Part shown: piece by piece, positions 1-64,000 of the stretch
How positions within the stretch are numbered: the stretch's first letter is position 1
Layout: every line of letters begins with the position of its first letter
Assembly: GCF_011044495.1 (NCBI RefSeq)
Contig: NZ_CP049143.1
Span: forward strand, 3,472,001-3,536,000
DNA: 64,000 nucleotides
Origin: Roseimicrobium sp. ORNL1
Lineage (GTDB): Bacteria; Verrucomicrobiota; Verrucomicrobiia; Verrucomicrobiales; Verrucomicrobiaceae
Direction: 5' to 3'
Position numbers and translations under genes: made by a program
Notes under the pieces: generated by a model
The model's database searches: none
Seen by the model: only the letters and a program-made list of their open reading frames with translations
What the model was told of the DNA's origin: nothing

Positions 1-6
1 GAGCTC

Positions 7-756
7 ATGAGGATCCCCCACTTCACCAGCCTGGCCCTGTCGCTGGCCTCGCTGCTGGCATTTGCTGTAGTTCCCGGGCTCAGTGCTCAAAACACGGTGT
101 ATTCCGCCGTCCAGGGGTCACTGGTGAAGGCCTCAGGCAGAGGTGTCGAGTCCTGTGACGCCTCCTCACTTCAGGATGCCAGGTATATCGCCATTTACTT
201 TTCCGCCTCCTGGTGCCCCCCCTGCCGCGCTTTCACCCCGAGCCTGGTCAGTTGGTACAATCGGAACAAAGCCGCCAATCCCCACTTCGAGCTCATCTTC
301 GTAAGCAGCGATGAGACCGCTGCCGACATGGCAAACTACATGAAGGCGTACAACATGGAGTGGCCCGCCCTGGCCTTCAACAGGAGGAATGTGGGGGCAC
401 TGGTGAGGTATAAAGGGAGCGCCATCCCGTGCCTGGTGCTCATTGATGAAAGCGGCACGGTGCTCTCCCACTCCTTTGTTGGTGGGACCTACGTTGGCCC
501 ACAGAAGGTACTGAGAGATATAGCGAGGATCCTGGAAGAGAATCCCGCCACCGCACCCAAGCGGGCCACCGCCGCCAGCCCGGCCATGGCAAGAAGCGCA
601 GCACCCCAAACAGGAAGAGGAACTGATGCAAGAATTGGAACTGGAGAGGGTGCGACTGCTGTAACAGTAGACAAAGCCGGTGGGACGGGGGCGGCAGCAG
701 CGCGCTGGATCCTTTCAAAATCGCTGGGTCCACAACTGTTCGCACCCGGGCAATAG
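7..756 (+). CDS. Secreted thioredoxin-like (nucleoredoxin/TlpA-type) protein
   Basis: The protein begins with an export signal (hydrophobic residues about 8-27 ending in GLSA), so it should act outside the cytoplasm as a thiol-disulfide oxidoreductase. A thioredoxin fold follows, with the redox motif SASWCPPCRAFTP near residue 70, then SSDE and the cis-proline-type segment SAIPCLVLID. This order is typical of nucleoredoxin/tryparedoxin-like proteins. The domain ends near residue 178 (DIARILEENP). The last 70 residues are Ala/Gly/Thr-rich and unlike a natural tail. An alternative frame over the same bases encodes a Glu/Leu-rich helical end (KQEEELMQELELERVRLL) with a stop at 662-664, so a frameshift near 550-590 is possible. 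The window starts only 6 bases upstream, so no promoter can be judged. Confidence 0.85.
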   Translation: MRIPHFTSLALSLASLLAFAVVPGLSAQNTVYSAVQGSLVKASGRGVESCDASSLQDARYIAIYFSASWCPPCRAFTPSLVSWYNRNKAANPHFELIFVSSDETAADMANYMKAYNMEWPALAFNRRNVGALVRYKGSAIPCLVLIDESGTVLSHSFVGGTYVGPQKVLRDIARILEENPATAPKRATAASPAMARSAAPQTGRGTDARIGTGEGATAVTVDKAGGTGAAAARWILSKSLGPQLFAPGQ

Positions 757-821
757 GAGTGACACAGGCGTTTTGCATTGATTGAATGATTTCCAGCGTG
801 ACCCGGTCGAAGACTTCTTTC

Positions 822-1355
822 ATGGCAAGTTACCAACCCTTCTTCGGCTTCGCCCTGGCAATGCTGCTGGGCAGCTGCGTGTACGTCCCACCGCCTGAGT
901 ACTACGGTGGACCACCTCCTCCGCCCGGGGAGCCGCCGCCGTACCACTATGATGGCCCACCACCTCCAGGCGAGCCCGACTATTACTTCGGACGCAGAGG
1001 GGGCAGGAATTACGAGTTCGATTACCAGCAGCGCCGCCGTGGTCACACGGAGTACCTGCGTGAGGTGGATCCTGCCTACGCCCCGGAGGATGAGTCCACA
1101 ACCGGCGAGGGTGCCATGCCCCCAGATGGATACACGGGTGAGTCCCCTCAACCCTCCACGGGTTCTCAGACCCCGACACCGCCCCCACCGGCCCCGAAAC
1201 TTGACCCTGCCACGGTGCCCTACGGCACGAAGACGAACACCCCCGGTCGTGCCAAGAGCCCCTATCCGCCCTATCGCGAGCTGGATGTCTCCGGCATGAA
1301 ATCCGGCTCCATGGCCAAGGATCCCACCACCGGGAAAGTCTTCCGCGTGCCGTGA
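822..1355 (+). CDS. Proline-rich lipoprotein of unknown function
   Basis: The 177-residue product starts with a short lipoprotein signal whose lipobox is AMLLGSC, so it is probably lipid-anchored. The rest is low-complexity: tyrosine/proline runs (VPPPEYYGGPPPPP), an Arg-rich stretch (about 60-75), then Pro/Thr-rich sequence and a C-terminal segment with Gly-Lys-Val-Phe-Arg. I chose the ATG at 822 because it places the lipobox close to the N-terminus; an in-frame ATG at 786 would add 12 residues before the signal. No enzymatic domain is visible. It may be a wall- or envelope-associated structural protein, which is inference only. Confidence 0.7.
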   Translation: MASYQPFFGFALAMLLGSCVYVPPPEYYGGPPPPPGEPPPYHYDGPPPPGEPDYYFGRRGGRNYEFDYQQRRRGHTEYLREVDPAYAPEDESTTGEGAMPPDGYTGESPQPSTGSQTPTPPPPAPKLDPATVPYGTKTNTPGRAKSPYPPYRELDVSGMKSGSMAKDPTTGKVFRVP

Positions 1356-1394
1356 TGCTGACAGGCCTGTTTAACGGTGCCTTGAGGCTGACTC

Positions 1395-1919
1395 ATGTCT
1401 TGTAGCGAGTTCCGCTTTTGCCCGTTTCGGGAAGTGCATGCCGAGGCGATGCTCTCATGGCGCTACGCACCTCCGTACGGCATGTACAGTATTCATCCGC
1501 AGGACCGGCGTGCGGCAATCAAGGAATTGCTTCGTCCCGAGCTGCACTATGTGGCGGTGCTGGATGAGCTGGACGACCTGATCGCGTTCCGTTGCTTCGG
1601 CCCGGATGCCCAAGTGCCAGGTGGTAGCTACGTGGAAGAGGCGCTGGACCTCGGCGGAGGATTGCGCCCAGACCTTACCGGAAAGGGCCTGGGGCGGCAT
1701 GTCATCGCCGCAGCGATGAACTATGCCATAGGGAGATTTTCTCCCACGCTCTTTCGGACGACGGTCGCGAGCTTCAACCAGAGGGCGGCGAAAGTCTGCG
1801 AGCGCCTCGGCTACCAAGTTGCTCGCTCCTTCGTGCGCCCTTCTGATGGCATGTCGTTCAACATCTTTCTCAAAGAAGCGCAGATGGTCGAGCTGGTGAT
1901 TCCGATGACGGAAGCATGA
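1395..1919 (+). CDS. GNAT-family N-acetyltransferase
   Basis: This 174-residue protein has the GNAT layout. The acetyl-CoA pyrophosphate-binding loop appears as RPDLTGKGLGRHVI around residues 95-108, followed by a helix and the segment VASFNQRAAKVCERLGYQ, which is the usual motif B of this superfamily (Asn-x-x-Ala plus LGY). The substrate cannot be read from sequence. GAGG lies about 8 bases before the ATG. It lies about 40 bp after the lipoprotein gene and is convergent with uxaC. Confidence 0.85.
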   Translation: MSCSEFRFCPFREVHAEAMLSWRYAPPYGMYSIHPQDRRAAIKELLRPELHYVAVLDELDDLIAFRCFGPDAQVPGGSYVEEALDLGGGLRPDLTGKGLGRHVIAAAMNYAIGRFSPTLFRTTVASFNQRAAKVCERLGYQVARSFVRPSDGMSFNIFLKEAQMVELVIPMTEA

Positions 1920-1982
1920 TTTTCAGCAACCACGCTCATCTATCGCAAACCATCGCTCAACCACCGCAAACTTCCCGGCTGC

Positions 1983-3404
1983 TTAGCCTCTCGCCACATC
2001 CATGCCGAAGTACGCATGGGCGTTCGCGTAGCAGATGCGCTTCACCATGCCACCGACGAGTTCGTAGTCATCTGGCACCAGCCCATTCTCCATGTCGCGG
2101 CCGATGAGGTTGCACAGGATGCGGCGGAAGTACTCGTGACGGGGAGGGGAGAGGAAGCTGCGTGAATCCGTGAGCATGCCCACGAAGTGGCTCAGCAGGC
2201 CCGTGGAGCTCAGCGCATTGATCTGCCACTCCATGCCCTCCAGACAATCGAGGAACCACCAACCGCTGCCGAACTGCAGACGTCCTGCGACGCCCTGCTC
2301 ATTGCCCTGATAGTTTCCGATGATGGTGGAGAAGATGTAGTTATCCTTCGGGTGCAGGTTGTAGAGCACCACCTTCGGCAGGTGGCCGCGCTGCTCCAGC
2401 GTATCGAGGTAGAAGCGCAGGCCTTGGGCGTGGGACGGGTCATCAATGGAGTCGCAGCCGATGTCACGACCGAGGCTCTTGAAGAGGCGGGCGTTCGTGT
2501 TGCGCAGCGCACCGAGGTGGAGCTGCTTCGTCCAGCCCTTCTCCGCATCGAGCTGGCCGAAGTAGAGCATCAGGTAGGAGCGGAAGCGCGTGATGGCCTC
2601 TGCCGAGAGCGCCTTGCCCGCGCGTGCCTGGTCGAAGATGGACTTTGCCTCGGCATCCGTCGCCGTCTCCGTGTCCATATTTGTGAGACCATGGTCGCTT
2701 AGGCGTCCGCCAATGGAGTGGAAGAAGTCATGTCTCTGGCGAATGCCCTGCAGGAAGGAATCCAGCGTATCGCACGCCTGTCCCGTGATGCCCGCGAGCT
2801 TGTCCACCCAGGCATTCCACGCAGGCACGTCTTCCAGGCGCATGCCCGCGTCCGGGCGGAAGGTGGGATACACCTTCACGGGGAAGTCACTGAGCTTCGC
2901 CACGGCTTGGTGATGCTCCAGCGTATCCGTGGGATCATCCGTGGAGCACACCACGCGCACATTCGAGCGGGAGAGCAGGTTCCGGCAGGAGTACTCCGGC
3001 GTGGCCAGTTGCTCGTTACAGCGGTTCCAGATGCTCTCCGCCGTCTTTTCATTCAGGGGCTCGTCGATGCCAAAGAAGCGCTTCAACTCCAGCGCCGTCC
3101 AGTGGTAGAGCGGATTGCGCAGCGTGTGCGGCACCGTCTTGGCGAACGCGAGGAACTTCTCCTTCCACGGCGCATTGCCGGTCACATGGCTCTCCGGGAT
3201 GCCATTGGCCCGCATCGCGCGCCACTTGTAGTGGTCACCCCCCAGCCAGATGTGGGCGAGCGTCTCAAATTTCTGGTCCCGCGCCATCTCATCCACCGGG
3301 AGGTGGGTGTGGTAGTCGTAAATGGGCTCATTCTCGGCATACTCATGGTAGAGCCGCCGGGCAGCCTTGGTCGTCAGGAGGAAGTCGTCGTGAATCAGAG
3401 ACAT
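1983..3404 (-). CDS. uxaC: Glucuronate isomerase (uronate isomerase)
   Basis: Uronate isomerase converts D-glucuronate to D-fructuronate (and galacturonate to tagaturonate) in hexuronate catabolism in the cytoplasm. The 473-residue length matches the family (about 470). The sequence has the amidohydrolase-fold metal motif YDYHTHLP near residue 28, FHSIGGRLSDHGL in the middle, and the C-terminal segment MLTDSRSFLSPPRHEYFRRIL typical of UxaC. I chose the ATG at 3404 because family members begin within a few residues of MSLIHDDF; an upstream in-frame start at 3476 adds an unconserved Pro-rich leader. No other hexuronate gene is adjacent. Confidence 0.95.
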   Translation of the reverse strand: MSLIHDDFLLTTKAARRLYHEYAENEPIYDYHTHLPVDEMARDQKFETLAHIWLGGDHYKWRAMRANGIPESHVTGNAPWKEKFLAFAKTVPHTLRNPLYHWTALELKRFFGIDEPLNEKTAESIWNRCNEQLATPEYSCRNLLSRSNVRVVCSTDDPTDTLEHHQAVAKLSDFPVKVYPTFRPDAGMRLEDVPAWNAWVDKLAGITGQACDTLDSFLQGIRQRHDFFHSIGGRLSDHGLTNMDTETATDAEAKSIFDQARAGKALSAEAITRFRSYLMLYFGQLDAEKGWTKQLHLGALRNTNARLFKSLGRDIGCDSIDDPSHAQGLRFYLDTLEQRGHLPKVVLYNLHPKDNYIFSTIIGNYQGNEQGVAGRLQFGSGWWFLDCLEGMEWQINALSSTGLLSHFVGMLTDSRSFLSPPRHEYFRRILCNLIGRDMENGLVPDDYELVGGMVKRICYANAHAYFGMDVARG

Positions 3405-3512
3405 GCCGCCAGCTAAGCGCGTAGCGGGAGCGGGGTCAAGAGGAGGGGTGGGGCAGACACAGTCGAACCGGAGCATCCCGCCCCCTCTGACAGCATCTCA
3501 AATACCCAGCAG

Positions 3513-3539
3513 CCCTGGGAGCGCTGGCCTCCGGCCGGC
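3513..3539 (+). repeat. Single arm of dispersed repeat family C
   Basis: This 27-bp sequence (CCCTGGGAGCGCTGG then CCTCCGGCCGGC) sits between uxaC and pseudopilin copy 8. The same sequence occurs as an inverted pair at 24815-24841 and 24885-24911. Here only one arm is seen. Confidence 0.7.
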
Positions 3540-3544
3540 TGCCT

Positions 3545-4261
3545 CTAGCGCTTCGCCTTCACATCCAAAATCACCCACCCACCCGCAGGGGCTTTGTCAT
3601 CGTACTGACTGAAGAGGTTCTGATCGCTACCGCTACCAAGGTCCTTCATCGGCACTGCTGTTCCCGTCTTTGACGCCAGCGGCTGAATTCCCACGCTGCT
3701 GTCGTTCATGCCAATGATGATGCCATTCCTCCATGCGCGCCCGCGCGTCTTGGTTTCTTTGGCATCGACATTCCACTTGGGTGACCAAGTAGCCACGGCC
3801 GGATTCTCATACACCAGGGGTATGCTACCGGGGTCCCGGTCATTCACGCCTTTCGTCATCGCCCAGTGGTTTTCTCCCGCTTCGACTGCCAGCTTGAACT
3901 CGGGTGCCTCACCGATGTTGAAATCAGGAACAAACGGACTCACTGCACAGCCGAACATACTCTCAGCATCACTACCTTCGAGGACGCCTGCCTTGAACAA
4001 TTCGCGGAAGACCTCGTTGGCATTGCTTGTGTTCTGCAGAAATGCGTCCGGATACTTTCCATCGTGATCGGAAGAGTAGATGCGCAGTGCCGTGATGATC
4101 TGCCGGCAGTTGGAGATGCCCTTGCTTGTTTCACCTCTTTCTCTAAGTCCGGTGCGTGGTGTGATTAGCGCTGATGCAACGAGGAGCGCGGCAATTAAAC
4201 CTACGATGACCTGCACCCAAGTGCATCCGCGTTTCTGGTGTGGTTGAGGGCCTTCGCTCAT
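3545..4261 (-). CDS. Pseudopilin-like protein, tandem copy 8 (most distal)
   Basis: This 238-residue paralogue closes the array. A membrane segment at about residues 13-34 is placed exactly like a type IV pilin helix: counting from Cys13 as position 1, the family motif NCRQII starts at position 39 as in copy 2. Gly(-1) is kept (KRG/CTWVQ) but Glu5 is Gln. The soluble part carries DGKYPD, GENHWAMT, YENP, WSPKWN and GIIIGMNDSSV. The C-terminus ends ILDVKAKR. The start ATG overlaps the stop of copy 7 by 4 bases (4258-4261), so the two are translationally coupled. Confidence 0.85.
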   Translation of the reverse strand: MSEGPQPHQKRGCTWVQVIVGLIAALLVASALITPRTGLRERGETSKGISNCRQIITALRIYSSDHDGKYPDAFLQNTSNANEVFRELFKAGVLEGSDAESMFGCAVSPFVPDFNIGEAPEFKLAVEAGENHWAMTKGVNDRDPGSIPLVYENPAVATWSPKWNVDAKETKTRGRAWRNGIIIGMNDSSVGIQPLASKTGTAVPMKDLGSGSDQNLFSQYDDKAPAGGWVILDVKAKR

Positions 4262-4977
4262 TGGGGAACTTGGATGTCAAGAATCTCTCCCTTGGGAAAA
4301 GTGGCGGGCTCAATCGACGCCTCAAAGAGGTCTCTGCCGTCAACCTTCTTAAGCGGCACCTCTACCCCCGTGTCCGAATCGAGCGGCTGCATACTTACGC
4401 TGCTGTCATTCAAGCCCACGATGACTCCACTCGGAGACGACCTGTGTCCGAGTCTCCATGCACGACCGCGAGTCTCAGTTTCCCTCGCATCTACGTTCCA
4501 TTTTGGTGACCAAGTGGCAACTGCCGGGTTCTCGTACACCAGAGGAATGCTTCCTGGGTCTCTGTCCGAAACACCCCTCGTCATTGCCCAGTGGTTCTCG
4601 CCCGCTTCGAGTGCCTGCTTGCAGTCCGGCGTCGCGCCGATGTTACCATCAGGGACAAAGGGGCTGAGTGGGCATCCAAAGATGAGCTCATTGTCCAAGA
4701 TGGTTTCCTGAAACAGCACCCGGAAGACTTCATTGGAAGTCCGCGGGTCGGAGAGCTCTGCATCCGGGTATTTCCCGTCATGATCGGAGGAGTAGATTCT
4801 CATCGCCGTGAGGATTAGCCTGCAATTCGAGATGCCAGTGAGTCTCTTGTCCTTTTCTCTGGTGATTGAAAGGAAGGGAATCACCAGCGAGCCGAGCATG
4901 AGTATCGCGACCACCATCGCCAGCACACTCATACAGCCGGAAAGCAACCTCTTGATTCCTTGAATGGCGCTGCTCAT
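4258..4977 (-). CDS. Pseudopilin-like protein, tandem copy 7
   Basis: A 239-residue array member. The hydrophobic helix (about residues 14-38, SGCMSVLAMVVAILML) has no acidic residue at the pilin position 5, and its spacing to the NCR motif differs by two residues from the others. NCRLILTAMRIYSSD replaces the usual NCRQII. It retains DGKYPDAE, GENHWAMTRG, SIPLVYENP and GVIVGLNDSSV, and ends with GEILDIQVPQ, the family C-terminal motif (G-E-x-L-D-x). It is 55 bp from copy 6 and overlaps copy 8. Confidence 0.85.
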   Translation of the reverse strand: MSSAIQGIKRLLSGCMSVLAMVVAILMLGSLVIPFLSITREKDKRLTGISNCRLILTAMRIYSSDHDGKYPDAELSDPRTSNEVFRVLFQETILDNELIFGCPLSPFVPDGNIGATPDCKQALEAGENHWAMTRGVSDRDPGSIPLVYENPAVATWSPKWNVDARETETRGRAWRLGHRSSPSGVIVGLNDSSVSMQPLDSDTGVEVPLKKVDGRDLFEASIEPATFPKGEILDIQVPQ

Positions 4978-5032
4978 GTAACATGGGGTCTATAGATCTG
5001 CGGGCGCAATTTTTACGTTGAGTGTGTCTTCT

Positions 5033-5734
5033 TCACTTTGCGCCCGGAGTTGATTCCACGTTCAGGATCGTCCAGTCAGTGCCGTGCTGGGTAAATAGGT
5101 TCTCTCCGTCACCATTGACCAGGTCCTTTAAAGGCACCTCTGTCCCCGTTTTGGACCCCAGCATCTGAATGCCCACGCTGCTATCGTTCATGCCGATGAT
5201 GATGCCATTACTCCAAGAACGCCCAGGAGTCTTGGTTCCCTTGGCATCAAGGTTCCATTTGGGTGGCCATGTAGCCACGGATGGATTCTCAAACATCAGA
5301 GGAATGCTACCCAAGTCACTGTCTGAAAGCCCCTTGGTGAGCGCCCAGTGGTTTTCGCCCGCTTCGAGCGCCTGCTTGAAATCGGGTGCCTTGCCAATGT
5401 CGCCGTCAGGAACATACGGACTCATTGGACAGCCGAAGAGCAACTCGTTATCGATGGCCATCGTCTGAAACAACACCCGGAAGGCCTCATTGGAGCTTCG
5501 TGGACTGGCCAGCGCAGCGTCCGGGTACTTTCCGCCGTGGTCCGACGAATAGATTCTCATCGCAGTGATGATCTGTCGGCAGTTGGAAATGCCGATGGTG
5601 ATGTTGCCCCTTTTGGAGGTGCTACCAAGGTACGTAACGGCCACCGATGCCAGCAGGCAGAAGGCTATCAGGCCCACCACTATCTTCAAGCAATCGAGGC
5701 GGGGGTTCTTGTTGGATTGGATGACGTAGCTCAT
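5033..5734 (-). CDS. Pseudopilin-like protein, tandem copy 6
   Basis: A 233-residue array member. The N-terminal helix aligned on the NCRQ motif reads LDCLKIVVGLIAF, so Lys occupies the position of the pilin Glu5, and Arg the Gly(-1) position. The soluble domain has DHGGKYPD, GCPMSPYVPDG, GENHWALTKG, FENP and GIIIGMNDSSV. The start at 5734 matches the N-termini of its neighbours and sits 4 bp after the stop of copy 5; a longer in-frame reading to 5806 would run into copy 5. Confidence 0.85.
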   Translation of the reverse strand: MSYVIQSNKNPRLDCLKIVVGLIAFCLLASVAVTYLGSTSKRGNITIGISNCRQIITAMRIYSSDHGGKYPDAALASPRSSNEAFRVLFQTMAIDNELLFGCPMSPYVPDGDIGKAPDFKQALEAGENHWALTKGLSDSDLGSIPLMFENPSVATWPPKWNLDAKGTKTPGRSWSNGIIIGMNDSSVGIQMLGSKTGTEVPLKDLVNGDGENLFTQHGTDWTILNVESTPGAK

Positions 5735-5738
5735 AGAC

Positions 5739-6443
5739 TCAAGGTGCTCCTTCCACATCCAGCATGGCTCCCGTGGGAAGAGTGGTGGGATTGATCGCCG
5801 CCTCAAAGAGGTCTTTGCCCTCCGTTTTCCTTAGCGGCACCGCTGTCCCACTCTTTGACTCCAGCGGTTGGATGCCCACGCTGCTGTCGTTCAGCCCAAC
5901 AATGACGCCATTGCTCCACGCCCTGCCTCGCGCATTCGTTCCTTTGGCATCCGCGTTCCACACCGGGGGCCAGGTCGGCTTCGCCGGATTCTCATACACC
6001 AGCGGAATCCCCCCCGGAGCACTGTCCGTCAGATCCCTCGTCATCGCCCAGTGGTTCTCTCCAGCATCTACGGCACTCTTCCGCGCGGGGTCATCGCGGC
6101 CGCCGATGTTTCCGTCCGGAACAAACCGGCTGATCGGGCAGCCGAATATCAATTCGTTGTCGAGAATGTTCTCTGTGAACAGCACGCGGAAGGCTTCGTT
6201 GGAACTTTGCGGATCCGTCAGTGTCGCATCCGGATATTCACCTCCATGATCCGAGGAGTAGATCCTCATCGCGGTGATGATTTGCCGGCAGTTGGAGATG
6301 CCCTTGGTGATGTTGCCTCTCGCACAGGTGCGGCCAAAGGTAGGCACCGCCAATGATGCGAGCAGCGCCAGGGCCAGGAGTGCCACCATCACCTGAACAA
6401 AAGTGAGGCGTGTCTTCTTGGGGGCGGGGGCTTCTTCATTCAT
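5739..6443 (-). CDS. Pseudopilin-like protein, tandem copy 5
   Basis: A 234-residue array member. The helix LTFVQVMVALLALALLASLA has Gln in place of Glu5 and Arg at -1, with the exact 39-residue spacing to NCRQ. DHGGEYPD, FGCPISRFVPDG, a short Asp/Arg insertion (GGRDDPARK), GENHWAMTRD, YENP and GVIVGLNDSSV follow. The C-terminus GAMLDVEGAP matches the family end. The start at 6443 was chosen by alignment with the paralogues; the open frame continues to 6560 without homologous sequence. Confidence 0.85.
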   Translation of the reverse strand: MNEEAPAPKKTRLTFVQVMVALLALALLASLAVPTFGRTCARGNITKGISNCRQIITAMRIYSSDHGGEYPDATLTDPQSSNEAFRVLFTENILDNELIFGCPISRFVPDGNIGGRDDPARKSAVDAGENHWAMTRDLTDSAPGGIPLVYENPAKPTWPPVWNADAKGTNARGRAWSNGVIVGLNDSSVGIQPLESKSGTAVPLRKTEGKDLFEAAINPTTLPTGAMLDVEGAP

Positions 6444-6607
6444 GGGTATGTAACATGTTTGATGGCTTGTAGTCAGGCCTGTTCCACAGGAGAGGTTCTT
6501 GGGATTGAAGGGGTGATTTGGGCATGGTTTCTCCGGCGACCTGCCTGGAAGGGCGGTCATACAGGTGATGCTGCGTCTGGTATGTAGGAAGGTGGAGATC
6601 CCTCAGG

Positions 6608-7315
6608 TCATTCCACATTCAGCACCTCTCCCTTGGGAAAGGTCTTCGGATCAATCGCTGCCTCGAAAGCATCTTTGCCAGTGGCAGCATCCGGCTTCAG
6701 GCTTACGGATGGGCCATGCTCGGATGCCAACGGTTGAAGGCTCACGCTGCTGTCATTGAGTCCGATGATGATGCCCTTCTTCCAGGTGCGGCCCCGCACA
6801 GGCTTGCTTGCCATGTCGGCATTCCACCTTGGCGGCCACGCGGCGCTCACCGGGTTCTCATATACCAAGGGGATTTTTCCAGGGGCGGAGTCATTCAATC
6901 CCGCCGTCATCGCCCAGTGATTCTCTCCGGCCGCCACCGCCTTGGCGAACTTGGTATCTTGCGGACCGAGGTACGCATCTTCAATCTTGCCGTCAGGCAC
7001 AAACGGGCTGACGGGCGAGGCAAAGATCATCTCATTGTCGAGGATAGCTTCATCGAAGAGTTTGCGGAAGACCGTGTTCGCAGTTTTCGCTCCTTGCACC
7101 TGGGCATCCGGATATTTCCCATCGTGTTCCGCAGAGTAGATGCGCAGGGCCGTGATGATCTGGCGGCAATTGGAGATGGCCTTCGTAATATTGCCTCTCT
7201 CCTGGATCCGATGACCCCCATCGCACGATACAGTCGCCAGGAGGAGCGTCAGCAGCGAGAAGGTAAGCACTCCCATACCCAGTTCCGCCTTGTTCAGTAT
7301 TTGTCTGCGTTCCAT
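6608..7315 (-). CDS. Pseudopilin-like protein, tandem copy 4
   Basis: A 235-residue array member, the last (reading along transcription) to keep the pilin Glu5: its N-terminus is LNKAELGMGVLTFSLL after a five-residue charged leader. There are four extra residues between the helix and NCRQII, and a Cys-Asp-Gly-Gly just after the membrane segment. The soluble region contains EHDGKYPD, FASPVSPFVPDG, GENHWAMTAG, YENP and GIIIGLNDSSV, ending GEVLNVE. A 134-bp spacer separates it from copy 3, and a 164-bp spacer from copy 5; I see no gene in either. Confidence 0.85.
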   Translation of the reverse strand: MERRQILNKAELGMGVLTFSLLTLLLATVSCDGGHRIQERGNITKAISNCRQIITALRIYSAEHDGKYPDAQVQGAKTANTVFRKLFDEAILDNEMIFASPVSPFVPDGKIEDAYLGPQDTKFAKAVAAGENHWAMTAGLNDSAPGKIPLVYENPVSAAWPPRWNADMASKPVRGRTWKKGIIIGLNDSSVSLQPLASEHGPSVSLKPDAATGKDAFEAAIDPKTFPKGEVLNVE

Positions 7316-7449
7316 GAGGCCATGGCACCAGAAAAGCTTTTGCGGAACAAGGCGGAATCAGGCCTTCACATACAATTCACAGTCCCTTCACATATCCCCA
7401 GGAACCATCGTAATGGCATCTGCGCTGGGCTCCGTTCGACGGCTGATGC

Positions 7450-8151
7450 TCACTCCACATCTAGCACCTCACCCTTGAAAACATCATCTGAGGCCGCCTC
7501 TAGAGCCTCTGCGAACAAGTCTTTTCCTGTGTATGGATCAGGCCGCAGACCCACGGCTGCCCCATGTGTCGAAGCCAGAGGCTGGAAGCCCACGCTGCTG
7601 TCATTCATGCCGATGATGATGCCACTCTTCCAGGCACGGCCGCGCACTGGATTTCCGGTCATGTCTGCATTCCACTTCGGAGGCCACGTGGCGCTCACGG
7701 GATTTTCATAGATAAGAGGGATGCTTCCTGATATTCCATCACTGAGTCCCGCCGTCATAGCCCAGTGATTCTCGCCAGCCTGCAAGGCTTTGCCAGACTT
7801 GCTTGAGTTGGGTCCGGCGTGGGGATCCGCAATGACTCCATCAGGTGCAAATGGGCTGAGGGGACAGCCAAAGATCATCTCATTGTCGAGGATGTTCTCC
7901 TCGAAGAGGAGCCTGAAGGCCTTGTTGGCTGTTTTTGTGCCAATGACGTCCCTGTCAGGATACTTGCCAGAGGCATCCGGGGAATAGATACGCATTACAG
8001 TGATGATTTGCCGGCAGTTGGAGATGGCCTGCGTGATCTTGCTCCGCTCAGAGGCTCTCTCGGATAGCTTGTATGCAACGCCGCTCAGAAGCAGCAGCGC
8101 CAGAATTACCACCCCAAGCTCGACCTTCGTGAGGCGCATCCTCTTATCCAT
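7450..8151 (-). CDS. Pseudopilin-like protein, tandem copy 3
   Basis: A 233-residue array member very similar to copy 2, including the bases just upstream of the ATG, so these two are the youngest duplicates. The N-terminus RLTKVELGVVILALLLL keeps Glu5 but has Arg instead of Gly(-1). Motifs: NCRQIITVMRIYSPD, GKYPDRD, FGCPLSPFAPDG, GENHWAMTAG, YENP, GIIIGMNDSSV, C-terminal GEVLDVE. The start at 8151 is set by alignment with copy 2; the open frame upstream to 8325 overlaps copy 2 and is not conserved. Confidence 0.85.
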   Translation of the reverse strand: MDKRMRLTKVELGVVILALLLLSGVAYKLSERASERSKITQAISNCRQIITVMRIYSPDASGKYPDRDVIGTKTANKAFRLLFEENILDNEMIFGCPLSPFAPDGVIADPHAGPNSSKSGKALQAGENHWAMTAGLSDGISGSIPLIYENPVSATWPPKWNADMTGNPVRGRAWKSGIIIGMNDSSVGFQPLASTHGAAVGLRPDPYTGKDLFAEALEAASDDVFKGEVLDVE

Positions 8152-8200
8152 GGTTGCATACCAACAGAGATTGCTGGGAAAGGCAAGTCCGCGGCGTGTG

Positions 8201-8911
8201 TCACTCCACACCCAGCACTTCAACCTTAAAAGGATCATCTGAGGCTGCCTCAGCTTCATCGAATGCCGCTTCGAACAAGGCCTTGCCTGTTTCGGGATCG
8301 GGACGCAGACCCACAGCTGCCCCATGTGCCGAGGCCAGTGGTTCGAGGCTCACGCTACTGTCATTGAGTCCAACGATGATGCCACTCTTCCAGGCACGGC
8401 CACGCACCGGATTCTCGGACATGTCAGCATTCCACTTTGGAGGCCACGTGGCGCTGACAGGATTTTCGTACAGCAAGGGGAAGCTTCCTGATGAAGAGTC
8501 TTCCAGTTCGGCAGTCATCGCCCAATGATTCTCGCCAGCCTGCACTGCCTTGTAGAACTTGCTTGAGTTGGGTTCGATGTGGGAATCTGCAATGACTCCA
8601 TCAGGAGCGAATGGACTGAGTGGGCATCCAAAGATCATCTCATTGTCGAGGATCTGCTCCTCGAAAAGCTTCCGGAAGGCATGGTTGGCCGTCTTTGAGA
8701 CGGTGCCCCTTGCATCGGGATACGTGCCGGAGCAATCAGAGGAATAGATTCGCATAGCCGTGATAATTTGCCGGCAGTTCAAGGTAGCCTTCGCGAGGTT
8801 GTTCCGTTCGTTCAGGCTCTCGAACACTTTGTATGCGATGGCGGTCAGGAGCAGCAGCGCCAGTATTCCCAACCCAAGTTCGACCTTCGTAAAGCGCTTC
8901 TTTTTATCCAT
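8201..8911 (-). CDS. Pseudopilin-like protein, tandem copy 2
   Basis: A 236-residue member with the most pilin-like N-terminus of the array: RFTKVELGLGILALLLL matches the Phe1-Thr2-x-x-Glu5 start of type IV (pseudo)pilins, except that Arg replaces the Gly that prepilin peptidase cuts after. Position 39 is the Asn of NCRQIITAM. GTYPDARG, FGCPLSPFAPDG, GENHWAMTAE, YENP and GIIVGLNDSSV follow. Its upstream spacer (8912-9107) contains the decayed histidine kinase fragment. Confidence 0.87.
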   Translation of the reverse strand: MDKKKRFTKVELGLGILALLLLTAIAYKVFESLNERNNLAKATLNCRQIITAMRIYSSDCSGTYPDARGTVSKTANHAFRKLFEEQILDNEMIFGCPLSPFAPDGVIADSHIEPNSSKFYKAVQAGENHWAMTAELEDSSSGSFPLLYENPVSATWPPKWNADMSENPVRGRAWKSGIIVGLNDSSVSLEPLASAHGAAVGLRPDPETGKALFEAAFDEAEAASDDPFKVEVLGVE

Positions 8912-8981
8912 GGTTGCATGCCATCAGAAATGGCATTGCAAGGCAAGTCCGCAGCGTGCTGTATTGGAGAAAGTTTCCTGC

Positions 8982-9107
8982 TCAACCTACCACTCCCGCC
9001 AGCACCACTTTCACCTGTGCGCCGCGTCCCGGCTGGCTCTGCACTTCCAGGGTGGCTCCCATCTTCTTGGCGCGCTCCTACATGCCTCAAATCCAGAAGT
9101 GCCTGTC
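8982..9107 (-). pseudogene. Decayed C-terminal fragment of a histidine kinase
   Basis: Read on the minus strand from about 9107 to the TGA at 8984-8982, one frame translates with two internal stops into a sequence matching the end of the intact kinase at 9907-11952: DRHFWI-stop-GM-stop-ERAKKMGATLEVQ against DGHFGIRGMQERTKKMGADLEVV, then GRGAQVKVVLAGVV against GAGTKVKVGIKGVV. The stops correspond to an Arg and a Gln codon, so both are explained by single transitions (CGA to TGA, CAG to TAG). It starts directly at the stop of pseudopilin copy 1. It shows that a kinase-3'-end plus pseudopilin unit was duplicated in tandem. Confidence 0.8.
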
Positions 9108-9797
9108 TCACTCACCTGCATCGATATCCAGTACTTCTCCCTTGGGAAAATTCACGGGGTCAATCGCCAGTTCGAAGATGTCCTTGCCGTCGCGTTCCTT
9201 TGCCAACCCCACAGCTTTTCCCTCTTTGGCGGCAAGTTCTCGTGGGGACACGCTGCCGTCATTCTGACCAACGACGATGCTCTCCGTCCATGATCTGCCG
9301 CGGGTGTTCGTCCACCGCTGGTCGACACTCCAGTTTGGCGGCCAGGATGCGTTTGCAGGATTCTCGTATACGAGGGGAATGTCACCAGGCTTGTTGATAT
9401 CCATCCCAGCCGTGAGAGCCCAGTGGTTTTCTCCGGGTTCCAATGCTCTGCGCTTCTCGTCATCATCACCAAGGATTCCATCGGGGACGAAACGACTTAC
9501 TGGAGAGGTGAAGATCATTTCATTCTCGGTGTATTTTCCGTTGAAGAGTCTGCGAAAAGCCATGTTCGAATTCCGCGGCATATTCCCGAGTTGACTGTCC
9601 GGATATTTTCCGTCGTGGTCGGCGGCATACGCTTTCATCGCGAGAATGATCTGTCGGCAGTTTGCGGTGGCTTTAATCAGGTTGCCTTTTTCATATCGAA
9701 GGTACCCGGGTGCTTTCGGCCAAATGGCGTAGATGACCACCAGCGCCAGTACTCCGAGGCTTGCCATTTCAGATTTCGTCAGTCTTCTCACGCCCAT
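9108..9797 (-). CDS. Pseudopilin-like protein, tandem copy 1 (kinase-proximal, least degenerate)
   Basis: The 229-residue founder-like member of the array. The N-terminus is a short Arg-rich leader followed by LTKSEMASLGVLALVVIYAI, a pilin-type helix with Glu5 but Arg instead of Gly(-1). Then come NCRQI (46-50), DGKYPD (62-67), GENHWA (122-127), YENP (144-147) and IVVGQNDGSV (174-183). The last motif is closest to the ADG(H/S)V signature of the H-X9-DG pseudopilins common in Verrucomicrobiota and Planctomycetota. The C-terminus GEVLDIDAGE defines the family end. It lies 109 bp downstream of the kinase on the same strand. By family it should be a membrane-anchored protein with an exported C-terminal domain; its partner machinery is not in the window. 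Confidence 0.87.
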   Translation of the reverse strand: MGVRRLTKSEMASLGVLALVVIYAIWPKAPGYLRYEKGNLIKATANCRQIILAMKAYAADHDGKYPDSQLGNMPRNSNMAFRRLFNGKYTENEMIFTSPVSRFVPDGILGDDDEKRRALEPGENHWALTAGMDINKPGDIPLVYENPANASWPPNWSVDQRWTNTRGRSWTESIVVGQNDGSVSPRELAAKEGKAVGLAKERDGKDIFELAIDPVNFPKGEVLDIDAGE

Positions 9798-9906
9798 ACG
9801 CTATCCCAACAATGTTTCCCTGCTCTGGCAAGGGTGGAGGCAGGTCATTTGCTTGCTGGAGCGGCTTCCAGCGGCTCGCCCCTGATGGGTTTGAAACAAT
9901 AAACCG

Positions 9907-11952
9907 CTACACTACTCCTTTGATCCCCACCTTTACTTTTGTCCCTGCACCCTCCGCACTCACTACCTCCAGATCTGCGCCCATCTTCTTTGTTCGCTCC
10001 TGCATCCCGCGAATTCCGAAGTGCCCATCCAGTGCTCGTGCTACAGAAGGGTCGAATCCTTTTCCATCATCGGTGATGACAAGGTTTAGCGAGTTGGTGC
10101 TGGGATCTGAAGCCAGCGAAACAGACACATTCCTTGCTTGAGCATACTTCAGCGCATTATTCACCGCCTCACGCGTGATGCGCAGGAGATGATGCTGCAC
10201 CAGCGGCGGCACCTTTAACTCAGTGATATTACTCTCAAACTTCAAGGGTACCGCCGTGTTCACCTGCAAGTGCTCCATCAGCGAGCGCAACGCCGCATCC
10301 AGCGGCGCATCTTGTCGCGAGGCATCACGGAGGTCCCATACAAAATCGCGCGTGTCCGTCTGCAACCTTCCCAGCAAACGCCGCTGCTGATCCAGCAGGC
10401 CGTGCGCCTTTTCATCCGTCACGCGAGGCAGCGCGGCATCCAGTCGCAAGGATAGCCCTGCAAGCTCCTGCTCCAGGGTGTCATGAAACTCGCGCGCGAT
10501 GCGCTGGCGTTCTTCCATGATGGCCTCACGCTGGGCCTTCGCCTCGATGACCGCGAACTGCCGCGAGACCTGCCGACGCAGCAGCGCGATCCAAATCAAT
10601 GCGAGTAGCGCCAGCGCCACCAGAGCGGCAAAAGCCAGGCCGATGCGCTCGGAGTTCCACCACGGAGTGCTGCGGAGGATGACCACATCCTCCGGACCGC
10701 GTGGCCACAGTCGATACGCGGTGGGCTTCGCCCGATAACCGTCGCTGCGGGTGGCGGTCACGCGGCTCAGCCCGGTCACGCGCAGCAGAGCGCCGCTCTG
10801 CACCTCCCGTGGCAGGACCGTGGGTGAGGTGACCTCGATGCTTACCGGCCCAGCCTGGGTGACAAGCTCCGTGCCGTGATCGCGGTCGATACGCTGTGCG
10901 ACCTGCACCTCTGTCGTAATCAAGTCCGCATCTCGTCCATCCTGCAGGCCACCCGGGTTTTCCACCGTGGGCTGGGGAACAGGCTCGCTGCCTACCACAC
11001 GGCACTCCGCCTCGGTCAGATGCGCGCTGAAGACACCCATCTCAGGAAATCCCAGAGCCTCCACCACATCACCCGCCTTGATGCCCGTGTCATCCGTCTG
11101 GACGAAGACACTCTCATCCCCCTGACGCAGGAAGAGACCACCGGCGACCGGGGCGCTCAGCGCCACACCCTGAATCTTCACCCGATGTGCATTGGGGATG
11201 GCACGCTGCAACTCGGGCAGGGGAAGGGGAGGCGACTTGAAGGCCTCCGTCGGTGGCCGCTTGAGCAGTTCTACATCATCGATGCTGCGCACGCGGATGT
11301 AGGGCGCGACCAGTTCTCGCCGATCATTGATATCGCCCGCCGCCAAGCCTTTGATGCGCAGTTCCGCATCCACCCAGGGCGGGAGTTCCGTGGGAACTTC
11401 ATCGAACCGCACCTCGACCACTTTCGCGCCGGTCAGCAGCCGCAGGGTGAAGGCGTTTTCCCCCACACGATGCAGCGAGCGTCCAACGCCGGAAAGCGTC
11501 ACGTAGTGATAGTGGTATCTTCCGGAGGCCAGGTCATCCTGCGTAATCTCCCGCGGCGCCGGCGGTGGCTCATACCGTCCCAGAAACTCGATGGTTTCAG
11601 GCTTGATGCCGCCAATGATGAGACCGCTGTGAGTGACTCCCTTTACCCGAAGGCGCGTGCCAATGGCCGGTCGCGGATTGGACTTCGCCGCACGGATGAA
11701 GGTCACCCCTGTATCATCTTGGAGGAAGATGGTGTTTCCCGGATCCATGAAGGTCACCACTGCATCCAGGGACACCGGCGGTGGGTCGCCGTCCTTGGGT
11801 GTCACGTGCGCCGAAATGTCACGCGCCGTGGTGAGCGTCTGCACCGGTGACTGCGCCCCGAGAGGAAGGCAAAAGACCGCTAGACTCCACAGCAGCACCT
11901 TCGCAAACGCGATGCGGCTGAAGGAAGAAGGCGGCCAGACGGGCACAGGCAT
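9907..11952 (-). CDS. Orphan membrane sensor histidine kinase (NarL/DesK-type HisKA_3)
   Basis: A 681-residue sensor kinase. An N-terminal signal/anchor (residues about 14-35, KVLLWSLAVFCLPLGAQ) is followed by about 400 residues of exported sensor region with repeated OB-like beta-rich segments. A membrane helix near 445-465 (LAFAALVALALLALIWIALL) and a short linker (EAKAQREAIMEERQ) lead to the phospho-acceptor motif IAREFHDTLEQELAGL with His near residue 487. The HATPase domain shows ITREAVNNALKYA (N box), DDGKGFDP (G1) and GHFGIRGMQER (G2). No response regulator is encoded anywhere in the window. An in-frame GTG at 12000 is an alternative start. It heads the pseudopilin array, suggesting co-expression. 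Confidence 0.9.
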   Translation of the reverse strand: MPVPVWPPSSFSRIAFAKVLLWSLAVFCLPLGAQSPVQTLTTARDISAHVTPKDGDPPPVSLDAVVTFMDPGNTIFLQDDTGVTFIRAAKSNPRPAIGTRLRVKGVTHSGLIIGGIKPETIEFLGRYEPPPAPREITQDDLASGRYHYHYVTLSGVGRSLHRVGENAFTLRLLTGAKVVEVRFDEVPTELPPWVDAELRIKGLAAGDINDRRELVAPYIRVRSIDDVELLKRPPTEAFKSPPLPLPELQRAIPNAHRVKIQGVALSAPVAGGLFLRQGDESVFVQTDDTGIKAGDVVEALGFPEMGVFSAHLTEAECRVVGSEPVPQPTVENPGGLQDGRDADLITTEVQVAQRIDRDHGTELVTQAGPVSIEVTSPTVLPREVQSGALLRVTGLSRVTATRSDGYRAKPTAYRLWPRGPEDVVILRSTPWWNSERIGLAFAALVALALLALIWIALLRRQVSRQFAVIEAKAQREAIMEERQRIAREFHDTLEQELAGLSLRLDAALPRVTDEKAHGLLDQQRRLLGRLQTDTRDFVWDLRDASRQDAPLDAALRSLMEHLQVNTAVPLKFESNITELKVPPLVQHHLLRITREAVNNALKYAQARNVSVSLASDPSTNSLNLVITDDGKGFDPSVARALDGHFGIRGMQERTKKMGADLEVVSAEGAGTKVKVGIKGVV

Positions 11953-12029
11953 GGTGATGGTGGGACAACTCTTATCCCACCAAAGCACAAGGTGCCACAC
12001 CTGGGTAGCGCGATGACTGCAGGTGCCAG

Positions 12030-12293
12030 CTAGGCGGCAGGGCCTTTCTTTCCAGAGATGAGACGGAAGAGCAGTAGAATCAGAATCGCGCCCACGACCG
12101 AGGCAAGGAACCCGGCGGGCTCATTGGGCGCATACCAGCCCAGTTGACGACCAAGGAAACCGGCGACAAAGGCACCCGCGATGCCCAGCAGCATGGTGAT
12201 GATGCAGCCACCCGGATCACGCCCCGGGGTGAGGAACTTGGCGATGGCCCCGACAACGAGGCCGATGATGAGTGTCCAGAGGAATTCGCCCAT
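12030..12293 (-). CDS. GlsB/YeaQ/YmgE-family small stress membrane protein
   Basis: An 87-residue protein with three membrane segments (about 4-20, 30-50, 60-80) and the family signature GAIAKFLTPGRDPGGCIITMLLG near residues 16-38, as in transglycosylase-associated proteins of the GlsB/YeaQ type. These sit in the inner membrane and are induced by envelope or general stress; their biochemical role is not settled. It is transcribed toward the kinase gene, 77 bp from its start. Confidence 0.9.
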   Translation of the reverse strand: MGEFLWTLIIGLVVGAIAKFLTPGRDPGGCIITMLLGIAGAFVAGFLGRQLGWYAPNEPAGFLASVVGAILILLLFRLISGKKGPAA

Positions 12294-12450
12294 GGTAGGA
12301 GTGAGTTGAGTTATCGCACGTTCTGACCGGACATCCGGTCTGACGTTGAATCGTCTTGCGCGGTTTTTCTGGCCTCATGGTCGGGGAAGTTCACCTCCGT
12401 GGATGAGACCTTGCAAGTGCGGAGCCGCCGTGCGCGTATTCGGGGGACGC

Positions 12451-13836
12451 ATGCGTTGCAGCTTCCTCTACATCCTCATCACCTTTGGCGCCGTCCTCTC
12501 CGGCCCAATCCGTTCTTCCCAAGGCGCCGACTCAGACAGGCACGTCATCCTCATCAGTGTGGATGGCATGGCGCACTACTACTTCGACGACCCAAAGGCC
12601 GAGATGCCGACCATCCGGCGCCTGGCGGCTGAGGGAGCGCGAGCGAAGCAGATGACCACTTCACTGCCCACGGTCACCTGGCCGAATCACACCACCCTTG
12701 TCACCGGGGTGCATGCAGGGAAGCACGGCGTGATTGGAAATGACTTCTTCGACCGCAAGGAGCAGAAGGTCGTGGCCTACATTCCCGACCCGGTGTTCAA
12801 CAAGGACGAAATCGTCAAGACGCCCACCATCTACGACGTGGCTCATGACGCGGGCCTGAGCACTGCCGGCGTCTGCTGGCCCGCCTCTCGTGGGGCGAAG
12901 ACCTGGAACTGGACCATCCCGGATGTATTCGAGCAGGCGACCTTTGAGCAATACAGCACACCTTCCCTCCTGGCCGAGTGCCGGGAAGCAGGCATCCCCT
13001 ACGAGAAGCAAAATGAATGGTGCAAGCTCGGCACTGCTGGCAAGCCCATGCGCGACTGGCTGTATGCCAATGTCGCCACCCACATCATCCGTAAACACAA
13101 GCCGGGACTCATGTGCCTGCATTACATGAGCGTGGATGGTCTCCAGCACGGTTACGGCAGCAAGACTCCCGAAGCCTATTGGGCCATCAATGACTCGGAC
13201 AACCGTGTGCGCCAGATCGTGGAGGCCGTGGAAGAGGCGGGCCTGAAAGACAAGACCACCTTCGTGGTCACGGCGGACCACGGCTTCATCACCTACAAGA
13301 AGCGCATCCAGCCGAATGTCCTGCTGAAGAAGGAAGGTCTCATCAAGGCCGCGCTGGGGAACAAGGTCACCGAACGCCGCGTCTGGTGCCATGCTCAGGG
13401 CGTGGCCTACATCTACGTCTTGGATCAAGCGAACCGTGAAGCCCTCTTGAAGGACATCACTCCGAAACTCGCCGCCATGGAGGGCATCGAGGAAGTGATT
13501 GAAGAAAAGGACTTCGCCAAGTACGGCCTGGAAACTGCGGCCAAGGACCCACGCATGCCGGACCTCATTCTCTCGCCGAAGGACGGTTATGTCATCGGTG
13601 CCGATGTCGGCGGTGATGAAGTAGTAGTCTCCGCAGGAGAGGCCAAGGGCGCACACGGCTACTCCCCGGCAAATCCCCTCATGGATGCCAGCTTTGTCAT
13701 CAGCGGCGCAGGCATCAAGAAGGGTGTGGTGCTTGATAAGATTGCCAACATCGATGTGGCTCCCACCATCGCAAAACTCCTCGGCGTGGAAATCAAAGGT
13801 GCAGATGGCCGCGTTCTCACGGAGGTGCTGAAATGA
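12451..13836 (+). CDS. Secreted alkaline-phosphatase-superfamily phosphodiesterase (ENPP-like)
   Basis: A 461-residue exported enzyme of the type I phosphodiesterase/nucleotide pyrophosphatase family. After a signal peptide (about 1-25), ISVDGM supplies the first metal-binding Asp, SLPTVTWPNHTTLVTG holds the catalytic Thr, VTADHGF gives the Asp-His metal pair, and GAHGYSP the last metal His. Such enzymes hydrolyse nucleotide or lipid phosphodiesters; the substrate cannot be told from sequence. The ATG at 12451 follows a good ribosome-binding site (GGGGGA at about 12441-12446) and gives a proper signal peptide. An earlier in-frame ATG at 12346 does not. Its stop overlaps the start of the PL6 gene by 4 bases. 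Confidence 0.88.
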   Translation: MRCSFLYILITFGAVLSGPIRSSQGADSDRHVILISVDGMAHYYFDDPKAEMPTIRRLAAEGARAKQMTTSLPTVTWPNHTTLVTGVHAGKHGVIGNDFFDRKEQKVVAYIPDPVFNKDEIVKTPTIYDVAHDAGLSTAGVCWPASRGAKTWNWTIPDVFEQATFEQYSTPSLLAECREAGIPYEKQNEWCKLGTAGKPMRDWLYANVATHIIRKHKPGLMCLHYMSVDGLQHGYGSKTPEAYWAINDSDNRVRQIVEAVEEAGLKDKTTFVVTADHGFITYKKRIQPNVLLKKEGLIKAALGNKVTERRVWCHAQGVAYIYVLDQANREALLKDITPKLAAMEGIEEVIEEKDFAKYGLETAAKDPRMPDLILSPKDGYVIGADVGGDEVVVSAGEAKGAHGYSPANPLMDASFVISGAGIKKGVVLDKIANIDVAPTIAKLLGVEIKGADGRVLTEVLK

Positions 13837-15161
13837 AAATCTTTTCACCGTTCGTCACCCCCTGTCTCACGCTGGCACTTCTGGCTTGCGACGCCCTCGC
13901 GGCGGCCGAGTCACGCGTTGCTGCCAATGATATCGCCGCCTTCGAGGCTGCGGTGGGAGCTGCCAAGGCGGGAGACACCATCATCCTCGATGCCGGAGAG
14001 TGGAAGGACGCCACGCTCGTATTGAAAGGGGAGGGGAGCAAAGACAAGCCCATCACGCTGCGCGCGGCCTCTCCTGGTGCAGTGAAGTTCACCGGCGACA
14101 GCAGTTTGCGCCTCGCTGGCCAACATCTGATGGTGGAGGGATTGTGGTTTCACAATTGCTTCCCCCTGAAGTGGGATGTCGTGATGTTCCGCGAAGACTC
14201 AAAGAACCTCGCCAGCCACTGCAAGCTGCGTGATTGTGCCATCACGCAGGACGCGGAAACAAAGGACAGCAAGGAACGGAAGTGGGTCTCTCTCTATGGC
14301 CTCGGGAATGTGGTGGAACACTGCCACTTTGAAGGAAAAACCAGCAAGGGCACTCTGCTGGTAGCCTGGCTGCCAGAGGCTGCCGGTGAACCTCCGAAAC
14401 ATGAAATCCTGAACAACTACTTCGGCCCCCGTCCCCGGCTGGGGAAGAACGGCGGTGAAATCATCCGTCTGGGCGATAGCGATACCTCGATGCAGGAAGC
14501 TCAATGCGTGGTCCGCGGAAACCTGTTTGAGAAGTGTGATGGCGAGGTGGAGTGCATCTCCAACAAGTCGTGCGGCAACGAGTATGGCGGCAATTCGTTC
14601 ATCGAGTGCCAGGGCACGCTCACCCTCCGTCACGGCAATGGCTGCCTGGTCATGCAGAACTGGTTCGACGGGAAGAATCGCAAGTTCACCGGCGGCATCC
14701 GCATCATCGGGGAGAACCACACCGTGACCGGCAACCACCTCCAGAATCTCGAAGGTGATGAGGCCCGCACGGCCATCTGCGTGATGAATGGCATCAAGGA
14801 TTCCCCCGCGAATGGTTATCTTCAGGTGAAGAACGCGGTCGTGGCAAGCAACTCCATCTTTGACTGCAAACACAGTGTTCTCATCGGCTATGCGGACAAG
14901 GATGTGCAGGCGCTCATGCCTCCAGAATGTCGCTTTGAGGGAAACTCCATTCGCACGCGCGGAGGGGTGGCCATTGAGTTGATCGAGCCCGCTGCCAAGT
15001 TGAAGTGGATGAGCAACATCATCGGAGGTGGAGAGTCTGGGTTATCGGTGAGTGAAGGCATCACCATGGTGGCTCCAGAGAAGGTGTCGCAAGCCAGATT
15101 GGCCAAACCCGTGAATCGTGCAGATGTCGGAGTGAAGTGGATGCCTCCTGCGGCGAAATAA
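13833..15161 (+). CDS. Polysaccharide lyase family 6 (chondroitinase-B/alginate lyase-like)
   Basis: A 442-residue secreted beta-helix protein (signal peptide about 1-24). The segment AKAGDTIILDAGEWKDATL opens the PL6 fold. The catalytic pair of the family is recognisable: the Lys in CISNKSCGN and the Arg in LTLRHGNGC, which correspond to the conserved Lys and Arg of chondroitinase B. It would cleave uronic-acid polysaccharides (alginate or chondroitin/dermatan) by beta-elimination outside the cytoplasm. The ATGA overlap with the preceding phosphodiesterase indicates coupled translation. Which polymer is used cannot be decided here. Confidence 0.87.
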   Translation: MKIFSPFVTPCLTLALLACDALAAAESRVAANDIAAFEAAVGAAKAGDTIILDAGEWKDATLVLKGEGSKDKPITLRAASPGAVKFTGDSSLRLAGQHLMVEGLWFHNCFPLKWDVVMFREDSKNLASHCKLRDCAITQDAETKDSKERKWVSLYGLGNVVEHCHFEGKTSKGTLLVAWLPEAAGEPPKHEILNNYFGPRPRLGKNGGEIIRLGDSDTSMQEAQCVVRGNLFEKCDGEVECISNKSCGNEYGGNSFIECQGTLTLRHGNGCLVMQNWFDGKNRKFTGGIRIIGENHTVTGNHLQNLEGDEARTAICVMNGIKDSPANGYLQVKNAVVASNSIFDCKHSVLIGYADKDVQALMPPECRFEGNSIRTRGGVAIELIEPAAKLKWMSNIIGGGESGLSVSEGITMVAPEKVSQARLAKPVNRADVGVKWMPPAAK

Positions 15162-15407
15162 TCCGCATTTTGGCAAGAGTAGGGCAGGTGCTTATCTCGC
15201 GATAGGCGGAATAGTTGCATCCATGCAGCATGCAATTTTTCGCATCGATAACGTCATGGAACTATTTGGCCCGTAATTGTAGATGAAGTCACGCAAGGGT
15301 CGAATGGGGTGCGAGATCTTATCGTCGAATGGAGAAGCAAGCCGAGGTCTGCCGTCACTGGTGACGGAGTACACCGAAGCTTGTAAAATCCCAAACCCCC
15401 TTGAACC
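15162..15407. other. Intergenic region upstream of a small secreted-protein gene
   Basis: A 246-bp stretch of lower GC than its neighbours. It presumably carries the promoter of the gene at 15408. I see no open frame with a plausible start and no clear repeat in it. Confidence 0.4.
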
Positions 15408-15737
15408 ATGAAACTGCCAGTAATTGCCTTGTGCACGATGCTCGCCGCGACCGCTGTCCCGGCGAAAGCGGATACGAGCGACTATCGCACGGCGGAGTTC
15501 AATGGTGCCCCGGGCCGGGCGCAGACGCTGGTCTATAACGGCGATGCCTCCGATGCCCAATTGGTGAAAAATAGACACCGACACCATTATCACAACTCCC
15601 GATACCGATACCGCGACTACAATCGCCACTACTATGGTCGTTCGTACTACAGGCCCTACTATTATGGGCGCCCGTACTACTACGATCCGTACCGCTACTC
15701 CTACCCGCGCAGCAGTTTCTATCTCCGCATCTTCTAA
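15408..15737 (+). CDS. Small secreted Tyr/Arg/His-rich protein
   Basis: A 109-residue protein with a signal peptide (MKLPVIALCTMLAATAVPAKA). After a short acidic linker, the last 55 residues are almost entirely Tyr, Arg, His, Pro and Ser (for example HHYHNSRYRYRDYNRHYYG). Such basic, tyrosine-rich tails are common in small exported proteins of this phylum, but no function is known to me. It has its own strong terminator (15801-15835), so it is a single-gene unit. Confidence 0.7.
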   Translation: MKLPVIALCTMLAATAVPAKADTSDYRTAEFNGAPGRAQTLVYNGDASDAQLVKNRHRHHYHNSRYRYRDYNRHYYGRSYYRPYYYGRPYYYDPYRYSYPRSSFYLRIF

Positions 15738-15800
15738 TGGCGATGCAGTAGTATTGAACTGACGAATCGTGCAAAACTGATTCTAGAAACGCAAACGCAA

Positions 15801-15835
15801 CAGGCGGCACCTACTCGGTGCCGCCTGCTTTATTT
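15801..15835 (+). terminator. Rho-independent terminator after the Tyr-rich protein gene
   Basis: A perfect 10-bp stem, CAGGCGGCAC (15801-15810) with GTGCCGCCTG (15818-15827), a 7-base loop and a T-rich tail (CTTTATTTG). Confidence 0.85.
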
Positions 15836-15873
15836 GCTGGAGGGATGTTGTGGCGGGATGCGACGACCACCGC

Positions 15874-16896
15874 TTACTTCACATAGTCCGCTGGCTTCTT
15901 GCCCTTCACATTCGTGCCAAAGCCGTACATGGTGGCCGCGTAGTCACCGATGATATCCACGTTGGCCTTCTCAGGCACTTCCAGTCCGGTGAAGGCGTAC
16001 GCGGCATTCACCACCACGCGGCGCAGGTCTTCGTTCTTCAGATCCGTGGCAGCGCCCATGGTGCTGGTGAAGATCTTGTTCGTCTTGCCCGCTTCGTTTT
16101 TGTACTCGCGGGTCCAGATGACCGGCATCATCGGGGTGTTCACGTCCTGGGTCGCTTTGTCACTCGCACGCGGCTTGGTGTAGGCGGCGGGCTTGGAGTC
16201 GGGCGTCATGCCGGAGAGCACCTGGCCACGCACGAGGATCCTCGCATCGGCTGGGGGATAGGCCTCATACACATCGCTGTCACCGAAGAGATTCGTCACC
16301 CCACGCAGGATGGGGTCGCTCTTCGCGGCTTCTTCAATCACCCCCTTGGTCGCCTCGGACTTGTGCTTGCCCCAGTGGGTGACCCAGGTCTCGCCCAGCA
16401 CATTCTTGCCGAAGCCGCCTTTCCATTCAGGACTGGTCCAGCCGTACTTCGCGTATGGGGACTTGGAGTCTTTGGGATAGTTGAAGGCATGCGTGCTGGT
16501 GCGCAGCGCGATGATCGGCTTCCCGGCGAGATAATAGTCCGCGAAGTGCTTCATCAGCTCATCCGTCGGCGCACGGAAGCGCCAGAGCATGATGCACAGG
16601 TCTGCTTGGTCCAGCGCTTCCATGCCGGGCAGGTTGCTGGCATTCTTCGGCTCGATCTCACCCGTGGCCGGGTCGATGCTCCACACCACCGTGCACGTGA
16701 ATCCGTGCTTCTCCGCGAGGATCTTCGCCAGCATGGGCATCACTTCCTCGGAGCGGTATTCTTCATCGCCCGCCAGCAGGACGACCTTCTTCCCTTTTCC
16801 GGGACCGTCCTTTCCTTCAAGGGTGACCTGGGCCGGCGCAACGACCGCAGCCGTGGCACAGAGAAGAGCAGTGGTGAAAAGGGTGCGTAGTTTCAT
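15874..16896 (-). CDS. Secreted ThuA-like domain protein
   Basis: A 340-residue protein with a signal peptide (about 1-23, ending VAPAQ). It then shows the ThuA (glutamine-amidotransferase-like) fold: KVVLLAGDEEYRSEEVMPML, ADLCIMLWRFRAPTDELMKHF, the turn GKPIIALRTSTHAF, and later TWTREY/STMGA segments with a C-terminal NAAYAFTGLEVP typical of ThuA-domain proteins in Verrucomicrobiota and Planctomycetota. ThuA proteins are linked to sugar (trehalose or related) utilisation, but most family members lack a tested reaction. The ATG at 16896 gives the signal peptide directly; the open frame upstream to 17124 overlaps repeat sequence. Confidence 0.85.
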   Translation of the reverse strand: MKLRTLFTTALLCATAAVVAPAQVTLEGKDGPGKGKKVVLLAGDEEYRSEEVMPMLAKILAEKHGFTCTVVWSIDPATGEIEPKNASNLPGMEALDQADLCIMLWRFRAPTDELMKHFADYYLAGKPIIALRTSTHAFNYPKDSKSPYAKYGWTSPEWKGGFGKNVLGETWVTHWGKHKSEATKGVIEEAAKSDPILRGVTNLFGDSDVYEAYPPADARILVRGQVLSGMTPDSKPAAYTKPRASDKATQDVNTPMMPVIWTREYKNEAGKTNKIFTSTMGAATDLKNEDLRRVVVNAAYAFTGLEVPEKANVDIIGDYAATMYGFGTNVKGKKPADYVK

Positions 16897-17016
16897 GAGG
16901 GAATGATGCATCAACAAACGGACGTGGAGGCGGAGTCTAGCAGCAGGGGAATAACACGGGGAAGGGATTTCTGGACAAAGGCATGCTGGTGGGTTCCAGA
17001 CTGATTTTGCCTTCAG

Positions 17017-17084
17017 TTTGGGAAGGCCTGAGGCCCTTCGTCCACCCCCTTGGAGCTTGGCCACCTCTCGGGCTGACGTTCCAC
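17017..17084 (+). repeat. Dispersed repeat I, copy 1
   Basis: About 68 bp beginning TTTGGGAAGGCC that recurs in the same orientation at 40000-40067. Both share the phrase AGGCCCTTCGTCCACC, then GGAGCTTGG and CTGACGTTCC, with a few differences between. It contains its own short palindrome (AGGCCTGAGGCCCT). Confidence 0.75.
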
Positions 17085-17093
17085 CCGAACAAG

Positions 17094-17224
17094 GAATGGC
17101 CGCAAAAGAACGCAAAGGACGCAAAAAAGAGGGAGCTGAATCGTGTGAAGGTAGCCGGGTGGCTGACAGGACATGGCAGATGCTTTCAGACTTTTGTGTT
17201 CTTTGCGTTCTTTTGCGGCCATTC
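17094..17224. repeat. Two-armed inverted-repeat element, family A
   Basis: Perfect 24-bp arms face each other: 17094-17117 (starts GAATGGCCGCAAAAG) and its exact reverse complement at 17201-17224. The spacer is 83 bp. The core resembles the CGCAAAGRACGCAAA-type intergenic repeats often seen in environmental bacteria. Confidence 0.85.
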
Positions 17225-17317
17225 CGATAAGCAGACCACGCCTGTCATGGCCGAGACGTCAACTACCCGCCAACGTCCTTGCAAACAGCTCCATCCTCGC
17301 GCATGGAAGACGTTCGC

Positions 17318-18412
17318 ATGAACGTCTGGAACTACGCCAACCCTCAACTCAAAGACCTCGTCTCCTACAAGCCTGGAAAGCCCATCGAGGAGCTGGCCCG
17401 TGAGCGCGGCCTGAAGCCGGAGGACATCATCAAGATGGCCTCCAATGAGAACCCCCTCGGCCCCTCGCCGAAGGCCATGGAAGCCATGCAGCAGGCCATG
17501 ACCCAGGCGCACATCTATCCGGACGGCTTCGGCTTCAAGCTCCGCGACGCCCTGGCGAAGAAGTTCAATGTCGGCATTGGCCAGATCGTGCTGGGCAATG
17601 GCTCCAACGAAATCATCGAGTTCATCGGCCACGCTTTCCTCAAGCCGGGCGACAACATCATCACCGCCGAGCACGCCTTCGTGGTGTACAAGCTGATGGC
17701 CACGCTCTTCGGCGCGGAAACCATCGAGATCCCGGACCCTGGCTTCGTCCATGACCTGGACGCCATGCTGGCGGCTGTCACGCCCCAGACCAAGGAGCTT
17801 TTCATCGCGAATCCAAACAACCCCACGGGCACCATGGTGACCACGGACGCGCTGGAGCGCTTCATGGACAAGGTGCCGGATCACGTGGTGGTGGTCATCG
17901 ATGAGGCCTACTACGAGTTCGTGAATGAGCCGCAGGACACCATGAAGTTCGTGCGCGAAGGCCGGAACGTCATTCTCCTCCGCACCTTCTCGAAGATTCA
18001 GGGTCTCGCCGGCCTGCGCATCGGCTACGGCATCGGCACGGAGGATCTCATCGGCGTGCTGCACAAGACCCGCCAGCCTTTCAATGCGAACTCCATCGCA
18101 CAAGCGGGTGCCGTCGCCGGCTTGCTGGATGAAGAGCACCAGAATCGCACCAAGCAGATCACGGACGAAGGCCGCACCTACTTCGAGCAGGAGTTCGCCG
18201 CCATGGGGCTCCCGTTTGTGAAGAGCCACGCGAACTTCGTGCTTGTGCAGGTGGGCGATGGCGATGCCGTCTTCCAGAAGATGCTGGACAAGGGCGTCAT
18301 CGTCCGCGCCATGGCCGAATACAAGCTGCCCGACTGGGTGCGCATTTCGGTGGGCACCATGGAGCAGAACAAGCGTTGCATCGCCACGCTGCGCGGCATC
18401 CTTGGCAAGTAA
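17318..18412 (+). CDS. hisC: Histidinol-phosphate aminotransferase
   Basis: A 364-residue fold-type I PLP enzyme converting imidazole-acetol phosphate and glutamate to histidinol phosphate in histidine synthesis. Diagnostic segments: KMASNENPLGPSP near the N-terminus, NPNNPTGT, VVVIDEAYYEF (PLP-binding Asp and Tyr) and RTFSKIQGLAGLRIGYG with the Schiff-base Lys and the phosphate-binding Arg. The ATG at 17318 is preceded by GGAAGA at 8-base spacing and was preferred over ATGs at 17303 and 17279. hisD lies 6.6 kb away, so the his genes are scattered here. mnmE follows after 25 bp on the same strand. Confidence 0.93.
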   Translation: MNVWNYANPQLKDLVSYKPGKPIEELARERGLKPEDIIKMASNENPLGPSPKAMEAMQQAMTQAHIYPDGFGFKLRDALAKKFNVGIGQIVLGNGSNEIIEFIGHAFLKPGDNIITAEHAFVVYKLMATLFGAETIEIPDPGFVHDLDAMLAAVTPQTKELFIANPNNPTGTMVTTDALERFMDKVPDHVVVVIDEAYYEFVNEPQDTMKFVREGRNVILLRTFSKIQGLAGLRIGYGIGTEDLIGVLHKTRQPFNANSIAQAGAVAGLLDEEHQNRTKQITDEGRTYFEQEFAAMGLPFVKSHANFVLVQVGDGDAVFQKMLDKGVIVRAMAEYKLPDWVRISVGTMEQNKRCIATLRGILGK

Positions 18413-18437
18413 CTGCCACCGTTGGTTCAGTTCCGTT

Positions 18438-19790
18438 ATGACAGACACCATCGCCGCCATCAGCACCGCCTTTGGCGAGGCGGCGATCAGTGTGCTGCGC
18501 GTCTCCGGACCGGAAGCCGTCAGGGTGGGGGACAACATCTTTCGCGGGAAGAGTCCCGTGCCAGAGCTGTCCCCACGCATGCAGCACCTGGGCCGCATCG
18601 TGGATGCGAATGATGCCACGGTAGACTCCGTGCTGCTCACCGTGTTCCGCGGACCCGCGAGCTACACGGGCGAGGACATGGTGGAGATCTCCTGCCACGG
18701 CGGCGTCCTCGTCACGCGCCGCATCTATGAATTGCTCCTCGCAAACGGAGCCCGCGCCGCCGAGCCGGGAGAGTTCACCCAGCGCGCTTTCCTGAATGGG
18801 AAGCTGGACCTCACGCAGGCGGAAGCGGTCATGGATCTCATCCATGCCCAGAGCGAACTGGCCCTGCAGGCTGCTTCCCAACAGCTCGAAGGAAGGCTGG
18901 GCCACACCGCAGAGCAGATGCGCGAGGACCTCATCCATCTGCTCGCGCACCTGGAGGCCTACATTGATTTCCCGGAGGAGGACATCGATCCGGACACGGG
19001 CGATGCTATGCTGAAACGCATGGAGGCGCTGCAATCCACGCTGCGCTCCCTCCTTGATACCGCCGAGCACGGACGCATCCTGCGCAGTGGCGCACGCACG
19101 GTAATCTGCGGTGAGCCCAATGTCGGGAAATCTTCCCTGCTGAATCTCCTCACTGGCTTCGAGCGTGCCATCGTGAGCCCGCAGGCAGGCACCACCCGAG
19201 ATACCATTGAGGAAGTGCTACACATCCACGGCTTGCCCTTCCGCCTCGTGGATACCGCAGGCCTGCGTCAGCACACGAGCGACTTCATCGAGCAGCACGG
19301 CATGGAGCGCACGCGCAAGGAACTCGCCCAAGCGGACGTGATTCTCGAAGTGGTGGACGGCAGCAAGCCCCAAGCCGAGGCGCATCGTGTGCCCATTCCC
19401 GCTGGCCGTGAGAAGGCGCATGTGGTCATCTTGAACAAAGCCGACCTCGGCATTCATGACTCCTGGAGCAGCGCCCCTGCCGTGGCCCTCTCCTGTGCCA
19501 GCGCTCAAGGCGTGGAAGCACTCCGCAATGCCATGCGCGATGCTGTGTGGAGTGGCGCTGTGTCAGGAAACGCACAGCTCGTCGCCATCAACGCTCGCCA
19601 TAAAGCGTGCTTCGAGCGTGCCGCCGCCGCGTTGCGTGAAGCCGCCGAAACCTTCCGCGCCGGAACCGGCACCGAGTTTGTCGCGCTTCATGTGCGCGAA
19701 GCCATGCAGTCCATCGGCGAAGTAACCGGTCGTGTGGATGTGGAGGAAGTGCTGGGCGCGATCTTCAGCACGTTCTGTATTGGCAAGTAA
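18438..19790 (+). CDS. mnmE: tRNA uridine-5-carboxymethylaminomethyl modification GTPase MnmE
   Basis: A 450-residue protein that works with MnmG to modify the wobble uridine (U34) of certain tRNAs. The N-terminal tetrahydrofolate-binding region (TIAAISTAFGEAAISVLRVSG) is followed by a helical domain. The inserted G domain has GEPNVGKSSLLN (G1), DTAGLR (G3) and NKAD (G4). The C-terminus ends FCIGK, where the conserved Cys is catalytic in the family. The start ATG at 18438 agrees with the family N-terminus. A REP-like palindrome follows within 10 bp of the stop. Confidence 0.96.
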   Translation: MTDTIAAISTAFGEAAISVLRVSGPEAVRVGDNIFRGKSPVPELSPRMQHLGRIVDANDATVDSVLLTVFRGPASYTGEDMVEISCHGGVLVTRRIYELLLANGARAAEPGEFTQRAFLNGKLDLTQAEAVMDLIHAQSELALQAASQQLEGRLGHTAEQMREDLIHLLAHLEAYIDFPEEDIDPDTGDAMLKRMEALQSTLRSLLDTAEHGRILRSGARTVICGEPNVGKSSLLNLLTGFERAIVSPQAGTTRDTIEEVLHIHGLPFRLVDTAGLRQHTSDFIEQHGMERTRKELAQADVILEVVDGSKPQAEAHRVPIPAGREKAHVVILNKADLGIHDSWSSAPAVALSCASAQGVEALRNAMRDAVWSGAVSGNAQLVAINARHKACFERAAAALREAAETFRAGTGTEFVALHVREAMQSIGEVTGRVDVEEVLGAIFSTFCIGK

Positions 19791-19794
19791 GAAG

Positions 19795-19930
19795 GTAAAA
19801 GGCTTCTCCAGAAACCTTTCAGTGCGGCAGGATGTGTGGGCTCGTCCTCATGGTAGATCCCAAATTGCAGTGGCGACGTGCTGTTCCCCTCCACGAACTC
19901 CCATCCAAGGCTTCTGGAGAAGCCTTCTAC
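19795..19930. repeat. REP-like palindrome pair, family B (first pair)
   Basis: Two head-to-head copies of a 28-bp unit with core AAGGCTTCT-CC-AGAAGCCTT: 19795-19822 (slightly degenerate, AAACC) and, inverted, 19903-19930. The spacer is 80 bp. The same unit flanks the 57.3-58.2 kb cassette. Each unit is itself a 9-bp-stem palindrome, and the first may act as a terminator for mnmE. The remaining bases to 20013 contain no gene I recognise. Confidence 0.85.
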
Positions 19931-20013
19931 ACTTCAGCAGCAGCCATACTTTCCTTGCTGCTTCCGCAAGGAGTGCTTCTCAAGAGTCGTTGTTTGCGCT
20001 TCTCTTTTCCCGT

Positions 20014-21357
20014 ATGGCATCCTCAGCCTCACTTTCTCCCCTCGACAGCGCACGTAAAAAGGCCTTCTGGCGTTTGCTGCCCATTCTTTTTGTCAGCTAC
20101 CTCATTGCCTACATTGATCGGAACAATGTGGCAGTGGCGAAGCTGAACATGCGGGATGATCTTCCGTGGTTTGATGAAGCCGTGTTTGGATTGGGGACAG
20201 GCCTCTTCTTCTGGGGGTATTTCTTGCTGGAGATTCCCGGCAGCCTCATGGTGGAGAAGTGGAGCGCGCGGAAGTGGATCTGCCGCATCATGGTCACTTG
20301 GGGCATCATCGCAGCGCTCACGGCTGCAGTTACCACGAAATACGAGTACTATACCGTGCGGTTTTTCCTGGGTCTTGCGGAAGCTGGCTTCTTCCCCGGT
20401 GTCATCGTGTATCTCACCCATTGGTTCCCACGGAGGGACCGCGGCAGAGCCCTCTCCATTTTCCTTGTGGCGACGCCCGCCGCCCAGGTAATCAACCCTC
20501 TGGTCGCCCGGCTCATCTTGCCCATCGGTTCCACCAAGATGGTGGATGGAGTGGCCGTTTCACAACCTGAACTCTGGGGATTGGAGGGCTGGCAGTGGCT
20601 TTACATCATGTGGGGGATACCCGCCGTCGTGCTGGGGGTGATCGTTCTGTTCTTTCTCACGGACAGGCCGCATCAGGCAAAGTGGCTCACTGCTGAAGAG
20701 CGGGAGGCGCTGGAGAGTGAACTGGAGCGCGAGCGGGCTGAAACCCGGAAGGGCAAGCGCATGACCATCCTGGAGGCATTCTCCCATCCCAAGGTGCTTC
20801 TGCTCACTCTCGCGTATTTCTGCGTGGTGACCTGCAGCTACGGCATGGAGTACTTCATGCCCTCCATCATCAAGGAATGGTATGCCATGGATATCAAGCA
20901 GCTGATGCTGTTCATCATCCTGCCGCCTACGGTGGCCCTGCTGGCACAGCTTGCGGGTGGATGGAGTTCCGACCACTTCAAGGAGCGTCGTTTCCATGCG
21001 GTGGTCCCGCTGGTGATTGGGGCCTGCGCCATTTTCGCCCTGCCCCTGACCAAGGGAAATGTGTGGGTCACCGTCGGGCTTATGATGGTGGGGTTTGCAG
21101 GGTTTAAGGGCTACATGCCTGCCTTTTGGTCCCTGCCGAGCATCTTTCTGGTGGAGGCCGCGGCGGCCAGCAGTATCGGCCTCATCAATTCCGTGGGTAA
21201 TCTCGGCGGCTTCTGGGGTTCCTACTTGATGGGCAAATCGAGGCACGACACCGGCTCCTACGATCTCGGGTTGACCTATCTCAGTGCCTCGATGCTTTGC
21301 TCAGCGATCATCATCTTTTTCCTGGGACTTGGGAAAAAGGAAACCAGGTCGCCGTGA
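20014..21357 (+). CDS. MFS transporter, anion:cation symporter type
   Basis: A 447-residue inner-membrane permease with about 12 helices. The first helix carries LFVSYLIAYIDRNNVAVAKLNM, the ACS-family signature (organic anion, sugar-acid or tartrate/glucarate-like substrates, usually proton- or sodium-coupled). A loop motif WFPRRDRGRALS follows helix 4-5, and a long charged central loop (RPHQAKWLTAEEREALESEL) separates the halves. The ATG at 20014 places the first helix about 28 residues in; upstream in-frame sequence is repeat-derived. The substrate cannot be told, though sugar acids are common in this family. Confidence 0.88.
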   Translation: MASSASLSPLDSARKKAFWRLLPILFVSYLIAYIDRNNVAVAKLNMRDDLPWFDEAVFGLGTGLFFWGYFLLEIPGSLMVEKWSARKWICRIMVTWGIIAALTAAVTTKYEYYTVRFFLGLAEAGFFPGVIVYLTHWFPRRDRGRALSIFLVATPAAQVINPLVARLILPIGSTKMVDGVAVSQPELWGLEGWQWLYIMWGIPAVVLGVIVLFFLTDRPHQAKWLTAEEREALESELERERAETRKGKRMTILEAFSHPKVLLLTLAYFCVVTCSYGMEYFMPSIIKEWYAMDIKQLMLFIILPPTVALLAQLAGGWSSDHFKERRFHAVVPLVIGACAIFALPLTKGNVWVTVGLMMVGFAGFKGYMPAFWSLPSIFLVEAAAASSIGLINSVGNLGGFWGSYLMGKSRHDTGSYDLGLTYLSASMLCSAIIIFFLGLGKKETRSP

Positions 21358-21508
21358 CGGTTACGACAAGTTTTCATGACTCTTGGGGCGGGTGGTTTCC
21401 TTCCCGTCTGTGCGGAACTACGTGAAACTTCACTTTTCATTCCCGTAAAACGTGCTCACTATCGGCGCTCAGTGATCTGATCACCCCTGTGCCCTTCCTT
21501 TGAGCAAA

Positions 21509-23437
21509 ATGAGAAAGAAAACCCCTGACTGGTCCATCGAGGAATCCGCCAACACCTACGGCATCCGCGAATGGGGGAACAAGTACTTCGACATCTCCTC
21601 CAAAGGTGAGGTCGTCGTGCACCTGCGCGATGGTACCAAGACCAAGGCGGTCAGCATTCCCGACATCGTGCGCGGCATGAAGGAGCGCGGCATGCAGCTC
21701 CCCGTGCTCATCCGTTTTGGCGACCTCCTGCGGTGGCGTATCGAGGAGTTGAATGAAGGTTTTGGCACCGCCATCCGCGAGGCGAATTACCGTGGCAAGT
21801 ATCGCGGCGTCTATCCCATCAAGGTCAACCAGCAGCAGGAAGTCATCGAAGAGGTGACCAAGTACGGGCGGAAGTACCACTACGGTCTTGAGGCTGGCAG
21901 CAAGCCGGAACTCATCGCCGCGCTGGCCTACATGCAGGACCCGGAGGCTTACATCGTCTGCAACGGCTACAAGGACGAAGAATTCATCGACCTCGCCCTC
22001 TATGCCCGGAAGATGGGCATCCAGGTGCTCATGGTGCTGGAAATGCCCAGCGAGCTGGATCTCATCCTCGAGCGCAGCAAGAAGCTTGGCATCGAGCCTG
22101 CCCTCGGCGTGCGCATTCGTCTTACCACGGAGAGTGCCGGTCACTGGAGCGAGAGCGGTGGTGAAAAGAGCGTCTTCGGTCTGAACATTGCCCAAGTCAT
22201 GGCGGCCGTGGACAAGCTGCGCGAGCGCGGCATGCTCCACTGCCTGCGCATGCTCCACTACCACCAGGGCTCGCAGATTCCCAGCATCCGCGCGATTCGT
22301 AATGCCGCCGTCGAAGGCGCCCGCGTCTATGTGGGTCTCGTGCAGGAAGGTGCCAAGATGGGTATCCTGGACCTCGGTGGCGGTCTGGCCATCAGCTACG
22401 ACGGCCTGAAGAACAGCTCCGGCGGCAGCAGTGACTACGGCACCAAGGAATACTGCGCGGACGTCATCGAAGCCATCAGCGAAGTCACGGATGAAGCAGG
22501 GATTGAGCACCCGGATATCATCACGGAATCCGGTCGCGCCGTGGTGGCCTACTACTCCGTGCTGGTCATCAACGTGCTGGACATCAACCGCTACGAAGCC
22601 AGCGGCATCAAGCGCCTGCCCAAGAAGCCACCAGCGTTGCTGAAGAACATTTTCGACCTTCGCGCCAAGGCCCTCGGCAATGGCACGAACCCGACGCGCG
22701 AGTACATCCAGGAGATTTACAATGATGCGGTGTACTACCGCGAGAAGATCCGCTCCGAGTTCCACTCGGGCAAGATCACCCTGCGCCAGCGTGCCTTGGG
22801 CGAGGAGCTCTATTGGGAAATCCTCACCTGGGTCTCCGGCAAGATGAAGGAGGGCGGCTTCGGCAGCGAGCAGATGGAGCGCCTCGAGGCGGTGCAAACG
22901 GATTACTACTACGGAAACTTCAGTGTGTTCCAGAGTCTTCCCGACTCCTGGGCCATCGATCAGCTTTTCCCCGTGATGCCCATTCACCGTCTCGGTGAGA
23001 AGCCCACGCGTCCCGTCGTGCTCAGCGACATCACCTGCGACTCGGACGGCAAGATGGATCGCTTCATCCACTCGCAGGATATCCACAGCACGCTGCCGCT
23101 GCATGATGTGAATCTTCAGGACGACTACATGCTCGGCATCTTCCTTGTAGGCGCGTATCAGGAAACCCTGGGTGACCTGCACAATCTGCTGGGAGATACC
23201 AATGTGGTCAGTGTCCGCATTGAGGGCGGCCGCCTCAAGTACACGCGCGAACTGGAAGGCGATACCGTTTCGGAGGTGCTCAGTTACGTGGAGTACGATC
23301 CGAAGGAGCTTGCCCGCCGCTTCCGTGTGCTCGCCGAGGAGGCCGTGGTGAAGAAGCACATCTCCGCCCGCGAACGCTTCGAAATCATGGAGGCCTACGA
23401 AGGCGGGCTGCGCGGTTATACGTACTTCGAGAGTTAA
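21509..23437 (+). CDS. speA: Biosynthetic arginine decarboxylase
   Basis: A 642-residue PLP enzyme of alanine-racemase fold that makes agmatine from arginine as the first step of polyamine synthesis. Length and motifs fit SpeA: YRGVYPIKVNQQQEVIEEV with the PLP Lys, LEAGSKPELIAAL, MLHYHQGSQIP, LDLGGGLAISYDG (phosphate loop), ITESGRAVVAYYSVL and the C-terminal ITCDSDGKMDRF with the active-site Cys-Asp. A TTG at 21500 is a possible alternative start. The gene for carboxynorspermidine dehydrogenase follows after 112 bp on the same strand. Confidence 0.96.
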   Translation: MRKKTPDWSIEESANTYGIREWGNKYFDISSKGEVVVHLRDGTKTKAVSIPDIVRGMKERGMQLPVLIRFGDLLRWRIEELNEGFGTAIREANYRGKYRGVYPIKVNQQQEVIEEVTKYGRKYHYGLEAGSKPELIAALAYMQDPEAYIVCNGYKDEEFIDLALYARKMGIQVLMVLEMPSELDLILERSKKLGIEPALGVRIRLTTESAGHWSESGGEKSVFGLNIAQVMAAVDKLRERGMLHCLRMLHYHQGSQIPSIRAIRNAAVEGARVYVGLVQEGAKMGILDLGGGLAISYDGLKNSSGGSSDYGTKEYCADVIEAISEVTDEAGIEHPDIITESGRAVVAYYSVLVINVLDINRYEASGIKRLPKKPPALLKNIFDLRAKALGNGTNPTREYIQEIYNDAVYYREKIRSEFHSGKITLRQRALGEELYWEILTWVSGKMKEGGFGSEQMERLEAVQTDYYYGNFSVFQSLPDSWAIDQLFPVMPIHRLGEKPTRPVVLSDITCDSDGKMDRFIHSQDIHSTLPLHDVNLQDDYMLGIFLVGAYQETLGDLHNLLGDTNVVSVRIEGGRLKYTRELEGDTVSEVLSYVEYDPKELARRFRVLAEEAVVKKHISARERFEIMEAYEGGLRGYTYFES

Positions 23438-23473
23438 TGTGACGATTCTGTCATTGAGCGTTCTCTCCATTCT

Positions 23474-23505
23474 CGCCGCCATTCGCTACATGTTGAATGG
23501 CGGCG
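23474..23505. other. Hairpin between speA and the carboxynorspermidine dehydrogenase gene
   Basis: An 11-bp stem, CGCCGCCATTC (23474-23484) with GAATGGCGGCG (23495-23505), and a 10-base loop. There is no T tract, so it may be an attenuator or RNA-stabilising structure rather than a terminator. Confidence 0.6.
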
Positions 23506-23549
23506 TCGCCCACTTAACTCCTCACTCTTAACACTTAACTTTTCTTTCC

Positions 23550-24761
23550 ATGTCCCATCGAGTCCTCATCATCGGAGCCGGCGGCGTCGGCCGCGTCGTC
23601 GTTCACAAGTGCGCCCAGCTTCCCGAGGTCTTCGGCGAAATCATGCTGGCCAGCCGTACCAAGTCCAAGTGCGACGCCATTGCCGCTGAGCTGAAGCGTC
23701 CCATCCAGACCGCAGCCGTGGACGCGGACAACGTTCCCGAGCTCGTGAAGCTGCTGAAGGAGTTCAAACCGGAAGTGGTCATCAACGTCGCTCTCCCGTA
23801 CCAGGACCTCACCATCATGGACGCGTGCCTGGAAGCGGGCGTGCACTACATCGACACCGCGAACTACGAGCCGCGCGATGTCGCCAAGTTCGAGTACCAC
23901 TGGCAGTGGGCCTACCAGGAAAAGTTCAAGGCCGCCGGTCTCACCGCGCTGCTCGGCTGTGGCTTCGACCCCGGCGTGACGAATGTGTACACCGCGTACG
24001 CTATGAAGCACCACTTCAGCAAGATCGACACGCTGGACATCATCGACTGCAATGCAGGCGACCACGGCAAGGCCTTCGCCACGAACTTCAACCCCGAGAT
24101 CAACCTCCGCGAAGTCACCGCGAACGGTCGTTACTGGCAGGATGGCAAGTGGGTGGAAACCAAGCCGCTGGAGATCAAGCGCAGCTTCGACTTCCCGGAT
24201 GGCATTGGCCCGAAGAACATCTACTGCCTCTACCACGAGGAGCTGGAATCGCTCGTGAAGCACTTCGACATCCGTCGCGCTCGCTTCTGGATGACCTTTG
24301 GCGACAACTACATCAAGCACATGGAAGTGCTGGTGAACGTGGGCATGACCCGTATCGATCCCGTGGTGCACAAGGGCGTGGAAATCATCCCCATTGAGTT
24401 CCTCAAGACCCTGCTTCCCGAGCCCGGCACCCTCGGCCCCGATACCAAGGGCAAGACCTGCATCGGCAACTGGATCGAAGGCACTGGCAAGGACGGCAAG
24501 TTCAAGCGCTACTACGTGTACAACATCAAGGACCACGAGGACTGCTATGCCGAGACGAACAGCCAGGGCGTGAGCTACACCACCGGTGTGCCCGCCATGA
24601 TCGCCGCCCGCCAGCTTCTCACCAATCCCTCCGAGTACCGCCAGCCCGGCGTCTGGAACGTCGAGCAGCTCAACCCGGATCCCTTCATGGAAGACCTGAA
24701 CAAGTACGGTCTGCCCTGGGTGGAAACGTACCCGACCGAGCCGCTGCCGGGAGAGAAGTAA
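23550..24761 (+). CDS. Carboxynorspermidine dehydrogenase (saccharopine dehydrogenase family)
   Basis: A 403-residue NADP-dependent enzyme expected to condense a diamine with aspartate semialdehyde, giving carboxy(nor)spermidine. Evidence: the N-terminal Rossmann motif VLIIGAGGVGRVVVHKC, MLASRT, VVINVALPYQDLTIMDACL, YIDTANYEPRD, and CGFDPGVTNVYTAYA, the saccharopine-dehydrogenase-like catalytic region. The C-terminal segment SYTTGVPAMIAARQL also fits. Its place directly after speA supports polyamine rather than lysine metabolism. The partner decarboxylase (NspC-like) is not in the window. Confidence 0.88.
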   Translation: MSHRVLIIGAGGVGRVVVHKCAQLPEVFGEIMLASRTKSKCDAIAAELKRPIQTAAVDADNVPELVKLLKEFKPEVVINVALPYQDLTIMDACLEAGVHYIDTANYEPRDVAKFEYHWQWAYQEKFKAAGLTALLGCGFDPGVTNVYTAYAMKHHFSKIDTLDIIDCNAGDHGKAFATNFNPEINLREVTANGRYWQDGKWVETKPLEIKRSFDFPDGIGPKNIYCLYHEELESLVKHFDIRRARFWMTFGDNYIKHMEVLVNVGMTRIDPVVHKGVEIIPIEFLKTLLPEPGTLGPDTKGKTCIGNWIEGTGKDGKFKRYYVYNIKDHEDCYAETNSQGVSYTTGVPAMIAARQLLTNPSEYRQPGVWNVEQLNPDPFMEDLNKYGLPWVETYPTEPLPGEK

Positions 24762-24814
24762 TTCTCCTCAACGCGTAGTTTGCCATAGTAGGTAGGCCCA
24801 CCTGCCCGACACGG

Positions 24815-24911
24815 CCCTGGGAGCGCTGAACTCTGGCCGGCGTATTCGTGGCAACTGCGCTGCATACCATAGCCACCCAGCAACGCCGGCCGGAGGCCAG
24901 CGCTCCCAGGG
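24815..24911. repeat. Two-armed inverted-repeat element, family C
   Basis: Arms at 24815-24841 and 24885-24911 are imperfect reverse complements (CCCTGGGAGCGCTG... against ...CAGCGCTCCCAGGG, each ending in a GGCCGGC block), with a 43-bp spacer. A single arm occurs at 3513-3539. It lies in the 259-bp gap before hisD, which holds no gene. Confidence 0.8.
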
Positions 24912-25020
24912 CTCATGGGCGTCGTTGATGTTCAACTGTCTGCGCCGTCCCATTTGAAAACTACGCCACCTCATGTAGCGTACCGACCCCTTCGTTCTTA
25001 CCCCGCGAAGGTCACCCTCC

Positions 25021-26307
25021 ATGAGAATCATCCGCTACACCGACGCCGAATACGCCAATGAGTCACGACGTCTTGACCGCCGTGCAGAAGCGTCTGACCG
25101 CGTACGGGAAGTGGTGTCATCCGTCATCAAGGACATCCGCGAGCGCGGAGACGCAGCCCTGCTCGAACTGACGAAGAAGTTCGACGGCGCGGACCTCACG
25201 CCTGATACGCTTGCCATTCCTCTCGCGGAGGCTGAAATGGCCATTGATGCGCTCGAACCCCGCGTGCGCGAGGCCCTCGAAGCTTCCAAGCGGAATGTGC
25301 AGACCTTTGCCCAGCAATCCATGCGCAAGGCCTGGTCCATGACCAACGAACAAGGCGCCGAAGTGGGTGAGGTGTTTCACCCGTTCGAGCGCGTGGGCGT
25401 CTACGTCCCCGGTGGCACCGCGCCGCTGGTGAGCACGGCCATCATGACCGTGGCCATCGCTGCTGCAGCAGGAGTGCCTGAAATCGTGGTGTGCAGCCCT
25501 TGCGGCAAGGACGGTCAGGTGAATCCCAATCTACTCGCCGCCTTGCGCCTGGCTGGCGCCACGGAAATCTATCGCGTGGGCGGCTCCCAGGCCATCGCTG
25601 CCATGGCCTTCGGCACGGAGACCATCAAGCCCGTGACCAAAATCTTTGGCCCCGGCAACAGCTACGTCGTGGAAGCGAAGCGCCAGGCTTTCGGGGTTGT
25701 CTCCATCGACCTGCTTCCCGGGCCGAGCGAAGTGTTGGTGCTCGCGGACAAGAGCGCGAATCCCGCCTTCATCGCCGCAGATCTCCTCGCCCAAGCCGAG
25801 CACGGCAAAGACAGCGGTGCTGGCTTCCTCACGGATGACGCGGCCCTGCTCGAGGCCGTGCTGAAGGAAGTCGAGACGCAGGGTGCCAAGCTCTCTCGCC
25901 AGGACATGGTGCGCAGCGTGCTGGACAAGGAATGCTTCCTCATGCTCGTGCCTACGCTCGAAGAAGGCGCGGAGATCGTGAACAACTACGCGCCGGAGCA
26001 TCTGAGCCTCATCACCGAGCGCGAGCAGGACATCCTCCCGCTCATCCGCACGGCGGGCGCCATCTTTCTGGGCAATTACTCGCCCGTGGCCGTCGGCGAC
26101 TTCCTCGCCGGACCCAGCCACACCCTGCCGACCGGCGGGGCAGGGAAGTCCTTCCCCGGTCTCACCGTGGACATGTTCCAGCGCCGTACCAGCATGGTGC
26201 GTCTCTCCAAGGAAGCCTGCGCCAAATCCGAACCCGTGGTCCGCATCTTCAGCGAGATCGAAGGGCTGGATGCGCACGGGAATTCCGTGACGGTGCGCTC
26301 AGTTTAA
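25021..26307 (+). CDS. hisD: Histidinol dehydrogenase
   Basis: A 428-residue NAD- and zinc-dependent enzyme that oxidises L-histidinol to L-histidine in two steps. Family segments are clear: RVGVYVPGGTAPLVSTAIMT, RVGGSQAIAAMAFGTETI, KIFGPGNSYVVEAKR, IDLLPGPSEVLVLAD, DLLAQAEHGKDSGAGFLT, NNYAPEHLSLI and GPSHTLPTGG, which include the zinc ligands and catalytic Glu/His residues. It appears to be a single gene followed by a hairpin at 26315-26339. Confidence 0.97.
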   Translation: MRIIRYTDAEYANESRRLDRRAEASDRVREVVSSVIKDIRERGDAALLELTKKFDGADLTPDTLAIPLAEAEMAIDALEPRVREALEASKRNVQTFAQQSMRKAWSMTNEQGAEVGEVFHPFERVGVYVPGGTAPLVSTAIMTVAIAAAAGVPEIVVCSPCGKDGQVNPNLLAALRLAGATEIYRVGGSQAIAAMAFGTETIKPVTKIFGPGNSYVVEAKRQAFGVVSIDLLPGPSEVLVLADKSANPAFIAADLLAQAEHGKDSGAGFLTDDAALLEAVLKEVETQGAKLSRQDMVRSVLDKECFLMLVPTLEEGAEIVNNYAPEHLSLITEREQDILPLIRTAGAIFLGNYSPVAVGDFLAGPSHTLPTGGAGKSFPGLTVDMFQRRTSMVRLSKEACAKSEPVVRIFSEIEGLDAHGNSVTVRSV

Positions 26308-26314
26308 GATAAAA

Positions 26315-26339
26315 GGCCACCATGCGTATCATGGTGGCC
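26315..26339 (+). promoter_or_regulatory. Hairpin covering the start of the 26322 lipoprotein gene
   Basis: A perfect 9-bp stem, GGCCACCAT (26315-26323) with ATGGTGGCC (26331-26339), and a 7-base loop. Both ATG codons that could start the next gene (26322 and 26331) lie in the stem. It follows hisD by 7 bp and has only a weak T-rich tail (GTCTTCTT), so it could be a hisD terminator, a translational lock, or both. Confidence 0.65.
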
Positions 26340-26825
26340 GTCTTCTTGACGTGTTGTTTTCTTTCGGGTTGTCGTCATGTGGCAAGCCCGCAGGCGGACG
26401 ATCTCGATGCCTTCATAGCGGCCGGTTTTGACGATGTGACAGTGTATGCCATCGATTCGAGCAGGCCGATACACCCCGCGAGCATGGAGGTGGGGGACTA
26501 CGCTCAATGGATCTCCCAGGTGGACAGCACCCATTTCCACCGTTTTCCCATCCGCAAACAGATCGTAGTCACCGATCAAGCCGCGGGGCGAAATCTCGCC
26601 TCGGCAGCCTCAGCGGGCATGCGGCAGTGGGCTGCGGGAGCCAAATGCTTTGAGCCGCATCATGGCCTCCGGGTGCGAAAGGGGGACACCTGCTTCGACC
26701 TCGTCATCTGCTACAGCTGCGATCACGTGGAGGTATGGAGCGCCTCCGACCGTGGGAAGATCGTGACCACCTCAGACAAGTCCCAATCTGCCCTCGATGC
26801 GGTATTGAAACGCGCCAAGCCGTAG
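26322..26825 (+). CDS. Predicted lipoprotein of unknown function
   Basis: The 167-residue product has a short hydrophobic signal ending in the lipobox FLSGC. The body carries two Cys-containing motifs, CFEPHHGLRV and LVICYSCDHVEVW, a pattern seen in uncharacterised bacterial proteins. It has no domain I can name. The start could equally be the ATG at 26331 (MVAVFLTCC). It begins 14 bp after hisD within a hairpin. Confidence 0.65.
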   Translation: MRIMVAVFLTCCFLSGCRHVASPQADDLDAFIAAGFDDVTVYAIDSSRPIHPASMEVGDYAQWISQVDSTHFHRFPIRKQIVVTDQAAGRNLASAASAGMRQWAAGAKCFEPHHGLRVRKGDTCFDLVICYSCDHVEVWSASDRGKIVTTSDKSQSALDAVLKRAKP

Positions 26826-26858
26826 GCCCTCTCGAGGGTGGGGTCCGTACAGATTCAT

Positions 26859-28211
26859 CTAGTGCTGCCAGCCTTCAATTTTGAAGTTCCTTTCAGCAAG
26901 CTTTCGTTTGCTCTTGCCCGACAGCGGACGAAACCACACTTCAAAACGGGCGGCGTAGGGTTGGCCCCAGTCTCCTTCGTATATCGTAAACCCAGCCTTG
27001 GCACCAAATCGTTCAGCGGGATTGGATGACCATAGGAGACGGGTCGTTGACGCATCTTCCAGGTTGGCAACGGATAGGGGTGTTCCCTTCGTCACTTCGA
27101 ATGCCTTCAAGTACACCCAACCTGGCTCGCCTGGGTTGAGTGCATACACGACCTCGTAGGTTCCCCGCTGCATGCCCCTCCGCAATCGGAAGGGTTGGTT
27201 GTCGCTGCCAGCAAAGCGGCGGGCCAGGTCTCGGTTTTTGCCCCGAGCCGTTGAGATGGAAGCTTCGGGATCCTTCGCAAACTCAGAGAACTCCTTTTCC
27301 AGTGCGCTCACCGTCACTTTGGTCACGCGGCGCTCGGGCTTGCTGGATTCCTCAAAAATTTCCACCCACACGCCACCGCATTCAATCATCACCCGGCTTT
27401 CAGGGAGGGTGTTGCCCATGTTCATCTCTGCTTTCACCGGCTTGGAGCCTTCTTCGACGTGCTGCACTGTGTAACGACTCCACTGCTTGCGATCGAGGCA
27501 GATGAGGCAGCGGGTTTGGAAACGGGCACCGTCGTCAAAGTCCGAGATGTAACCGTGCATCTCATCGCGAGGTTCTCCTCCGTAGCTCCAGCGTCTGGCT
27601 GCGAAGAGGTTCCCCTGCTCAATGAAAACGTGCCAATCTGGGGAAGCTTCGAGATATTCGAGGAGCGCCTTGGCATGGTCCGTTGATGCCCGGCGCAAAG
27701 AGGGCATGTACGGTGTGAATTCCACAACATCGCTTCCCGGGACAGCCAGTGTAGCGCGCACATCGGCCTGGAGATCGTCAACCTCTAGGTCACCTGTTTC
27801 CACCATGGAATCGGTTGGATCTTTATCGGGCTCTGCGATTTCGATCCCTTCCGGAATCTTCAGGTCGTCGGCGAAATGGTCCATGGGCGGACCAAAGAGT
27901 GAGAGCAATACGATGAATCCAAACGACACCAGGGCGGAAAATGCCAGCGCTGCGAATCGTAGGATGGCAAATACCGCCCCTGCCCATCGTCTTTCGACAA
28001 GTCTGGCGACACATTGGACCAGAAAATAGAGCAGCGTGGCGCCCAAGATGGCCAGTGAGAACCACATGAAAATTGTCAATCCACTGGCGATGGCCAAGAA
28101 CATGAGAAGAAGCGGCGCTCCCGCGCCTATCAAAAGAGGAATCCAGTTCCAGGGAGCGATGCGTCGTTCTCTTCCTGCACTGATGGTGAAGTTGGGCGGC
28201 GCGGATTCCAT
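26859..28211 (-). CDS. Membrane-anchored protein of unknown function
   Basis: A 450-residue protein with three N-terminal hydrophobic segments (about 22-45, 47-70 and 83-108), then about 340 residues of soluble sequence. The soluble part includes a DWHVFIEQGNLFAARRW stretch, a pair of cysteines (RCLICLD) and a beta-rich C-terminus (GWVYLKAFEVTKGTPLS, YEGDWGQPYAARFEVWF). I do not recognise the family. The gene stands alone and is convergent with the 26322 lipoprotein gene. Confidence 0.7.
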   Translation of the reverse strand: MESAPPNFTISAGRERRIAPWNWIPLLIGAGAPLLLMFLAIASGLTIFMWFSLAILGATLLYFLVQCVARLVERRWAGAVFAILRFAALAFSALVSFGFIVLLSLFGPPMDHFADDLKIPEGIEIAEPDKDPTDSMVETGDLEVDDLQADVRATLAVPGSDVVEFTPYMPSLRRASTDHAKALLEYLEASPDWHVFIEQGNLFAARRWSYGGEPRDEMHGYISDFDDGARFQTRCLICLDRKQWSRYTVQHVEEGSKPVKAEMNMGNTLPESRVMIECGGVWVEIFEESSKPERRVTKVTVSALEKEFSEFAKDPEASISTARGKNRDLARRFAGSDNQPFRLRRGMQRGTYEVVYALNPGEPGWVYLKAFEVTKGTPLSVANLEDASTTRLLWSSNPAERFGAKAGFTIYEGDWGQPYAARFEVWFRPLSGKSKRKLAERNFKIEGWQH

Positions 28212-28324
28212 GGACGTGTGACCTGCGGTACTTGGAACCGACAGAAGACATGAGGGACCGCAAAAATCACGAGGAAACTCGTGGTGCTTGAGAATCTGGT
28301 TACAGTTCTCTATCCTCGGCTCCC

Positions 28325-28633
28325 ATGAGCACTTCTCCGTCGGCCCACCTGGTCGCTTACGTCCAACGGCTCATACAGGAGACATTCGAGGTCTCAGAAG
28401 CCGAGGCGAAGGACCGCGCCGCGGGGTTCGTGGCGCTTGCAGAGGGCTTGGGTACACCAGGGACGGCTGCAGAAATGGATTGGCTCTACCGGGTTCGCAA
28501 AGATTTGGGGAGGACCTTGAAATGGCGCTCCGAGACGGTGAAACTGGAGTTTGAGACGGCGCAAAAACAAGCGGTGAAAGCCTACGAACTGCTGATAGAC
28601 CCGAACAAGGGCGGCGGATGGATTTCTATCTGA
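28325..28633 (+). CDS. Small hypothetical protein
   Basis: A 102-residue, mostly helical cytoplasmic protein rich in Ala, Glu and Lys (for example AEAKDRAAGFVALAEGLG, WRSETVKLEFETAQKQAVKAYELL). No signal peptide, membrane segment or known domain is visible. A single gene between the 26859 gene (divergent) and dhaK. Confidence 0.5.
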   Translation: MSTSPSAHLVAYVQRLIQETFEVSEAEAKDRAAGFVALAEGLGTPGTAAEMDWLYRVRKDLGRTLKWRSETVKLEFETAQKQAVKAYELLIDPNKGGGWISI

Positions 28634-28667
28634 CCATGGCTCGGAGCTGTCAGGACCGCACTTCATT

Positions 28668-28695
28668 TTGACAACTCCCACCGCCCCCGTTAAAA
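28668..28695 (+). promoter_or_regulatory. Probable sigma-70-type promoter of dhaK
   Basis: TTGACA at 28668-28673, 16-base spacer, TTAAAA at 28690-28695, about 93 bp before the dhaK start. The -35 is perfect and the -10 is moderate. Confidence 0.45.
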
Positions 28696-28788
28696 CGGCG
28701 GGCGCGTTTCGCCACAGCCACTGCGGCATCAGCAACCAGACAGAAGCAGAAGCCCCACTCTCCCTCACTTACACACACTCACACCATC

Positions 28789-29799
28789 ATGAGCGCCAAT
28801 CCCGCCAAGAAGATCATTAACGACCCCCTCAAGTGTGCCGACGAACTCTTCGATGGCCTGGTGCTCGCCTATGACGGCAAGGCCCGCAAAGTCGGCACAC
28901 GCTCCATCGTGATGAACGACCTGCGCCCGGACGCCCCTGCGCTGCTCATCGGTGGTGGCGCGGGCCATGAGCCCATCTACCACGGCCTCGTGGGCAAGGG
29001 CATGGCAGACGGCGCCGCCGTCGGCGACATCTTTGCGGCTCCTCCTCCCGACATCGTACTGGACGCCACCCAGGCCGTGAACCGCGGCAAGGGCGTGCTG
29101 TATCTCTACGGCAACTACGCTGGCGACGTGATGAACTTCGACATCGGCGCGGAACTCGCCGCTGAAGAAGGCATTGAGGTGAAGACGGTCATCATCAATG
29201 ACGACGTCGCCTCTGCGCCCCTGGATGCCAAGCACAACCGCCGTGGTGTGGCTGGCCTCGTGCCGGTCGTGAAGCTCGCAGGCGCCGCCGCCACCGTGGT
29301 AGATTCGCTGGATGAGCTCGCCCGCATCGCCCAGAAGGCCGTGGACCACACCCGCACCGTGGGTGTCTCCACCAAGCCCGGCAGCATTCCTGCCACCGGC
29401 CAGCCTACGTTCGAACTCGCGGATGATGTCATCGGCCTCGGCATGGGCATCCACGGTGAGAAGGGCGTGGGCCTCATCCCCATGTGCACCGCGGACGAAC
29501 TCGCTCCCAAGATGCTCGACATCATCTTCGGCGACGACCTTCCGCTGAACGCGGGCGACGAGATCGTGTTCTTCGTGAACAGCCTCGGGAGTACCCACAT
29601 GATGGAACTGCTCATCATGCTGCGCGCCGCCAAGCCCATCCTCGAAAAGCGCGGTATCAAAATCCACCAGACCATCGTGGACAGCATCGTCACCTGCCAG
29701 GAGATGGCCGGGGTGTCCTTCAGCGTCACCAAGCTCGACGCCGAGCTAAAGAAGCTCTGGGACCTTCCTTGCGAAAGCGTGGGCTACACCAAGCTGTAA
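28789..29799 (+). CDS. dhaK: Dihydroxyacetone kinase subunit DhaK
   Basis: A 336-residue substrate-binding subunit of a two-part dihydroxyacetone-type kinase. It carries LLIGGGAGHEPIYHGLVGKGMADGAA in reduced form near residues 52-76, YGNYAGDVMNFDI (108-119), and GMGIHGEKG with His222, equivalent to the His that forms a hemiaminal with the ketone substrate in DhaK. Its partner DhaL is encoded at 33132, 3.3 kb away, rather than next door. No DhaM phosphotransferase subunit is present, so the phosphate donor is uncertain. Related kinases act on erythrulose or other short ketoses. A strong terminator follows. Confidence 0.9.
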   Translation: MSANPAKKIINDPLKCADELFDGLVLAYDGKARKVGTRSIVMNDLRPDAPALLIGGGAGHEPIYHGLVGKGMADGAAVGDIFAAPPPDIVLDATQAVNRGKGVLYLYGNYAGDVMNFDIGAELAAEEGIEVKTVIINDDVASAPLDAKHNRRGVAGLVPVVKLAGAAATVVDSLDELARIAQKAVDHTRTVGVSTKPGSIPATGQPTFELADDVIGLGMGIHGEKGVGLIPMCTADELAPKMLDIIFGDDLPLNAGDEIVFFVNSLGSTHMMELLIMLRAAKPILEKRGIKIHQTIVDSIVTCQEMAGVSFSVTKLDAELKKLWDLPCESVGYTKL

Positions 29800-29840
29800 G
29801 CCGCTCGGGACCCGTAACACTTTCATCTAGAATCACGAGA

Positions 29841-29868
29841 ACGGAGCCTGCGAGGGCTCCGTTTTTTG
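29841..29868 (+). terminator. Rho-independent terminator after dhaK
   Basis: Stem ACGGAGCC (29841-29848) and GGCTCCGT (29855-29862), 6-base loop, followed by TTTTTG. Confidence 0.85.
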
Positions 29869-30144
29869 TTGTCTGTGGAGGGGAGCTTTCCGCGTGGGGA
29901 TGCTTCTGCGAACACGCTGAAGAGCTTACGGCTGCCCACCCGGGCCTAAATTTCGGGATCATTGCACACTGACATGGAAAATCCGTGCACGGTGCAATCA
30001 ATCACAACGTGCGACAACAAAGGCGGGATCCTGTTATAAGCTTCATCATGAACTGCTTGTGAGTGCCGAAGGGTGTTTGGCCCAATCCCTGCCCAATAAG
30101 GAGGGGAGAGCGTCTGAGCGTTCTCGCGAACCAAACTCCACAAC
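29869..30144. other. Intergenic region before the CsbD-like gene
   Basis: About 275 bp with no convincing gene or repeat. It should hold the promoter of the CsbD-like lipoprotein gene, but I cannot single out a confident -35/-10 pair. Confidence 0.4.
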
Positions 30145-30519
30145 ATGAAAACACGACTCCTTTTGATCACCCCGGTACTCATGCTGGGTCTCGCCGCTTG
30201 CAAAGAAAGTCCCCGTGAGCAGGCCCGCGAAGCCCGGGAAGAGGCGCGCGAAGAGGCCCGTGAGATCCGGGAAGACGCACGCGAGGCAGCCGCCGAGCGC
30301 CAGGAAAAGGTGAACGACACTCTGACCGCCTCTCCCTCGCGGCTGAAAGCCAAGGGCAGCTGGAACGAAACCAAGGGCAAGCTGAAGCAGAAGTTTGCCG
30401 ACCTCACGGATGACGACCTCCTCTACCAGGAAGGCAAGGAGGACGAACTCTACGGCCGCCTGCAGCAGCGCCTCGGCAAGACCCGCGAAGAGGTCGACCG
30501 CATCATTGATGAACTCTAA
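30145..30519 (+). CDS. CsbD-like stress lipoprotein
   Basis: A 124-residue protein with a lipoprotein signal (lipobox GLAAC, Cys19), a highly charged helical repeat ([20 protein letters not shown], a likely coiled coil, about 27-55) and a C-terminal CsbD-type domain ([22 protein letters not shown], then [24 protein letters not shown]). CsbD/YjbJ-type proteins are general-stress proteins of unclear mechanism and are normally cytoplasmic, so an apparent lipoprotein form is unusual. A 42-codon membrane peptide gene follows after 97 bp. Confidence 0.85.
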
Positions 30520-30616
30520 CCGGGACCCGGAGTTCGATGCGTGTCCCGCTGCCCCCAAAGCGGGCACGCCATGGAGAGAAGAGTCCCCGCAACATAAACC
30601 CTCACCTGACCAAACC

Positions 30617-30745
30617 ATGAAAACCCCTGAATTACCCCCTGGTCGTTTCGAACCCCAAGGCAAGATCGGCTACATCATCCTCTGGCTGATGGGCGTGCCT
30701 GCCTCTGTGCTGTTTCTCTTCTTCCTCCTCCGTGGTTGCACGTGA
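30617..30745 (+). CDS. 42-residue single-pass membrane peptide
   Basis: A very short gene: MKTPELPPGRFEPQGK, then one membrane helix (IGYIILWLMGVPASVLFLFFLL) and the end RGCT. The pattern of a Pro-rich leader, GKIGY(I/V)ILWL(M/L)GVP helix and RG(C)T tail is, as far as I recall, shared by small membrane proteins found near stress genes in many bacteria. It starts with MKTPE at 30617 and ends before a strong terminator. Its neighbours suggest an envelope-stress role. Confidence 0.75.
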   Translation: MKTPELPPGRFEPQGKIGYIILWLMGVPASVLFLFFLLRGCT

Positions 30746-30784
30746 GTGAGGCTGCCCGCTGAGCAGATGCTCGATACAGACACA

Positions 30785-30817
30785 AACTGGCAGACTTCAA
30801 ATCTGCCAGTTTTTTTG
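30785..30817 (+). terminator. Rho-independent terminator after the membrane peptide gene
   Basis: Stem CTGGCAGA (30787-30794) with TCTGCCAG (30802-30809), 7-base loop, then a run of T (30810-30816). Confidence 0.9.
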
Positions 30818-30828
30818 TGTGCATTGAA

Positions 30829-31095
30829 GGAGGTTAGACGTCCTCGCCTGACAGCGGGCGTTAGGCTTTCCAGCCTGACGAGAAGGTGGAAAACTCGCAC
30901 ATCACTCACGCCTCACGCGGCAGGGCCGTTTCAAGGTTAACCGCAAAGACGCAGAGGAGGTTAGGCGTCCTCGCCTGACAGCGGGCGTTAGACCTCTGGT
31001 CTGACGGCAGGGGTAGCACGACCCGCGCACGGCTCATTCGCCTCGTCAGGCTGGAAAGCCTAACGCCCACTGTCGGACTAGAAAGTCCAACCTCC
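30829..31095. repeat. Cluster of three palindromic repeats, family D
   Basis: Two direct copies (30829-30882 and 30956-31004) share GGAGGTTAG-x-CGTCC and the block TCGCCTGACAGCGGGCGTTA. A third copy lies inverted at 31042-31095, whose reverse complement reads GGAGGTTGGACTTTCTAG, then GGGCGTTAGGCTTTCCAGCC. Spacers are 73 and 37 bp. A CGCAAAGACGCAGAGG motif abuts the second copy. Confidence 0.85.
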
Positions 31096-31098
31096 TGC

Positions 31099-31479
31099 TC
31101 AAAACCACCGCTTCAGCGGTGCACCCGCCTTCGTCTGGCCGAGCGAGTGCAGGCTGCGCTTGAGCGTCTCCATGCTGTCCTCTGCCAGGTGGCTGGCTTT
31201 GTGATAGGCAGGCTCCGTGAGCTCCGTGAGACGTGCCTGGATGTCCTCCAGCAGGCGCAATGCCTTGTTCTTGGGAGGAGGGGGCGGGGGAGTCAGCAGT
31301 TCCTTGAGCACGATGCCCACGGCGCACCCCACACCCAGGATGGTGAAGATGGAAGCCACCGGATGCTCCCGGATGAAACCCTCCACCTGCTTCAGTGCCG
31401 ACGGTGGATGCAGCACATCGTGCTGCGATGGAATGCTGGGAAACACGGGGTTGTCCGGGGAGGGCATGGACTCATTCAT
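31099..31479 (-). CDS. ElaB/YqjD (DUF883)-like membrane protein
   Basis: A 126-residue protein with an amphipathic N-terminal half, one membrane segment (HPVASIFTILGVGCAVGIVL, about 40-59), a polyproline break (TPPPPPPK), and a C-terminal helical tail. The arrangement FIREHPVASIFTILGVGCAVG resembles the VRENPWxAVGIAAGVG anchor of DUF883/ElaB-type proteins, but the order is inverted because the helical part follows the anchor. Assignment is by resemblance only. Its start overlaps the end of the upstream gene by 8 bases, so they form an operon. Confidence 0.6.
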   Translation of the reverse strand: MNESMPSPDNPVFPSIPSQHDVLHPPSALKQVEGFIREHPVASIFTILGVGCAVGIVLKELLTPPPPPPKNKALRLLEDIQARLTELTEPAYHKASHLAEDSMETLKRSLHSLGQTKAGAPLKRWF

Positions 31480-31750
31480 GACTGGAATGGGCTTCGGGTT
31501 TGGATTGCGATAGCACCAACTCCGCCGCCTTAACGATGCCGAAGGTGAGCAGGGCCGGTTTCAAAAGGGTGAGAGCGGTGGTCGTAGCCGTGGAGACGAT
31601 GAGGCGCTTCGGCAGCACGTGGAAGAGAAGCCCGATGCCGAAGGCCATGGCGACCGCCTTCGCAGGTTCGCGTCGGAGCGTGACTTCAGCTTCGTGAAGG
31701 ATGTCACGGACGAAGTCTTCCAGAGGCTTGGCTGGTGTGTCTGGGCTCAT
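31472..31750 (-). CDS. Small membrane protein, DUF883-like anchor
   Basis: A 92-residue protein. A charged helix (LEDFVRDILHEAEVTLRREP) leads into AKAVAMAFGIGLLFHVLPKRL, a stretch much like the C-terminal anchor of ElaB/YqjD proteins. A second hydrophobic segment (TALTLLKPALLTFGIVKAAEL) follows. It is the first gene of a two-gene minus-strand operon with 31099-31479. Function is unknown; family members are ribosome- or membrane-associated stress proteins. Confidence 0.6.
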   Translation of the reverse strand: MSPDTPAKPLEDFVRDILHEAEVTLRREPAKAVAMAFGIGLLFHVLPKRLIVSTATTTALTLLKPALLTFGIVKAAELVLSQSKPEAHSSHE

Positions 31751-31886
31751 GGGAAGGATCCTTGAGAGATGGAGTTGGCGGAATCTCCTTGAAGATTCGC
31801 GCGAGACGCTGCTCGTGGTTACCGAATGTTATCTGTATTCAGAGCCGACTATTGAGTTCTATGGAAGTATCGAGGTAGACTCAGGC

Positions 31887-32297
31887 ATGTCCATGAAGAG
31901 GCGTATCCCAACAATCGTAGCGTTCATTCTCTCGCTATACGGAGCAGGAGTCTTCGGGAAGGAGCCGGGAGTATTTGTGAGAGGGGAGAATGGGGCTTCA
32001 ATTTTGGCTATCTTCCCGAGGTTTCCCACCGTGGAGGCCGAGAAAGCTGAAATCGCGTGGTTTTTGAGGATCCTAAAGAATGTGTTGTCCGATTTGCAGG
32101 TATCGGGCACGCATCGACCGCAATTGAAGTTTGAGGACAAGGTGGAGGAACTTGAGGGAAAGCTCACCTTGAAAGGAAAAGATGTCCATTTGCTCGAGTT
32201 TATGGTGGCGGGGGCGGAAGCGTACAAAATCTGCATCACCGTGGATGCCAATGGCTTCACAGTGGAACCGGCCGACGAGTCGTCTCCTGCGAGGTAG
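31887..32297 (+). CDS. Small secreted hypothetical protein
   Basis: A 136-residue protein with a signal peptide (MSMKRRIPTIVAFILSLYGAGVFG). The rest has a helix (EAEKAEIAWFLRILKNVLSDL) and a beta-rich end (KICITVDANGFTVEP). The frame is open further upstream to 31701, but that part overlaps the opposite-strand gene and has no start context, so I use the ATG at 31887 (31893 is also possible). Not recognised. Confidence 0.5.
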   Translation: MSMKRRIPTIVAFILSLYGAGVFGKEPGVFVRGENGASILAIFPRFPTVEAEKAEIAWFLRILKNVLSDLQVSGTHRPQLKFEDKVEELEGKLTLKGKDVHLLEFMVAGAEAYKICITVDANGFTVEPADESSPAR

Positions 32298-32337
32298 TCG
32301 CCGATTCGTCATATTGTGCCGAGTGGAGGTGACTACC

Positions 32338-33015
32338 TCACGGCAGCAGCTCCTTCTCGCGGAAAATGCGGGCCAGCGTCTCCTTGCCACCGCGCTCGAT
32401 GATGTCCCCATGGCCCACGATCACGCGGTCGAAGTCCCACTGCATCATCTTCGCGAGCGATTGCTTGAAGGCAGCCTGATCCTTCACCTCCTTCAAAAAG
32501 ATGCGGCTCACACCGGGGCCGCCTTGCAGACCGGAGGCCAGCTTCAGCAGCAGACGCACCCAGGTGCCTGCCGTAGGGGGCACATTGAAGACAAGATCCG
32601 CCACAATCAGCGTGCGGCTCGGTACATGGAGGAAGACGTGCTCATTCAGCTTGGGCATGCCGGCGATAGGCAGCACCTCCAGTTGCCCCTGCCATTCCGT
32701 GGGCGGCATGGTGAGCGGTTTCGGCGCTACGCCACCGCCCGTCTCAGGGAAACCCGGTGGCAGGTACATGTCTGCCTCGGGGAAGACGGCGCGTCCCTGC
32801 ACGGTGAACGTGTCGTGAATCGTCGCGCCCTCCACCATCCAGGCGGGCGTGCCCAGTTCGCGGATGGCGGCGGCGTCCTCCGGACTGAAGGGGGCGGTGG
32901 AGTGAATGACCACTTGCCCGCCGATGCGGATGAGGGTGACCGTACGACCAAGATCCGCTCCCAGTAGCTTCATGGGATAGCGCGCCACCCAGAGATTCTC
33001 CGCGACCTGCTGCAT
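32338..33015 (-). CDS. DUF4336-like metallo-beta-lactamase-fold protein
   Basis: A 225-residue protein. The opening QVAENLWVARYPMKLLGADLGRTVTLIRI, the segment SPEDAAAIRELGTPAWMVEG, the strand RTLIVADLVFNV and the terminal VIVGHGDIIE follow the DUF4336 pattern, a shortened relative of the metallo-beta-lactamase fold. The HxHxDH metal motif of true lactamases is absent. No reaction is known. The start at 33015 is by family resemblance; in-frame ATGs up to 33114 exist but overlap the dhaL promoter region. Divergent from dhaL. Confidence 0.75.
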   Translation of the reverse strand: MQQVAENLWVARYPMKLLGADLGRTVTLIRIGGQVVIHSTAPFSPEDAAAIRELGTPAWMVEGATIHDTFTVQGRAVFPEADMYLPPGFPETGGGVAPKPLTMPPTEWQGQLEVLPIAGMPKLNEHVFLHVPSRTLIVADLVFNVPPTAGTWVRLLLKLASGLQGGPGVSRIFLKEVKDQAAFKQSLAKMMQWDFDRVIVGHGDIIERGGKETLARIFREKELLP

Positions 33016-33089
33016 GGGCCGCACCAAACGACGGCCCGGGAAAATTGCCAGGGGCAAATCGGCGGGTGCTTGGCTATTCACCTTGCCGT

Positions 33090-33119
33090 TTGACAAAGCC
33101 CCGCCTGTCTCCATGTAAT
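33090..33119 (+). promoter_or_regulatory. Probable sigma-70-type promoter of dhaL
   Basis: TTGACA at 33090-33095, an 18-base spacer and TGTAAT at 33114-33119. The dhaL ATG is at 33132, so the leader would be only about 6 bases and translation nearly leaderless. Confidence 0.5.
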
Positions 33120-33131
33120 CCGCCCCGTTTT

Positions 33132-33767
33132 ATGCCCAAGACTTCCCTCTCCAAAGAAGACGTGAAAGCCATGCTGCTGCTGGCGTGCGACCGTATCATC
33201 GCCGCTGAGCCCCAGCTTTCTGAAGCCGACCGCAATCTCGGAGACGGCGACCATGGACTCGGCATGCAACGCGGCATGACCGCCGCCAAGGAAAAGCTGA
33301 ATGCCGCTGAGCCGGACAGCATTGAGAAGGCTTTCTCCACCGTGGGCATGGCCATGATGAGCAGCATGGGTGGCGCGAGCGGCGCGATTTTTGGCACCTT
33401 CTTCCGAAACGGCGGCAAGGCGCTTGCGGGCAAGGAAGCCTTTGACGCTGCAGCCCTCGCCGCCTTCCTGCAGGCAGGTGTGGACGGCGTGAAGTCCCGT
33501 GGCGGCGCCGCTGTCGGTGACAAGACCGTGGTGGATGCCATGGAACCTGCCGCCGCAAAGGCCGCCGAAGTCTCCGGTGATTCCCTTCCGGATGCCATCA
33601 CCGCCGTGGCTGCTGCTGCGGAAGGTGGCCTGGAAGCCAGCAAGGCCCTCGTCGCAAAATTTGGACGCGCCAAGACCCTTGGTGAAGCCGCGATTGGTTT
33701 CCCGGATGCCGGCGCCATGTCCGTGACCGTCATCATCAATGCGATGAAGGATCACATCACTGCGTAG
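33132..33767 (+). CDS. dhaL: Dihydroxyacetone kinase nucleotide-binding subunit DhaL
   Basis: A 211-residue all-helical subunit that carries the nucleotide and transfers phosphate to the ketone held by DhaK. The Mg-nucleotide site is LSEADRNLGDGDHGLGMQRG (Asp33, Asp38, Asp40), and the phosphate-binding region SSMGGASGAIFGTFF and GGAAVGDKTVVDAM are also present. The ATG at 33132 gives the usual DhaL length; the frame upstream overlaps the divergent gene. An LsrF-like aldolase follows after 90 bp on the same strand. DhaK is encoded 3.3 kb upstream. Confidence 0.92.
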   Translation: MPKTSLSKEDVKAMLLLACDRIIAAEPQLSEADRNLGDGDHGLGMQRGMTAAKEKLNAAEPDSIEKAFSTVGMAMMSSMGGASGAIFGTFFRNGGKALAGKEAFDAAALAAFLQAGVDGVKSRGGAAVGDKTVVDAMEPAAAKAAEVSGDSLPDAITAVAAAAEGGLEASKALVAKFGRAKTLGEAAIGFPDAGAMSVTVIINAMKDHITA

Positions 33768-33857
33768 TCTCCCACCTTTCGCATTCCCTTGTCCTAATCC
33801 GACCTCTTCATTTTATTTTCGTTTCCCCAAACACCAAACCTACACCGCTAGCAACCC

Positions 33858-34814
33858 ATGGCAGACATCCAGACCAGCGCCTCCGACAAGAAGGAGAAGG
33901 AATATTTCACCGACATCCCGCAGGAGGCCCCTGGCTTCTTCCTCAAGGGCTCCCACCAGTATGACTGGGGTCTCAAGAACCGCCTGAGCAAGGTTTTCAA
34001 TCCCAAGGACGGCCGCACCGTGATGCTCGCGTTCGACCACGGCTACTTCCAGGGCCCCACCACGGGTCTTGAGCGCGTTGACCAGACCATCCTCCCGCTT
34101 GAGCCGTATGCGGATTGCCTCATGCTCACCCGCGGCATCCAGCGCAGCGTGATTCCTGCCTCCACCACGAAGGCCATCGCCCTCCGCGCCAGCGGCGGCA
34201 CCAGCATGGTGAGCCCCATGGAAGAGTGGGAAGGCGAAGTCGGCGACAAGAAGTTCAAGCTTCAGCGCCCCGGATTTGAGCCGCTCTCCAACGAGAGCAC
34301 AGCGCTCAACATCGAGGAAGCCATTCGTCTCAATGCCTCCATCCTTGCCGTGCAGGTCTTCGTGGGCAGTGCGTATGAGCGCCAGTCCCTGAAGAACATG
34401 ACCGACCTCGTGGATGCCGCCAGCCGCTATGGCATCGGCGTCATGGGCGTCGTGGCCGTCGGCCGCGCCATGGCTCGCAATGCCCAGTACTTCCGCCTCG
34501 CCACCCGCATCATGGCGGAACTCGGCGCGAACGTCGTGAAGTGCTACTACACGGAAGAAGGCTTTGAGACCATCACGAGCTGCTGTCCCGTGCCGATCGT
34601 CATCGCCGGTGGCAAGAAGCTTCCCGAGCTCGACGCACTGAAGATGAGCTACAACGCCATCCAGCAGGGCGCGAACGGCGTGGACATGGGCCGCAACATC
34701 TTCCAGAGCGATGATCCCATCGCCATGATGCAGGCCGTGCGCGGCGTCGTGCACGAAGGCCTCACCCCCGAGCAGGGCTTCCAGAAATACCAGGACCTCA
34801 AGGGCAAGCGCTAA
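33858..34814 (+). CDS. LsrF-like class I aldolase/thiolase
   Basis: A 318-residue TIM-barrel protein close to E. coli LsrF (3-hydroxy-5-phosphonooxypentane-2,4-dione thiolase). Shared stretches include [33 protein letters not shown] and [18 protein letters not shown]. The Schiff-base Lys is Lys228 in [15 protein letters not shown]. An insertion of about 24 residues (about 119-142, rich in Glu, Lys and Gly) sits between RASGGTSM and LSNEST, where LsrF has only a few residues. No lsrK, lsrG or lsr transporter gene is near. With dhaL upstream, it may instead act on a phosphorylated short ketose. A terminator follows. Confidence 0.88.
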
Positions 34815-34842
34815 GCGCTGCGCTGAGAGTTATTTGAATGAG

Positions 34843-34873
34843 AGAGCCGCCTCGTGAGAGGCGGCTCTTTTGT
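34843..34873 (+). terminator. Rho-independent terminator after the LsrF-like gene
   Basis: An 11-bp perfect stem, AGAGCCGCCTC (34843-34853) with GAGGCGGCTCT (34858-34868), a GTGA loop and TT after it. It touches the stop codon of the convergent gene at 34873. Confidence 0.85.
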
Positions 34874-35616
34874 TATTGCGCGTCGTCGCTAGACTCTGTC
34901 TTGGAGCGCGTCCGCCACCACTGGCACACGGCTACGAATGCCATGACGCAAGAGAGAGGGACAATCGGGATGAATACGAAAGGAAAGATGATCCCGAACG
35001 TCGTGGTATGGACGACCGTCCACGACCAGGCAATGATGCGCTCACGGTTGGTGAAATACCTGTCGATGGTGAACCAGATGAAAGGAGCTGGGAGCAGCGC
35101 GAAGCACACCCAGTACATTTCGATGGGTGCGGATTTCTTTTCCACGCTTTTCCAAAGCCGGCGCCCGGGTTCTACGGCGAGATGAAGCAGGGCAGGAAAG
35201 AGCGGCATCAGAGCCCAGCGAAGTGAAAAGTCTGCCGATGAAACCCTATTGAGACTGGGTATGCAAAGCGACGAGGCTATCGCAATGGCATCCATCAAAA
35301 CGAACAGCATCATCAGCAACTGACCCAGAGGAAAAGTCCGCAGGAGCAGCCATGCCCACAATCCAAGGGTGAGTGTGAACGAAATGATCGGCAACCCAAG
35401 CGACATCAGATAGTACCGCTCAGCCATCTCCGGCAAGGTGATCGCGAAGGCCGCGATGACCGTCAGCATCCAGCTCAGGGCAAGATATCGCTGCCACTTG
35501 GGAAACTTCTCTCCCAAGGTGAACCACGACCAGAACACGGGAAACACACCCACGCCCGTCCAGAAGAACGCGGCACTACGCCTATCGCGAGGAGTGAGGA
35601 TGAGGGTTTGTGTCAC
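34873..35616 (-). CDS. Tandem membrane paralogue 3 (long form)
   Basis: A 247-residue membrane protein, third of three related genes. The family N-terminus is LILTPRDRRSAAFFW, then GVGVFPVFWSWFT, KWQRYLALSWML, four or more helices, and FPALLHL. This copy alone has a C-terminal extension with two further helices (MYWVCFALLPAPFIWF, FPFVFIPIVPLSCVMAFVAV). I chose the GTG at 35616 because it aligns with the ATG of copy 2 and overlaps that gene's stop as GTGA (35613-35616), a sign of coupled translation. Function unknown. Confidence 0.75.
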   Translation of the reverse strand: MTQTLILTPRDRRSAAFFWTGVGVFPVFWSWFTLGEKFPKWQRYLALSWMLTVIAAFAITLPEMAERYYLMSLGLPIISFTLTLGLWAWLLLRTFPLGQLLMMLFVLMDAIAIASSLCIPSLNRVSSADFSLRWALMPLFPALLHLAVEPGRRLWKSVEKKSAPIEMYWVCFALLPAPFIWFTIDRYFTNRERIIAWSWTVVHTTTFGIIFPFVFIPIVPLSCVMAFVAVCQWWRTRSKTESSDDAQ

Positions 35617-36137
35617 GGTGCGATGAGGGGTTCGGGGTTTCCCCGCCAATTCCATTGGAAGTACCATTCCACTTTTCCATTCCACAGGCGTTCGCGCCGA
35701 AGGGCAAGATGCAGGAACGCTGGCACGATTGGCAGGACTGCAAACGCCCAGGCAAATGGCAGGATCGCAAGCCGGTCAAGAGTGCTGATAACCATGTAAG
35801 AGTGGCTCAACACCCCGCACACCAACAACTGGAGCGGCAAGGGCATTTCCGCAATGCGGAGGAAAAGCCACACAAACAATCCAAAGGTCACACAAAGCGG
35901 GATGATGGGAAAGGTGAGTGCCAGCATCTCAAGCCGGGCCTCCACCGGCGCCCAGTGGGACACGACCATGCCCAAGACGACCAGCAACCACCCTAACGCG
36001 AGGTATCGCTGCCACTTTGGGAATTGCCTTCCCATGGTGAACCATGACCAGAACACCGGAAACACGCCAACGCCCAGCCAGAAGAACGCAGCACTGCGGC
36101 GGTCGCGAGGCGTGAGAATGAGTGTCTGCGCTGTCAT
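35613..36137 (-). CDS. Tandem membrane paralogue 2
   Basis: A 174-residue integral membrane protein of the same family: LILTPRDRRSAAFFWLGVGV, FPVFWSWFTMGRQFPKWQRY, about five hydrophobic segments and a basic C-terminal tail (LRRERLWNGKVEW). It starts 13 bp after the stop of copy 1 and overlaps copy 3 by 4 bases. The first 40 residues are almost identical to the other two, while the rest is diverged, pointing to a constrained N-terminus. Confidence 0.75.
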   Translation of the reverse strand: MTAQTLILTPRDRRSAAFFWLGVGVFPVFWSWFTMGRQFPKWQRYLALGWLLVVLGMVVSHWAPVEARLEMLALTFPIIPLCVTFGLFVWLFLRIAEMPLPLQLLVCGVLSHSYMVISTLDRLAILPFAWAFAVLPIVPAFLHLALRRERLWNGKVEWYFQWNWRGNPEPLIAP

Positions 36138-36150
36138 AACCTGGGGCAAC

Positions 36151-36636
36151 TCACCCCTCTGAACCTCCCTCCGGGAGCCGTTGCTGGGTCTTCGCCACGG
36201 ATGTCACAAGATGCAAAAGGGCAGGCGCGAAAGGCAGAGCGGCCCATTTGCAGGAGAAGTCTTGTTCCATTGCCTGGGTCATAAGGCGCGATAGGAGCAA
36301 TGGTGCTACACCGCCCGCTACAACGCAGAACAAAAACCAATCAACAAAGGAGAAGGTTCGGATCGCCAGCCAGAGGCAAAGACCAAGTGTCACTAGAAGT
36401 GAAACCAAGGGCAATCCAAGTAACAACGCTTTATACCGTTCGGACATTTGTGGGCTGGCGAGCGCAAATGCCACGAGTGTTGTCACCATCCATCCCAGTG
36501 CGAGACAGCGTTGCCAAGATGCAAACTTCCTTTCGAAGGTGAACCAAGACCAGAAAATGGGAAAGACACCGACGCCCAGCCAGAAGAAAACGGTACTGCG
36601 ACGATCTCGCGGAGTAAGGATGAATATCTGTTCCAT
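36151..36636 (-). CDS. Tandem membrane paralogue 1
   Basis: A 161-residue integral membrane protein, first in the three-gene unit. It has FILTPRDRRSTVFFWLGVGV, FPIFWSWFTFERKFASWQRC, then helices and CKWAALPFAPALLHLV, and an acidic end. The ATG at 36636 aligns with its paralogues; an ATG at 36663 would add nine residues. Not recognised as a named family. Confidence 0.72.
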   Translation of the reverse strand: MEQIFILTPRDRRSTVFFWLGVGVFPIFWSWFTFERKFASWQRCLALGWMVTTLVAFALASPQMSERYKALLLGLPLVSLLVTLGLCLWLAIRTFSFVDWFLFCVVAGGVAPLLLSRLMTQAMEQDFSCKWAALPFAPALLHLVTSVAKTQQRLPEGGSEG

Positions 36637-36686
36637 ATCCGTGCCCTGTTGGAGGCATTCCATCACGCCACGAATTTTTTGTCGAG

Positions 36687-37172
36687 CTACTTCTTCTCCG
36701 TCTTGGGTTTCATTTTCGTGAGCACACATTCCTCAGGGAAGTAATGCTGCCCCGTTGAGTTGGTAATCTTCCACTCCAGCTTGCCCTTTACGATCTTCAT
36801 CTCGGCATCCCCTTCGCCATCGCCGTAGCCGCTTTTGAATTTCACCTTGGCCACGCCGTTCACAATAGTACCGGTGATGGAGGGCGGACTGTCGAATTCC
36901 TTCAGCACCGTGTCCACACGCCGACCGCCGTCGACCACGGAGTTGTGATAACCTTCGATCTTGTCTCCCGTCTGCACGAGGTCGAAGCCGAAGCCGCTTT
37001 CTTTGGTTTGGAAATTCCATGAGCCCGAGAAGTCAGGCGTGGCCACTGGCTCAGCAGGCTTCTTCTTATCCTCAGCGTGGAGGGAGATACACAGAAAAGC
37101 AGCACAAAGGAACAAAGCGCACTTCACAAAACCACGACGGCACCGACTCAGATTCACGCTCAACATCATCAT
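36687..37172 (-). CDS. Secreted hypothetical protein
   Basis: A 161-residue protein with a basic leader and hydrophobic signal (KCALFLCAAFLCISLHA), then a beta-rich domain opening DFSGSWNFQTKESGFGFDLVQTGDKIEGYHNSV. This is a lipocalin-like or avidin-like layout often seen in small exported proteins, with GTIVNGVAKVKFKSGYGDGEG and WKITNSTGQHYFPEECVL after it. Three consecutive ATGs at 37172, 37169 and 37166 are possible starts. The function is unknown. Confidence 0.65.
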   Translation of the reverse strand: MMMLSVNLSRCRRGFVKCALFLCAAFLCISLHAEDKKKPAEPVATPDFSGSWNFQTKESGFGFDLVQTGDKIEGYHNSVVDGGRRVDTVLKEFDSPPSITGTIVNGVAKVKFKSGYGDGEGDAEMKIVKGKLEWKITNSTGQHYFPEECVLTKMKPKTEKK

Positions 37173-37250
37173 GGATGCGTGTTTATCACGAGCCCCGCTT
37201 CGTGCAACGCTTGATGCGTTTACGATTGGCGTGAACGAAGCGCGCATCTC

Positions 37251-37383
37251 GCAGGGAGCGGCACTAGCCTAGTGCCGGTGGTAAGTCTCTTGGGGCGGAG
37301 CCTCATTTTTCAACGACACAAACCATGGTTCCCTCTGCGTGATGCAACCTGAATGACGGCACTAGGCTAGTGCCGCTCCCTGC
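37251..37383. repeat. Two-armed inverted-repeat element, family E
   Basis: Arms of 27 bp at 37251-37277 (GCAGGGAGCGGCACTAGCC start) and 37357-37383 are reverse complements apart from the central base pair. The spacer is 79 bp. Each arm also contains a smaller palindrome, CGGCACTAG-SCTAGTGCCG. It lies in the gene-free gap before the ABC permease. Confidence 0.85.
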
Positions 37384-37429
37384 GAATTCTCGTCTCCTGT
37401 CTTGGGAGATGTTACATGCAGAATGATTT

Positions 37430-39103
37430 CTATACCCCCTCCGTCTCCCGACCTTCCCACGGAGTCCTGCGAATGACATTGTTCAGGATATAGAACGCAC
37501 CACCCATCACCGCTGCTTCCGCCGCAAGAAATGCCCAGAACCATCCTTCCTTCCACGTCCACCACGAGGCTCCACCGATGAAGGCGGAGACGAGGGTGAC
37601 AGCCAGCATCAGCACACATCCCATGCCGGGGTCGCGTTGTTCTTCGGGTGGCTTCGAAAGCGGCAGCCATGTGCCCATAAGGGCGGGCGTGAGTGAGAAG
37701 GCGGGCAGGAAAAAAAGCGCGGGCAGCATCATCGCCAATGGCACGGGCGATTTTTGGATGATGGCCATGACCACAGCCTGCAACACCAGCATGGGCAGGG
37801 TGAGCAGCGCCAGCACGGCTTTGCGCGTGCCATGAAAGAGCGGCGCCCAGTGGGGCAGGGGAGCAATGTGGAAAAGCGCCGTGGCCCGCCAGTGCTCCGA
37901 CCGCTGAAGCAGGAGCATGGCCTGCAGCGGGATGATGCCCATGTAGCAGGCCATGAAGGACTGCAGCCAGGAGAATTTCTCCGGTCCATATTGCTGCCCA
38001 CCGGTGGAGGTCAGGACCATGATGAAAGGCATCACCAGCAGCGGAGCGATGCCGGGATACAGTCGCAGCTTCATCTCGCGGTCGCGGAAGATATACGCGG
38101 TCGTGAGCATGAAGGCCTGCTTCTCCGTGATGTCACGCAGCCACCAGCGCAGCAGCGGAAAATTGAGCAGAGCCTTGAGACGCTTCCCTCGTGGTTGGGT
38201 GGCGGACTCCGCAGGACTCGCCATTTCATTGAGTGCCATCAGGCCCTTGCCATAGGCGGAGCCCAGCACGCCAAAGGCCAGCCAGCTCACCAACGCCGTG
38301 GCGCCGAGTCCCGTACCCGCGGCAATCCACAACCGTGGCGAGGAGCCCGATCCCGAAATGACCGAGTCCAGCGCCCCGAACCACACCGGAGGCAGCGCCA
38401 TCGCCCAAGGACTGAAGGCCTCGATGCTGGTGAGGTCCTTCATACCGAGCGCGCGTGGCAGCACCTGGCCACCCACCACCATCACCACCGCCAGCAGGGA
38501 TTGCAGGCCCGCGAGCACATTGTCCAGCCGCTCACGGCCCATCCACTTGAGACACAGGTTGTACACCAGCACGATGCACGCGGAGGAGAACACCATGAGC
38601 AGCACCGTGGAAATGAAGTGCGCGGGGATGAAGGCGAATGTCGCCCCCTTGCTCCACAGACCAGCCACCATGCCAATCGCATTCAGGGACAGCGCCAGCA
38701 CCAGGGCAAAGCACACCAGCACTGCAATCTTCGCCCGCAGAAGCTGCCGCGGCCCCACGGGGCGGTGCAGGAGGATCTCCGCCTCCTCCTTCATGAAGAG
38801 CATGGTGCCTGCGTTCGCGGCGAGGGAGAGGCTGGCGAACATGAGCGTCCACGCGTGCAGCACACTGGCAAAGGCAAAGGTCTCCAGCGTGGGAGCGAGC
38901 ACGGCGGGCACGATGCCGAAGACCCCGAACAACAGCATGGAGACACCCAGTCCCATGTTCTTCCGCGCCTGGTGAGAGGCGGCATGCTGCGCCGCGCGAC
39001 CGCGGAAGAGCAGTTTCCAGAAGAGCCGCCGCAGCACCGCTTCCGTGGAGAGGACCTTCCCCGGCGAATCAAACAGCGCAGGACTGGTGGCGCGATCATG
39101 CAT
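37430..39103 (-). CDS. ABC transporter permease (ABC-2 type, large)
   Basis: A 557-residue membrane protein with about 12 hydrophobic segments. A cytosolic N-terminus (KVLSTEAVLRRLFWKLLFRG) precedes the first helix pair, and an amphipathic MLFMKEEAEILLHRPVGPRQLLRAK interface helix lies where ABC-2-type exporter permeases contact the ATPase. The ATP-binding subunit is encoded just upstream (39140-39916), with 36 bp between. Together they should form an exporter in the inner membrane; the substrate is unknown. Confidence 0.82.
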   Translation of the reverse strand: MHDRATSPALFDSPGKVLSTEAVLRRLFWKLLFRGRAAQHAASHQARKNMGLGVSMLLFGVFGIVPAVLAPTLETFAFASVLHAWTLMFASLSLAANAGTMLFMKEEAEILLHRPVGPRQLLRAKIAVLVCFALVLALSLNAIGMVAGLWSKGATFAFIPAHFISTVLLMVFSSACIVLVYNLCLKWMGRERLDNVLAGLQSLLAVVMVVGGQVLPRALGMKDLTSIEAFSPWAMALPPVWFGALDSVISGSGSSPRLWIAAGTGLGATALVSWLAFGVLGSAYGKGLMALNEMASPAESATQPRGKRLKALLNFPLLRWWLRDITEKQAFMLTTAYIFRDREMKLRLYPGIAPLLVMPFIMVLTSTGGQQYGPEKFSWLQSFMACYMGIIPLQAMLLLQRSEHWRATALFHIAPLPHWAPLFHGTRKAVLALLTLPMLVLQAVVMAIIQKSPVPLAMMLPALFFLPAFSLTPALMGTWLPLSKPPEEQRDPGMGCVLMLAVTLVSAFIGGASWWTWKEGWFWAFLAAEAAVMGGAFYILNNVIRRTPWEGRETEGV

Positions 39104-39139
39104 GGCGGCGTTTCCTGGTGTTCCCTCTCGATAGTTACA

Positions 39140-39916
39140 TCACCGTTCCACCATGAGTTGCTTCGCGAAGTCCTGCGCCCGCGCCTCCAGATGCGTGAGG
39201 CCGGTGAGCTGGGTGAAGAGATGCTCCAGCGTGCCAGCTTGATGCTCCCGCACCAGCGCTCCGGGTTCGCCCTCCACCAGCAGCTTGCCCTGCGTCATGA
39301 TGGCGATGCGATTGCACACGCGCTCCACGACATCGAGAATGTGCGAGCTGTACACGATGGTCTTGCCCTCGCGCGCCAGGGTCTCCAAGAGGGCCTTGAA
39401 TCCCACGGCGGCGTTCGCATCCAGGCCATCCAGCGGCTCATCCAGGAACACCACGCGGGGGTTGTGCAGCAAAGCGGCAGTGATCACCACCTTGCGCTTC
39501 ATGCCTTTGGAGTATGCGCCCAGCAGTTTCGTCTCCAGGGTGTGCCAGTCGAGTTCGAAGAAGTCCAAAAACTGGCGAATGCGTGGCTTCGCCTCCTGCT
39601 CGGAAATGCCGTAGAGGGCTGCCACCATCAGCAGAAACTCCAAGCCCGTGAGCGCTTCATACACCGCACCCGAGTCGGGCACGAAACCGAGCAGTCGTTT
39701 CGCGCCGATGGGATCCTCGGCCACATCCACGCCACAGATGGTCGCCGTGCCCGAGTCCGGTTTCAGCATGCCGGTAAGCATCTTCAGTGTGGTGGTCTTT
39801 CCCGCGCCGTTCGGCCCCAGGAGACCCACGATGATGCCGGAGGGCACCTCCATGGTGAGATTGTCCACCGCCGTCTGCGTGCCGAATCGCTTGGTGAGTC
39901 CGCGGATGGAGATCAT
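39140..39916 (-). CDS. ABC transporter ATP-binding protein
   Basis: A 258-residue ATPase subunit. Walker A is GLLGPNGAGKTTTLKML (about 32-48). The signature region is YSKGMKRKVVITAALLHNP, Walker B is VVFLDEPLDGLDANA and the switch His is in YSSHILDVVE. The type matches ABC-2 exporters of the CcmA/NatA group. First gene of a two-gene operon with the permease. Confidence 0.95.
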   Translation of the reverse strand: MISIRGLTKRFGTQTAVDNLTMEVPSGIIVGLLGPNGAGKTTTLKMLTGMLKPDSGTATICGVDVAEDPIGAKRLLGFVPDSGAVYEALTGLEFLLMVAALYGISEQEAKPRIRQFLDFFELDWHTLETKLLGAYSKGMKRKVVITAALLHNPRVVFLDEPLDGLDANAAVGFKALLETLAREGKTIVYSSHILDVVERVCNRIAIMTQGKLLVEGEPGALVREHQAGTLEHLFTQLTGLTHLEARAQDFAKQLMVER

Positions 39917-40374
39917 GCGCGCCTACGATGCGCGGATTTCCCGGCGGGCGCAACCTTGGGGAACTTTTAGACGCGCCAAGGACAGGCATTGAGCACGATT
40001 TTGGGAAGGCCGGAGGCCCTTCGTCCACCTCGTGGAGCTTGGATTCGTCCGGTGCCTGACGTTCCTCTTGAGTTCTTGGGCGGTCACTTCTTTTCGGAGG
40101 AAGCGTGACATTCTGCATCCCGGCGGCTGGGGAGAGGCCCGATCTACGCCGCAGAGTCAGCTTGAGAGAACCCATTGAGCTAGTCAAGAAGGGCGACATT
40201 CACGACAGATCCAGATGCTGTGACGCGCAGCGTCCTTGGACTGCGCGCAGCCCTGCTGCCGCTTTCCTAAAGTGCAGCCTGCTGCACGCTGCACCGCGAC
40301 GAAGTCGCCAAGTTCTTCGGAGATGTCACTTTGCGGGCAAGTGTCACCATCGCCACAGCAGGCTGTGGACTCTA
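39917..40374. other. Intergenic region with repeats left of the IS630 element
   Basis: This 458-bp gap carries no gene. It includes dispersed repeat I copy 2 (40000-40067), the left arm of element F (40234-40266), and several short hairpins (for example around 40270-40300 and 40325-40370). Confidence 0.6.
40000..40067 (+). repeat. Dispersed repeat I, copy 2
   Basis: Direct repeat of 17017-17084, same orientation, with the shared phrases TTTGGGAAGGCC, AGGCCCTTCGTCCACC, GGAGCTTGG and CTGACGTTCC. Confidence 0.75.
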
Positions 40375-40426
40375 GAGCGTTTTCTGTTTAATTTGTCGCA
40401 AACTGAGGATGATGCTAGAGTAGCTC

Positions 40427-40801
40427 ATGAAGAGCTTCAGCATGGATCTGCGTAAGCGACTGGTGGCCGGTCGGCGACGGGGACAAAGCGCCGAGGAACT
40501 CGCGCGACTCTTTGGGGTTTCCAAACGCAGCGTCGAACGCTTCTGGAAGCGTCACTTGGAGGAGGGCACGGTGGAACCCAAGCAACGAGGTGGTTACCGC
40601 CGCTCCCGCCTGGAAGGACATGATGAGCTGTTGCATCAATGGATCTCCCAGCAACCTGATTTGAGCCTGGAGGAGATGAGCGAGCGTTTGAACAAGCAGT
40701 TGGACATCAACATCGGCACCACCGCCCTGTGGCATCGGCTGGAGAAGCTGGGCTTGAGCTATAAAAAAAACGCTGCACGCCGCCGAGCAAGAGCGGCCTG
40801 A
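40427..40801 (+). CDS. IS630-family transposase, N-terminal DNA-binding part
   Basis: A 124-residue product with two helix-turn-helix regions: RRRGQSAEELARLFGVSKRSVERFW near residues 16-40 and a winged part around 70-112 (LSLEEMSERLNKQLDINIGT). This is the paired-like DNA-binding half of IS630 transposases, which recognises the inverted repeats. After an A8 run (40763-40770) the frame goes on only to a stop at 40801, and the catalytic part continues in another phase. Confidence 0.88.
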   Translation: MKSFSMDLRKRLVAGRRRGQSAEELARLFGVSKRSVERFWKRHLEEGTVEPKQRGGYRRSRLEGHDELLHQWISQQPDLSLEEMSERLNKQLDINIGTTALWHRLEKLGLSYKKNAARRRARAA

Positions 40802-41369
40802 CTTGCAAGCGGCTCGCCAGCTCTGGCGTGAGCAGCAAAGCCAATGGGAAGGCCGCCACTTGGTCTTCTTGGACGAGACGGGACTCAATACCAAAATGAG
40901 CCGGTTGTATGGACGTTCGGCCAGTGGGCAGCGCTGCCGTTGTGCGGTGCCCTTTGGACATTGGCACACGGCGACTTTGGTGGTGGCGCTGCGTCAGGAT
41001 CGCCTTTGTGCTCCGTGTGTGCTGGATGGACCCATGAACGGGTCTGCATTCCTAGCCTACATCGAACAGTTCTTGGCTCCGCAACTCACACCCGGTGACA
41101 TTGTCATCTGCGACAATCTTGCCAGTCACAAGGTCAGCGGCGTGGCACAGGCGATCGAAGCACGAGGCGCACGCTTGATTTACCTGCCTGCGTACAGCCC
41201 CGACCTCAATCCCATTGAAATGGCTTTTGCCAAACTCAAAGCACATGTGCGCCATGCAGCACAGCGCACCTTTGAGGGCTTGGAAGCCGCCGTCGCGCAA
41301 GCTCTGGACATGTTCTCACCAGAACACTGCGCCAATTTCTTCCGCCATGCCAATTATGCGACAAATTAA
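40764..41369 (+). CDS. IS630-family transposase, C-terminal DDE catalytic part
   Basis: Read from the A8 tract, this phase gives KKTLHAAEQERPDLQAARQL, the normal continuation of an IS630 transposase. It carries the catalytic triad: Asp in VFLDETGL, Asp in VICDNLASH and Glu in SPDLNPIEMAFAKLK. The first ATG-like start in this phase is near 40803, but the conserved sequence begins at the A tract. The two parts are therefore probably joined by slippage on the A run (one base fewer restores one frame). Confidence 0.88.
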   Translation, partial: KKTLHAAEQERPDLQAARQLWREQQSQWEGRHLVFLDETGLNTKMSRLYGRSASGQRCRCAVPFGHWHTATLVVALRQDRLCAPCVLDGPMNGSAFLAYIEQFLAPQLTPGDIVICDNLASHKVSGVAQAIEARGARLIYLPAYSPDLNPIEMAFAKLKAHVRHAAQRTFEGLEAAVAQALDMFSPEHCANFFRHANYATN

Positions 41370-41511
41370 ATAGAAAATGCTCTAGAAAGCGGCAGCAGGG
41401 CTGCGCGCAGTCCAAGGCCTTCGGCACTATTTCTCTATCAATACCTGACGTTCATGCACTCTGCAGGGGCAACGAACACGGCAAGGTTGAAGGGTGGCTT
41501 CAACCGTCGAC

Positions 41512-42639
41512 TCAGTGAAACAACAGCGGGGCGAATTCCGAGAGATAGCCGCGCCAGACAGGCCAGGTGTGGGCGCCCTCGGTGATGTGGAAATCGCGCT
41601 TCACGTGATGACGTTCCATGGCGACTTCGAATTCCTTGTACTGGGGAAGGTAGGGATCGTCGCTGCCGATTTGAAGCCAGAGGAGACGGCGGGACTTGGC
41701 CACGGAGGCGTCGTTCAGGGTGGTGGCGCAGCAGGAATCGACATCGGGAACCCAGGCGCTCATGCCGCCGATCCACGCAAAGAGTTCGGGATGACGCAGA
41801 CCGGTGAAGAGGCTCTGGATGCCGCCCATGCTCAGGCCGCAGACGGCGCGGTGGTCGGCGTCCGGCCGGGTGCGGTAGTTCTTGTCGACATAGGGCACTA
41901 CGGACTGCAGGAGATCGTTTTCAAATTCCTCCAAGTTGCGGCGACCGATGCCTTCCTCATCGTCCAGATCGGCGTGGCCATCGGGCATGACCACTAGCAT
42001 GGGCTGTGCCTTGCCTTCAGCCAGGAGGTTGTCGAGGATCATGTGTGCGCGGCCGAACTCGGTCCAAGTCGCTTCCGTGTCGCCGGTGCCGTGGAAGAGA
42101 TAGAGCACGGGGTAGTGCTTGGTGGGATTTGCATCGTAGCCGGGCGGCGTATAGACGCGGAGGCGGCGGAGACGCTCCAGCGGTTTGGAGCGGTAGTCGT
42201 GCAGGCGGATGGTGCCATGCGGTACATCCTGCCACTGGAAGGGCAGGGGATTGTCTGAGGTGACTTCCAGCAGGCTGGTCTCCGGAGAGCGCTCCGGCTT
42301 CATGCGCGGGTTCTCCGGGTCGAGCATCGCTTCACCGTCGACGATGAAGCTGTAGCCATAGATGCCCGGAGCGAGGGGCCCGACCGTGACCGACCATACG
42401 CCGTTCTTGTCCTTGGTCAGCTTAATGAGGGTGCGCTGGATGCCGCGCAGGTCCACCTTTTCGGCCTGGGGTGCTTCCAGGCGAAAGGTGACGCGGTGGA
42501 AGCGATCCACTTCCGGGGATTCGATGAGGGGAGGATCATCGGCGCGCATGACGCGGACAGGAGTGAAAACGGCAACAAACAGGGCACAGCAAAGCAACGG
42601 GAGGCATTGCGCGGCGCGGCACACATGGGGGAAGGCCAT
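41512..42639 (-). CDS. Secreted esterase (enterochelin/feruloyl esterase-like)
   Basis: A 375-residue protein with an N-terminal signal (about 1-32), an E-set/CBM48-like beta domain (VTFRLEAPQAEKVDLRG, GPLAPGIYGYSFIVDGE) and an alpha/beta-hydrolase esterase domain. The nucleophile elbow is CGLSMGGIQS; the fold also shows YPVLYLFHGTGDTEATWTEF (oxyanion region), a late Asp (GSDDPYL) and the catalytic His in EGAHTWPVW. This architecture is shared by bacterial acetyl-xylan and feruloyl esterases. It may release acyl groups from polysaccharides; the substrate is not certain. The frame upstream of the ATG at 42639 starts at TTG. Confidence 0.87.
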   Translation of the reverse strand: MAFPHVCRAAQCLPLLCCALFVAVFTPVRVMRADDPPLIESPEVDRFHRVTFRLEAPQAEKVDLRGIQRTLIKLTKDKNGVWSVTVGPLAPGIYGYSFIVDGEAMLDPENPRMKPERSPETSLLEVTSDNPLPFQWQDVPHGTIRLHDYRSKPLERLRRLRVYTPPGYDANPTKHYPVLYLFHGTGDTEATWTEFGRAHMILDNLLAEGKAQPMLVVMPDGHADLDDEEGIGRRNLEEFENDLLQSVVPYVDKNYRTRPDADHRAVCGLSMGGIQSLFTGLRHPELFAWIGGMSAWVPDVDSCCATTLNDASVAKSRRLLWLQIGSDDPYLPQYKEFEVAMERHHVKRDFHITEGAHTWPVWRGYLSEFAPLLFH

Positions 42640-42863
42640 CTGAAAACCTAGCTTACGTCGGGCGAGGCGCAACGGGCACAGGGCGAAGCATACAGGGAAG
42701 GTCCACGTAGGGGCCGTAGCGGGAATCTTGGCGCTCGACCGGCTTCACTTTCTGGAAGGCGCCGGCGGCATGGAACGTTTTGCGGTTCTGAACTTTTCAG
42801 CGTGCTTTTTTTCCGCCCGTCTCTACACTCGCCCCTCTTTTTCAAACCATACTGCACCCAACC

Positions 42864-43892
42864 ATGCCCACCCTTCCCAAACTTCACAATGCAATGTGGC
42901 CCGGACTCGTCGGCAAAGGCGATGGCGAAGGCCAGGAGCCGCCGATCAGCCTGGAGCGCATGCTCGAACTCACCGCCAACGCCGAGGTGAATGGCCAGAA
43001 GTTCGAAGGCATCGACTACTTCCTTTTCCTCCCACACACCAATCCCCAGGCCACCGATGATGAACTGAAAGGCATCGCCGATCTCATCGCCAGCAAGGGA
43101 TTCGCCGTCGGTTCCCTCGTGGCTCCGGTGTGGCCCGGCACGGTGGGTGACTCCGCCATGGGTGATGACGCCGCGCAGGAAAAGTTCCTCGACGCCGTGA
43201 AAGTGGCCTGCCGCATCGCAGGCGTGTTCAACAAGCACGGCGTGCGCAAGTACGGCGTCATCCGCATCGACTCCGCCGAATTCGGCGTGAACAAGTGGCG
43301 CGAAGATGCCCCGAAGAACACTGCCCGCATTGTGGACACCTTCAAGAAGGCCGCCAAGATCGCCGCCGACCACGGTGAGCGTCTCGCTGCTGAAGGCGAA
43401 ATCTGCTGGGCTGGCATGCACTCCTGGAAGGACATGCTCGACCTGCTGGAAGGCGTGGGCATGCCGGAGACGCTTGGCTTCCAGGCCGACCTTGCACACA
43501 CCTATCTTTACACGCTGGGTTACAATGCTCCTGAGCATGCTCTCCTGAAGGAAGGCTACAGCGAAGCGGAATTCTACGCCGCTTATGAGAAGATGACTGA
43601 TGCGCTCCGTCCCTGGACCATCGACTTCCACGTCGCCCAGAACGACGGCACCGTGCACGGCGCAGGTTCCCACGACAAGACCGGCAAGCATTGCCAGGCG
43701 GACGATCCGAATGGCAAGCTCGACATCGTGAAGTGCGCCGGCTACTGGCTCAAGGACGCCCCCAGCCGCGGCATCCAGCACATCTGCTGGGATGGTTGCA
43801 TGTTCCCCAACGCTGTGCTTGAAACGCAGCAGACCTGGAACACCATCCTCAAGAAGATGATCGAAGTGCGCGAAGCACACGGCTGGAGCTGA
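42864..43892 (+). CDS. Sugar isomerase/epimerase-like TIM-barrel protein
   Basis: A 342-residue protein of the xylose-isomerase-like superfamily. [28 protein letters not shown], then a metal-site Glu in [15 protein letters not shown], Asp and His in [16 protein letters not shown], and [14 protein letters not shown] are consistent with the divalent-metal centre of this fold. No close named enzyme comes to mind. It stands alone between the esterase gene (divergent) and a hypothetical gene, and ends at a strong terminator. Confidence 0.78.
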
Positions 43893-43920
43893 GATCAGCG
43901 ATAGCGTTGACAAAATTGCG

Positions 43921-43955
43921 AACCCGCAGCATCGAAAGGTGCTGCGGGTTTTTGT
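43921..43955 (+). terminator. Rho-independent terminator after the TIM-barrel isomerase gene
   Basis: Stem AACCCGCAGC (43921-43930) with GCTGCGGGTT (43941-43950), 10-base loop, followed by TTTGTTT. Confidence 0.88.
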
Positions 43956-43994
43956 TTGCTCCCAATATGTCAGCGCATCTATATCCTTGGTTGA

Positions 43995-44459
43995 ATGGAA
44001 TTAGAACCGGACGACGCCAGCATCAGAAAGGAAATTGAGAGCGTCTTCGGCTCAATAGCTCGACCCGAAGCCTTCACGGTGGCGGATGGAGACCCTGAGT
44101 GCATGGACTATGACAGGCTGTTTCATGCACACACTCCGGCAACTCTTCCTATCGAGGAGTTTCTGGATATCGTGACACCACTGTCTGAGTTGTTGCCGGA
44201 TGGTATGAAATACTTTTTCCCGACGCTCGTCGATTTCGTGCTTCGCACGCCTTGCCAGGTGCATTCTGACTGGGCTGGTGTTGGCTTGCTGAACAAACTT
44301 CGGGGCGAAGAGTTCAGGCAACAATGCACCGCCAGTGAGAAGGACACGATTGCAAAATTCCTGCAGCACCTGCGGAAGACCAGATTTGATCTGATTGAGG
44401 AATTCTATTCTGTTGAGGACTTCGAAAAAATTTCAGCCCTTTGGGAAGCAGGAAGCTGA
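43995..44459 (+). CDS. Hypothetical cytoplasmic protein
   Basis: A 154-residue acidic protein. Segments such as EIESVFGSIARPEAF, LPDGMKYFFPTLVDFVLRTP and EFRQQCTASEKDTIAKFLQHL resemble small uncharacterised bacterial proteins of the DUF6714 type, though I am not certain. The gene lies just after a terminator and is convergent with the AEC transporter gene. Confidence 0.6.
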   Translation: MELEPDDASIRKEIESVFGSIARPEAFTVADGDPECMDYDRLFHAHTPATLPIEEFLDIVTPLSELLPDGMKYFFPTLVDFVLRTPCQVHSDWAGVGLLNKLRGEEFRQQCTASEKDTIAKFLQHLRKTRFDLIEEFYSVEDFEKISALWEAGS

Positions 44460-44466
44460 GTGCTTT

Positions 44467-45414
44467 CTACCCGAGGGGCCCGATCCACATCCGCAGCAGC
44501 ATCAGATTCACCGTCGTCGTCACCATGCTGAAGAGCGTGCTGTAATACACCGCCGACGTCGCAAACGACGTATCTCCGCCGAACTCATGTGCCAGCAGCG
44601 CGGTATTCACCGCTGTGGGTGCGCCGGCCACGAGAACCAGTGCTGCAGCGACCGACTTCGGAAAGCCAAACAACATCGTCAGTCCTAGTGCCAGCATCGG
44701 AGCCAGCACGAGGCGGATGCCCAGGGCGCTCCACAGGGGCGCGGCAAAGGGCGCGGGCTTGGTTTGAGACATCTGCACGCCCAGGGTGAACAGCGCGATG
44801 CCCACCAGTGCAGACTGCAGGAGATCCAGCGGCTGCCAGAGGAAATTGATCTGCTGCACCTGCCAGCCACTCGCCCGGGTGATCACCCCGGCCGCCAGTG
44901 CGTAGAGCGTGGGCTGCCGCAGCATCTTGGCCAGGGCCCGCTTGTGCGCTCCGGGCTTCTCCCCGCGCTCCTGGGCCAGGAAGAGGCCCACGGTGAAGGT
45001 GGCCACATTCATGGTGGCCAGCACATAGACCTGCACGGCGGCCCCGGCGTGGCCAAAGGCAAGGGTCACCAGCGGCAGGCCGTAGTTCCCGCAATTGTAG
45101 AACATGGTGGCCAGGCGCATGGCCTGCCCTTGCTGCCCCGGGAGCCGGAGCGCCCTGGAGGCTACCGTGGCGCAGACGAACATGGTGGCGATGGTCCCCA
45201 CCGTGAATCCCACAATCCGCAGCGCCTCGCCGCCGCTGAGCTCCGTATCCACCACCCGGGCGAAGATGAAGGCCGGCACCAGCAGGTAGATGTTCAGCTT
45301 GATCAGGGTCTCTAGATGCAGGCGGAACTTGCGGTCCAGCAGCCACCCCAGCCCCACCACGAAGAAAATGGGAGCACAAACCTCCAAAAAGATGTCAAAG
45401 AAGGAGAGGGACAC
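44467..45414 (-). CDS. AEC-family transporter
   Basis: A 315-residue permease with about 10 helices in the auxin-efflux-carrier layout: PIFFVVGLGWLLDRKF, LIKLNIYLLVPAFIFARVVD, then FYNCGNYGLPLVTLAFG, which is the conserved N(C/A)GN-GLP motif of helix 4. ALVLVAGAPTAVNTALLAHEFGGD is the helix 9-10 motif. Bacterial members export or import small organic anions such as malate. The start codon is GTG at 45414 (GTGTCC). Single gene. Confidence 0.88.
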   Translation of the reverse strand: MSLSFFDIFLEVCAPIFFVVGLGWLLDRKFRLHLETLIKLNIYLLVPAFIFARVVDTELSGGEALRIVGFTVGTIATMFVCATVASRALRLPGQQGQAMRLATMFYNCGNYGLPLVTLAFGHAGAAVQVYVLATMNVATFTVGLFLAQERGEKPGAHKRALAKMLRQPTLYALAAGVITRASGWQVQQINFLWQPLDLLQSALVGIALFTLGVQMSQTKPAPFAAPLWSALGIRLVLAPMLALGLTMLFGFPKSVAAALVLVAGAPTAVNTALLAHEFGGDTSFATSAVYYSTLFSMVTTTVNLMLLRMWIGPLG

Positions 45415-45558
45415 GGAAAGCCTTCATTTCAGCGGTATCACGACGATGGTCAACCCCGCGGGTCACATTTGGCCCGGGGCATGCTGGCCAGTCTTCTCCG
45501 CGTGAAAAACCGCTTTCCTCTGCCGTCTTCCCCTCTACCTTTCATCCCCCACGTCCTG

Positions 45559-46086
45559 ATGCATTCAGAGTTCGACTTTCAATACGCCATGGAAAACACG
45601 CGCGTTCTGCACGAGCCAGACCGCCGTATCGACACGTTCGGAAGCACCCAGTTCGAGTTCCAGATGGTGACCGAACTCATGGACTCCACCAACGTATCCC
45701 GCGTCCGCTCGGGCCGCATCGAGGCGCAGAAGCCCCTCATTGTGAAGCCTCACGCCCTGGACGAGTGGAGCTTTGAGGGCTTCGGCCAGGAGGGGGAGGC
45801 CTTTGGCCAGTGGGTGAAGGAGAACCTCACCAACCTCGCCATCCTCAAGTACGGATTCCAGTTCAAGCGCACGGACGTGAGTGAGGAGATGGTGCACGAG
45901 CCCCTCGCCGTCGTGTGCGACCGTCTGCTGAGCGACCAGCGCGCCAGCGGAAACCCGATGCGCGCCATCATTCATGGCGTGGACGACACCTGGGAGATCT
46001 CTCTGCTGCGATTCATGTTCGAAATGGTCGAGAAATCCCACAACATCAATCGCTTCGACTTCAAGCGCCGCGGCCTTCTGGGCTGA
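45559..46086 (+). CDS. Conserved hypothetical protein
   Basis: A 175-residue cytoplasmic protein (EFDFQYAMENTRVLHEPDRRI start) with EFQMVTELMDSTNVSRVRSGRI in reduced form near 37-57, then a helical C-terminus containing WEISLLRFMFEMVEKSHNIN. I do not know its function. The alternative start at 45589 would remove ten residues. It precedes a LysM gene by 21 bp and accA further on, so the three probably form one transcription unit. Confidence 0.65.
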   Translation: MHSEFDFQYAMENTRVLHEPDRRIDTFGSTQFEFQMVTELMDSTNVSRVRSGRIEAQKPLIVKPHALDEWSFEGFGQEGEAFGQWVKENLTNLAILKYGFQFKRTDVSEEMVHEPLAVVCDRLLSDQRASGNPMRAIIHGVDDTWEISLLRFMFEMVEKSHNINRFDFKRRGLLG

Positions 46087-46107
46087 CGCTTCGCTTCCTG
46101 CGGGGAC

Positions 46108-47100
46108 ATGAGCCGGTTCAAAATTGTCATCTTTCTCATGGCCGTCGGCATCGCCGGCTCGATCATCGCGACGGCCTACTGGTACTACACCCGGGTGCTG
46201 GGACATGACACCAAGCTCCAAGGCGAGATCAAGCAGCTGCAGGCACAGAAGACCACGCTGCCTGACCCGGGCGTGAAACGATTCGACAAGGCTGTCGAGC
46301 TGCTGAATGAGAACAACTTCGGGGAAGCGCGTGTGGCCCTCGTCGAAATGCTGAAGACCTTCCCGGACTCCTCCCGCGCCGGAGAAGCCAGGCGCATCAT
46401 CGGCGAGATGAACATGGACATGCTTTTCAGCAAGGAGGACAACACGGCCCGGCGCGACTACATCGTGCAGCCCGGCCAGGGTCTTCAGGCCATTGCGACG
46501 AAGAACCAGACGACCATCGAGTGCCTGCTCCGTGCCAATGGCCTGCAGAGCCATATGTTGCAGCCTGGGGACAAAATCTCCGTGTTCCCCCTGGACTTCG
46601 AGATCCTCATTGACGCTTCCGACAAGACGCTGCAGCTGAAGCTTAAGGGACTGCCCTTTAAGATGTACAATGCCATTGATATCAAGGTTCCGCCTGGCAT
46701 GAAGATTCCCCAGAACGAGCTGAAGATCGCCAGCAAGTCCGCCATTTATAATGGCAAGCAGGTGAACGCGCTCAGCCCCGACTTCATGGAGGCGGACAAG
46801 TGGCTGACGGCGACACGGGGGAACAACAATTTCATGATTCGCTCGATGCCGCGCGCCAAGGCGATGCAGCCGGCGGCAGCGCCCGTGCCAGCTCCTGCGG
46901 TGCCAGAAGCGCATGCAGGGAAGGACAAGGGTGGAAAGGGCAAACAGCAGCAGCAGTCTGGCAAGAAGGGCGCCCAGCCCACCGCCGAAGAAGCGACCGT
47001 CCCCGAGCCCGCGCCCACCGGCATCTTCCTCCCGCGCGAGGACATCGAAGAACTTTACACCATCATCCGCCAGCAGACTCCGGTGGTCATCATCCGTTGA
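46108..47100 (+). CDS. Membrane-anchored LysM-domain protein
   Basis: A 330-residue protein with an N-terminal anchor (FKIVIFLMAVGIAGSIIATAYW), a short coiled-coil (TKLQGEIKQLQAQK) and a TPR-like stretch (FDKAVELLNENNFGEARVAL). A LysM motif follows near 118-155 (YIVQPGQGLQAIATKNQTTI, then LLRANGLQ...LQPGDKISV), so it may bind peptidoglycan. A beta-rich segment and a Lys/Gln/Gly low-complexity region come next, then a C-terminal EDIEELYTIIRQQTPVVIIR. GGGGA (46102-46106) serves as ribosome-binding site. Confidence 0.85.
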   Translation: MSRFKIVIFLMAVGIAGSIIATAYWYYTRVLGHDTKLQGEIKQLQAQKTTLPDPGVKRFDKAVELLNENNFGEARVALVEMLKTFPDSSRAGEARRIIGEMNMDMLFSKEDNTARRDYIVQPGQGLQAIATKNQTTIECLLRANGLQSHMLQPGDKISVFPLDFEILIDASDKTLQLKLKGLPFKMYNAIDIKVPPGMKIPQNELKIASKSAIYNGKQVNALSPDFMEADKWLTATRGNNNFMIRSMPRAKAMQPAAAPVPAPAVPEAHAGKDKGGKGKQQQQSGKKGAQPTAEEATVPEPAPTGIFLPREDIEELYTIIRQQTPVVIIR

Positions 47101-47148
47101 GTGCACGGGCGACAAACATCATATCATCCTTTCTCCTGATCGACTCTC

Positions 47149-48111
47149 ATGAAACAAGCTCTGGAATTTGAAAAGCCGCTCCTGAAAGCCCGCGAAGACC
47201 TTGAGGAAGCGCGTCGCCGTCAGCAGTTGCGAAATACCCAGAAGATCACCACCACGGTGGATGACCTTGAAAAGAAGGTGAATCAGCTCGAAAAGGATAC
47301 GTACGCCAACCTCAGCCCGTGGCAGAGGGTGCAAATCGCGCGCCACGGCCAGCGTCCCTATATGCTGGACTACGCGAAACATGCCTTTGATGACTTCGTG
47401 GAGTTGCACGGTGACCGCCACATTGGCGATGACAATGCGATGCCCGCGGGCTTTGCCACCATTGGCGGCCGCAAAGTGGTGCTGATTGGCCAGCAGAAGG
47501 GCCGTGACACCAAGGAAAACCTCCTGCGCAACTTCGGCAGCGCGCATCCTGAAGGTTACCGCAAGGCGCTGCGCCTCATGCGCGTGGCGGAGAAGTTCGG
47601 CCTGCCGGTCATCTGCCTCATCGATACCCCCGGTGCCTTCCCCGGCATTGGCGCAGAAGAGCGCAACATCGCGGAGGCCATTGCCTTCAACCTTCTGGAG
47701 ATGATGAAGATTCGCACTCCCATGGTCAGCGTGGTCATTGGCGAGGGTGGCTCCGGTGGCGCACTCGGCATCGGCGTGACCGACCGCGTGCTCATCATGG
47801 AGAACGCGTACTACTCCGTGATCTCCCCGGAAGGTTGTGCCGCCATTTTGTGGAAGCATCGCCAGCACGCTCCTGAGGCCGCGCAGGCGTTGAAGCTCAG
47901 CGCTCCGGATTTGAAGGAGTTGGGCATTGTGGACGGCATCGTGCCCGAGCCCGTTGGTGGTGCGCACCACGATCACCAGGCGGCTGCGCAGTCGCTGAAG
48001 GACGCCATCCTCGGTGCACTGGACGAGCTTTCCGGAATGCCTGTGGATACCCTGCTGCAGCAGCGCTATGACAAGTTCCGCGCGCTCGGCAAATTCACGG
48101 AGCGGGGCTAG
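47149..48111 (+). CDS. accA: Acetyl-CoA carboxylase carboxyltransferase subunit alpha
   Basis: A 320-residue crotonase-fold subunit that, with AccD, transfers the carboxyl group from biotin to acetyl-CoA in fatty acid synthesis. Recognised by the N-terminal helices (LEFEKPLLKAREDLEE), ARHGQRPYMLDYAKHAFDDF, LHGDRHIGDD, IGQQKGRDTKENLLRNFG, PVICLIDTPGAFPGIGAEE, VIGEGGSGGALGIGVTDRVL and YSVISPEGCAAILW. Length matches the family. It follows the LysM gene by 48 bp. Confidence 0.96.
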   Translation: MKQALEFEKPLLKAREDLEEARRRQQLRNTQKITTTVDDLEKKVNQLEKDTYANLSPWQRVQIARHGQRPYMLDYAKHAFDDFVELHGDRHIGDDNAMPAGFATIGGRKVVLIGQQKGRDTKENLLRNFGSAHPEGYRKALRLMRVAEKFGLPVICLIDTPGAFPGIGAEERNIAEAIAFNLLEMMKIRTPMVSVVIGEGGSGGALGIGVTDRVLIMENAYYSVISPEGCAAILWKHRQHAPEAAQALKLSAPDLKELGIVDGIVPEPVGGAHHDHQAAAQSLKDAILGALDELSGMPVDTLLQQRYDKFRALGKFTERG

Positions 48112-48148
48112 TTCAAGTCAGGGAAGTATGAGGGCAGCGCAGTAGGTT

Positions 48149-48631
48149 TTACTGCGCAGGCTTCCCGAACTCCATTTCTTCCAGCGCCCAGACTTCCTTC
48201 TCGGCGTTGTAGGCCCACATCTTTGCTTTCAGCACGGGCTTGCCTGACTTGCGTCCGGTGAGTGTCCAGGTGAGGAGAGGGTAGGGCTCCTTCTTCTCGG
48301 CAGGCGGGAAGAAGTAATGAGACGAGGTGCTGCGGACTTCGAGCACATCGGTTTTCTTGTCCTTGGAGGGCTTCAGTTCCACGGCGAAGGGGAGACGCAT
48401 CTCGGGCTCTTCGGATTCGTGGGATTGCACCTCGACCACGCCGCGAGCGAAGTGGTTCGCTTCATCCCATTCGTGGAAGATTACACGGTAGACGTTTTTT
48501 AGGCCGCCGTTTTCTAGCACCAATGCAGGGGTATCTGCGGCTGCGGCGAGCAGGGGAGTGAGGGACGAGAAGAGCCCAGCAAGCAGGACTGCCAGGAGCA
48601 GGAGAGGGGAAGGTCTGGTGGAGAGATGCAT
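48149..48631 (-). CDS. Secreted hypothetical protein
   Basis: A 160-residue protein with a signal peptide (PSPLLLLAVLLAGLFSSLTPLLAAAA) and a beta-rich body (FARGVVEVQSHESEEPEMRL, LEVRSTSSHYFFPPAEKKEPYP, LLTWTLTGRKSGKPVLKAKMW). No known domain. It is convergent with accA. Confidence 0.65.
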   Translation of the reverse strand: MHLSTRPSPLLLLAVLLAGLFSSLTPLLAAAADTPALVLENGGLKNVYRVIFHEWDEANHFARGVVEVQSHESEEPEMRLPFAVELKPSKDKKTDVLEVRSTSSHYFFPPAEKKEPYPLLTWTLTGRKSGKPVLKAKMWAYNAEKEVWALEEMEFGKPAQ

Positions 48632-49244
48632 GGCAGGGGAATTTGTCCAAGCTGATGCCGGATGCAACGCAATTGCGGGGCATCAGTGGGACGAGGTGAG
48701 CGCTATGCTGGAGGAGGTGGGTGCGGTCACGTGCATGGGATTCAACGCAGAGACGCAGAGGAACTTCGGAGACTGAGGTCGAACATGGTGATTCTGCGCA
48801 ATTGGGAATGGGTATCCTGTCTCCGGAGCTGGCGATAATGCGGAGCCATCGGCTCTGAGATGTTTGTATTCTCCGAAGTTCCTCTGCGTCTCTGCGTTGA
48901 ACACCCTGCACTTTACACCTGCTCTTGTGGTCCTGGGAGGACATCTCTGGAGTACACAAAGGTGAGATGATGTAGCAATACGTAACATCTCGTGATATGT
49001 CCAGCTTAGGTGCACTACCGTGTTTGCATATTGCGCTTCAAACATGGCTTCTGCGCTATCACGCAATCAGACAACCGTGTCCCCAGATTGCAGCGATTCA
49101 TTTGGCAGAATTCCTTCATGTCCCTGCGCGATGCATGACCTTCAAGCATCGGGCGATTTGCAGGAATTCCGCGACTGATTCTAGCAACCCTTGAATTTAC
49201 CCACGCTCGTTTCGGTCCAACCCCCGCGAACCAAACCCACAAAC
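48632..49244. other. Long intergenic region with inverted repeat G
   Basis: A 613-bp gap between the divergent secreted-protein and DUF6600 genes. Besides the element at 48741-48901 I see no gene, terminator or RNA. GC content drops near 48960-49200, where the promoter for the DUF6600 gene is expected. Confidence 0.55.
48741..48901. repeat. Two-armed inverted-repeat element, family G
   Basis: Perfect 32-bp arms: 48741-48772 (TTCAACGCAGAGACGCAGAG start) and its exact reverse complement at 48870-48901, 97-bp spacer. The core CGCAGAGACGCAGAGG is a common intergenic repeat of environmental bacteria; a variant (CGCAAAGACGCAGAGG) occurs at 30942-30957. Confidence 0.88.
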
Positions 49245-51182
49245 ATGAAAATCTTTGCTTCATTAATGACAGCACTTCTGCTGTTCGGCGCGAGCCTCCC
49301 GACCGCAAGGGCGGATGCGACCGTCGATATTGATTACTTTTACGATGCCCTCTCTCCCTACGGTGACTGGGTGCAGGTGGAAGGATATGGCTACGCCTTC
49401 CAGCCCTTCGTCTCCGTGGAGGATCCAGAGTGGCGTCCGTACACCGACGGTCAATGGGCCTATACCGATGCGGGTTGGACCTGGGTCACGAATGAGGACT
49501 TCGGCTGGGCCACGTATCACTATGGCCGGTGGATGAAAGCCGGTACAGTCTGGCTCTGGATCCCAGGAAACGAATGGGCGCCCGCATGGGTGAGCTGGCG
49601 TTCGAGTCCGGAATACGTGGGTTGGGCACCACTCCCACCCGAGGCGGTGTGGCAACAGGATGTGGGCTTCTCCGTGGCGGTGGATACCACGTATGACATC
49701 GGACCCTCCTACTACAGCTTTGTGCCGATCCGGTTCTTCGGTGCACCACGCCTGCGGACCTATGTCGAACCCTGGCGTCGCAACGTGGACTACATGCGGT
49801 GGACGGACAACTGCACACACATCACCTACAGGCAGGGCGATGTGCGCATGAGGAACATCTTCATTGGCGGGCCGGACTATGTCGAAATCAATCGCTACAG
49901 CGAACGTCCGCTGCGTCGGATGACTTTGCATCGTGATGATTCCTTCGATCCGAACGTGCGTGGCTCCCGCCGTACACGTGAGGATGGTGATTCCCTCTTC
50001 ATGGCAGCACCGCGTGTGACCATCGGCGAACGCAAGGCTCCGCCTGCGGACAAGATCAAAGCCCGTCTCGACAAGTCTGCTGTGGACAAGGGCTGGCGCG
50101 GCATCAAGGCGGAAGACGCCGGCAGTGTGCGCGAGAAAATAAAACGTGAAGTGGTGGAAGCGAAGACCCGCCCCGGCAGAGGAGGTCCGCCTGACGCAGG
50201 TGCTGGCGCCGATGCTCTTCGGAATCGTGAACGCGGCCCCGACAGCACCGTGGCTCCCGGCACTTCAGGAGAACGTGCTCCCAAGGCCCTGCCTGCCACA
50301 CCTGAGGAGGTGCAGCGCACCCCCGGCATGCGCCGTCCGGGTGAAGACGGCTCTGCGGCTCGTGTTCCCGGACGTCCCGGAGATGACACGCCTCCCGGTG
50401 TCCGCGGCCCAGGCCGCCCCGGTGACACGGATGAGCTGAACCCGGATCGCGACGGACGTCGTGGTCCCGGTCGGGGACCTGACTCCACCAATCGCAACCG
50501 CACGCCGGATGCCATCGATCGTACGCCCGTTGGCCCCGGTCCTGGTGCTGTCCCAGAGATGAAACCCAAGGATGACGACAATCGTGGCAAGCCCGAAGGT
50601 CGTCGCAGCACTCGCGAAGGCGAAGATGCCCGCCCGGGAGCCGGCAATACGGTGAGCCCGGTAGTGCCGCGCCCTGGTGGGGTCCCACCGGAAACCAATC
50701 GTAAAGTCACGCCGCCCACGGAACGCAAGCCGGACGCAACTCCTGGTGAAGGTCCAGATCGCCGCGGCCGTGCGATCCGCCCGGACTCCAACGTGAATGA
50801 AAATGCAATTCCCAAGCCGGACCGCACACCGAAGCCCGGCAACGCCGAGCGCAAGATTGATCGCACCCCGGACGCGCCTCCTTCACCGCGCATCGTAGCT
50901 CCGCCGGTCGCCCCCGTTCCAGTGCCGCGTCCGGAAGCACGCAAAGTGGAGCCTCAGCGCGAGGAAATGCGCCGCCGCCCCGAAGCCGCCAACGAGGCTC
51001 AGCGCCCCCATAAGGTCGAAAGGCCGGAAGCGCCGAAGCCCCAGCAAATCCAGCGCCCTGAACCCGCCCCACGTCCGCAAGGGGGACCGAATCCCGCCGC
51101 AGGCGGTGGCGGCGCCGCTCACAAGGAAAAGGGCGACAAGAAGGATGACGATGACAAGGAGAAGGGCAAGCGCGGCAGGTAG
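49245..51182 (+). CDS. Secreted DUF6600-type protein with long Pro/Arg-rich tail
   Basis: A 645-residue exported protein (signal peptide about 1-24). Residues about 30-200 carry the DUF6600 pattern of aromatic repeats: YGDWVQVEGYGYAFQP, WRPYTDGQWAYTDAGWTW, WATYHYGRW, WIPGNEWAPAWVSWR, GWAPLPPEA. The remaining 400 residues are low-complexity, rich in Pro, Arg, Gly, Asp and Glu, and end in a Lys/Asp-rich tail (EKGDKKDDDDKEKGKRGR). The tail is probably disordered and may bind polyanions or the envelope. Start at 49245 gives a clean signal peptide. Function unknown. A terminator follows at 51216. Confidence 0.82.
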   Translation: MKIFASLMTALLLFGASLPTARADATVDIDYFYDALSPYGDWVQVEGYGYAFQPFVSVEDPEWRPYTDGQWAYTDAGWTWVTNEDFGWATYHYGRWMKAGTVWLWIPGNEWAPAWVSWRSSPEYVGWAPLPPEAVWQQDVGFSVAVDTTYDIGPSYYSFVPIRFFGAPRLRTYVEPWRRNVDYMRWTDNCTHITYRQGDVRMRNIFIGGPDYVEINRYSERPLRRMTLHRDDSFDPNVRGSRRTREDGDSLFMAAPRVTIGERKAPPADKIKARLDKSAVDKGWRGIKAEDAGSVREKIKREVVEAKTRPGRGGPPDAGAGADALRNRERGPDSTVAPGTSGERAPKALPATPEEVQRTPGMRRPGEDGSAARVPGRPGDDTPPGVRGPGRPGDTDELNPDRDGRRGPGRGPDSTNRNRTPDAIDRTPVGPGPGAVPEMKPKDDDNRGKPEGRRSTREGEDARPGAGNTVSPVVPRPGGVPPETNRKVTPPTERKPDATPGEGPDRRGRAIRPDSNVNENAIPKPDRTPKPGNAERKIDRTPDAPPSPRIVAPPVAPVPVPRPEARKVEPQREEMRRRPEAANEAQRPHKVERPEAPKPQQIQRPEPAPRPQGGPNPAAGGGGAAHKEKGDKKDDDDKEKGKRGR

Positions 51183-51215
51183 ACCCTGAGCAGTCAGTCC
51201 CCAGAAGTCACCAAG

Positions 51216-51250
51216 AGCTGGTGGAGTGCATGCTCCGCCAGCTTTTTCTT
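51216..51250 (+). terminator. Rho-independent terminator after the DUF6600 gene
   Basis: Stem AGCTGGTGGAG (51216-51226) pairs with CTCCGCCAGCT (51233-51243, one G-T pair), 6-base loop, followed by TTTTCTTTG. Confidence 0.88.
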
Positions 51251-51288
51251 TGTGCTTGGGGCGCGAGGCTCCCGAGGGCCGCACCCAC

Positions 51289-51455
51289 TCAAGGAGTGGG
51301 AGCATTCCTGTTCCCATTGAGGCGTCACTACCCTTTGAAGCTAGGAATCCGCGCTTGGATGACAGCGAAGGTACGCGCTCAGTGACGCAGTACCCACCGA
51401 GCGCGGTGGTCCACTCCATACCACCATGGGAGCAGGATTGCTCCCACTCCTTGAC
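51289..51455. repeat. Two-armed inverted-repeat element, family H
   Basis: Arms of 29 bp, 51289-51317 (TCAAGGAGTGGGAGC start) and 51427-51455, are reverse complements at 27 of 29 positions, with a 109-bp spacer. Each arm also forms its own hairpin (GGGAGC...GCTCCC type). Confidence 0.85.
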
Positions 51456-51491
51456 TTGGTGGCTACGTAAAATGAGAAACTCCCTCCGCCT

Positions 51492-51842
51492 CTAGTGCGA
51501 GGTCGTGGAAACTATCTCGTTTTTCTCATTCATGAGCAGGCGCTTGGACTCCACGGGAGCCTCGGAGAGCGTCCAGCCCATGATGGTGACACGGTGCCCT
51601 TTCCCGATGAGGTGGGCGGCGGCGCCGTTGATGACGATGTCGCCACTGCCTTCGCGACCTTCGATGACGTAGGTTTCGAGCCGCGCGCCGTTCGTGATGG
51701 AGGTCACGAGCACGCGTTCACCCACCCATAGGTCCGCCTGGCGCATCAGGGCCGTATCGATCGAGATGCTGCCTTCGTATTCAACGTTCGAATCCGTGAC
51801 TGTCGCACGGTGGATCTTGGATTTGAGGAGGTGGCGTAACAC
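51492..51842 (-). CDS. panD: Aspartate 1-decarboxylase
   Basis: A 116-residue pyruvoyl enzyme that makes beta-alanine from aspartate for pantothenate synthesis. The N-terminus [19 protein letters not shown], the self-cleavage site Gly24-Ser25 in [21 protein letters not shown] and [13 protein letters not shown] are all family hallmarks. The start codon is GTG at 51842. The C-terminal 20 residues ([15 protein letters not shown]) are more variable. Transcribed divergently from htpG. Confidence 0.96.
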
Positions 51843-51894
51843 AGTCTCAAGGTGCTTTCCTCCCGGGCAGCGTCAAGCGCTTTGCCTCTCCGTT

Positions 51895-51922
51895 TTGACA
51901 AGCGCAGTACCCCGGCTATGCT
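51895..51922 (+). promoter_or_regulatory. Probable sigma-70-type promoter of htpG
   Basis: TTGACA at 51895-51900, 16-base spacer, TATGCT at 51917-51922, about 34 bp before the htpG ATG. I see no CIRCE inverted repeat here. Confidence 0.6.
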
Positions 51923-51956
51923 GCTAACCCCATTTTTTCACCTATAGATTCTCAGA

Positions 51957-53816
51957 ATGAGCACCGTCAAACACGAATTCCAGGCCGAGGTCGGCCAGCT
52001 TCTCGACATCGTCACCCATTCCCTGTACACGGATCGCGAGATTTTCGTCCGCGAACTGGTGTCCAACGCGTCTGACTCGCTGGAAAAGATGCGCCTCCTC
52101 CAGCTCACGGAGAAGGAGGTCTTCGATGAGTCCCTGCCGCTGGAAATCAACATCACCACGGACGAGACCGCCGGTACGCTGACCATTTCGGACTACGGCA
52201 TCGGGATGACCCGTGAGGAGCTCGTGGAAAACCTCGGCACCATCGCTCACTCCGGCTCCAAGGCCTTCGTGGAGGCCATGAAGCAGAGCGGCAAGGAAGG
52301 TGGCAATGTGATTGGCCAGTTCGGCGTGGGCTTCTACTCTGCCTTCATGGTCGCCTCCGAGGTGCAGGTGTACACCCACTCGTGGCGGAATGAAGGCGAG
52401 CACCTCGTGTGGACCAGCGATGGCACCACGGGCTATGCCATTGAGGAAGCGCCCGGCCAGCGCCGCGGCGCGAAGCTCGTGATGAAGCTCAAGGAGGACG
52501 CGAAGGAATTCGCCACGCCCGCGCGCATCAAGCAGATCCTCACGAAGTACTCGAACTTCGTCGGCTTCCCCGTGCATCTCAATGGGGAGCGTATCAACAA
52601 CGTCGAGGCTCTCTGGCTGAAGAACAAGAGCGAGGTGACGGAGGAGCAGTACTCCGAGTTCTACAAGTTCACCGCGCACGCCTTTGACGAGCCACGCTAC
52701 ACCTTCCACTTCAATGCGGATGCTCCGCTGAACATCAATGCGCTGCTCTTCGTGCCCACGCAGAACATGGAGCAGTTCGGCATGGGCCAGATGGAGGCCG
52801 GTGTGCACCTCTATTGCCGCCGCGTGCTGATTGATCCGAAGCCGAAGAAGTTCCTTCCGGAATGGATGCGCTTCATCCGTGGGGTGGTGGACAGCGAAGA
52901 TCTTCCTCTGAACATCTCCCGCGAGTCCATGCAGGACAGCGCCCTCTTCCGCAAGCTGGGCCAGACCGTGCAGGGCCGTTTGCTCAAGTTCCTCGCTCGC
53001 GAAGCGGCGGATGACGCGAAGAAGTACGCCGATTTCTACAAGGACTTCAGCCGCTTCCTGAAGGAAGGCGTGGCCACCGATTTCGAAAACAAGGCAGCGA
53101 TTGCCAAGCTCCTGCGCTTCGAATCCTCCATGACTGGGGAAGGAGAGACCGTGAGCCTCGAAGAATATGTGGGCCGCATGAAGGAGGGCCAGAAGTCCAT
53201 CTACTATCAGATCGCATCCAATCGCAAAGCCATTGAAGAAGGCCCCTATCTTGATGCTTTCAAAAAGCAGGGTTTCGAGGTGATCTACCTCTACGAGACC
53301 ATCGACGACTACGTGGTGAACTCCCTCGGCCAGTTCGACGGCAAGGATCTCCAGGCCGTGAACTCCAGCGAAGTGGACCTGGGCGATACCGCCGATCAGG
53401 AAGGCGCGCTGCCGAAGGAAGATGCTGAGAAACTCACCACCTGGCTCAAGGAGCGCCTCATCAACCGCGTGAAGGAAGTGCGCACGGGCAAGCGCCTCGT
53501 GAACAGTCCCGCCATGGCCGTGCTGCCCGATGGCGAGATGAGCCCGCAGCTCCGCCAGATGCTGCGCGCCATGAAGAAGGACGATGACGTCAGCGACGCC
53601 CAGGTCATCCTTGAGATCAATCCCGCCCACACCATCGTGCGCCAGCTCGCCAGCGTGAAGGACAGCAACCCCGACCTCGCTGGTCTGCTGGGTGAACAGC
53701 TCCTGGACAATGCGTTACTCGCCGCCGGGCTGCTGGACGATCCGCAGACGATGATCGGCCGCATGCACCGCATCATGGAGCAGGCACTGGTTGCTTCCGC
53801 CAACCCCACCGCCTAG
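51957..53816 (+). CDS. htpG: Molecular chaperone HtpG (Hsp90)
   Basis: A 619-residue cytoplasmic ATP-dependent chaperone. The N-terminal GHKL ATPase domain shows HSLYTDREIFVRELVSNASD (Asn for Mg), ISDYGIGMTREEL and GQFGVGFYSAFMVA. The middle domain has the RGVVDSEDLPLNISRE segment with the conserved Arg. The C-terminal dimerisation domain follows with no charged linker, as in bacterial forms. Encoded just after a good promoter; the next gene begins 10 bp downstream. Confidence 0.97.
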   Translation: MSTVKHEFQAEVGQLLDIVTHSLYTDREIFVRELVSNASDSLEKMRLLQLTEKEVFDESLPLEINITTDETAGTLTISDYGIGMTREELVENLGTIAHSGSKAFVEAMKQSGKEGGNVIGQFGVGFYSAFMVASEVQVYTHSWRNEGEHLVWTSDGTTGYAIEEAPGQRRGAKLVMKLKEDAKEFATPARIKQILTKYSNFVGFPVHLNGERINNVEALWLKNKSEVTEEQYSEFYKFTAHAFDEPRYTFHFNADAPLNINALLFVPTQNMEQFGMGQMEAGVHLYCRRVLIDPKPKKFLPEWMRFIRGVVDSEDLPLNISRESMQDSALFRKLGQTVQGRLLKFLAREAADDAKKYADFYKDFSRFLKEGVATDFENKAAIAKLLRFESSMTGEGETVSLEEYVGRMKEGQKSIYYQIASNRKAIEEGPYLDAFKKQGFEVIYLYETIDDYVVNSLGQFDGKDLQAVNSSEVDLGDTADQEGALPKEDAEKLTTWLKERLINRVKEVRTGKRLVNSPAMAVLPDGEMSPQLRQMLRAMKKDDDVSDAQVILEINPAHTIVRQLASVKDSNPDLAGLLGEQLLDNALLAAGLLDDPQTMIGRMHRIMEQALVASANPTA

Positions 53817-53826
53817 TTTCCTCCTT

Positions 53827-54369
53827 ATGGCTCAACTTTCGGAAGAACAGAAGAAGACCGTCACCCAGTGGGTGGCGGAGGGCGCTTCCCTCAATGAGGT
53901 GCAGGACAGGCTCAAGCGTGAGTTCGACATCACGCTGACCTATCTGGATGCGCGCCTGCTCGTGATGGAGCTGGGCCTGAAGATTCAGGAAAAGAAGCAG
54001 GCGGAGGAACCCAAGCCAGAAGATCCGGCCCCCGAGGAACCCATGCCGGGAGCGGGAGCCGGGCCTGACGACGGAGCGTACTCCGATGAGCTGACCGAAG
54101 CCGAGGCGGAACTGCTTCAAGACGACGCCGAAATGCTGCCTGAGGGTGGCGCCAGTATGCTGAGCGTGTCTCTCGACGCGATCACGGTGCCTGGCACCAT
54201 GGTCAGTGGCAAGGTGACCTTCAGCGACGGCAAGACCGGTGGCTGGTACGTGGATCAGTTCGGCAGGCTGGGCCTCCAGCCGCCGGAACCCGGATATCAG
54301 CCCCCGCCCACGGACATTCCGGCCTTTCAGCGCGAGCTGGATAGGCTGCTTCGGCAGCGTGGATATTAA
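53827..54369 (+). CDS. Conserved hypothetical protein
   Basis: A 180-residue protein. Its first 55 residues form a helical module (EEQKKTVTQWVAEGASLNEV, RLKREFDITLTYLDARLLVM) resembling a small DNA-binding-like or oligomerisation domain. An acidic/proline linker (KPEDPAPEEPMPGAGAGPDD) follows, then a beta-rich part (LSVSLDAITVPGTMVSGKVTFSDGK in shortened form) and a C-terminal helix (DIPAFQRELDRLLRQRGY). I know no function. It lies between htpG and a deacetylase gene, in probable operon with both. Confidence 0.7.
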   Translation: MAQLSEEQKKTVTQWVAEGASLNEVQDRLKREFDITLTYLDARLLVMELGLKIQEKKQAEEPKPEDPAPEEPMPGAGAGPDDGAYSDELTEAEAELLQDDAEMLPEGGASMLSVSLDAITVPGTMVSGKVTFSDGKTGGWYVDQFGRLGLQPPEPGYQPPPTDIPAFQRELDRLLRQRGY

Positions 54370-54425
54370 GCTCCCGTTTCGCTTTCGTGGACGGGCCGCT
54401 GTGCTATGGTCAGCGTTCTGCTGAA

Positions 54426-55802
54426 ATGAAGCGCCGCCCCCCATCTTTGTTTCATCTCGCCACGCTCCTCGCGCTGGCGGGCCTGCTGATGCTGGCCCCT
54501 TCGTGCGAGAAGCTCAAGGAACTGCTTCCGAAGCAACCGCCGAAGCAGGAGGCACCGCCTGCGCCTGTGGAGAACCCGCTCACCGCGGAGGAGGAACAGC
54601 TGCAGAAGGGCATGGAAGGCGACAACGTCTTCTCAGCGAAGGTGGATTTCGGTGAGGTGCCCAAGGCGCTGCCCTTTGAGCTCAATCGTTCCTCGGTCGT
54701 TTCCATTCTGCTGTATCACGATTTCGTGGAACGCATCCCGCGGAATGAGATGATGGTGAGCAAGGGTGTCTTCCGCGCGCAGATGCAGGCGCTCAAGGAC
54801 GCGAACATTCCTGTCATTCCCATGTCCGATCTACTGGCGTGGAAGAAGGGTGAAAAGAACATCCCGGAAGCCGCCGTGGTCATCACCCTGGATGACGGCT
54901 GGGTGGGTGTGCATGAGATTGCGTATCCGATTCTCAAGGAGTTCGGATACCCCTTCACCTTGTACCTCTACAAAAAGTATGTTGGTGGCGCGGGACGCAG
55001 CATGACGGTGGCTCAGATCAAGGAGATGCTGGCCAATGGCGGCGAACTCGGCAGCCACAGCGTCTCCCACCAGGCCATGGCCCAGATGCGCCGCAGCAAG
55101 TCGCCGGAGCAGTACCAGGCCTGGCTGCACGAGGAGATCCACGAATCCAAGCGCTGGCTGGAAGAGACCTTCCAGCTGCCGTGCCGCACCTTTGCCTATC
55201 CGTATGGTGACAAGAATGCGGATATCGTAAAGCAGGTGATGGAAGCCGGCTATGATGCGGCGGTGACGGTGAATCCGCAGAAGCTGAACTGGGATACCCA
55301 CTCGGGTGAGCTTCCACGCTTCACTCAGCTCGGCGACCAGGATGCAAACTTCCGCGTGGCGACGAATTTCTACGGCGGCGGCAAGAGCATTTCCGACAGC
55401 CGCTTCGTCAAGACGGACGCGGTAAATGAGCAGGGTGAAAAGCTGGTGACGCTGAAGCCTGAGCCGAATACCACCATCACGGATCGCCTGCCCGTCATTG
55501 AGGCTAATCTCTCAAAACTTGGTCCCATCATTCCCGAAAGCCTGGTGCTGAAAGTCGGCGGCTTCGGGACCGTGCTCGCGAGATATGACCCAGCCACCCA
55601 GGTGGTCAGCTTCCGCATGCCGCAGAAGATCCGCCTGGAGACCTGCAATGTGATGCTGAGCTTCCGCCGGGTGGGTGCGGACAAAGACGAGCTCGTGAGC
55701 TGGCAGTTCAAGGTCGACAAGAAAGCCGCCTACCTCCCGCAACAAGCCGCCGAGGCTGCTCCCGCCCCATCTCCCGCACCGCCCGCTTCTCCCAAGGCCT
55801 AG
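54426..55802 (+). CDS. Polysaccharide deacetylase lipoprotein (NodB-like)
   Basis: A 458-residue protein with a lipoprotein signal (lipobox LAPSC, about residue 24). The NodB-type deacetylase core is SILLYHDFVE, AVVITLDDGWVGVHEIAYPI (catalytic Asp pair), ELGSHSVSHQAMA (zinc His pair), RTFAYPYGDKNADIVKQV and GYDAAVTVNPQ. A C-terminal beta domain of about 130 residues (KLGPIIPESLVLKVGGFG) and a Pro/Ala tail follow. It probably removes acetyl groups from cell-wall or exopolysaccharide chains at the envelope. Start at 54426 chosen for the lipobox. Confidence 0.9.
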   Translation: MKRRPPSLFHLATLLALAGLLMLAPSCEKLKELLPKQPPKQEAPPAPVENPLTAEEEQLQKGMEGDNVFSAKVDFGEVPKALPFELNRSSVVSILLYHDFVERIPRNEMMVSKGVFRAQMQALKDANIPVIPMSDLLAWKKGEKNIPEAAVVITLDDGWVGVHEIAYPILKEFGYPFTLYLYKKYVGGAGRSMTVAQIKEMLANGGELGSHSVSHQAMAQMRRSKSPEQYQAWLHEEIHESKRWLEETFQLPCRTFAYPYGDKNADIVKQVMEAGYDAAVTVNPQKLNWDTHSGELPRFTQLGDQDANFRVATNFYGGGKSISDSRFVKTDAVNEQGEKLVTLKPEPNTTITDRLPVIEANLSKLGPIIPESLVLKVGGFGTVLARYDPATQVVSFRMPQKIRLETCNVMLSFRRVGADKDELVSWQFKVDKKAAYLPQQAAEAAPAPSPAPPASPKA

Positions 55803-55849
55803 TCATTCTGCACTGGCCGACTTAACATTTCGACACCTCTTCACACCAC

Positions 55850-57283
55850 ATGCTTTCCCTGCTGCAAGAAAAACTCGAGGGTGCCTTCAAGAAGCTTCGC
55901 GGTCACGCCAAAATCACCGAGAGCAATATCGCCGAAACCATGCGGGAGATCCGCATGGCTCTGCTGGAGGCGGATGTGGATTTCAAGGTCGCCAAAGACC
56001 TGATTGAAACCATCAAGACCAAGGCGCTGGGTGAAGAGGTGCTGCGCACCGTTTCGCCTTCGCAGCAGATTGTGAAAATTTTCCACGATGAGGTCGTGGA
56101 GCTTTTCGGCAAGGAGACTGCTCCGCTGGATCTCGGCCAGCCGCAGCGCATCCTCGTCTCCGGTCTGAACGGTGCTGGTAAGACCACCACCTCCGCGAAG
56201 CTCGCGCTGCTGCTGAAGAAGCAGGGCAAGCGCCCGCTTCTGGTGGCGTGCGACGTCTTCCGTCCCGCCGCCGTGAAGCAGCTTGCCGTGCTCGGCGAGA
56301 GCATCGGCGTGCCCGTGTTCCAGCCTTCGCCGGATGAGAAAGATGCCGTGCGCGCCGCGCAGCAGGGCATGGAGTGGGTGAAGCAGCAGGGTGGCGGCAT
56401 CGCCATCTATGACACCGCCGGTCGCCAGGAGGTGGACGATGAACTGCTGGCCGAGCTGGTGAAGATTCGCGACTTCTTGCAGCCGCAGGAAGTGCTCCTC
56501 GTCGCAGACGCCGCTACTGGTCAGCAGGCTGTGAGCGTGGCGAAGACGTTCAATGATTCCATTGGTGTCACTGGCCTGATCCTTACGAAGCTCGACGGTG
56601 ATGCGCGTGGTGGTGCGCTTCTCTCCATGAAGCAGGTCACCGGTTGCCCCGTGAAGTTCGTCGGGGTGGGCGAGAAGATGGAGCAGCTCGAAGTGTTCCA
56701 TCCGGACCGCATGGCCCAGCGCATTCTCGGCATGGGCGACGTGGTGTCGCTCGTGGAGAAGGCTGCGGAGGCCATCGACATGGAGGACGCCGAACGCCTC
56801 GCCAAGCGTGTGCAGCAGGCGAAGTTCGACTTCAACGACTTCCTTGGCCAGATGAAGTTCATGAAGCGCCTCGGGCCGCTGGAGAGCATCCTCGGCATGC
56901 TGCCGGGCATGGGCAAGCTGAAGGACCTCAATGTGGATGAAAACCGCATGAAGCACACGGAGGCCATCATCCTCTCCATGACACCGAAGGAGCGCAGCCA
57001 TCCCGAAATCATCAACGGCAGCCGTCGCAAGCGCATCGCGGGTGGTTGCGGACGTCCTGTGGTGGAGGTGAATCAGCTCATCAAGCAATTCGAGATGATG
57101 CGCAAGGTGATGGGCAACAAGGGCATGATGAAGGGCCTCATGGGCTCGATGATGGGCGGTGCCGGTGGCATGCCCTCCGACATGGCCGGCCTCATGGGAG
57201 GTGGCGGCGGTGGTGGAATGGGCGGCATGGGCGGCGGCAAGATGCCGAAGATCCGCAAGCGTCCGCGGGGGTTCAGGTTTTAG
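55850..57283 (+). CDS. ffh: Signal recognition particle protein Ffh (SRP54)
   Basis: A 477-residue GTPase that delivers membrane-protein ribosomes to the translocon with FtsY and 4.5S RNA. The N-domain (LLQEKLEGAFKKLRGHAKIT) is followed by the G domain with GLNGAGKTTTSAKLALLLKK, VACDVFRPAAVKQL, DTAGRQEVDDEL, TKLDGDARGG and GVGEKMEQLEVF. The Met-rich M domain has KRLGPLESILGMLPGMGKL, ERSHPEIINGSRRKRIAGG (RNA-binding) and a Gly/Met-rich tail. Both domains are complete. The gene ends 13 bp before a REP-like palindrome. Confidence 0.97.
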   Translation: MLSLLQEKLEGAFKKLRGHAKITESNIAETMREIRMALLEADVDFKVAKDLIETIKTKALGEEVLRTVSPSQQIVKIFHDEVVELFGKETAPLDLGQPQRILVSGLNGAGKTTTSAKLALLLKKQGKRPLLVACDVFRPAAVKQLAVLGESIGVPVFQPSPDEKDAVRAAQQGMEWVKQQGGGIAIYDTAGRQEVDDELLAELVKIRDFLQPQEVLLVADAATGQQAVSVAKTFNDSIGVTGLILTKLDGDARGGALLSMKQVTGCPVKFVGVGEKMEQLEVFHPDRMAQRILGMGDVVSLVEKAAEAIDMEDAERLAKRVQQAKFDFNDFLGQMKFMKRLGPLESILGMLPGMGKLKDLNVDENRMKHTEAIILSMTPKERSHPEIINGSRRKRIAGGCGRPVVEVNQLIKQFEMMRKVMGNKGMMKGLMGSMMGGAGGMPSDMAGLMGGGGGGGMGGMGGGKMPKIRKRPRGFRF

Positions 57284-57296
57284 TGGTTCCCGCAAT

Positions 57297-57324
57297 GTAG
57301 AAGGCTTCTCCAGAAGCCTTTCAT
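57297..57324 (+). repeat. REP-like palindrome family B, left flank of XRE cassette
   Basis: Core AAGGCTTCTCCAGAAGCCTT (57301-57320) with GTAG before and TCAT after. Its inverse is at 58236-58263. Confidence 0.88.
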
Positions 57325-57357
57325 GGGCCATCATCTTGGTAGCCCACTTCACACGCC

Positions 57358-57801
57358 ATGCCCGCTACCACGCTACCAGAGGTTCGCTTCCGCATGTTTC
57401 GTGAGCGTGCGGGACTCTCGCACGATGAGGCAGCACGACTCATGGATATCTCGTCGCCGTCGGTTTGGGGCATTGAGAGCTACGACGATGAGCTTTCACT
57501 CTGTTACTCGCCGAACCACGTGCGACAGTTCTGCCGGGTTCTCGGCATCCATCCGGGCGAATTGTTTGCTGTCGAGACTGCAGAGTCGCCAGTTACAGCC
57601 ACCGAATTGGTCCAGCTCATTCACGCGCAGTGTCTTGCCCGTGGGATCACGCTGGAGTCGTTCGAGGATGCCGTTGGTTGGTGGTTGAGTGCGTGCATGG
57701 AGCCGCCCGAGCGTTTGCTTGAGGACATGAGCATTGATGGCCTGCAGGAGCTCTGCCGGGAGCTTGGCATCCACTGGCATCGAGTGATTTTGAGTTTGTG
57801 A
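57358..57801 (+). CDS. XRE-family helix-turn-helix regulator
   Basis: A 147-residue protein. The first 65 residues form an XRE/Cro-type DNA-binding domain: FRMFRERAGLSHDEAARLMD, then SSPSVWGIESYDDELSLCYS and VRQFCRVLGIHPGELF. The C-terminal half is helical (TATELVQLIHAQCLARGITL, ERLLEDMSIDGLQELCRELG) and may bind a partner. The target is unknown. It begins 34 bp after the left REP-like palindrome. Confidence 0.78.
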   Translation: MPATTLPEVRFRMFRERAGLSHDEAARLMDISSPSVWGIESYDDELSLCYSPNHVRQFCRVLGIHPGELFAVETAESPVTATELVQLIHAQCLARGITLESFEDAVGWWLSACMEPPERLLEDMSIDGLQELCRELGIHWHRVILSL

Positions 57802-57838
57802 GGTAACGGTCCACTGAACGAAACGCGCACCGATACCC

Positions 57839-58162
57839 ATGGTTCCCACCCCATCCATGTCCTGGCAAGAACCATGGATTCCTGTACGCAACGAAAGCGA
57901 ATGGAGGCTTCTTCAAACGGAACTCGATAGGGAACTCAGCTCTGGGCATCCGCTCTGGCATACAGGAGCGACTATCTTTGGGCGGCATCAGGGATCAGAC
58001 GATGTCCTGGTATTCCTGCGTGATGGACGCTTCGGCGTTGTCCATCTGATGTGGCACGGAAAAGTAGAGCAGCGTCCAGACCAGCTTCCTTGGACGGTGC
58101 TATATGATGATATCGATACCCTTCAAAAAGGGTTGAACGAAGAATTCGAAGCTGGGACATGA
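57839..58162 (+). CDS. Small hypothetical protein, partner of the XRE gene
   Basis: A 107-residue protein with SEWRLLQTELDRELSSGHPL, HTGATIFGRHQGSDDVLVFL, GRFGVVHLMWHGKVEQRPDQ and a final YDDIDTLQKGLNEEFEAG. It is acidic, without signal or membrane segment. The pattern resembles small immunity-type or stand-alone bacterial proteins but I cannot name a family. It starts 37 bp after the XRE gene, and both are enclosed by inverted repeats. Confidence 0.6.
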   Translation: MVPTPSMSWQEPWIPVRNESEWRLLQTELDRELSSGHPLWHTGATIFGRHQGSDDVLVFLRDGRFGVVHLMWHGKVEQRPDQLPWTVLYDDIDTLQKGLNEEFEAGT

Positions 58163-58235
58163 TCTACTCCTGACCAAATCCGCGAGCTATGAAGCACGCA
58201 TGCAGCGAAACTCTGCATGCATTACCCAGTCACAG

Positions 58236-58263
58236 ATGAAAGGCTTCTGGAGAAGCCTTCTAC
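58236..58263 (-). repeat. REP-like palindrome family B, right flank of XRE cassette
   Basis: Reverse complement of 57297-57324: ATGA, core AAGGCTTCTGGAGAAGCCTT (58240-58259), CTAC. Matches all 28 positions except one (TCAT/ATGA context as read). Confidence 0.85.
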
Positions 58264-58270
58264 ATTCTGC

Positions 58271-59035
58271 TCAATACCCGCCCGCGCCAATCTTCCCGGC
58301 CTTGCCATTGCCGTTCTCGCCGGAGGCTTCGCGTCGGCGATATTCATCCAGCATCGCAGCCGTCGCGGAAGCACCGCAGCGAGTGGCGCCGAGGTCACGC
58401 ACGCGGATGAGGCCATCCAGATCGCGCACGCCGCCGGCGGCTTTCACCTGGACAGTGGGCGGTGAGCTCTTGCGCATGAGGGCGAGGTCGTGCTCGGTGG
58501 CGCCTTTGTAGTTGTAGGAGCCGTCCGCCTGCTTGCCGAAGCCGTAGCCGGTGGAGGTCTTCACCCAGTCGGCACCGGCACCGGCGCAGACTTCGCAGAG
58601 CTTCACCTTCACGGCGTCGTCGGTGATGAAGTCGTTTTCAAAGATCACCTTCACCTTCGCGCCGTGCTTGTGAGCCTCATCACATACGGCCTGCACGTCA
58701 TCACGCACATAGCCCCACTCACCGCTGAGGGCCTTGCCGATGTTGATCACCATGTCGATCTCCACCGCGCCATCGTTGCAGGCGAGCTCGGTTTCATAAC
58801 GCTTGCTCTCAGAAGTGCTGTTCCCGTGGGGAAATCCGATCACGGCGCCCACCTTCACGTCGCTGCCCGCGAGCCACTTCACCGCATCCTTCACGGCGTA
58901 GGGCTTGATGCACACGGAGGCGACGTTGTACTTCTTCGCCAGTTCGCAGCCGGCCTTCAGCTCTGCGTCCGTCATGAAGGGCTGCAGGAGGGAGTGGTCG
59001 ATCATCCCGGCAAGGTCTTCGTAGGAGTATTTCAT
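58271..59035 (-). CDS. deoC: Deoxyribose-phosphate aldolase
   Basis: A 254-residue class I aldolase cleaving 2-deoxyribose 5-phosphate to acetaldehyde and glyceraldehyde 3-phosphate in deoxynucleoside breakdown. Motifs: LAGMIDHSLLQPFMTDAELK, ASVCIKPYAVKDAV, VGAVIGFPHGNSTSESK, VEIDMVINIGKALSGEW, ADWVKTSTGYGFGKQADG (Schiff-base Lys) and VQVKAAGGVRDLDGL (second active-site Lys). The ATG at 59035 matches the family N-terminus. It follows the Gfo/Idh gene after 64 bp. Confidence 0.95.
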   Translation of the reverse strand: MKYSYEDLAGMIDHSLLQPFMTDAELKAGCELAKKYNVASVCIKPYAVKDAVKWLAGSDVKVGAVIGFPHGNSTSESKRYETELACNDGAVEIDMVINIGKALSGEWGYVRDDVQAVCDEAHKHGAKVKVIFENDFITDDAVKVKLCEVCAGAGADWVKTSTGYGFGKQADGSYNYKGATEHDLALMRKSSPPTVQVKAAGGVRDLDGLIRVRDLGATRCGASATAAMLDEYRRREASGENGNGKAGKIGAGGY

Positions 59036-59099
59036 GGCTCGTATCGGTTGAAGTGAAATGAGGTGATTCGCTGATGGGAGATGGTACGGAGGAATCGGG

Positions 59100-60272
59100 C
59101 TAGGCATTCACCCACGTTTGCTTTTCGTGGCTTTTGAGGATGGCTTCGCAGAGCTTCACCTCGTGATGGCCGTCCTCGGCACTGGCAAAGAGGGCAGGGG
59201 ACTTCTTGCCGCTGGCGATGTGCTCATACACAGCACGGTAGTGCATCTTGTGCGCATCGGAGAAACCTTCCGGATGCCCGCCGGGATAGTCGGTGAATCC
59301 GGCAATGTCCTTGTCGAATCCCGGGGTGTTGCGTTGCAGGATCTGGTTTGGCTCATCGCGGCGTCCGAACACGATGTGATTTGGCTCCTGTAGTTCCCAC
59401 TGCACGCTGCCCTTGGTGCCGTAGATGCCGAAGTACAGGCTGCACTTCCAACCGGCAGCCACCTGGGAGATCGCAGCGCTGCCATGCACGCCGTTGGCAT
59501 AGCCGTGCGCGCTCTTGCCGAACTTCAGCAGCACGCTGCCGAAGTCTTCCGTATCCACTTCGTACGGCTCCATGTCAGCAGGGTTCGCCTGAGTGAAGGT
59601 TTGCACCTCGCCCTTGGGACGCAGGCGCTGCTTGTGGAATGTCTCCAGGGTGGCGAACACGGACTCTGCCTTCGCGCCCAGCACGAAGGACACGGCATCG
59701 ATCCAATGCGTGCCGATATCGCCCACCGCGCGGAGCTTGCCGCCCTCGCTGGCGAGCACGCGCCAGTTGTAGTCCGTTTCATGAAGCAGCCAGTCCTGGA
59801 AGAAGTGGCCCTGCACATGAATGATGCGGCCCAGCTCCCCGCGCTCAATCATGGCGCGTATCTGGAGGATGGCCGGGAAGTAGCGGCACATGTAATTCAC
59901 CGCAAAGACGCGGTCCGACTTCGCCGCCGCTTCGACACAGCGCTGGGTCTCTTCCGAGGTCATGCCCAGCGGCTTTTCGCAGATGACATGTTTGCCCGCG
60001 GCGAGCGCCGCGAGAGACTGCTCCACATGCACGCGGTTCGGCGAGGTGATGTGGATTACGTCCACATTCGGCGAGCGATACATCGCGGCGTAGTCGTAGT
60101 CGCCGTACACCTCCGGGATGCCCCACTGATCCGCCGTGGCCTTCGCCGCTTTTGTCGAGCCGCAGATAGCGGTGACCTGGACGCCCAGGCGGCGCAGGGC
60201 TTCGATGTGAACAGGAGCAATGAAGCCGGTGCCGATGATGCCGGCGCGGAGGTGGTGTAGCGGGAGAGGCAT
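59100..60272 (-). CDS. Gfo/Idh/MocA-family oxidoreductase
   Basis: A 390-residue NAD(P)-dependent dehydrogenase. The Rossmann motif AGIIGTGFIAPVHIEALRRL leads, followed by VIHITSPNRVHVEQSLAAL and CEKPLGMTSEETQ (EKP motif). The C-terminal domain has DIGTHWIDAVSFVLG, where the His belongs to the active site. The substrate is probably a sugar or inositol derivative, but cannot be named. Co-directional with deoC and divergent from a nucleoside-type MFS transporter. Confidence 0.9.
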   Translation of the reverse strand: MPLPLHHLRAGIIGTGFIAPVHIEALRRLGVQVTAICGSTKAAKATADQWGIPEVYGDYDYAAMYRSPNVDVIHITSPNRVHVEQSLAALAAGKHVICEKPLGMTSEETQRCVEAAAKSDRVFAVNYMCRYFPAILQIRAMIERGELGRIIHVQGHFFQDWLLHETDYNWRVLASEGGKLRAVGDIGTHWIDAVSFVLGAKAESVFATLETFHKQRLRPKGEVQTFTQANPADMEPYEVDTEDFGSVLLKFGKSAHGYANGVHGSAAISQVAAGWKCSLYFGIYGTKGSVQWELQEPNHIVFGRRDEPNQILQRNTPGFDKDIAGFTDYPGGHPEGFSDAHKMHYRAVYEHIASGKKSPALFASAEDGHHEVKLCEAILKSHEKQTWVNA

Positions 60273-60378
60273 GCGGCGGCCATGCTAAGACGGGCCATCC
60301 CCACCGCGCAAGCAAAGCATTTTGCCTGAAGCAGTAATTAGGATTGCATCGGCGATTTTCCCCGTCTCTTGTAATGCG

Positions 60379-61599
60379 ATGGATCAGGACGGAAGCGGAG
60401 GCAGGACGCGGCTGTGCGTGCTATACGCCGTCCATGCCTGTGCCCTGGGGTTCTGGGGGGTGAACCTTGGCGCCGTGCTGAAAGCGCACGGGCTGGAGCA
60501 CATCGTGCCCTTTGCATTTGCCTGCTCCTCCATCGCCGCCTTCATCTCGCCGCTGGCCATGGGAGCACTGGCGGACCATCATTGGTCGCCTGAGCGGGTG
60601 CTGCGCATGCTGGGCATCGGGTCCACGGTGTTTCTCTTCCTCATGTACTTCGCGATCCAGCAGGGCTGGGGAGCCGCGTGGGTGTTGGTGCTCACCCAGA
60701 TTCACGCCTTGTGGTCAGTGCCGACCTTTGGATTGAGCACCAGCCTGATTCTTTCGCGATTAAGCAACCCCAAGGAGCAATTCGGTCCCATCCGCGTCTG
60801 GGCAACGGTCGGTTGGATGGCGGCAGGCATCCTCGTCAGTACCGTGCTGCATGCGGACAAATCGGTGGTGTCCGGATACGCTGCGTGCGTTGCCTGGATC
60901 ATTACCATAGGCCTCACGTTCAGTCTGCCAAAAAAGCGTCGACTGGAGCTTCCCAAGGCGCATCGCAGCATCAAGGAGGTGCTGGGACTGGATGCCCTGC
61001 CATTGCTCACGCATCCGGATCACCGCGTAGTATTCATCACCTCGGCCCTGCTGAACATGGCACTGGCGGCCTTTTATCCTTTCACGGTGCTGCACCTACA
61101 AGACCTCGGCATCGAGCGTGCCACCATGGTCATGGGCATCGGGCAGATCTCGGAAATCATCACGATGCTGGCTCTATCCGCCGTGCTCACACGCCTGCGG
61201 TTGAAGTGGGTCTTCCTGGCCGGCATCGGCTTTGGGGTGGCGCGTTATGCCTTGTTCTACCTGAACTCCACCTCAGCCCTGGTTCTTGGCATCTTCTTGC
61301 ACGGCTTCTGCTTCACCCTATTCTTCATCACGGCGCAAATTTATCTGGAGCAGCGCGTGGCTGCCAGCATGCGCGCAAGAGCGCAAGCCCTGATGACTCT
61401 GATGACCAGCGGCTTTGGCAACTTGTTCGGCTACCTCGGCATCGGCTGGTGGCGTGTGTTCTGTATGACTGAAGGCCACACGAACTGGCCGAAGTTCTGG
61501 GCTGGCATGACGCTGCTCACCATTGGGGTGTTTGTGTTCTTCGCTCTGGCCTACAAGGGGCGGAGCCGCGAGACACAGGAGACATCGAGGTTGGTCTAA
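60379..61599 (+). CDS. MFS transporter, nucleoside:H+ symporter (NupG/XapB)-like
   Basis: A 406-residue permease of about 12 helices. CALGFWGVNLGAVLKAHGLE, FAFACSSIAAFISPLAMGAL and ADHHWSPERVLRML in the first helices, and FGPIRVWATVGWMAAGILVS (the R-x-W-x-x-x-G-W motif) around helix 5 are features of the nucleoside:H+ symporter group. Together with deoC next door, nucleosides are the likely substrates. The start at 60379 puts the first helix about 10 residues in; an earlier frame reaches 60322. Confidence 0.85.
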   Translation: MDQDGSGGRTRLCVLYAVHACALGFWGVNLGAVLKAHGLEHIVPFAFACSSIAAFISPLAMGALADHHWSPERVLRMLGIGSTVFLFLMYFAIQQGWGAAWVLVLTQIHALWSVPTFGLSTSLILSRLSNPKEQFGPIRVWATVGWMAAGILVSTVLHADKSVVSGYAACVAWIITIGLTFSLPKKRRLELPKAHRSIKEVLGLDALPLLTHPDHRVVFITSALLNMALAAFYPFTVLHLQDLGIERATMVMGIGQISEIITMLALSAVLTRLRLKWVFLAGIGFGVARYALFYLNSTSALVLGIFLHGFCFTLFFITAQIYLEQRVAASMRARAQALMTLMTSGFGNLFGYLGIGWWRVFCMTEGHTNWPKFWAGMTLLTIGVFVFFALAYKGRSRETQETSRLV

Positions 61600-61615
61600 C
61601 CAATTCGCGACTCAA

Positions 61616-61885
61616 CTACTCCTGCCCTGGCGGATGCTGCGGCCGCAGGGTGGAGTGGTGGATGGCCCAGTAGATTCCCGCCACAAAGACGCCTCCAAGA
61701 AGAGTAGCAAGTGCCCAGAGCCCACCACCCACGAGAAATGTTGAGCGACGCTGATGCTGCTCCATCAAGCCCGCATCCACCCACACGGCAAGGGCGAAGC
61801 ACACATGAACTACTACCGTCACCAGAAAGACGACGAGGAAGATAATGAAACCCAAGGTGCCTGGCAGGGAGGAAAGGGAGATCAT
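61616..61885 (-). CDS. Small membrane protein
   Basis: An 89-residue protein with two membrane helices: LGFIIFLVVFLVTVVVHVCFALAVW in reduced form (about 11-35) and FLVGGGLWALATLLGGVFVAGIYW (about 50-73). The pattern is like small permease-associated or holin-like proteins, but the family is unknown. Convergent with the MFS gene, 16 bp apart. Confidence 0.65.
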   Translation of the reverse strand: MISLSSLPGTLGFIIFLVVFLVTVVVHVCFALAVWVDAGLMEQHQRRSTFLVGGGLWALATLLGGVFVAGIYWAIHHSTLRPQHPPGQE

Positions 61886-62067
61886 AGTGGGAGGATATTA
61901 AGTCGACGTCGTTCAATGTTGTGGCATGAGTCGAAAAAATGCAATGGCCATCCTGATGCCGAATTTTAGACAGGGTTTGCCCGGGTCGTGATGTTTGTGC
62001 ATACAATCAACGATTGCCAGCCATTTCCCGGAGGGCGGCGAGGAGAAGCCGTGCGAAAGCGCGATGC

Positions 62068-62625
62068 CTAGTCCACGCCCCCCCTATTCCTGTGCAGAGT
62101 GAGCAAAATGGCGACCAGCACCTGGCCCAGCTCTTCGTACTCTTGCTCGCAGTGAAGAATGAACGCCTCGCTCAAGGCTGGGTCGTCCTGAAGCGGATCA
62201 TCCTTTTTCCGCCAGATGGCCCATGACCCGAACGAACGTTCGTGGATTCGAAGGCCCGCCCAGAGGTTGAAGGTTGTGTGATAAAAGGGCACCACGCTGA
62301 TGCGACGGTCGGAGGGGTGGTGAACCACGGTGAGATTGGTGTTTCCTGAAAACCAATGCTTATCGATCTCAATCTCGAAAGTGCTCCCGCGGATCTTGCC
62401 CTTGAAAAGATGGATCGACTTTGAGGTGTTGGCTGGTTCCAGTGCGGCCAGTTGCCTGGACTCGCTTTCCTTGATGGAAGTAACAACCTGCCGTTCGAAA
62501 TCAAATTCAATGACCGCGCCATTGTCCAACTGGACCCTGGTTCCGGAGACGGAGCGAAACAGCCACCACCGATCATAGAGGGGCAGGGCAACGTAGGTTT
62601 TGGCAGAGGTCCGCGAGGTGGGCAT
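62068..62625 (-). CDS. Hypothetical protein, third gene of the ATP-grasp operon
   Basis: A 185-residue soluble protein with beta-rich sequence (GTRVQLDNGAVIEFDFERQV, KGKIRGSTFEIEIDKHWFSG, SDRRISVVPFYHTTFNLWAG) and a helical, acidic C-terminus (ALSEAFILHCEQEYEELGQV). This resembles phospholipid-scramblase/tubby-like folds by eye, which I would not rely on. It lies 35 bp downstream of the ATP-grasp gene on the same strand. Start at 62625 was chosen because upstream sequence overlaps that gene. Confidence 0.55.
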   Translation of the reverse strand: MPTSRTSAKTYVALPLYDRWWLFRSVSGTRVQLDNGAVIEFDFERQVVTSIKESESRQLAALEPANTSKSIHLFKGKIRGSTFEIEIDKHWFSGNTNLTVVHHPSDRRISVVPFYHTTFNLWAGLRIHERSFGSWAIWRKKDDPLQDDPALSEAFILHCEQEYEELGQVLVAILLTLHRNRGGVD

Positions 62626-62660
62626 TTGGGGCTTGATCGAACTTGGAGCGCGCTTTGCCT

Positions 62661-63455
62661 TCAGATGGCTACCTGATGTTCTGATCCGGCAGTTCCCGTT
62701 CCACGCCCCGACAGATGCCATCCGTATAGGGCGCTGGCTATGGCATTGGTATCACAGTCATAAATGCCAGCCGAGTTGATGTTGTTCATCTCCACAATTT
62801 TCCAGCCGTGTTCTGTCAGCCCCAGATCGATGACGAAAGCTTCATCAACGAATCGTGCCTCCAGAATTCTCGCCAGTCGTTGCCATGAGTTGCTTTCCTG
62901 CCCCAGTCGCGCGTAGCGAACATTGCCACGATCCCGATAAAGGGAGCCAGTGACGATGGCGCCATCGATGACAAAAAAGCGTGCCTCCTGCACCAGGGTG
63001 ACTGGTGCACTGACCAGAATACGCTCCCCGTCCTCATCTCCGATGAATGAGGTGGCGAGCTGGACCTTTTCCATGTCCTCAACAGAGGAAATGACACGGC
63101 CCGTGAAAAATTTCTCGGTGTAGGGTTTCGCAAAAACGGGTTCGTCAAAGGCCGCCTTTTTGAGTTCGCCCCATGTCATGGTTCGCCCACGATTCAGCCA
63201 GTGATGGGCATCATAAAAAATCGGATGCGGGGGGAATGATTGGAAAACAGGATATCCCCGTTGACGGCAGATGTTTACAAAACGGTTGGAGCCGAGCACA
63301 AACTGAGGCTCTACGGCGGGTTCCGGATCCAAGGTTTCGGTGAACGGTATGACGTGCGTCTCCATGAGGGTAAACCTCCCGGAGTCCTGCATGCTGTTCA
63401 TGAGCCTGTCGTATGAAGACTCACGCCAGATGTTTGCCTGATAAAGGACGTGCAT
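62661..63455 (-). CDS. ATP-grasp domain protein (DUF4343-like)
   Basis: A 264-residue protein. The central part has VFAKPYTEKFFTGRVISSVE, an ATP-grasp-type lysine segment, LVQEARFFVIDGAIVTGSLY, and the C-terminal metal/ATP site DLGLTEHGWKIVEMNNINSA with the Glu/Asn pair seen in ATP-grasp enzymes. These form carboxylate-amine bonds with ATP. DUF4343 is my best family guess; its substrates are not known to me. It lies between a lipoprotein gene and a hypothetical gene, all on the minus strand. Confidence 0.8.
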   Translation of the reverse strand: MHVLYQANIWRESSYDRLMNSMQDSGRFTLMETHVIPFTETLDPEPAVEPQFVLGSNRFVNICRQRGYPVFQSFPPHPIFYDAHHWLNRGRTMTWGELKKAAFDEPVFAKPYTEKFFTGRVISSVEDMEKVQLATSFIGDEDGERILVSAPVTLVQEARFFVIDGAIVTGSLYRDRGNVRYARLGQESNSWQRLARILEARFVDEAFVIDLGLTEHGWKIVEMNNINSAGIYDCDTNAIASALYGWHLSGRGTGTAGSEHQVAI

Positions 63456-63518
63456 GGCTTGGGGCCAATCTATCGATCTCGCGAGACGAAGACGTGAGGA
63501 TATTGAATGAGCTTCCAC

Positions 63519-63980
63519 TCATCTGCTTCCTGAATCCCCACGGACATTTCGCTTCTTTTTGTGTGTATTTGAGTCCAGTTCCACCCTCACAGTACGGGAA
63601 AGCACCGCGACCAGCCTGTACTCGTCCCTGGGATAATCGTAAAACTCGACCAAGACGGCATCAAACTCCGATGTGTCTTTCCACTTTCGCACCTCATCTA
63701 GAAAGCGTTCCTGAGCCACTGGATGCATGACGCCTTGGATACTCAATTTTGGGATGTCCTGATCCTGGTCCCATCCACCATACGCTATGGAGGTGTAGTC
63801 TGGATCGTTGAACGGTTTTACCTGCCGAAGGTGGACCGCCAGCTTTTCCGTTGCAGCGACATCCGCATCTGTGGGTGGCGTCCACAGAGGGCCTGTAATC
63901 CACATGACTACACAAGACGAGAGAAAGGGTACGGTGAGCACCACGGCAGAGGCAGCTAAACGAGTCGGGCTCCAGGACAT
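63519..63980 (-). CDS. Predicted lipoprotein
   Basis: A 153-residue protein with a lipoprotein signal (LTVPFLSSC lipobox). The body has ADVAATEKLAVHLRQVKPFN, YTSIAYGGWDQDQDIPKLSI and SEFDAVLVEFYDYPRDEYRL with a basic tail. Not recognised. It is the first gene of the three-gene unit at the window edge. The ATG at 63980 is preferred over an upstream TTG at 63986. Confidence 0.6.
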   Translation of the reverse strand: MSWSPTRLAASAVVLTVPFLSSCVVMWITGPLWTPPTDADVAATEKLAVHLRQVKPFNDPDYTSIAYGGWDQDQDIPKLSIQGVMHPVAQERFLDEVRKWKDTSEFDAVLVEFYDYPRDEYRLVAVLSRTVRVELDSNTHKKKRNVRGDSGSR

Positions 63981-64000
63981 GAGCAAAGCTACGAAAAAGG

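Follow-up and report, generated by a model that had tools for sequence, protein, structure and literature searches.

Tandem pilin-derived proteins of Roseimicrobium sp. ORNL1 have largely lost the prepilin signal and are probably retained as membrane-anchored periplasmic proteins

An N-terminal assembly signal is usually taken as the defining feature of a pilin, and a locus of Roseimicrobium sp. ORNL1 raises the question of what a pilin becomes when that signal decays and the remainder of the protein is kept. The window (the whole stretch of 64,000 nucleotides that was analyzed) contains eight intact tandem open reading frames, all on the minus strand at positions 3545-9797, which are predicted to encode proteins of 229-239 amino acids. 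The earlier note described these as eight genes for one and the same domain, and the description holds, as the proteins can be aligned over their full length. The alignment has approximately 50 invariant columns, and copy 1 is 41-49% identical to the other seven copies, which is far above chance.

Copy 1, the promoter-proximal gene (9108..9797), has the anchor RLTKSEMASLGVLALVV, with Arg at residue -1, Glu at position 5 of the helix, and a spacing of 40 residues between helix position 1 and the Asn of the NCR motif. Copy 2 (8201..8911; anchor RFTKVELGLGILALLLL) and copy 3 (7450..8151, with the start corrected to 8151; RLTKVELGVVILALLLL) have the same two residues at a spacing of 38, while copy 4 (6608..7315; ILNKAELGMGVLTF..ATVSC) has Ile(-1), Glu5 and a spacing of 42. 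Arg(-1) and the spacing of 38 recur in copy 5 (5739..6443, corrected start 6443; RLTFVQVMVALLALALLASLAVPTFGR) and copy 6 (5033..5734, corrected start 5734; RLDCLKIVVGLIAF), with Gln and Lys at position 5, respectively. Copy 7 (4258..4977) has Leu(-1) and, in register, Ser at position 5, and it overlaps copy 8 (3545..4261; GCTWVQVIVGLIAALLV) by 4 bases (ATGA). Copy 8 has Gly(-1), Gln5 and a spacing of 38.

Seven of the eight copies lack Gly or Ala at -1; Ala is no anomaly there, as 29 of 68 canonical relatives carry it. The earlier note had reported that Arg replaces Gly(-1) in most copies, which is the case in five (copies 1, 2, 3, 5 and 6), and that only copy 8 keeps Gly. Its position 5 calls were also correct, the neutral residue in copy 7 being Ser, as was the common frame that it gave to copies 2, 3, 5, 6 and 8: the 38 residues from helix position 1 to the Asn (39 counted inclusively) are also found in 65 of 68 canonical family pilins. 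The register has slipped by +2 in copy 1 and by +4 in copy 4, and by -3 in G1, the orthologue of copy 4 in a second species of the genus. None of the eight copies scores above the cut-off of any Pfam or NCBIfam pilin model, including the prepilin-signal models PF07963 and TIGR02532, although copy 5 gives a weak match to GspG (E 0.006). Comparison with DUF1559 (PF07596) and H-X9-DG (TIGR04294) proteins, which the earlier note had recommended, was run as a model search and returned no match for any array copy; some relatives of the array proteins match PF07596 below threshold, at the helix end. A search of the genome with PF07596 matched nowhere and is uninformative, since the controls also gave no match. 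The DUF1559 and H-X9-DG proteins of Planctomycetes and Verrucomicrobia are likewise large paralogous pilin-like families, but the array heads carry the motif GENHWA/PLVYENP/NDSSV rather than H-X9-DG.

That these proteins derive from pilins, as had been proposed, is supported by a canonical paralogue in the same genome, by a helix and linker common to both, and by the predicted fold. The complete 7.96 Mb genome encodes three more full-length family members outside the array. The canonical paralogue (L085:7607-8302; N-terminus GFTLIELLVVITIIAILASLAVPTFGR / MKTRLQQGFTLIELLVVITIIAILASLAVPTFGRIQERGNITKGISN) scores above the cut-offs of PF07963 and TIGR02532 and is the best of the 31 N_methyl matches in the genome. 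Copy 5, the array member nearest to the canonical pilin in helix and linker, aligns with it without gaps through ASLAVPTFGR...RGNITKGISN, and the head of the canonical protein is 63-65% identical to those of copies 5 and 6. The array is therefore pilin-derived, and by this sequence comparison its proteins share common ancestry with the canonical pilin.

Structure prediction, also recommended earlier, points the same way. AlphaFold models, computed from alignments that contained canonical relatives, have a mean pLDDT of 93.2 for copy 5, with a helix at residues 15-64, and a pLDDT of 88.6 for copy 4, and both are predicted to adopt the lollipop pilin fold with a long alpha1. The ten PDB chains listed for the copy 5 model are all type IV pilins, the predicted fold matching PilA4, PilE and TcpA; the best match is T. 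thermophilus PilA4 (Z 5.5, 117 residues, 3.5 A), and the Z values are middling. Structural matches for copy 4 are weaker but consistent. A plain Foldseek search against the PDB gave no significant match. A family profile that includes canonical members matches the solved pilins geopilin (E 1.7e-7) and T. thermophilus PilA (E 1.9e-4). The array proteins thus resemble type IV pilins and T2SS pseudopilins such as PilA and GspG in their long N-terminal helix, pilin head and predicted fold, but differ from them in that a recognizable class III signal and mostly Gly/Ala(-1) are missing, Glu5 is inconsistent, and the N-terminus is the least conserved part.

The earlier note had read the array as a graded loss of Glu5 from the promoter-proximal to the distal genes, a reading that depends on position 5 following gene order. 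This is contradicted by the array of G001, the only genus-mate compared, in which five copies occupy the corresponding site, flanked by uxaC and by the same histidine kinase as in ORNL1. In a head-only tree, copy 8 pairs with G5 (97/94), copy 6 with G4 (89/85), copy 5 with G3 (87/88) and copy 4 with G1 (99/84); copies 2 and 3 are sisters (99/91), copy 1 groups with the solitary paralogue L087 (92/83), and copies 2-4 form a single clade with one genus-mate orthologue. At least four array genes are older than the split of the two species. Position 5 differs between orthologues, copy 8 having Gln and G5 Glu (RVLTWPEM), and copy 6 having Lys and G4 His. Because the distal G5 has Glu and G4 has His, Glu5 does not track array order, and the (T/N)K(V/A)E common to copies 2-4 is due to shared descent. 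The third copy of the genus-mate array (L084:8011-8700, minus strand) has an in-frame TAA in its head (SSN*VFRVL) and is either a pseudogene or an assembly error.

The neighborhood offers clues to how the array arose. A NarL-type sensor histidine kinase with HisKA_3 and HATPase_c domains (9907..12000, minus strand) lies directly upstream of the array, an order kept in the genus-mate, and has no paralogue in the genome at E<=1e-60. Directly after copy 1 and before copy 2 there are 126 bases (8982..9107, minus strand; translated ERAKKMGATLEVQSQPGRGAQVKVVLAGVV) of a decayed histidine-kinase 3' end with two in-frame stops, whose local DNA alignment scores 48 against a shuffle maximum of 33. From its sequence this remnant is apparently the scar of a tandem duplication, the unit of which apparently took in the end of the upstream kinase gene. 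The array is probably a tandem expansion specific to this lineage that began with a canonical Verrucomicrobiaceae pseudopilin. Array and kinase are flanked by uxaC (glucuronate isomerase; 1983-3476) and, on the other side, by a chondroitinase B-type polysaccharide lyase (13833-15161), in the same order in the genus-mate; it is speculation that these neighbors hint at uronic polysaccharides. A sigma-70 scan found no promoter-like site, and none of the plasmids has a near copy of the array.

What has changed in the array is the distribution of constraint. Between the two species, N-terminal identity is 96% for the canonical orthologues and 34-59% for the array orthologues, and head identity is 76% and 66-78%, respectively; helix spacing differs by seven residues between copy 4 and G1. 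For the heads, dN/dS is 0.06-0.15 in both array pairs that allowed an estimate of dS; values for the other pairs are omitted because synonymous sites are near saturation. Within-class mean identity over the 38-residue segment is 67% for canonical and 17% for non-canonical members, and over the heads it is 56% and 43%, respectively. These comparisons indicate that the heads are conserved while the N-termini are relaxed. Of the earlier suggestion that the family is shifting from assembled to membrane-anchored subunits, the signal loss, conserved heads and relaxed N-termini agree with the shift itself, and only its gradient along the array is given up. The genome search that the earlier note had called for found a complete PilD-like prepilin peptidase together with GspE-type ATPases, GspF-type platform proteins and secretins, and thus the signal was not lost for want of machinery.

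Given that most copies lack Gly(-1), half lack Glu5 and the anchors drift, the array products are best interpreted as pilin heads that remain anchored in the membrane without being cleaved. The array copies have lost the class III signal while keeping a strongly conserved, presumably periplasmic head and, by prediction, the pilin fold; they would not be cut by prepilin peptidase or polymerize by themselves, and an uncleaved N-in/C-out helix, or perhaps a lipobox in copy 4, would most likely hold them in the inner membrane. Selection has probably favored these heads as unprocessed periplasmic proteins that do not self-polymerize, putatively displayed as fixed binding or adaptor modules.

Half of the array copies are like GspK and minor tip pilins in being pilin-like subunits without Glu5. 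GspK is processed and is encoded in a pseudopilin cassette, whereas most array copies lack Gly(-1) too, and the paralogue array lies beside a histidine kinase, with no GspH/I/J cassette seen there. The earlier note took both Glu5 and Gly(-1) to be needed for processing and assembly, which is accurate for Gly(-1), a critical residue for processing by prepilin peptidase, but too broad for Glu5, which is dispensable for processing and required for homopolymer assembly (PMC4471445). It is improbable, but consistent with several features, that some or all copies are still filament subunits, entering the filament together with the canonical pilin as minor pilins or as caps at the tip although their signal is atypical. 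Wild-type subunits can co-assemble with Glu5 mutants (PMC4471445), and filaments are capped by GspK, a tip subunit without Glu5 (PMC10191384). The exact spacing of 38 in copies 2, 3, 5, 6 and 8 agrees with such a role, and the presence of Gly(-1) in copy 8 and Glu5 in copies 1-4 makes some processing or co-assembly possible; by analogy, copy 8 may have a GspK-like capping role. Against continued assembly are the seven copies without Gly/Ala(-1), the lack of an adjoining minor-pilin cassette, and N-termini far more divergent than the assembly interface of the canonical pair.

Alternatively, the N-termini could now act as conventional Sec signals, with signal peptidase I releasing the heads into the periplasm or signal peptidase II producing lipoproteins in the copy 4 lineage. 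The hydrophobic runs of copies 2 and 3 are short, at 16 residues, and end in TAIA/SGVA, and copy 4 (ATVSC-D) and G1 (GTVAC-D), whose registers are far apart, share a lipobox-like motif, so that some copies may be lipidated or released. AXA-like sites do not discriminate, because canonical pilins have them equally (ASLA|VP), and the uncharged runs of 18-29 residues in copies 5-8 are typical of transmembrane anchors; as an account of the array, Sec cleavage is unlikely. That the array is a relic of functionless copies decaying after duplication is very improbable: the stop codon in one of the five genus-mate heads and the kinase remnant with its stops inside the array would fit decay, but the eight genes of the window are all intact, the heads of orthologues have kept their identity although synonymous sites are near saturation, and at least four genes were already present when the two species diverged. 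Under the favored reading, of uncleaved anchored heads, the conservation of the head through repeated decay of the signal, alongside a canonical paralogue and a peptidase that are both intact, suggests that pilin heads can be selected for a role other than filament formation. The array also supplies naturally occurring variants with which to probe the need for Gly(-1) and Glu5.

The family is present in 58 of 61 Verrucomicrobiaceae genomes, with long arrays only in the two genomes of this genus, and among the fetched sequences at least 24 genomes have both canonical and non-canonical members. Nothing was found on this protein family in the literature. Signal-based annotation misses such proteins, and pilin-derived proteins are therefore probably undercounted in the phylum. 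Changes between the canonical and non-canonical state number 9 on a tree of 130 heads and 8 on a tree of 71, although these were quick trees with long branches dropped and the exact number is uncertain. An anchor of GWGCLQW or RWGCLQW stands in place of GFTLIEL in 24 relatives (Gln at position 5 in 22, the 38 register in 17), and a single clade for GWGCLQW-type anchors is rejected (AU test, p 0.00015). A single origin of the altered signal was discarded on the basis of these 8-9 changes and the AU test; the recurrent anchor in the face of a rejected clade suggests either repeated change or an exchange of anchors among paralogues. The genus's own canonical pilin nests, with weak support, within the array clade, a placement more in keeping with several independent losses than with a single one, and a regained signal in that pilin is unlikely. 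Relatives with GWGCLQW anchors in other genera (e.g., L023, L130 and L143) share the head and an altered anchor with the array, but they mostly occur as one to four genes per genome. The possibility that WGCLQW is a generic membrane anchor of unrelated proteins was dismissed, as a scan of 60 genomes found 24 sites, only six of which were not known beforehand to belong to the family: three inside an ABC permease-like protein, two in short spurious frames and one in a truncated family member.

In one relative (L018:8425-9567) Pfam places GYF_2 and DUF4190 domains ahead of the pilin head in a single protein, and the head is therefore portable onto another membrane module. For L138 and L139 the resemblance to this protein is confined to a similar anchor sequence, and an anchor sequence of that type is also present in L019. 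More tentatively, and at somewhat less than an even chance, the pilin head may have been made into a permanent membrane-anchored periplasmic protein repeatedly across Verrucomicrobiaceae, through replacement of GFTLIEL by a GWGCLQW-like anchor or through GYF-DUF4190 fusion, with the arrays of this genus as the most expanded form, possibly coupled to the kinase. Two proteins of approximately 460-496 amino acids (L012:1267-2655, minus strand, which has no Pfam match, and L071) match the head in part, over profile positions 50-130, and are without the pilin helix. Canonical relatives of genus g8 (L025, L041 and others) have a Pro/Gly-rich C-terminal tail that is not in the array proteins, and many of them have Ala(-1).
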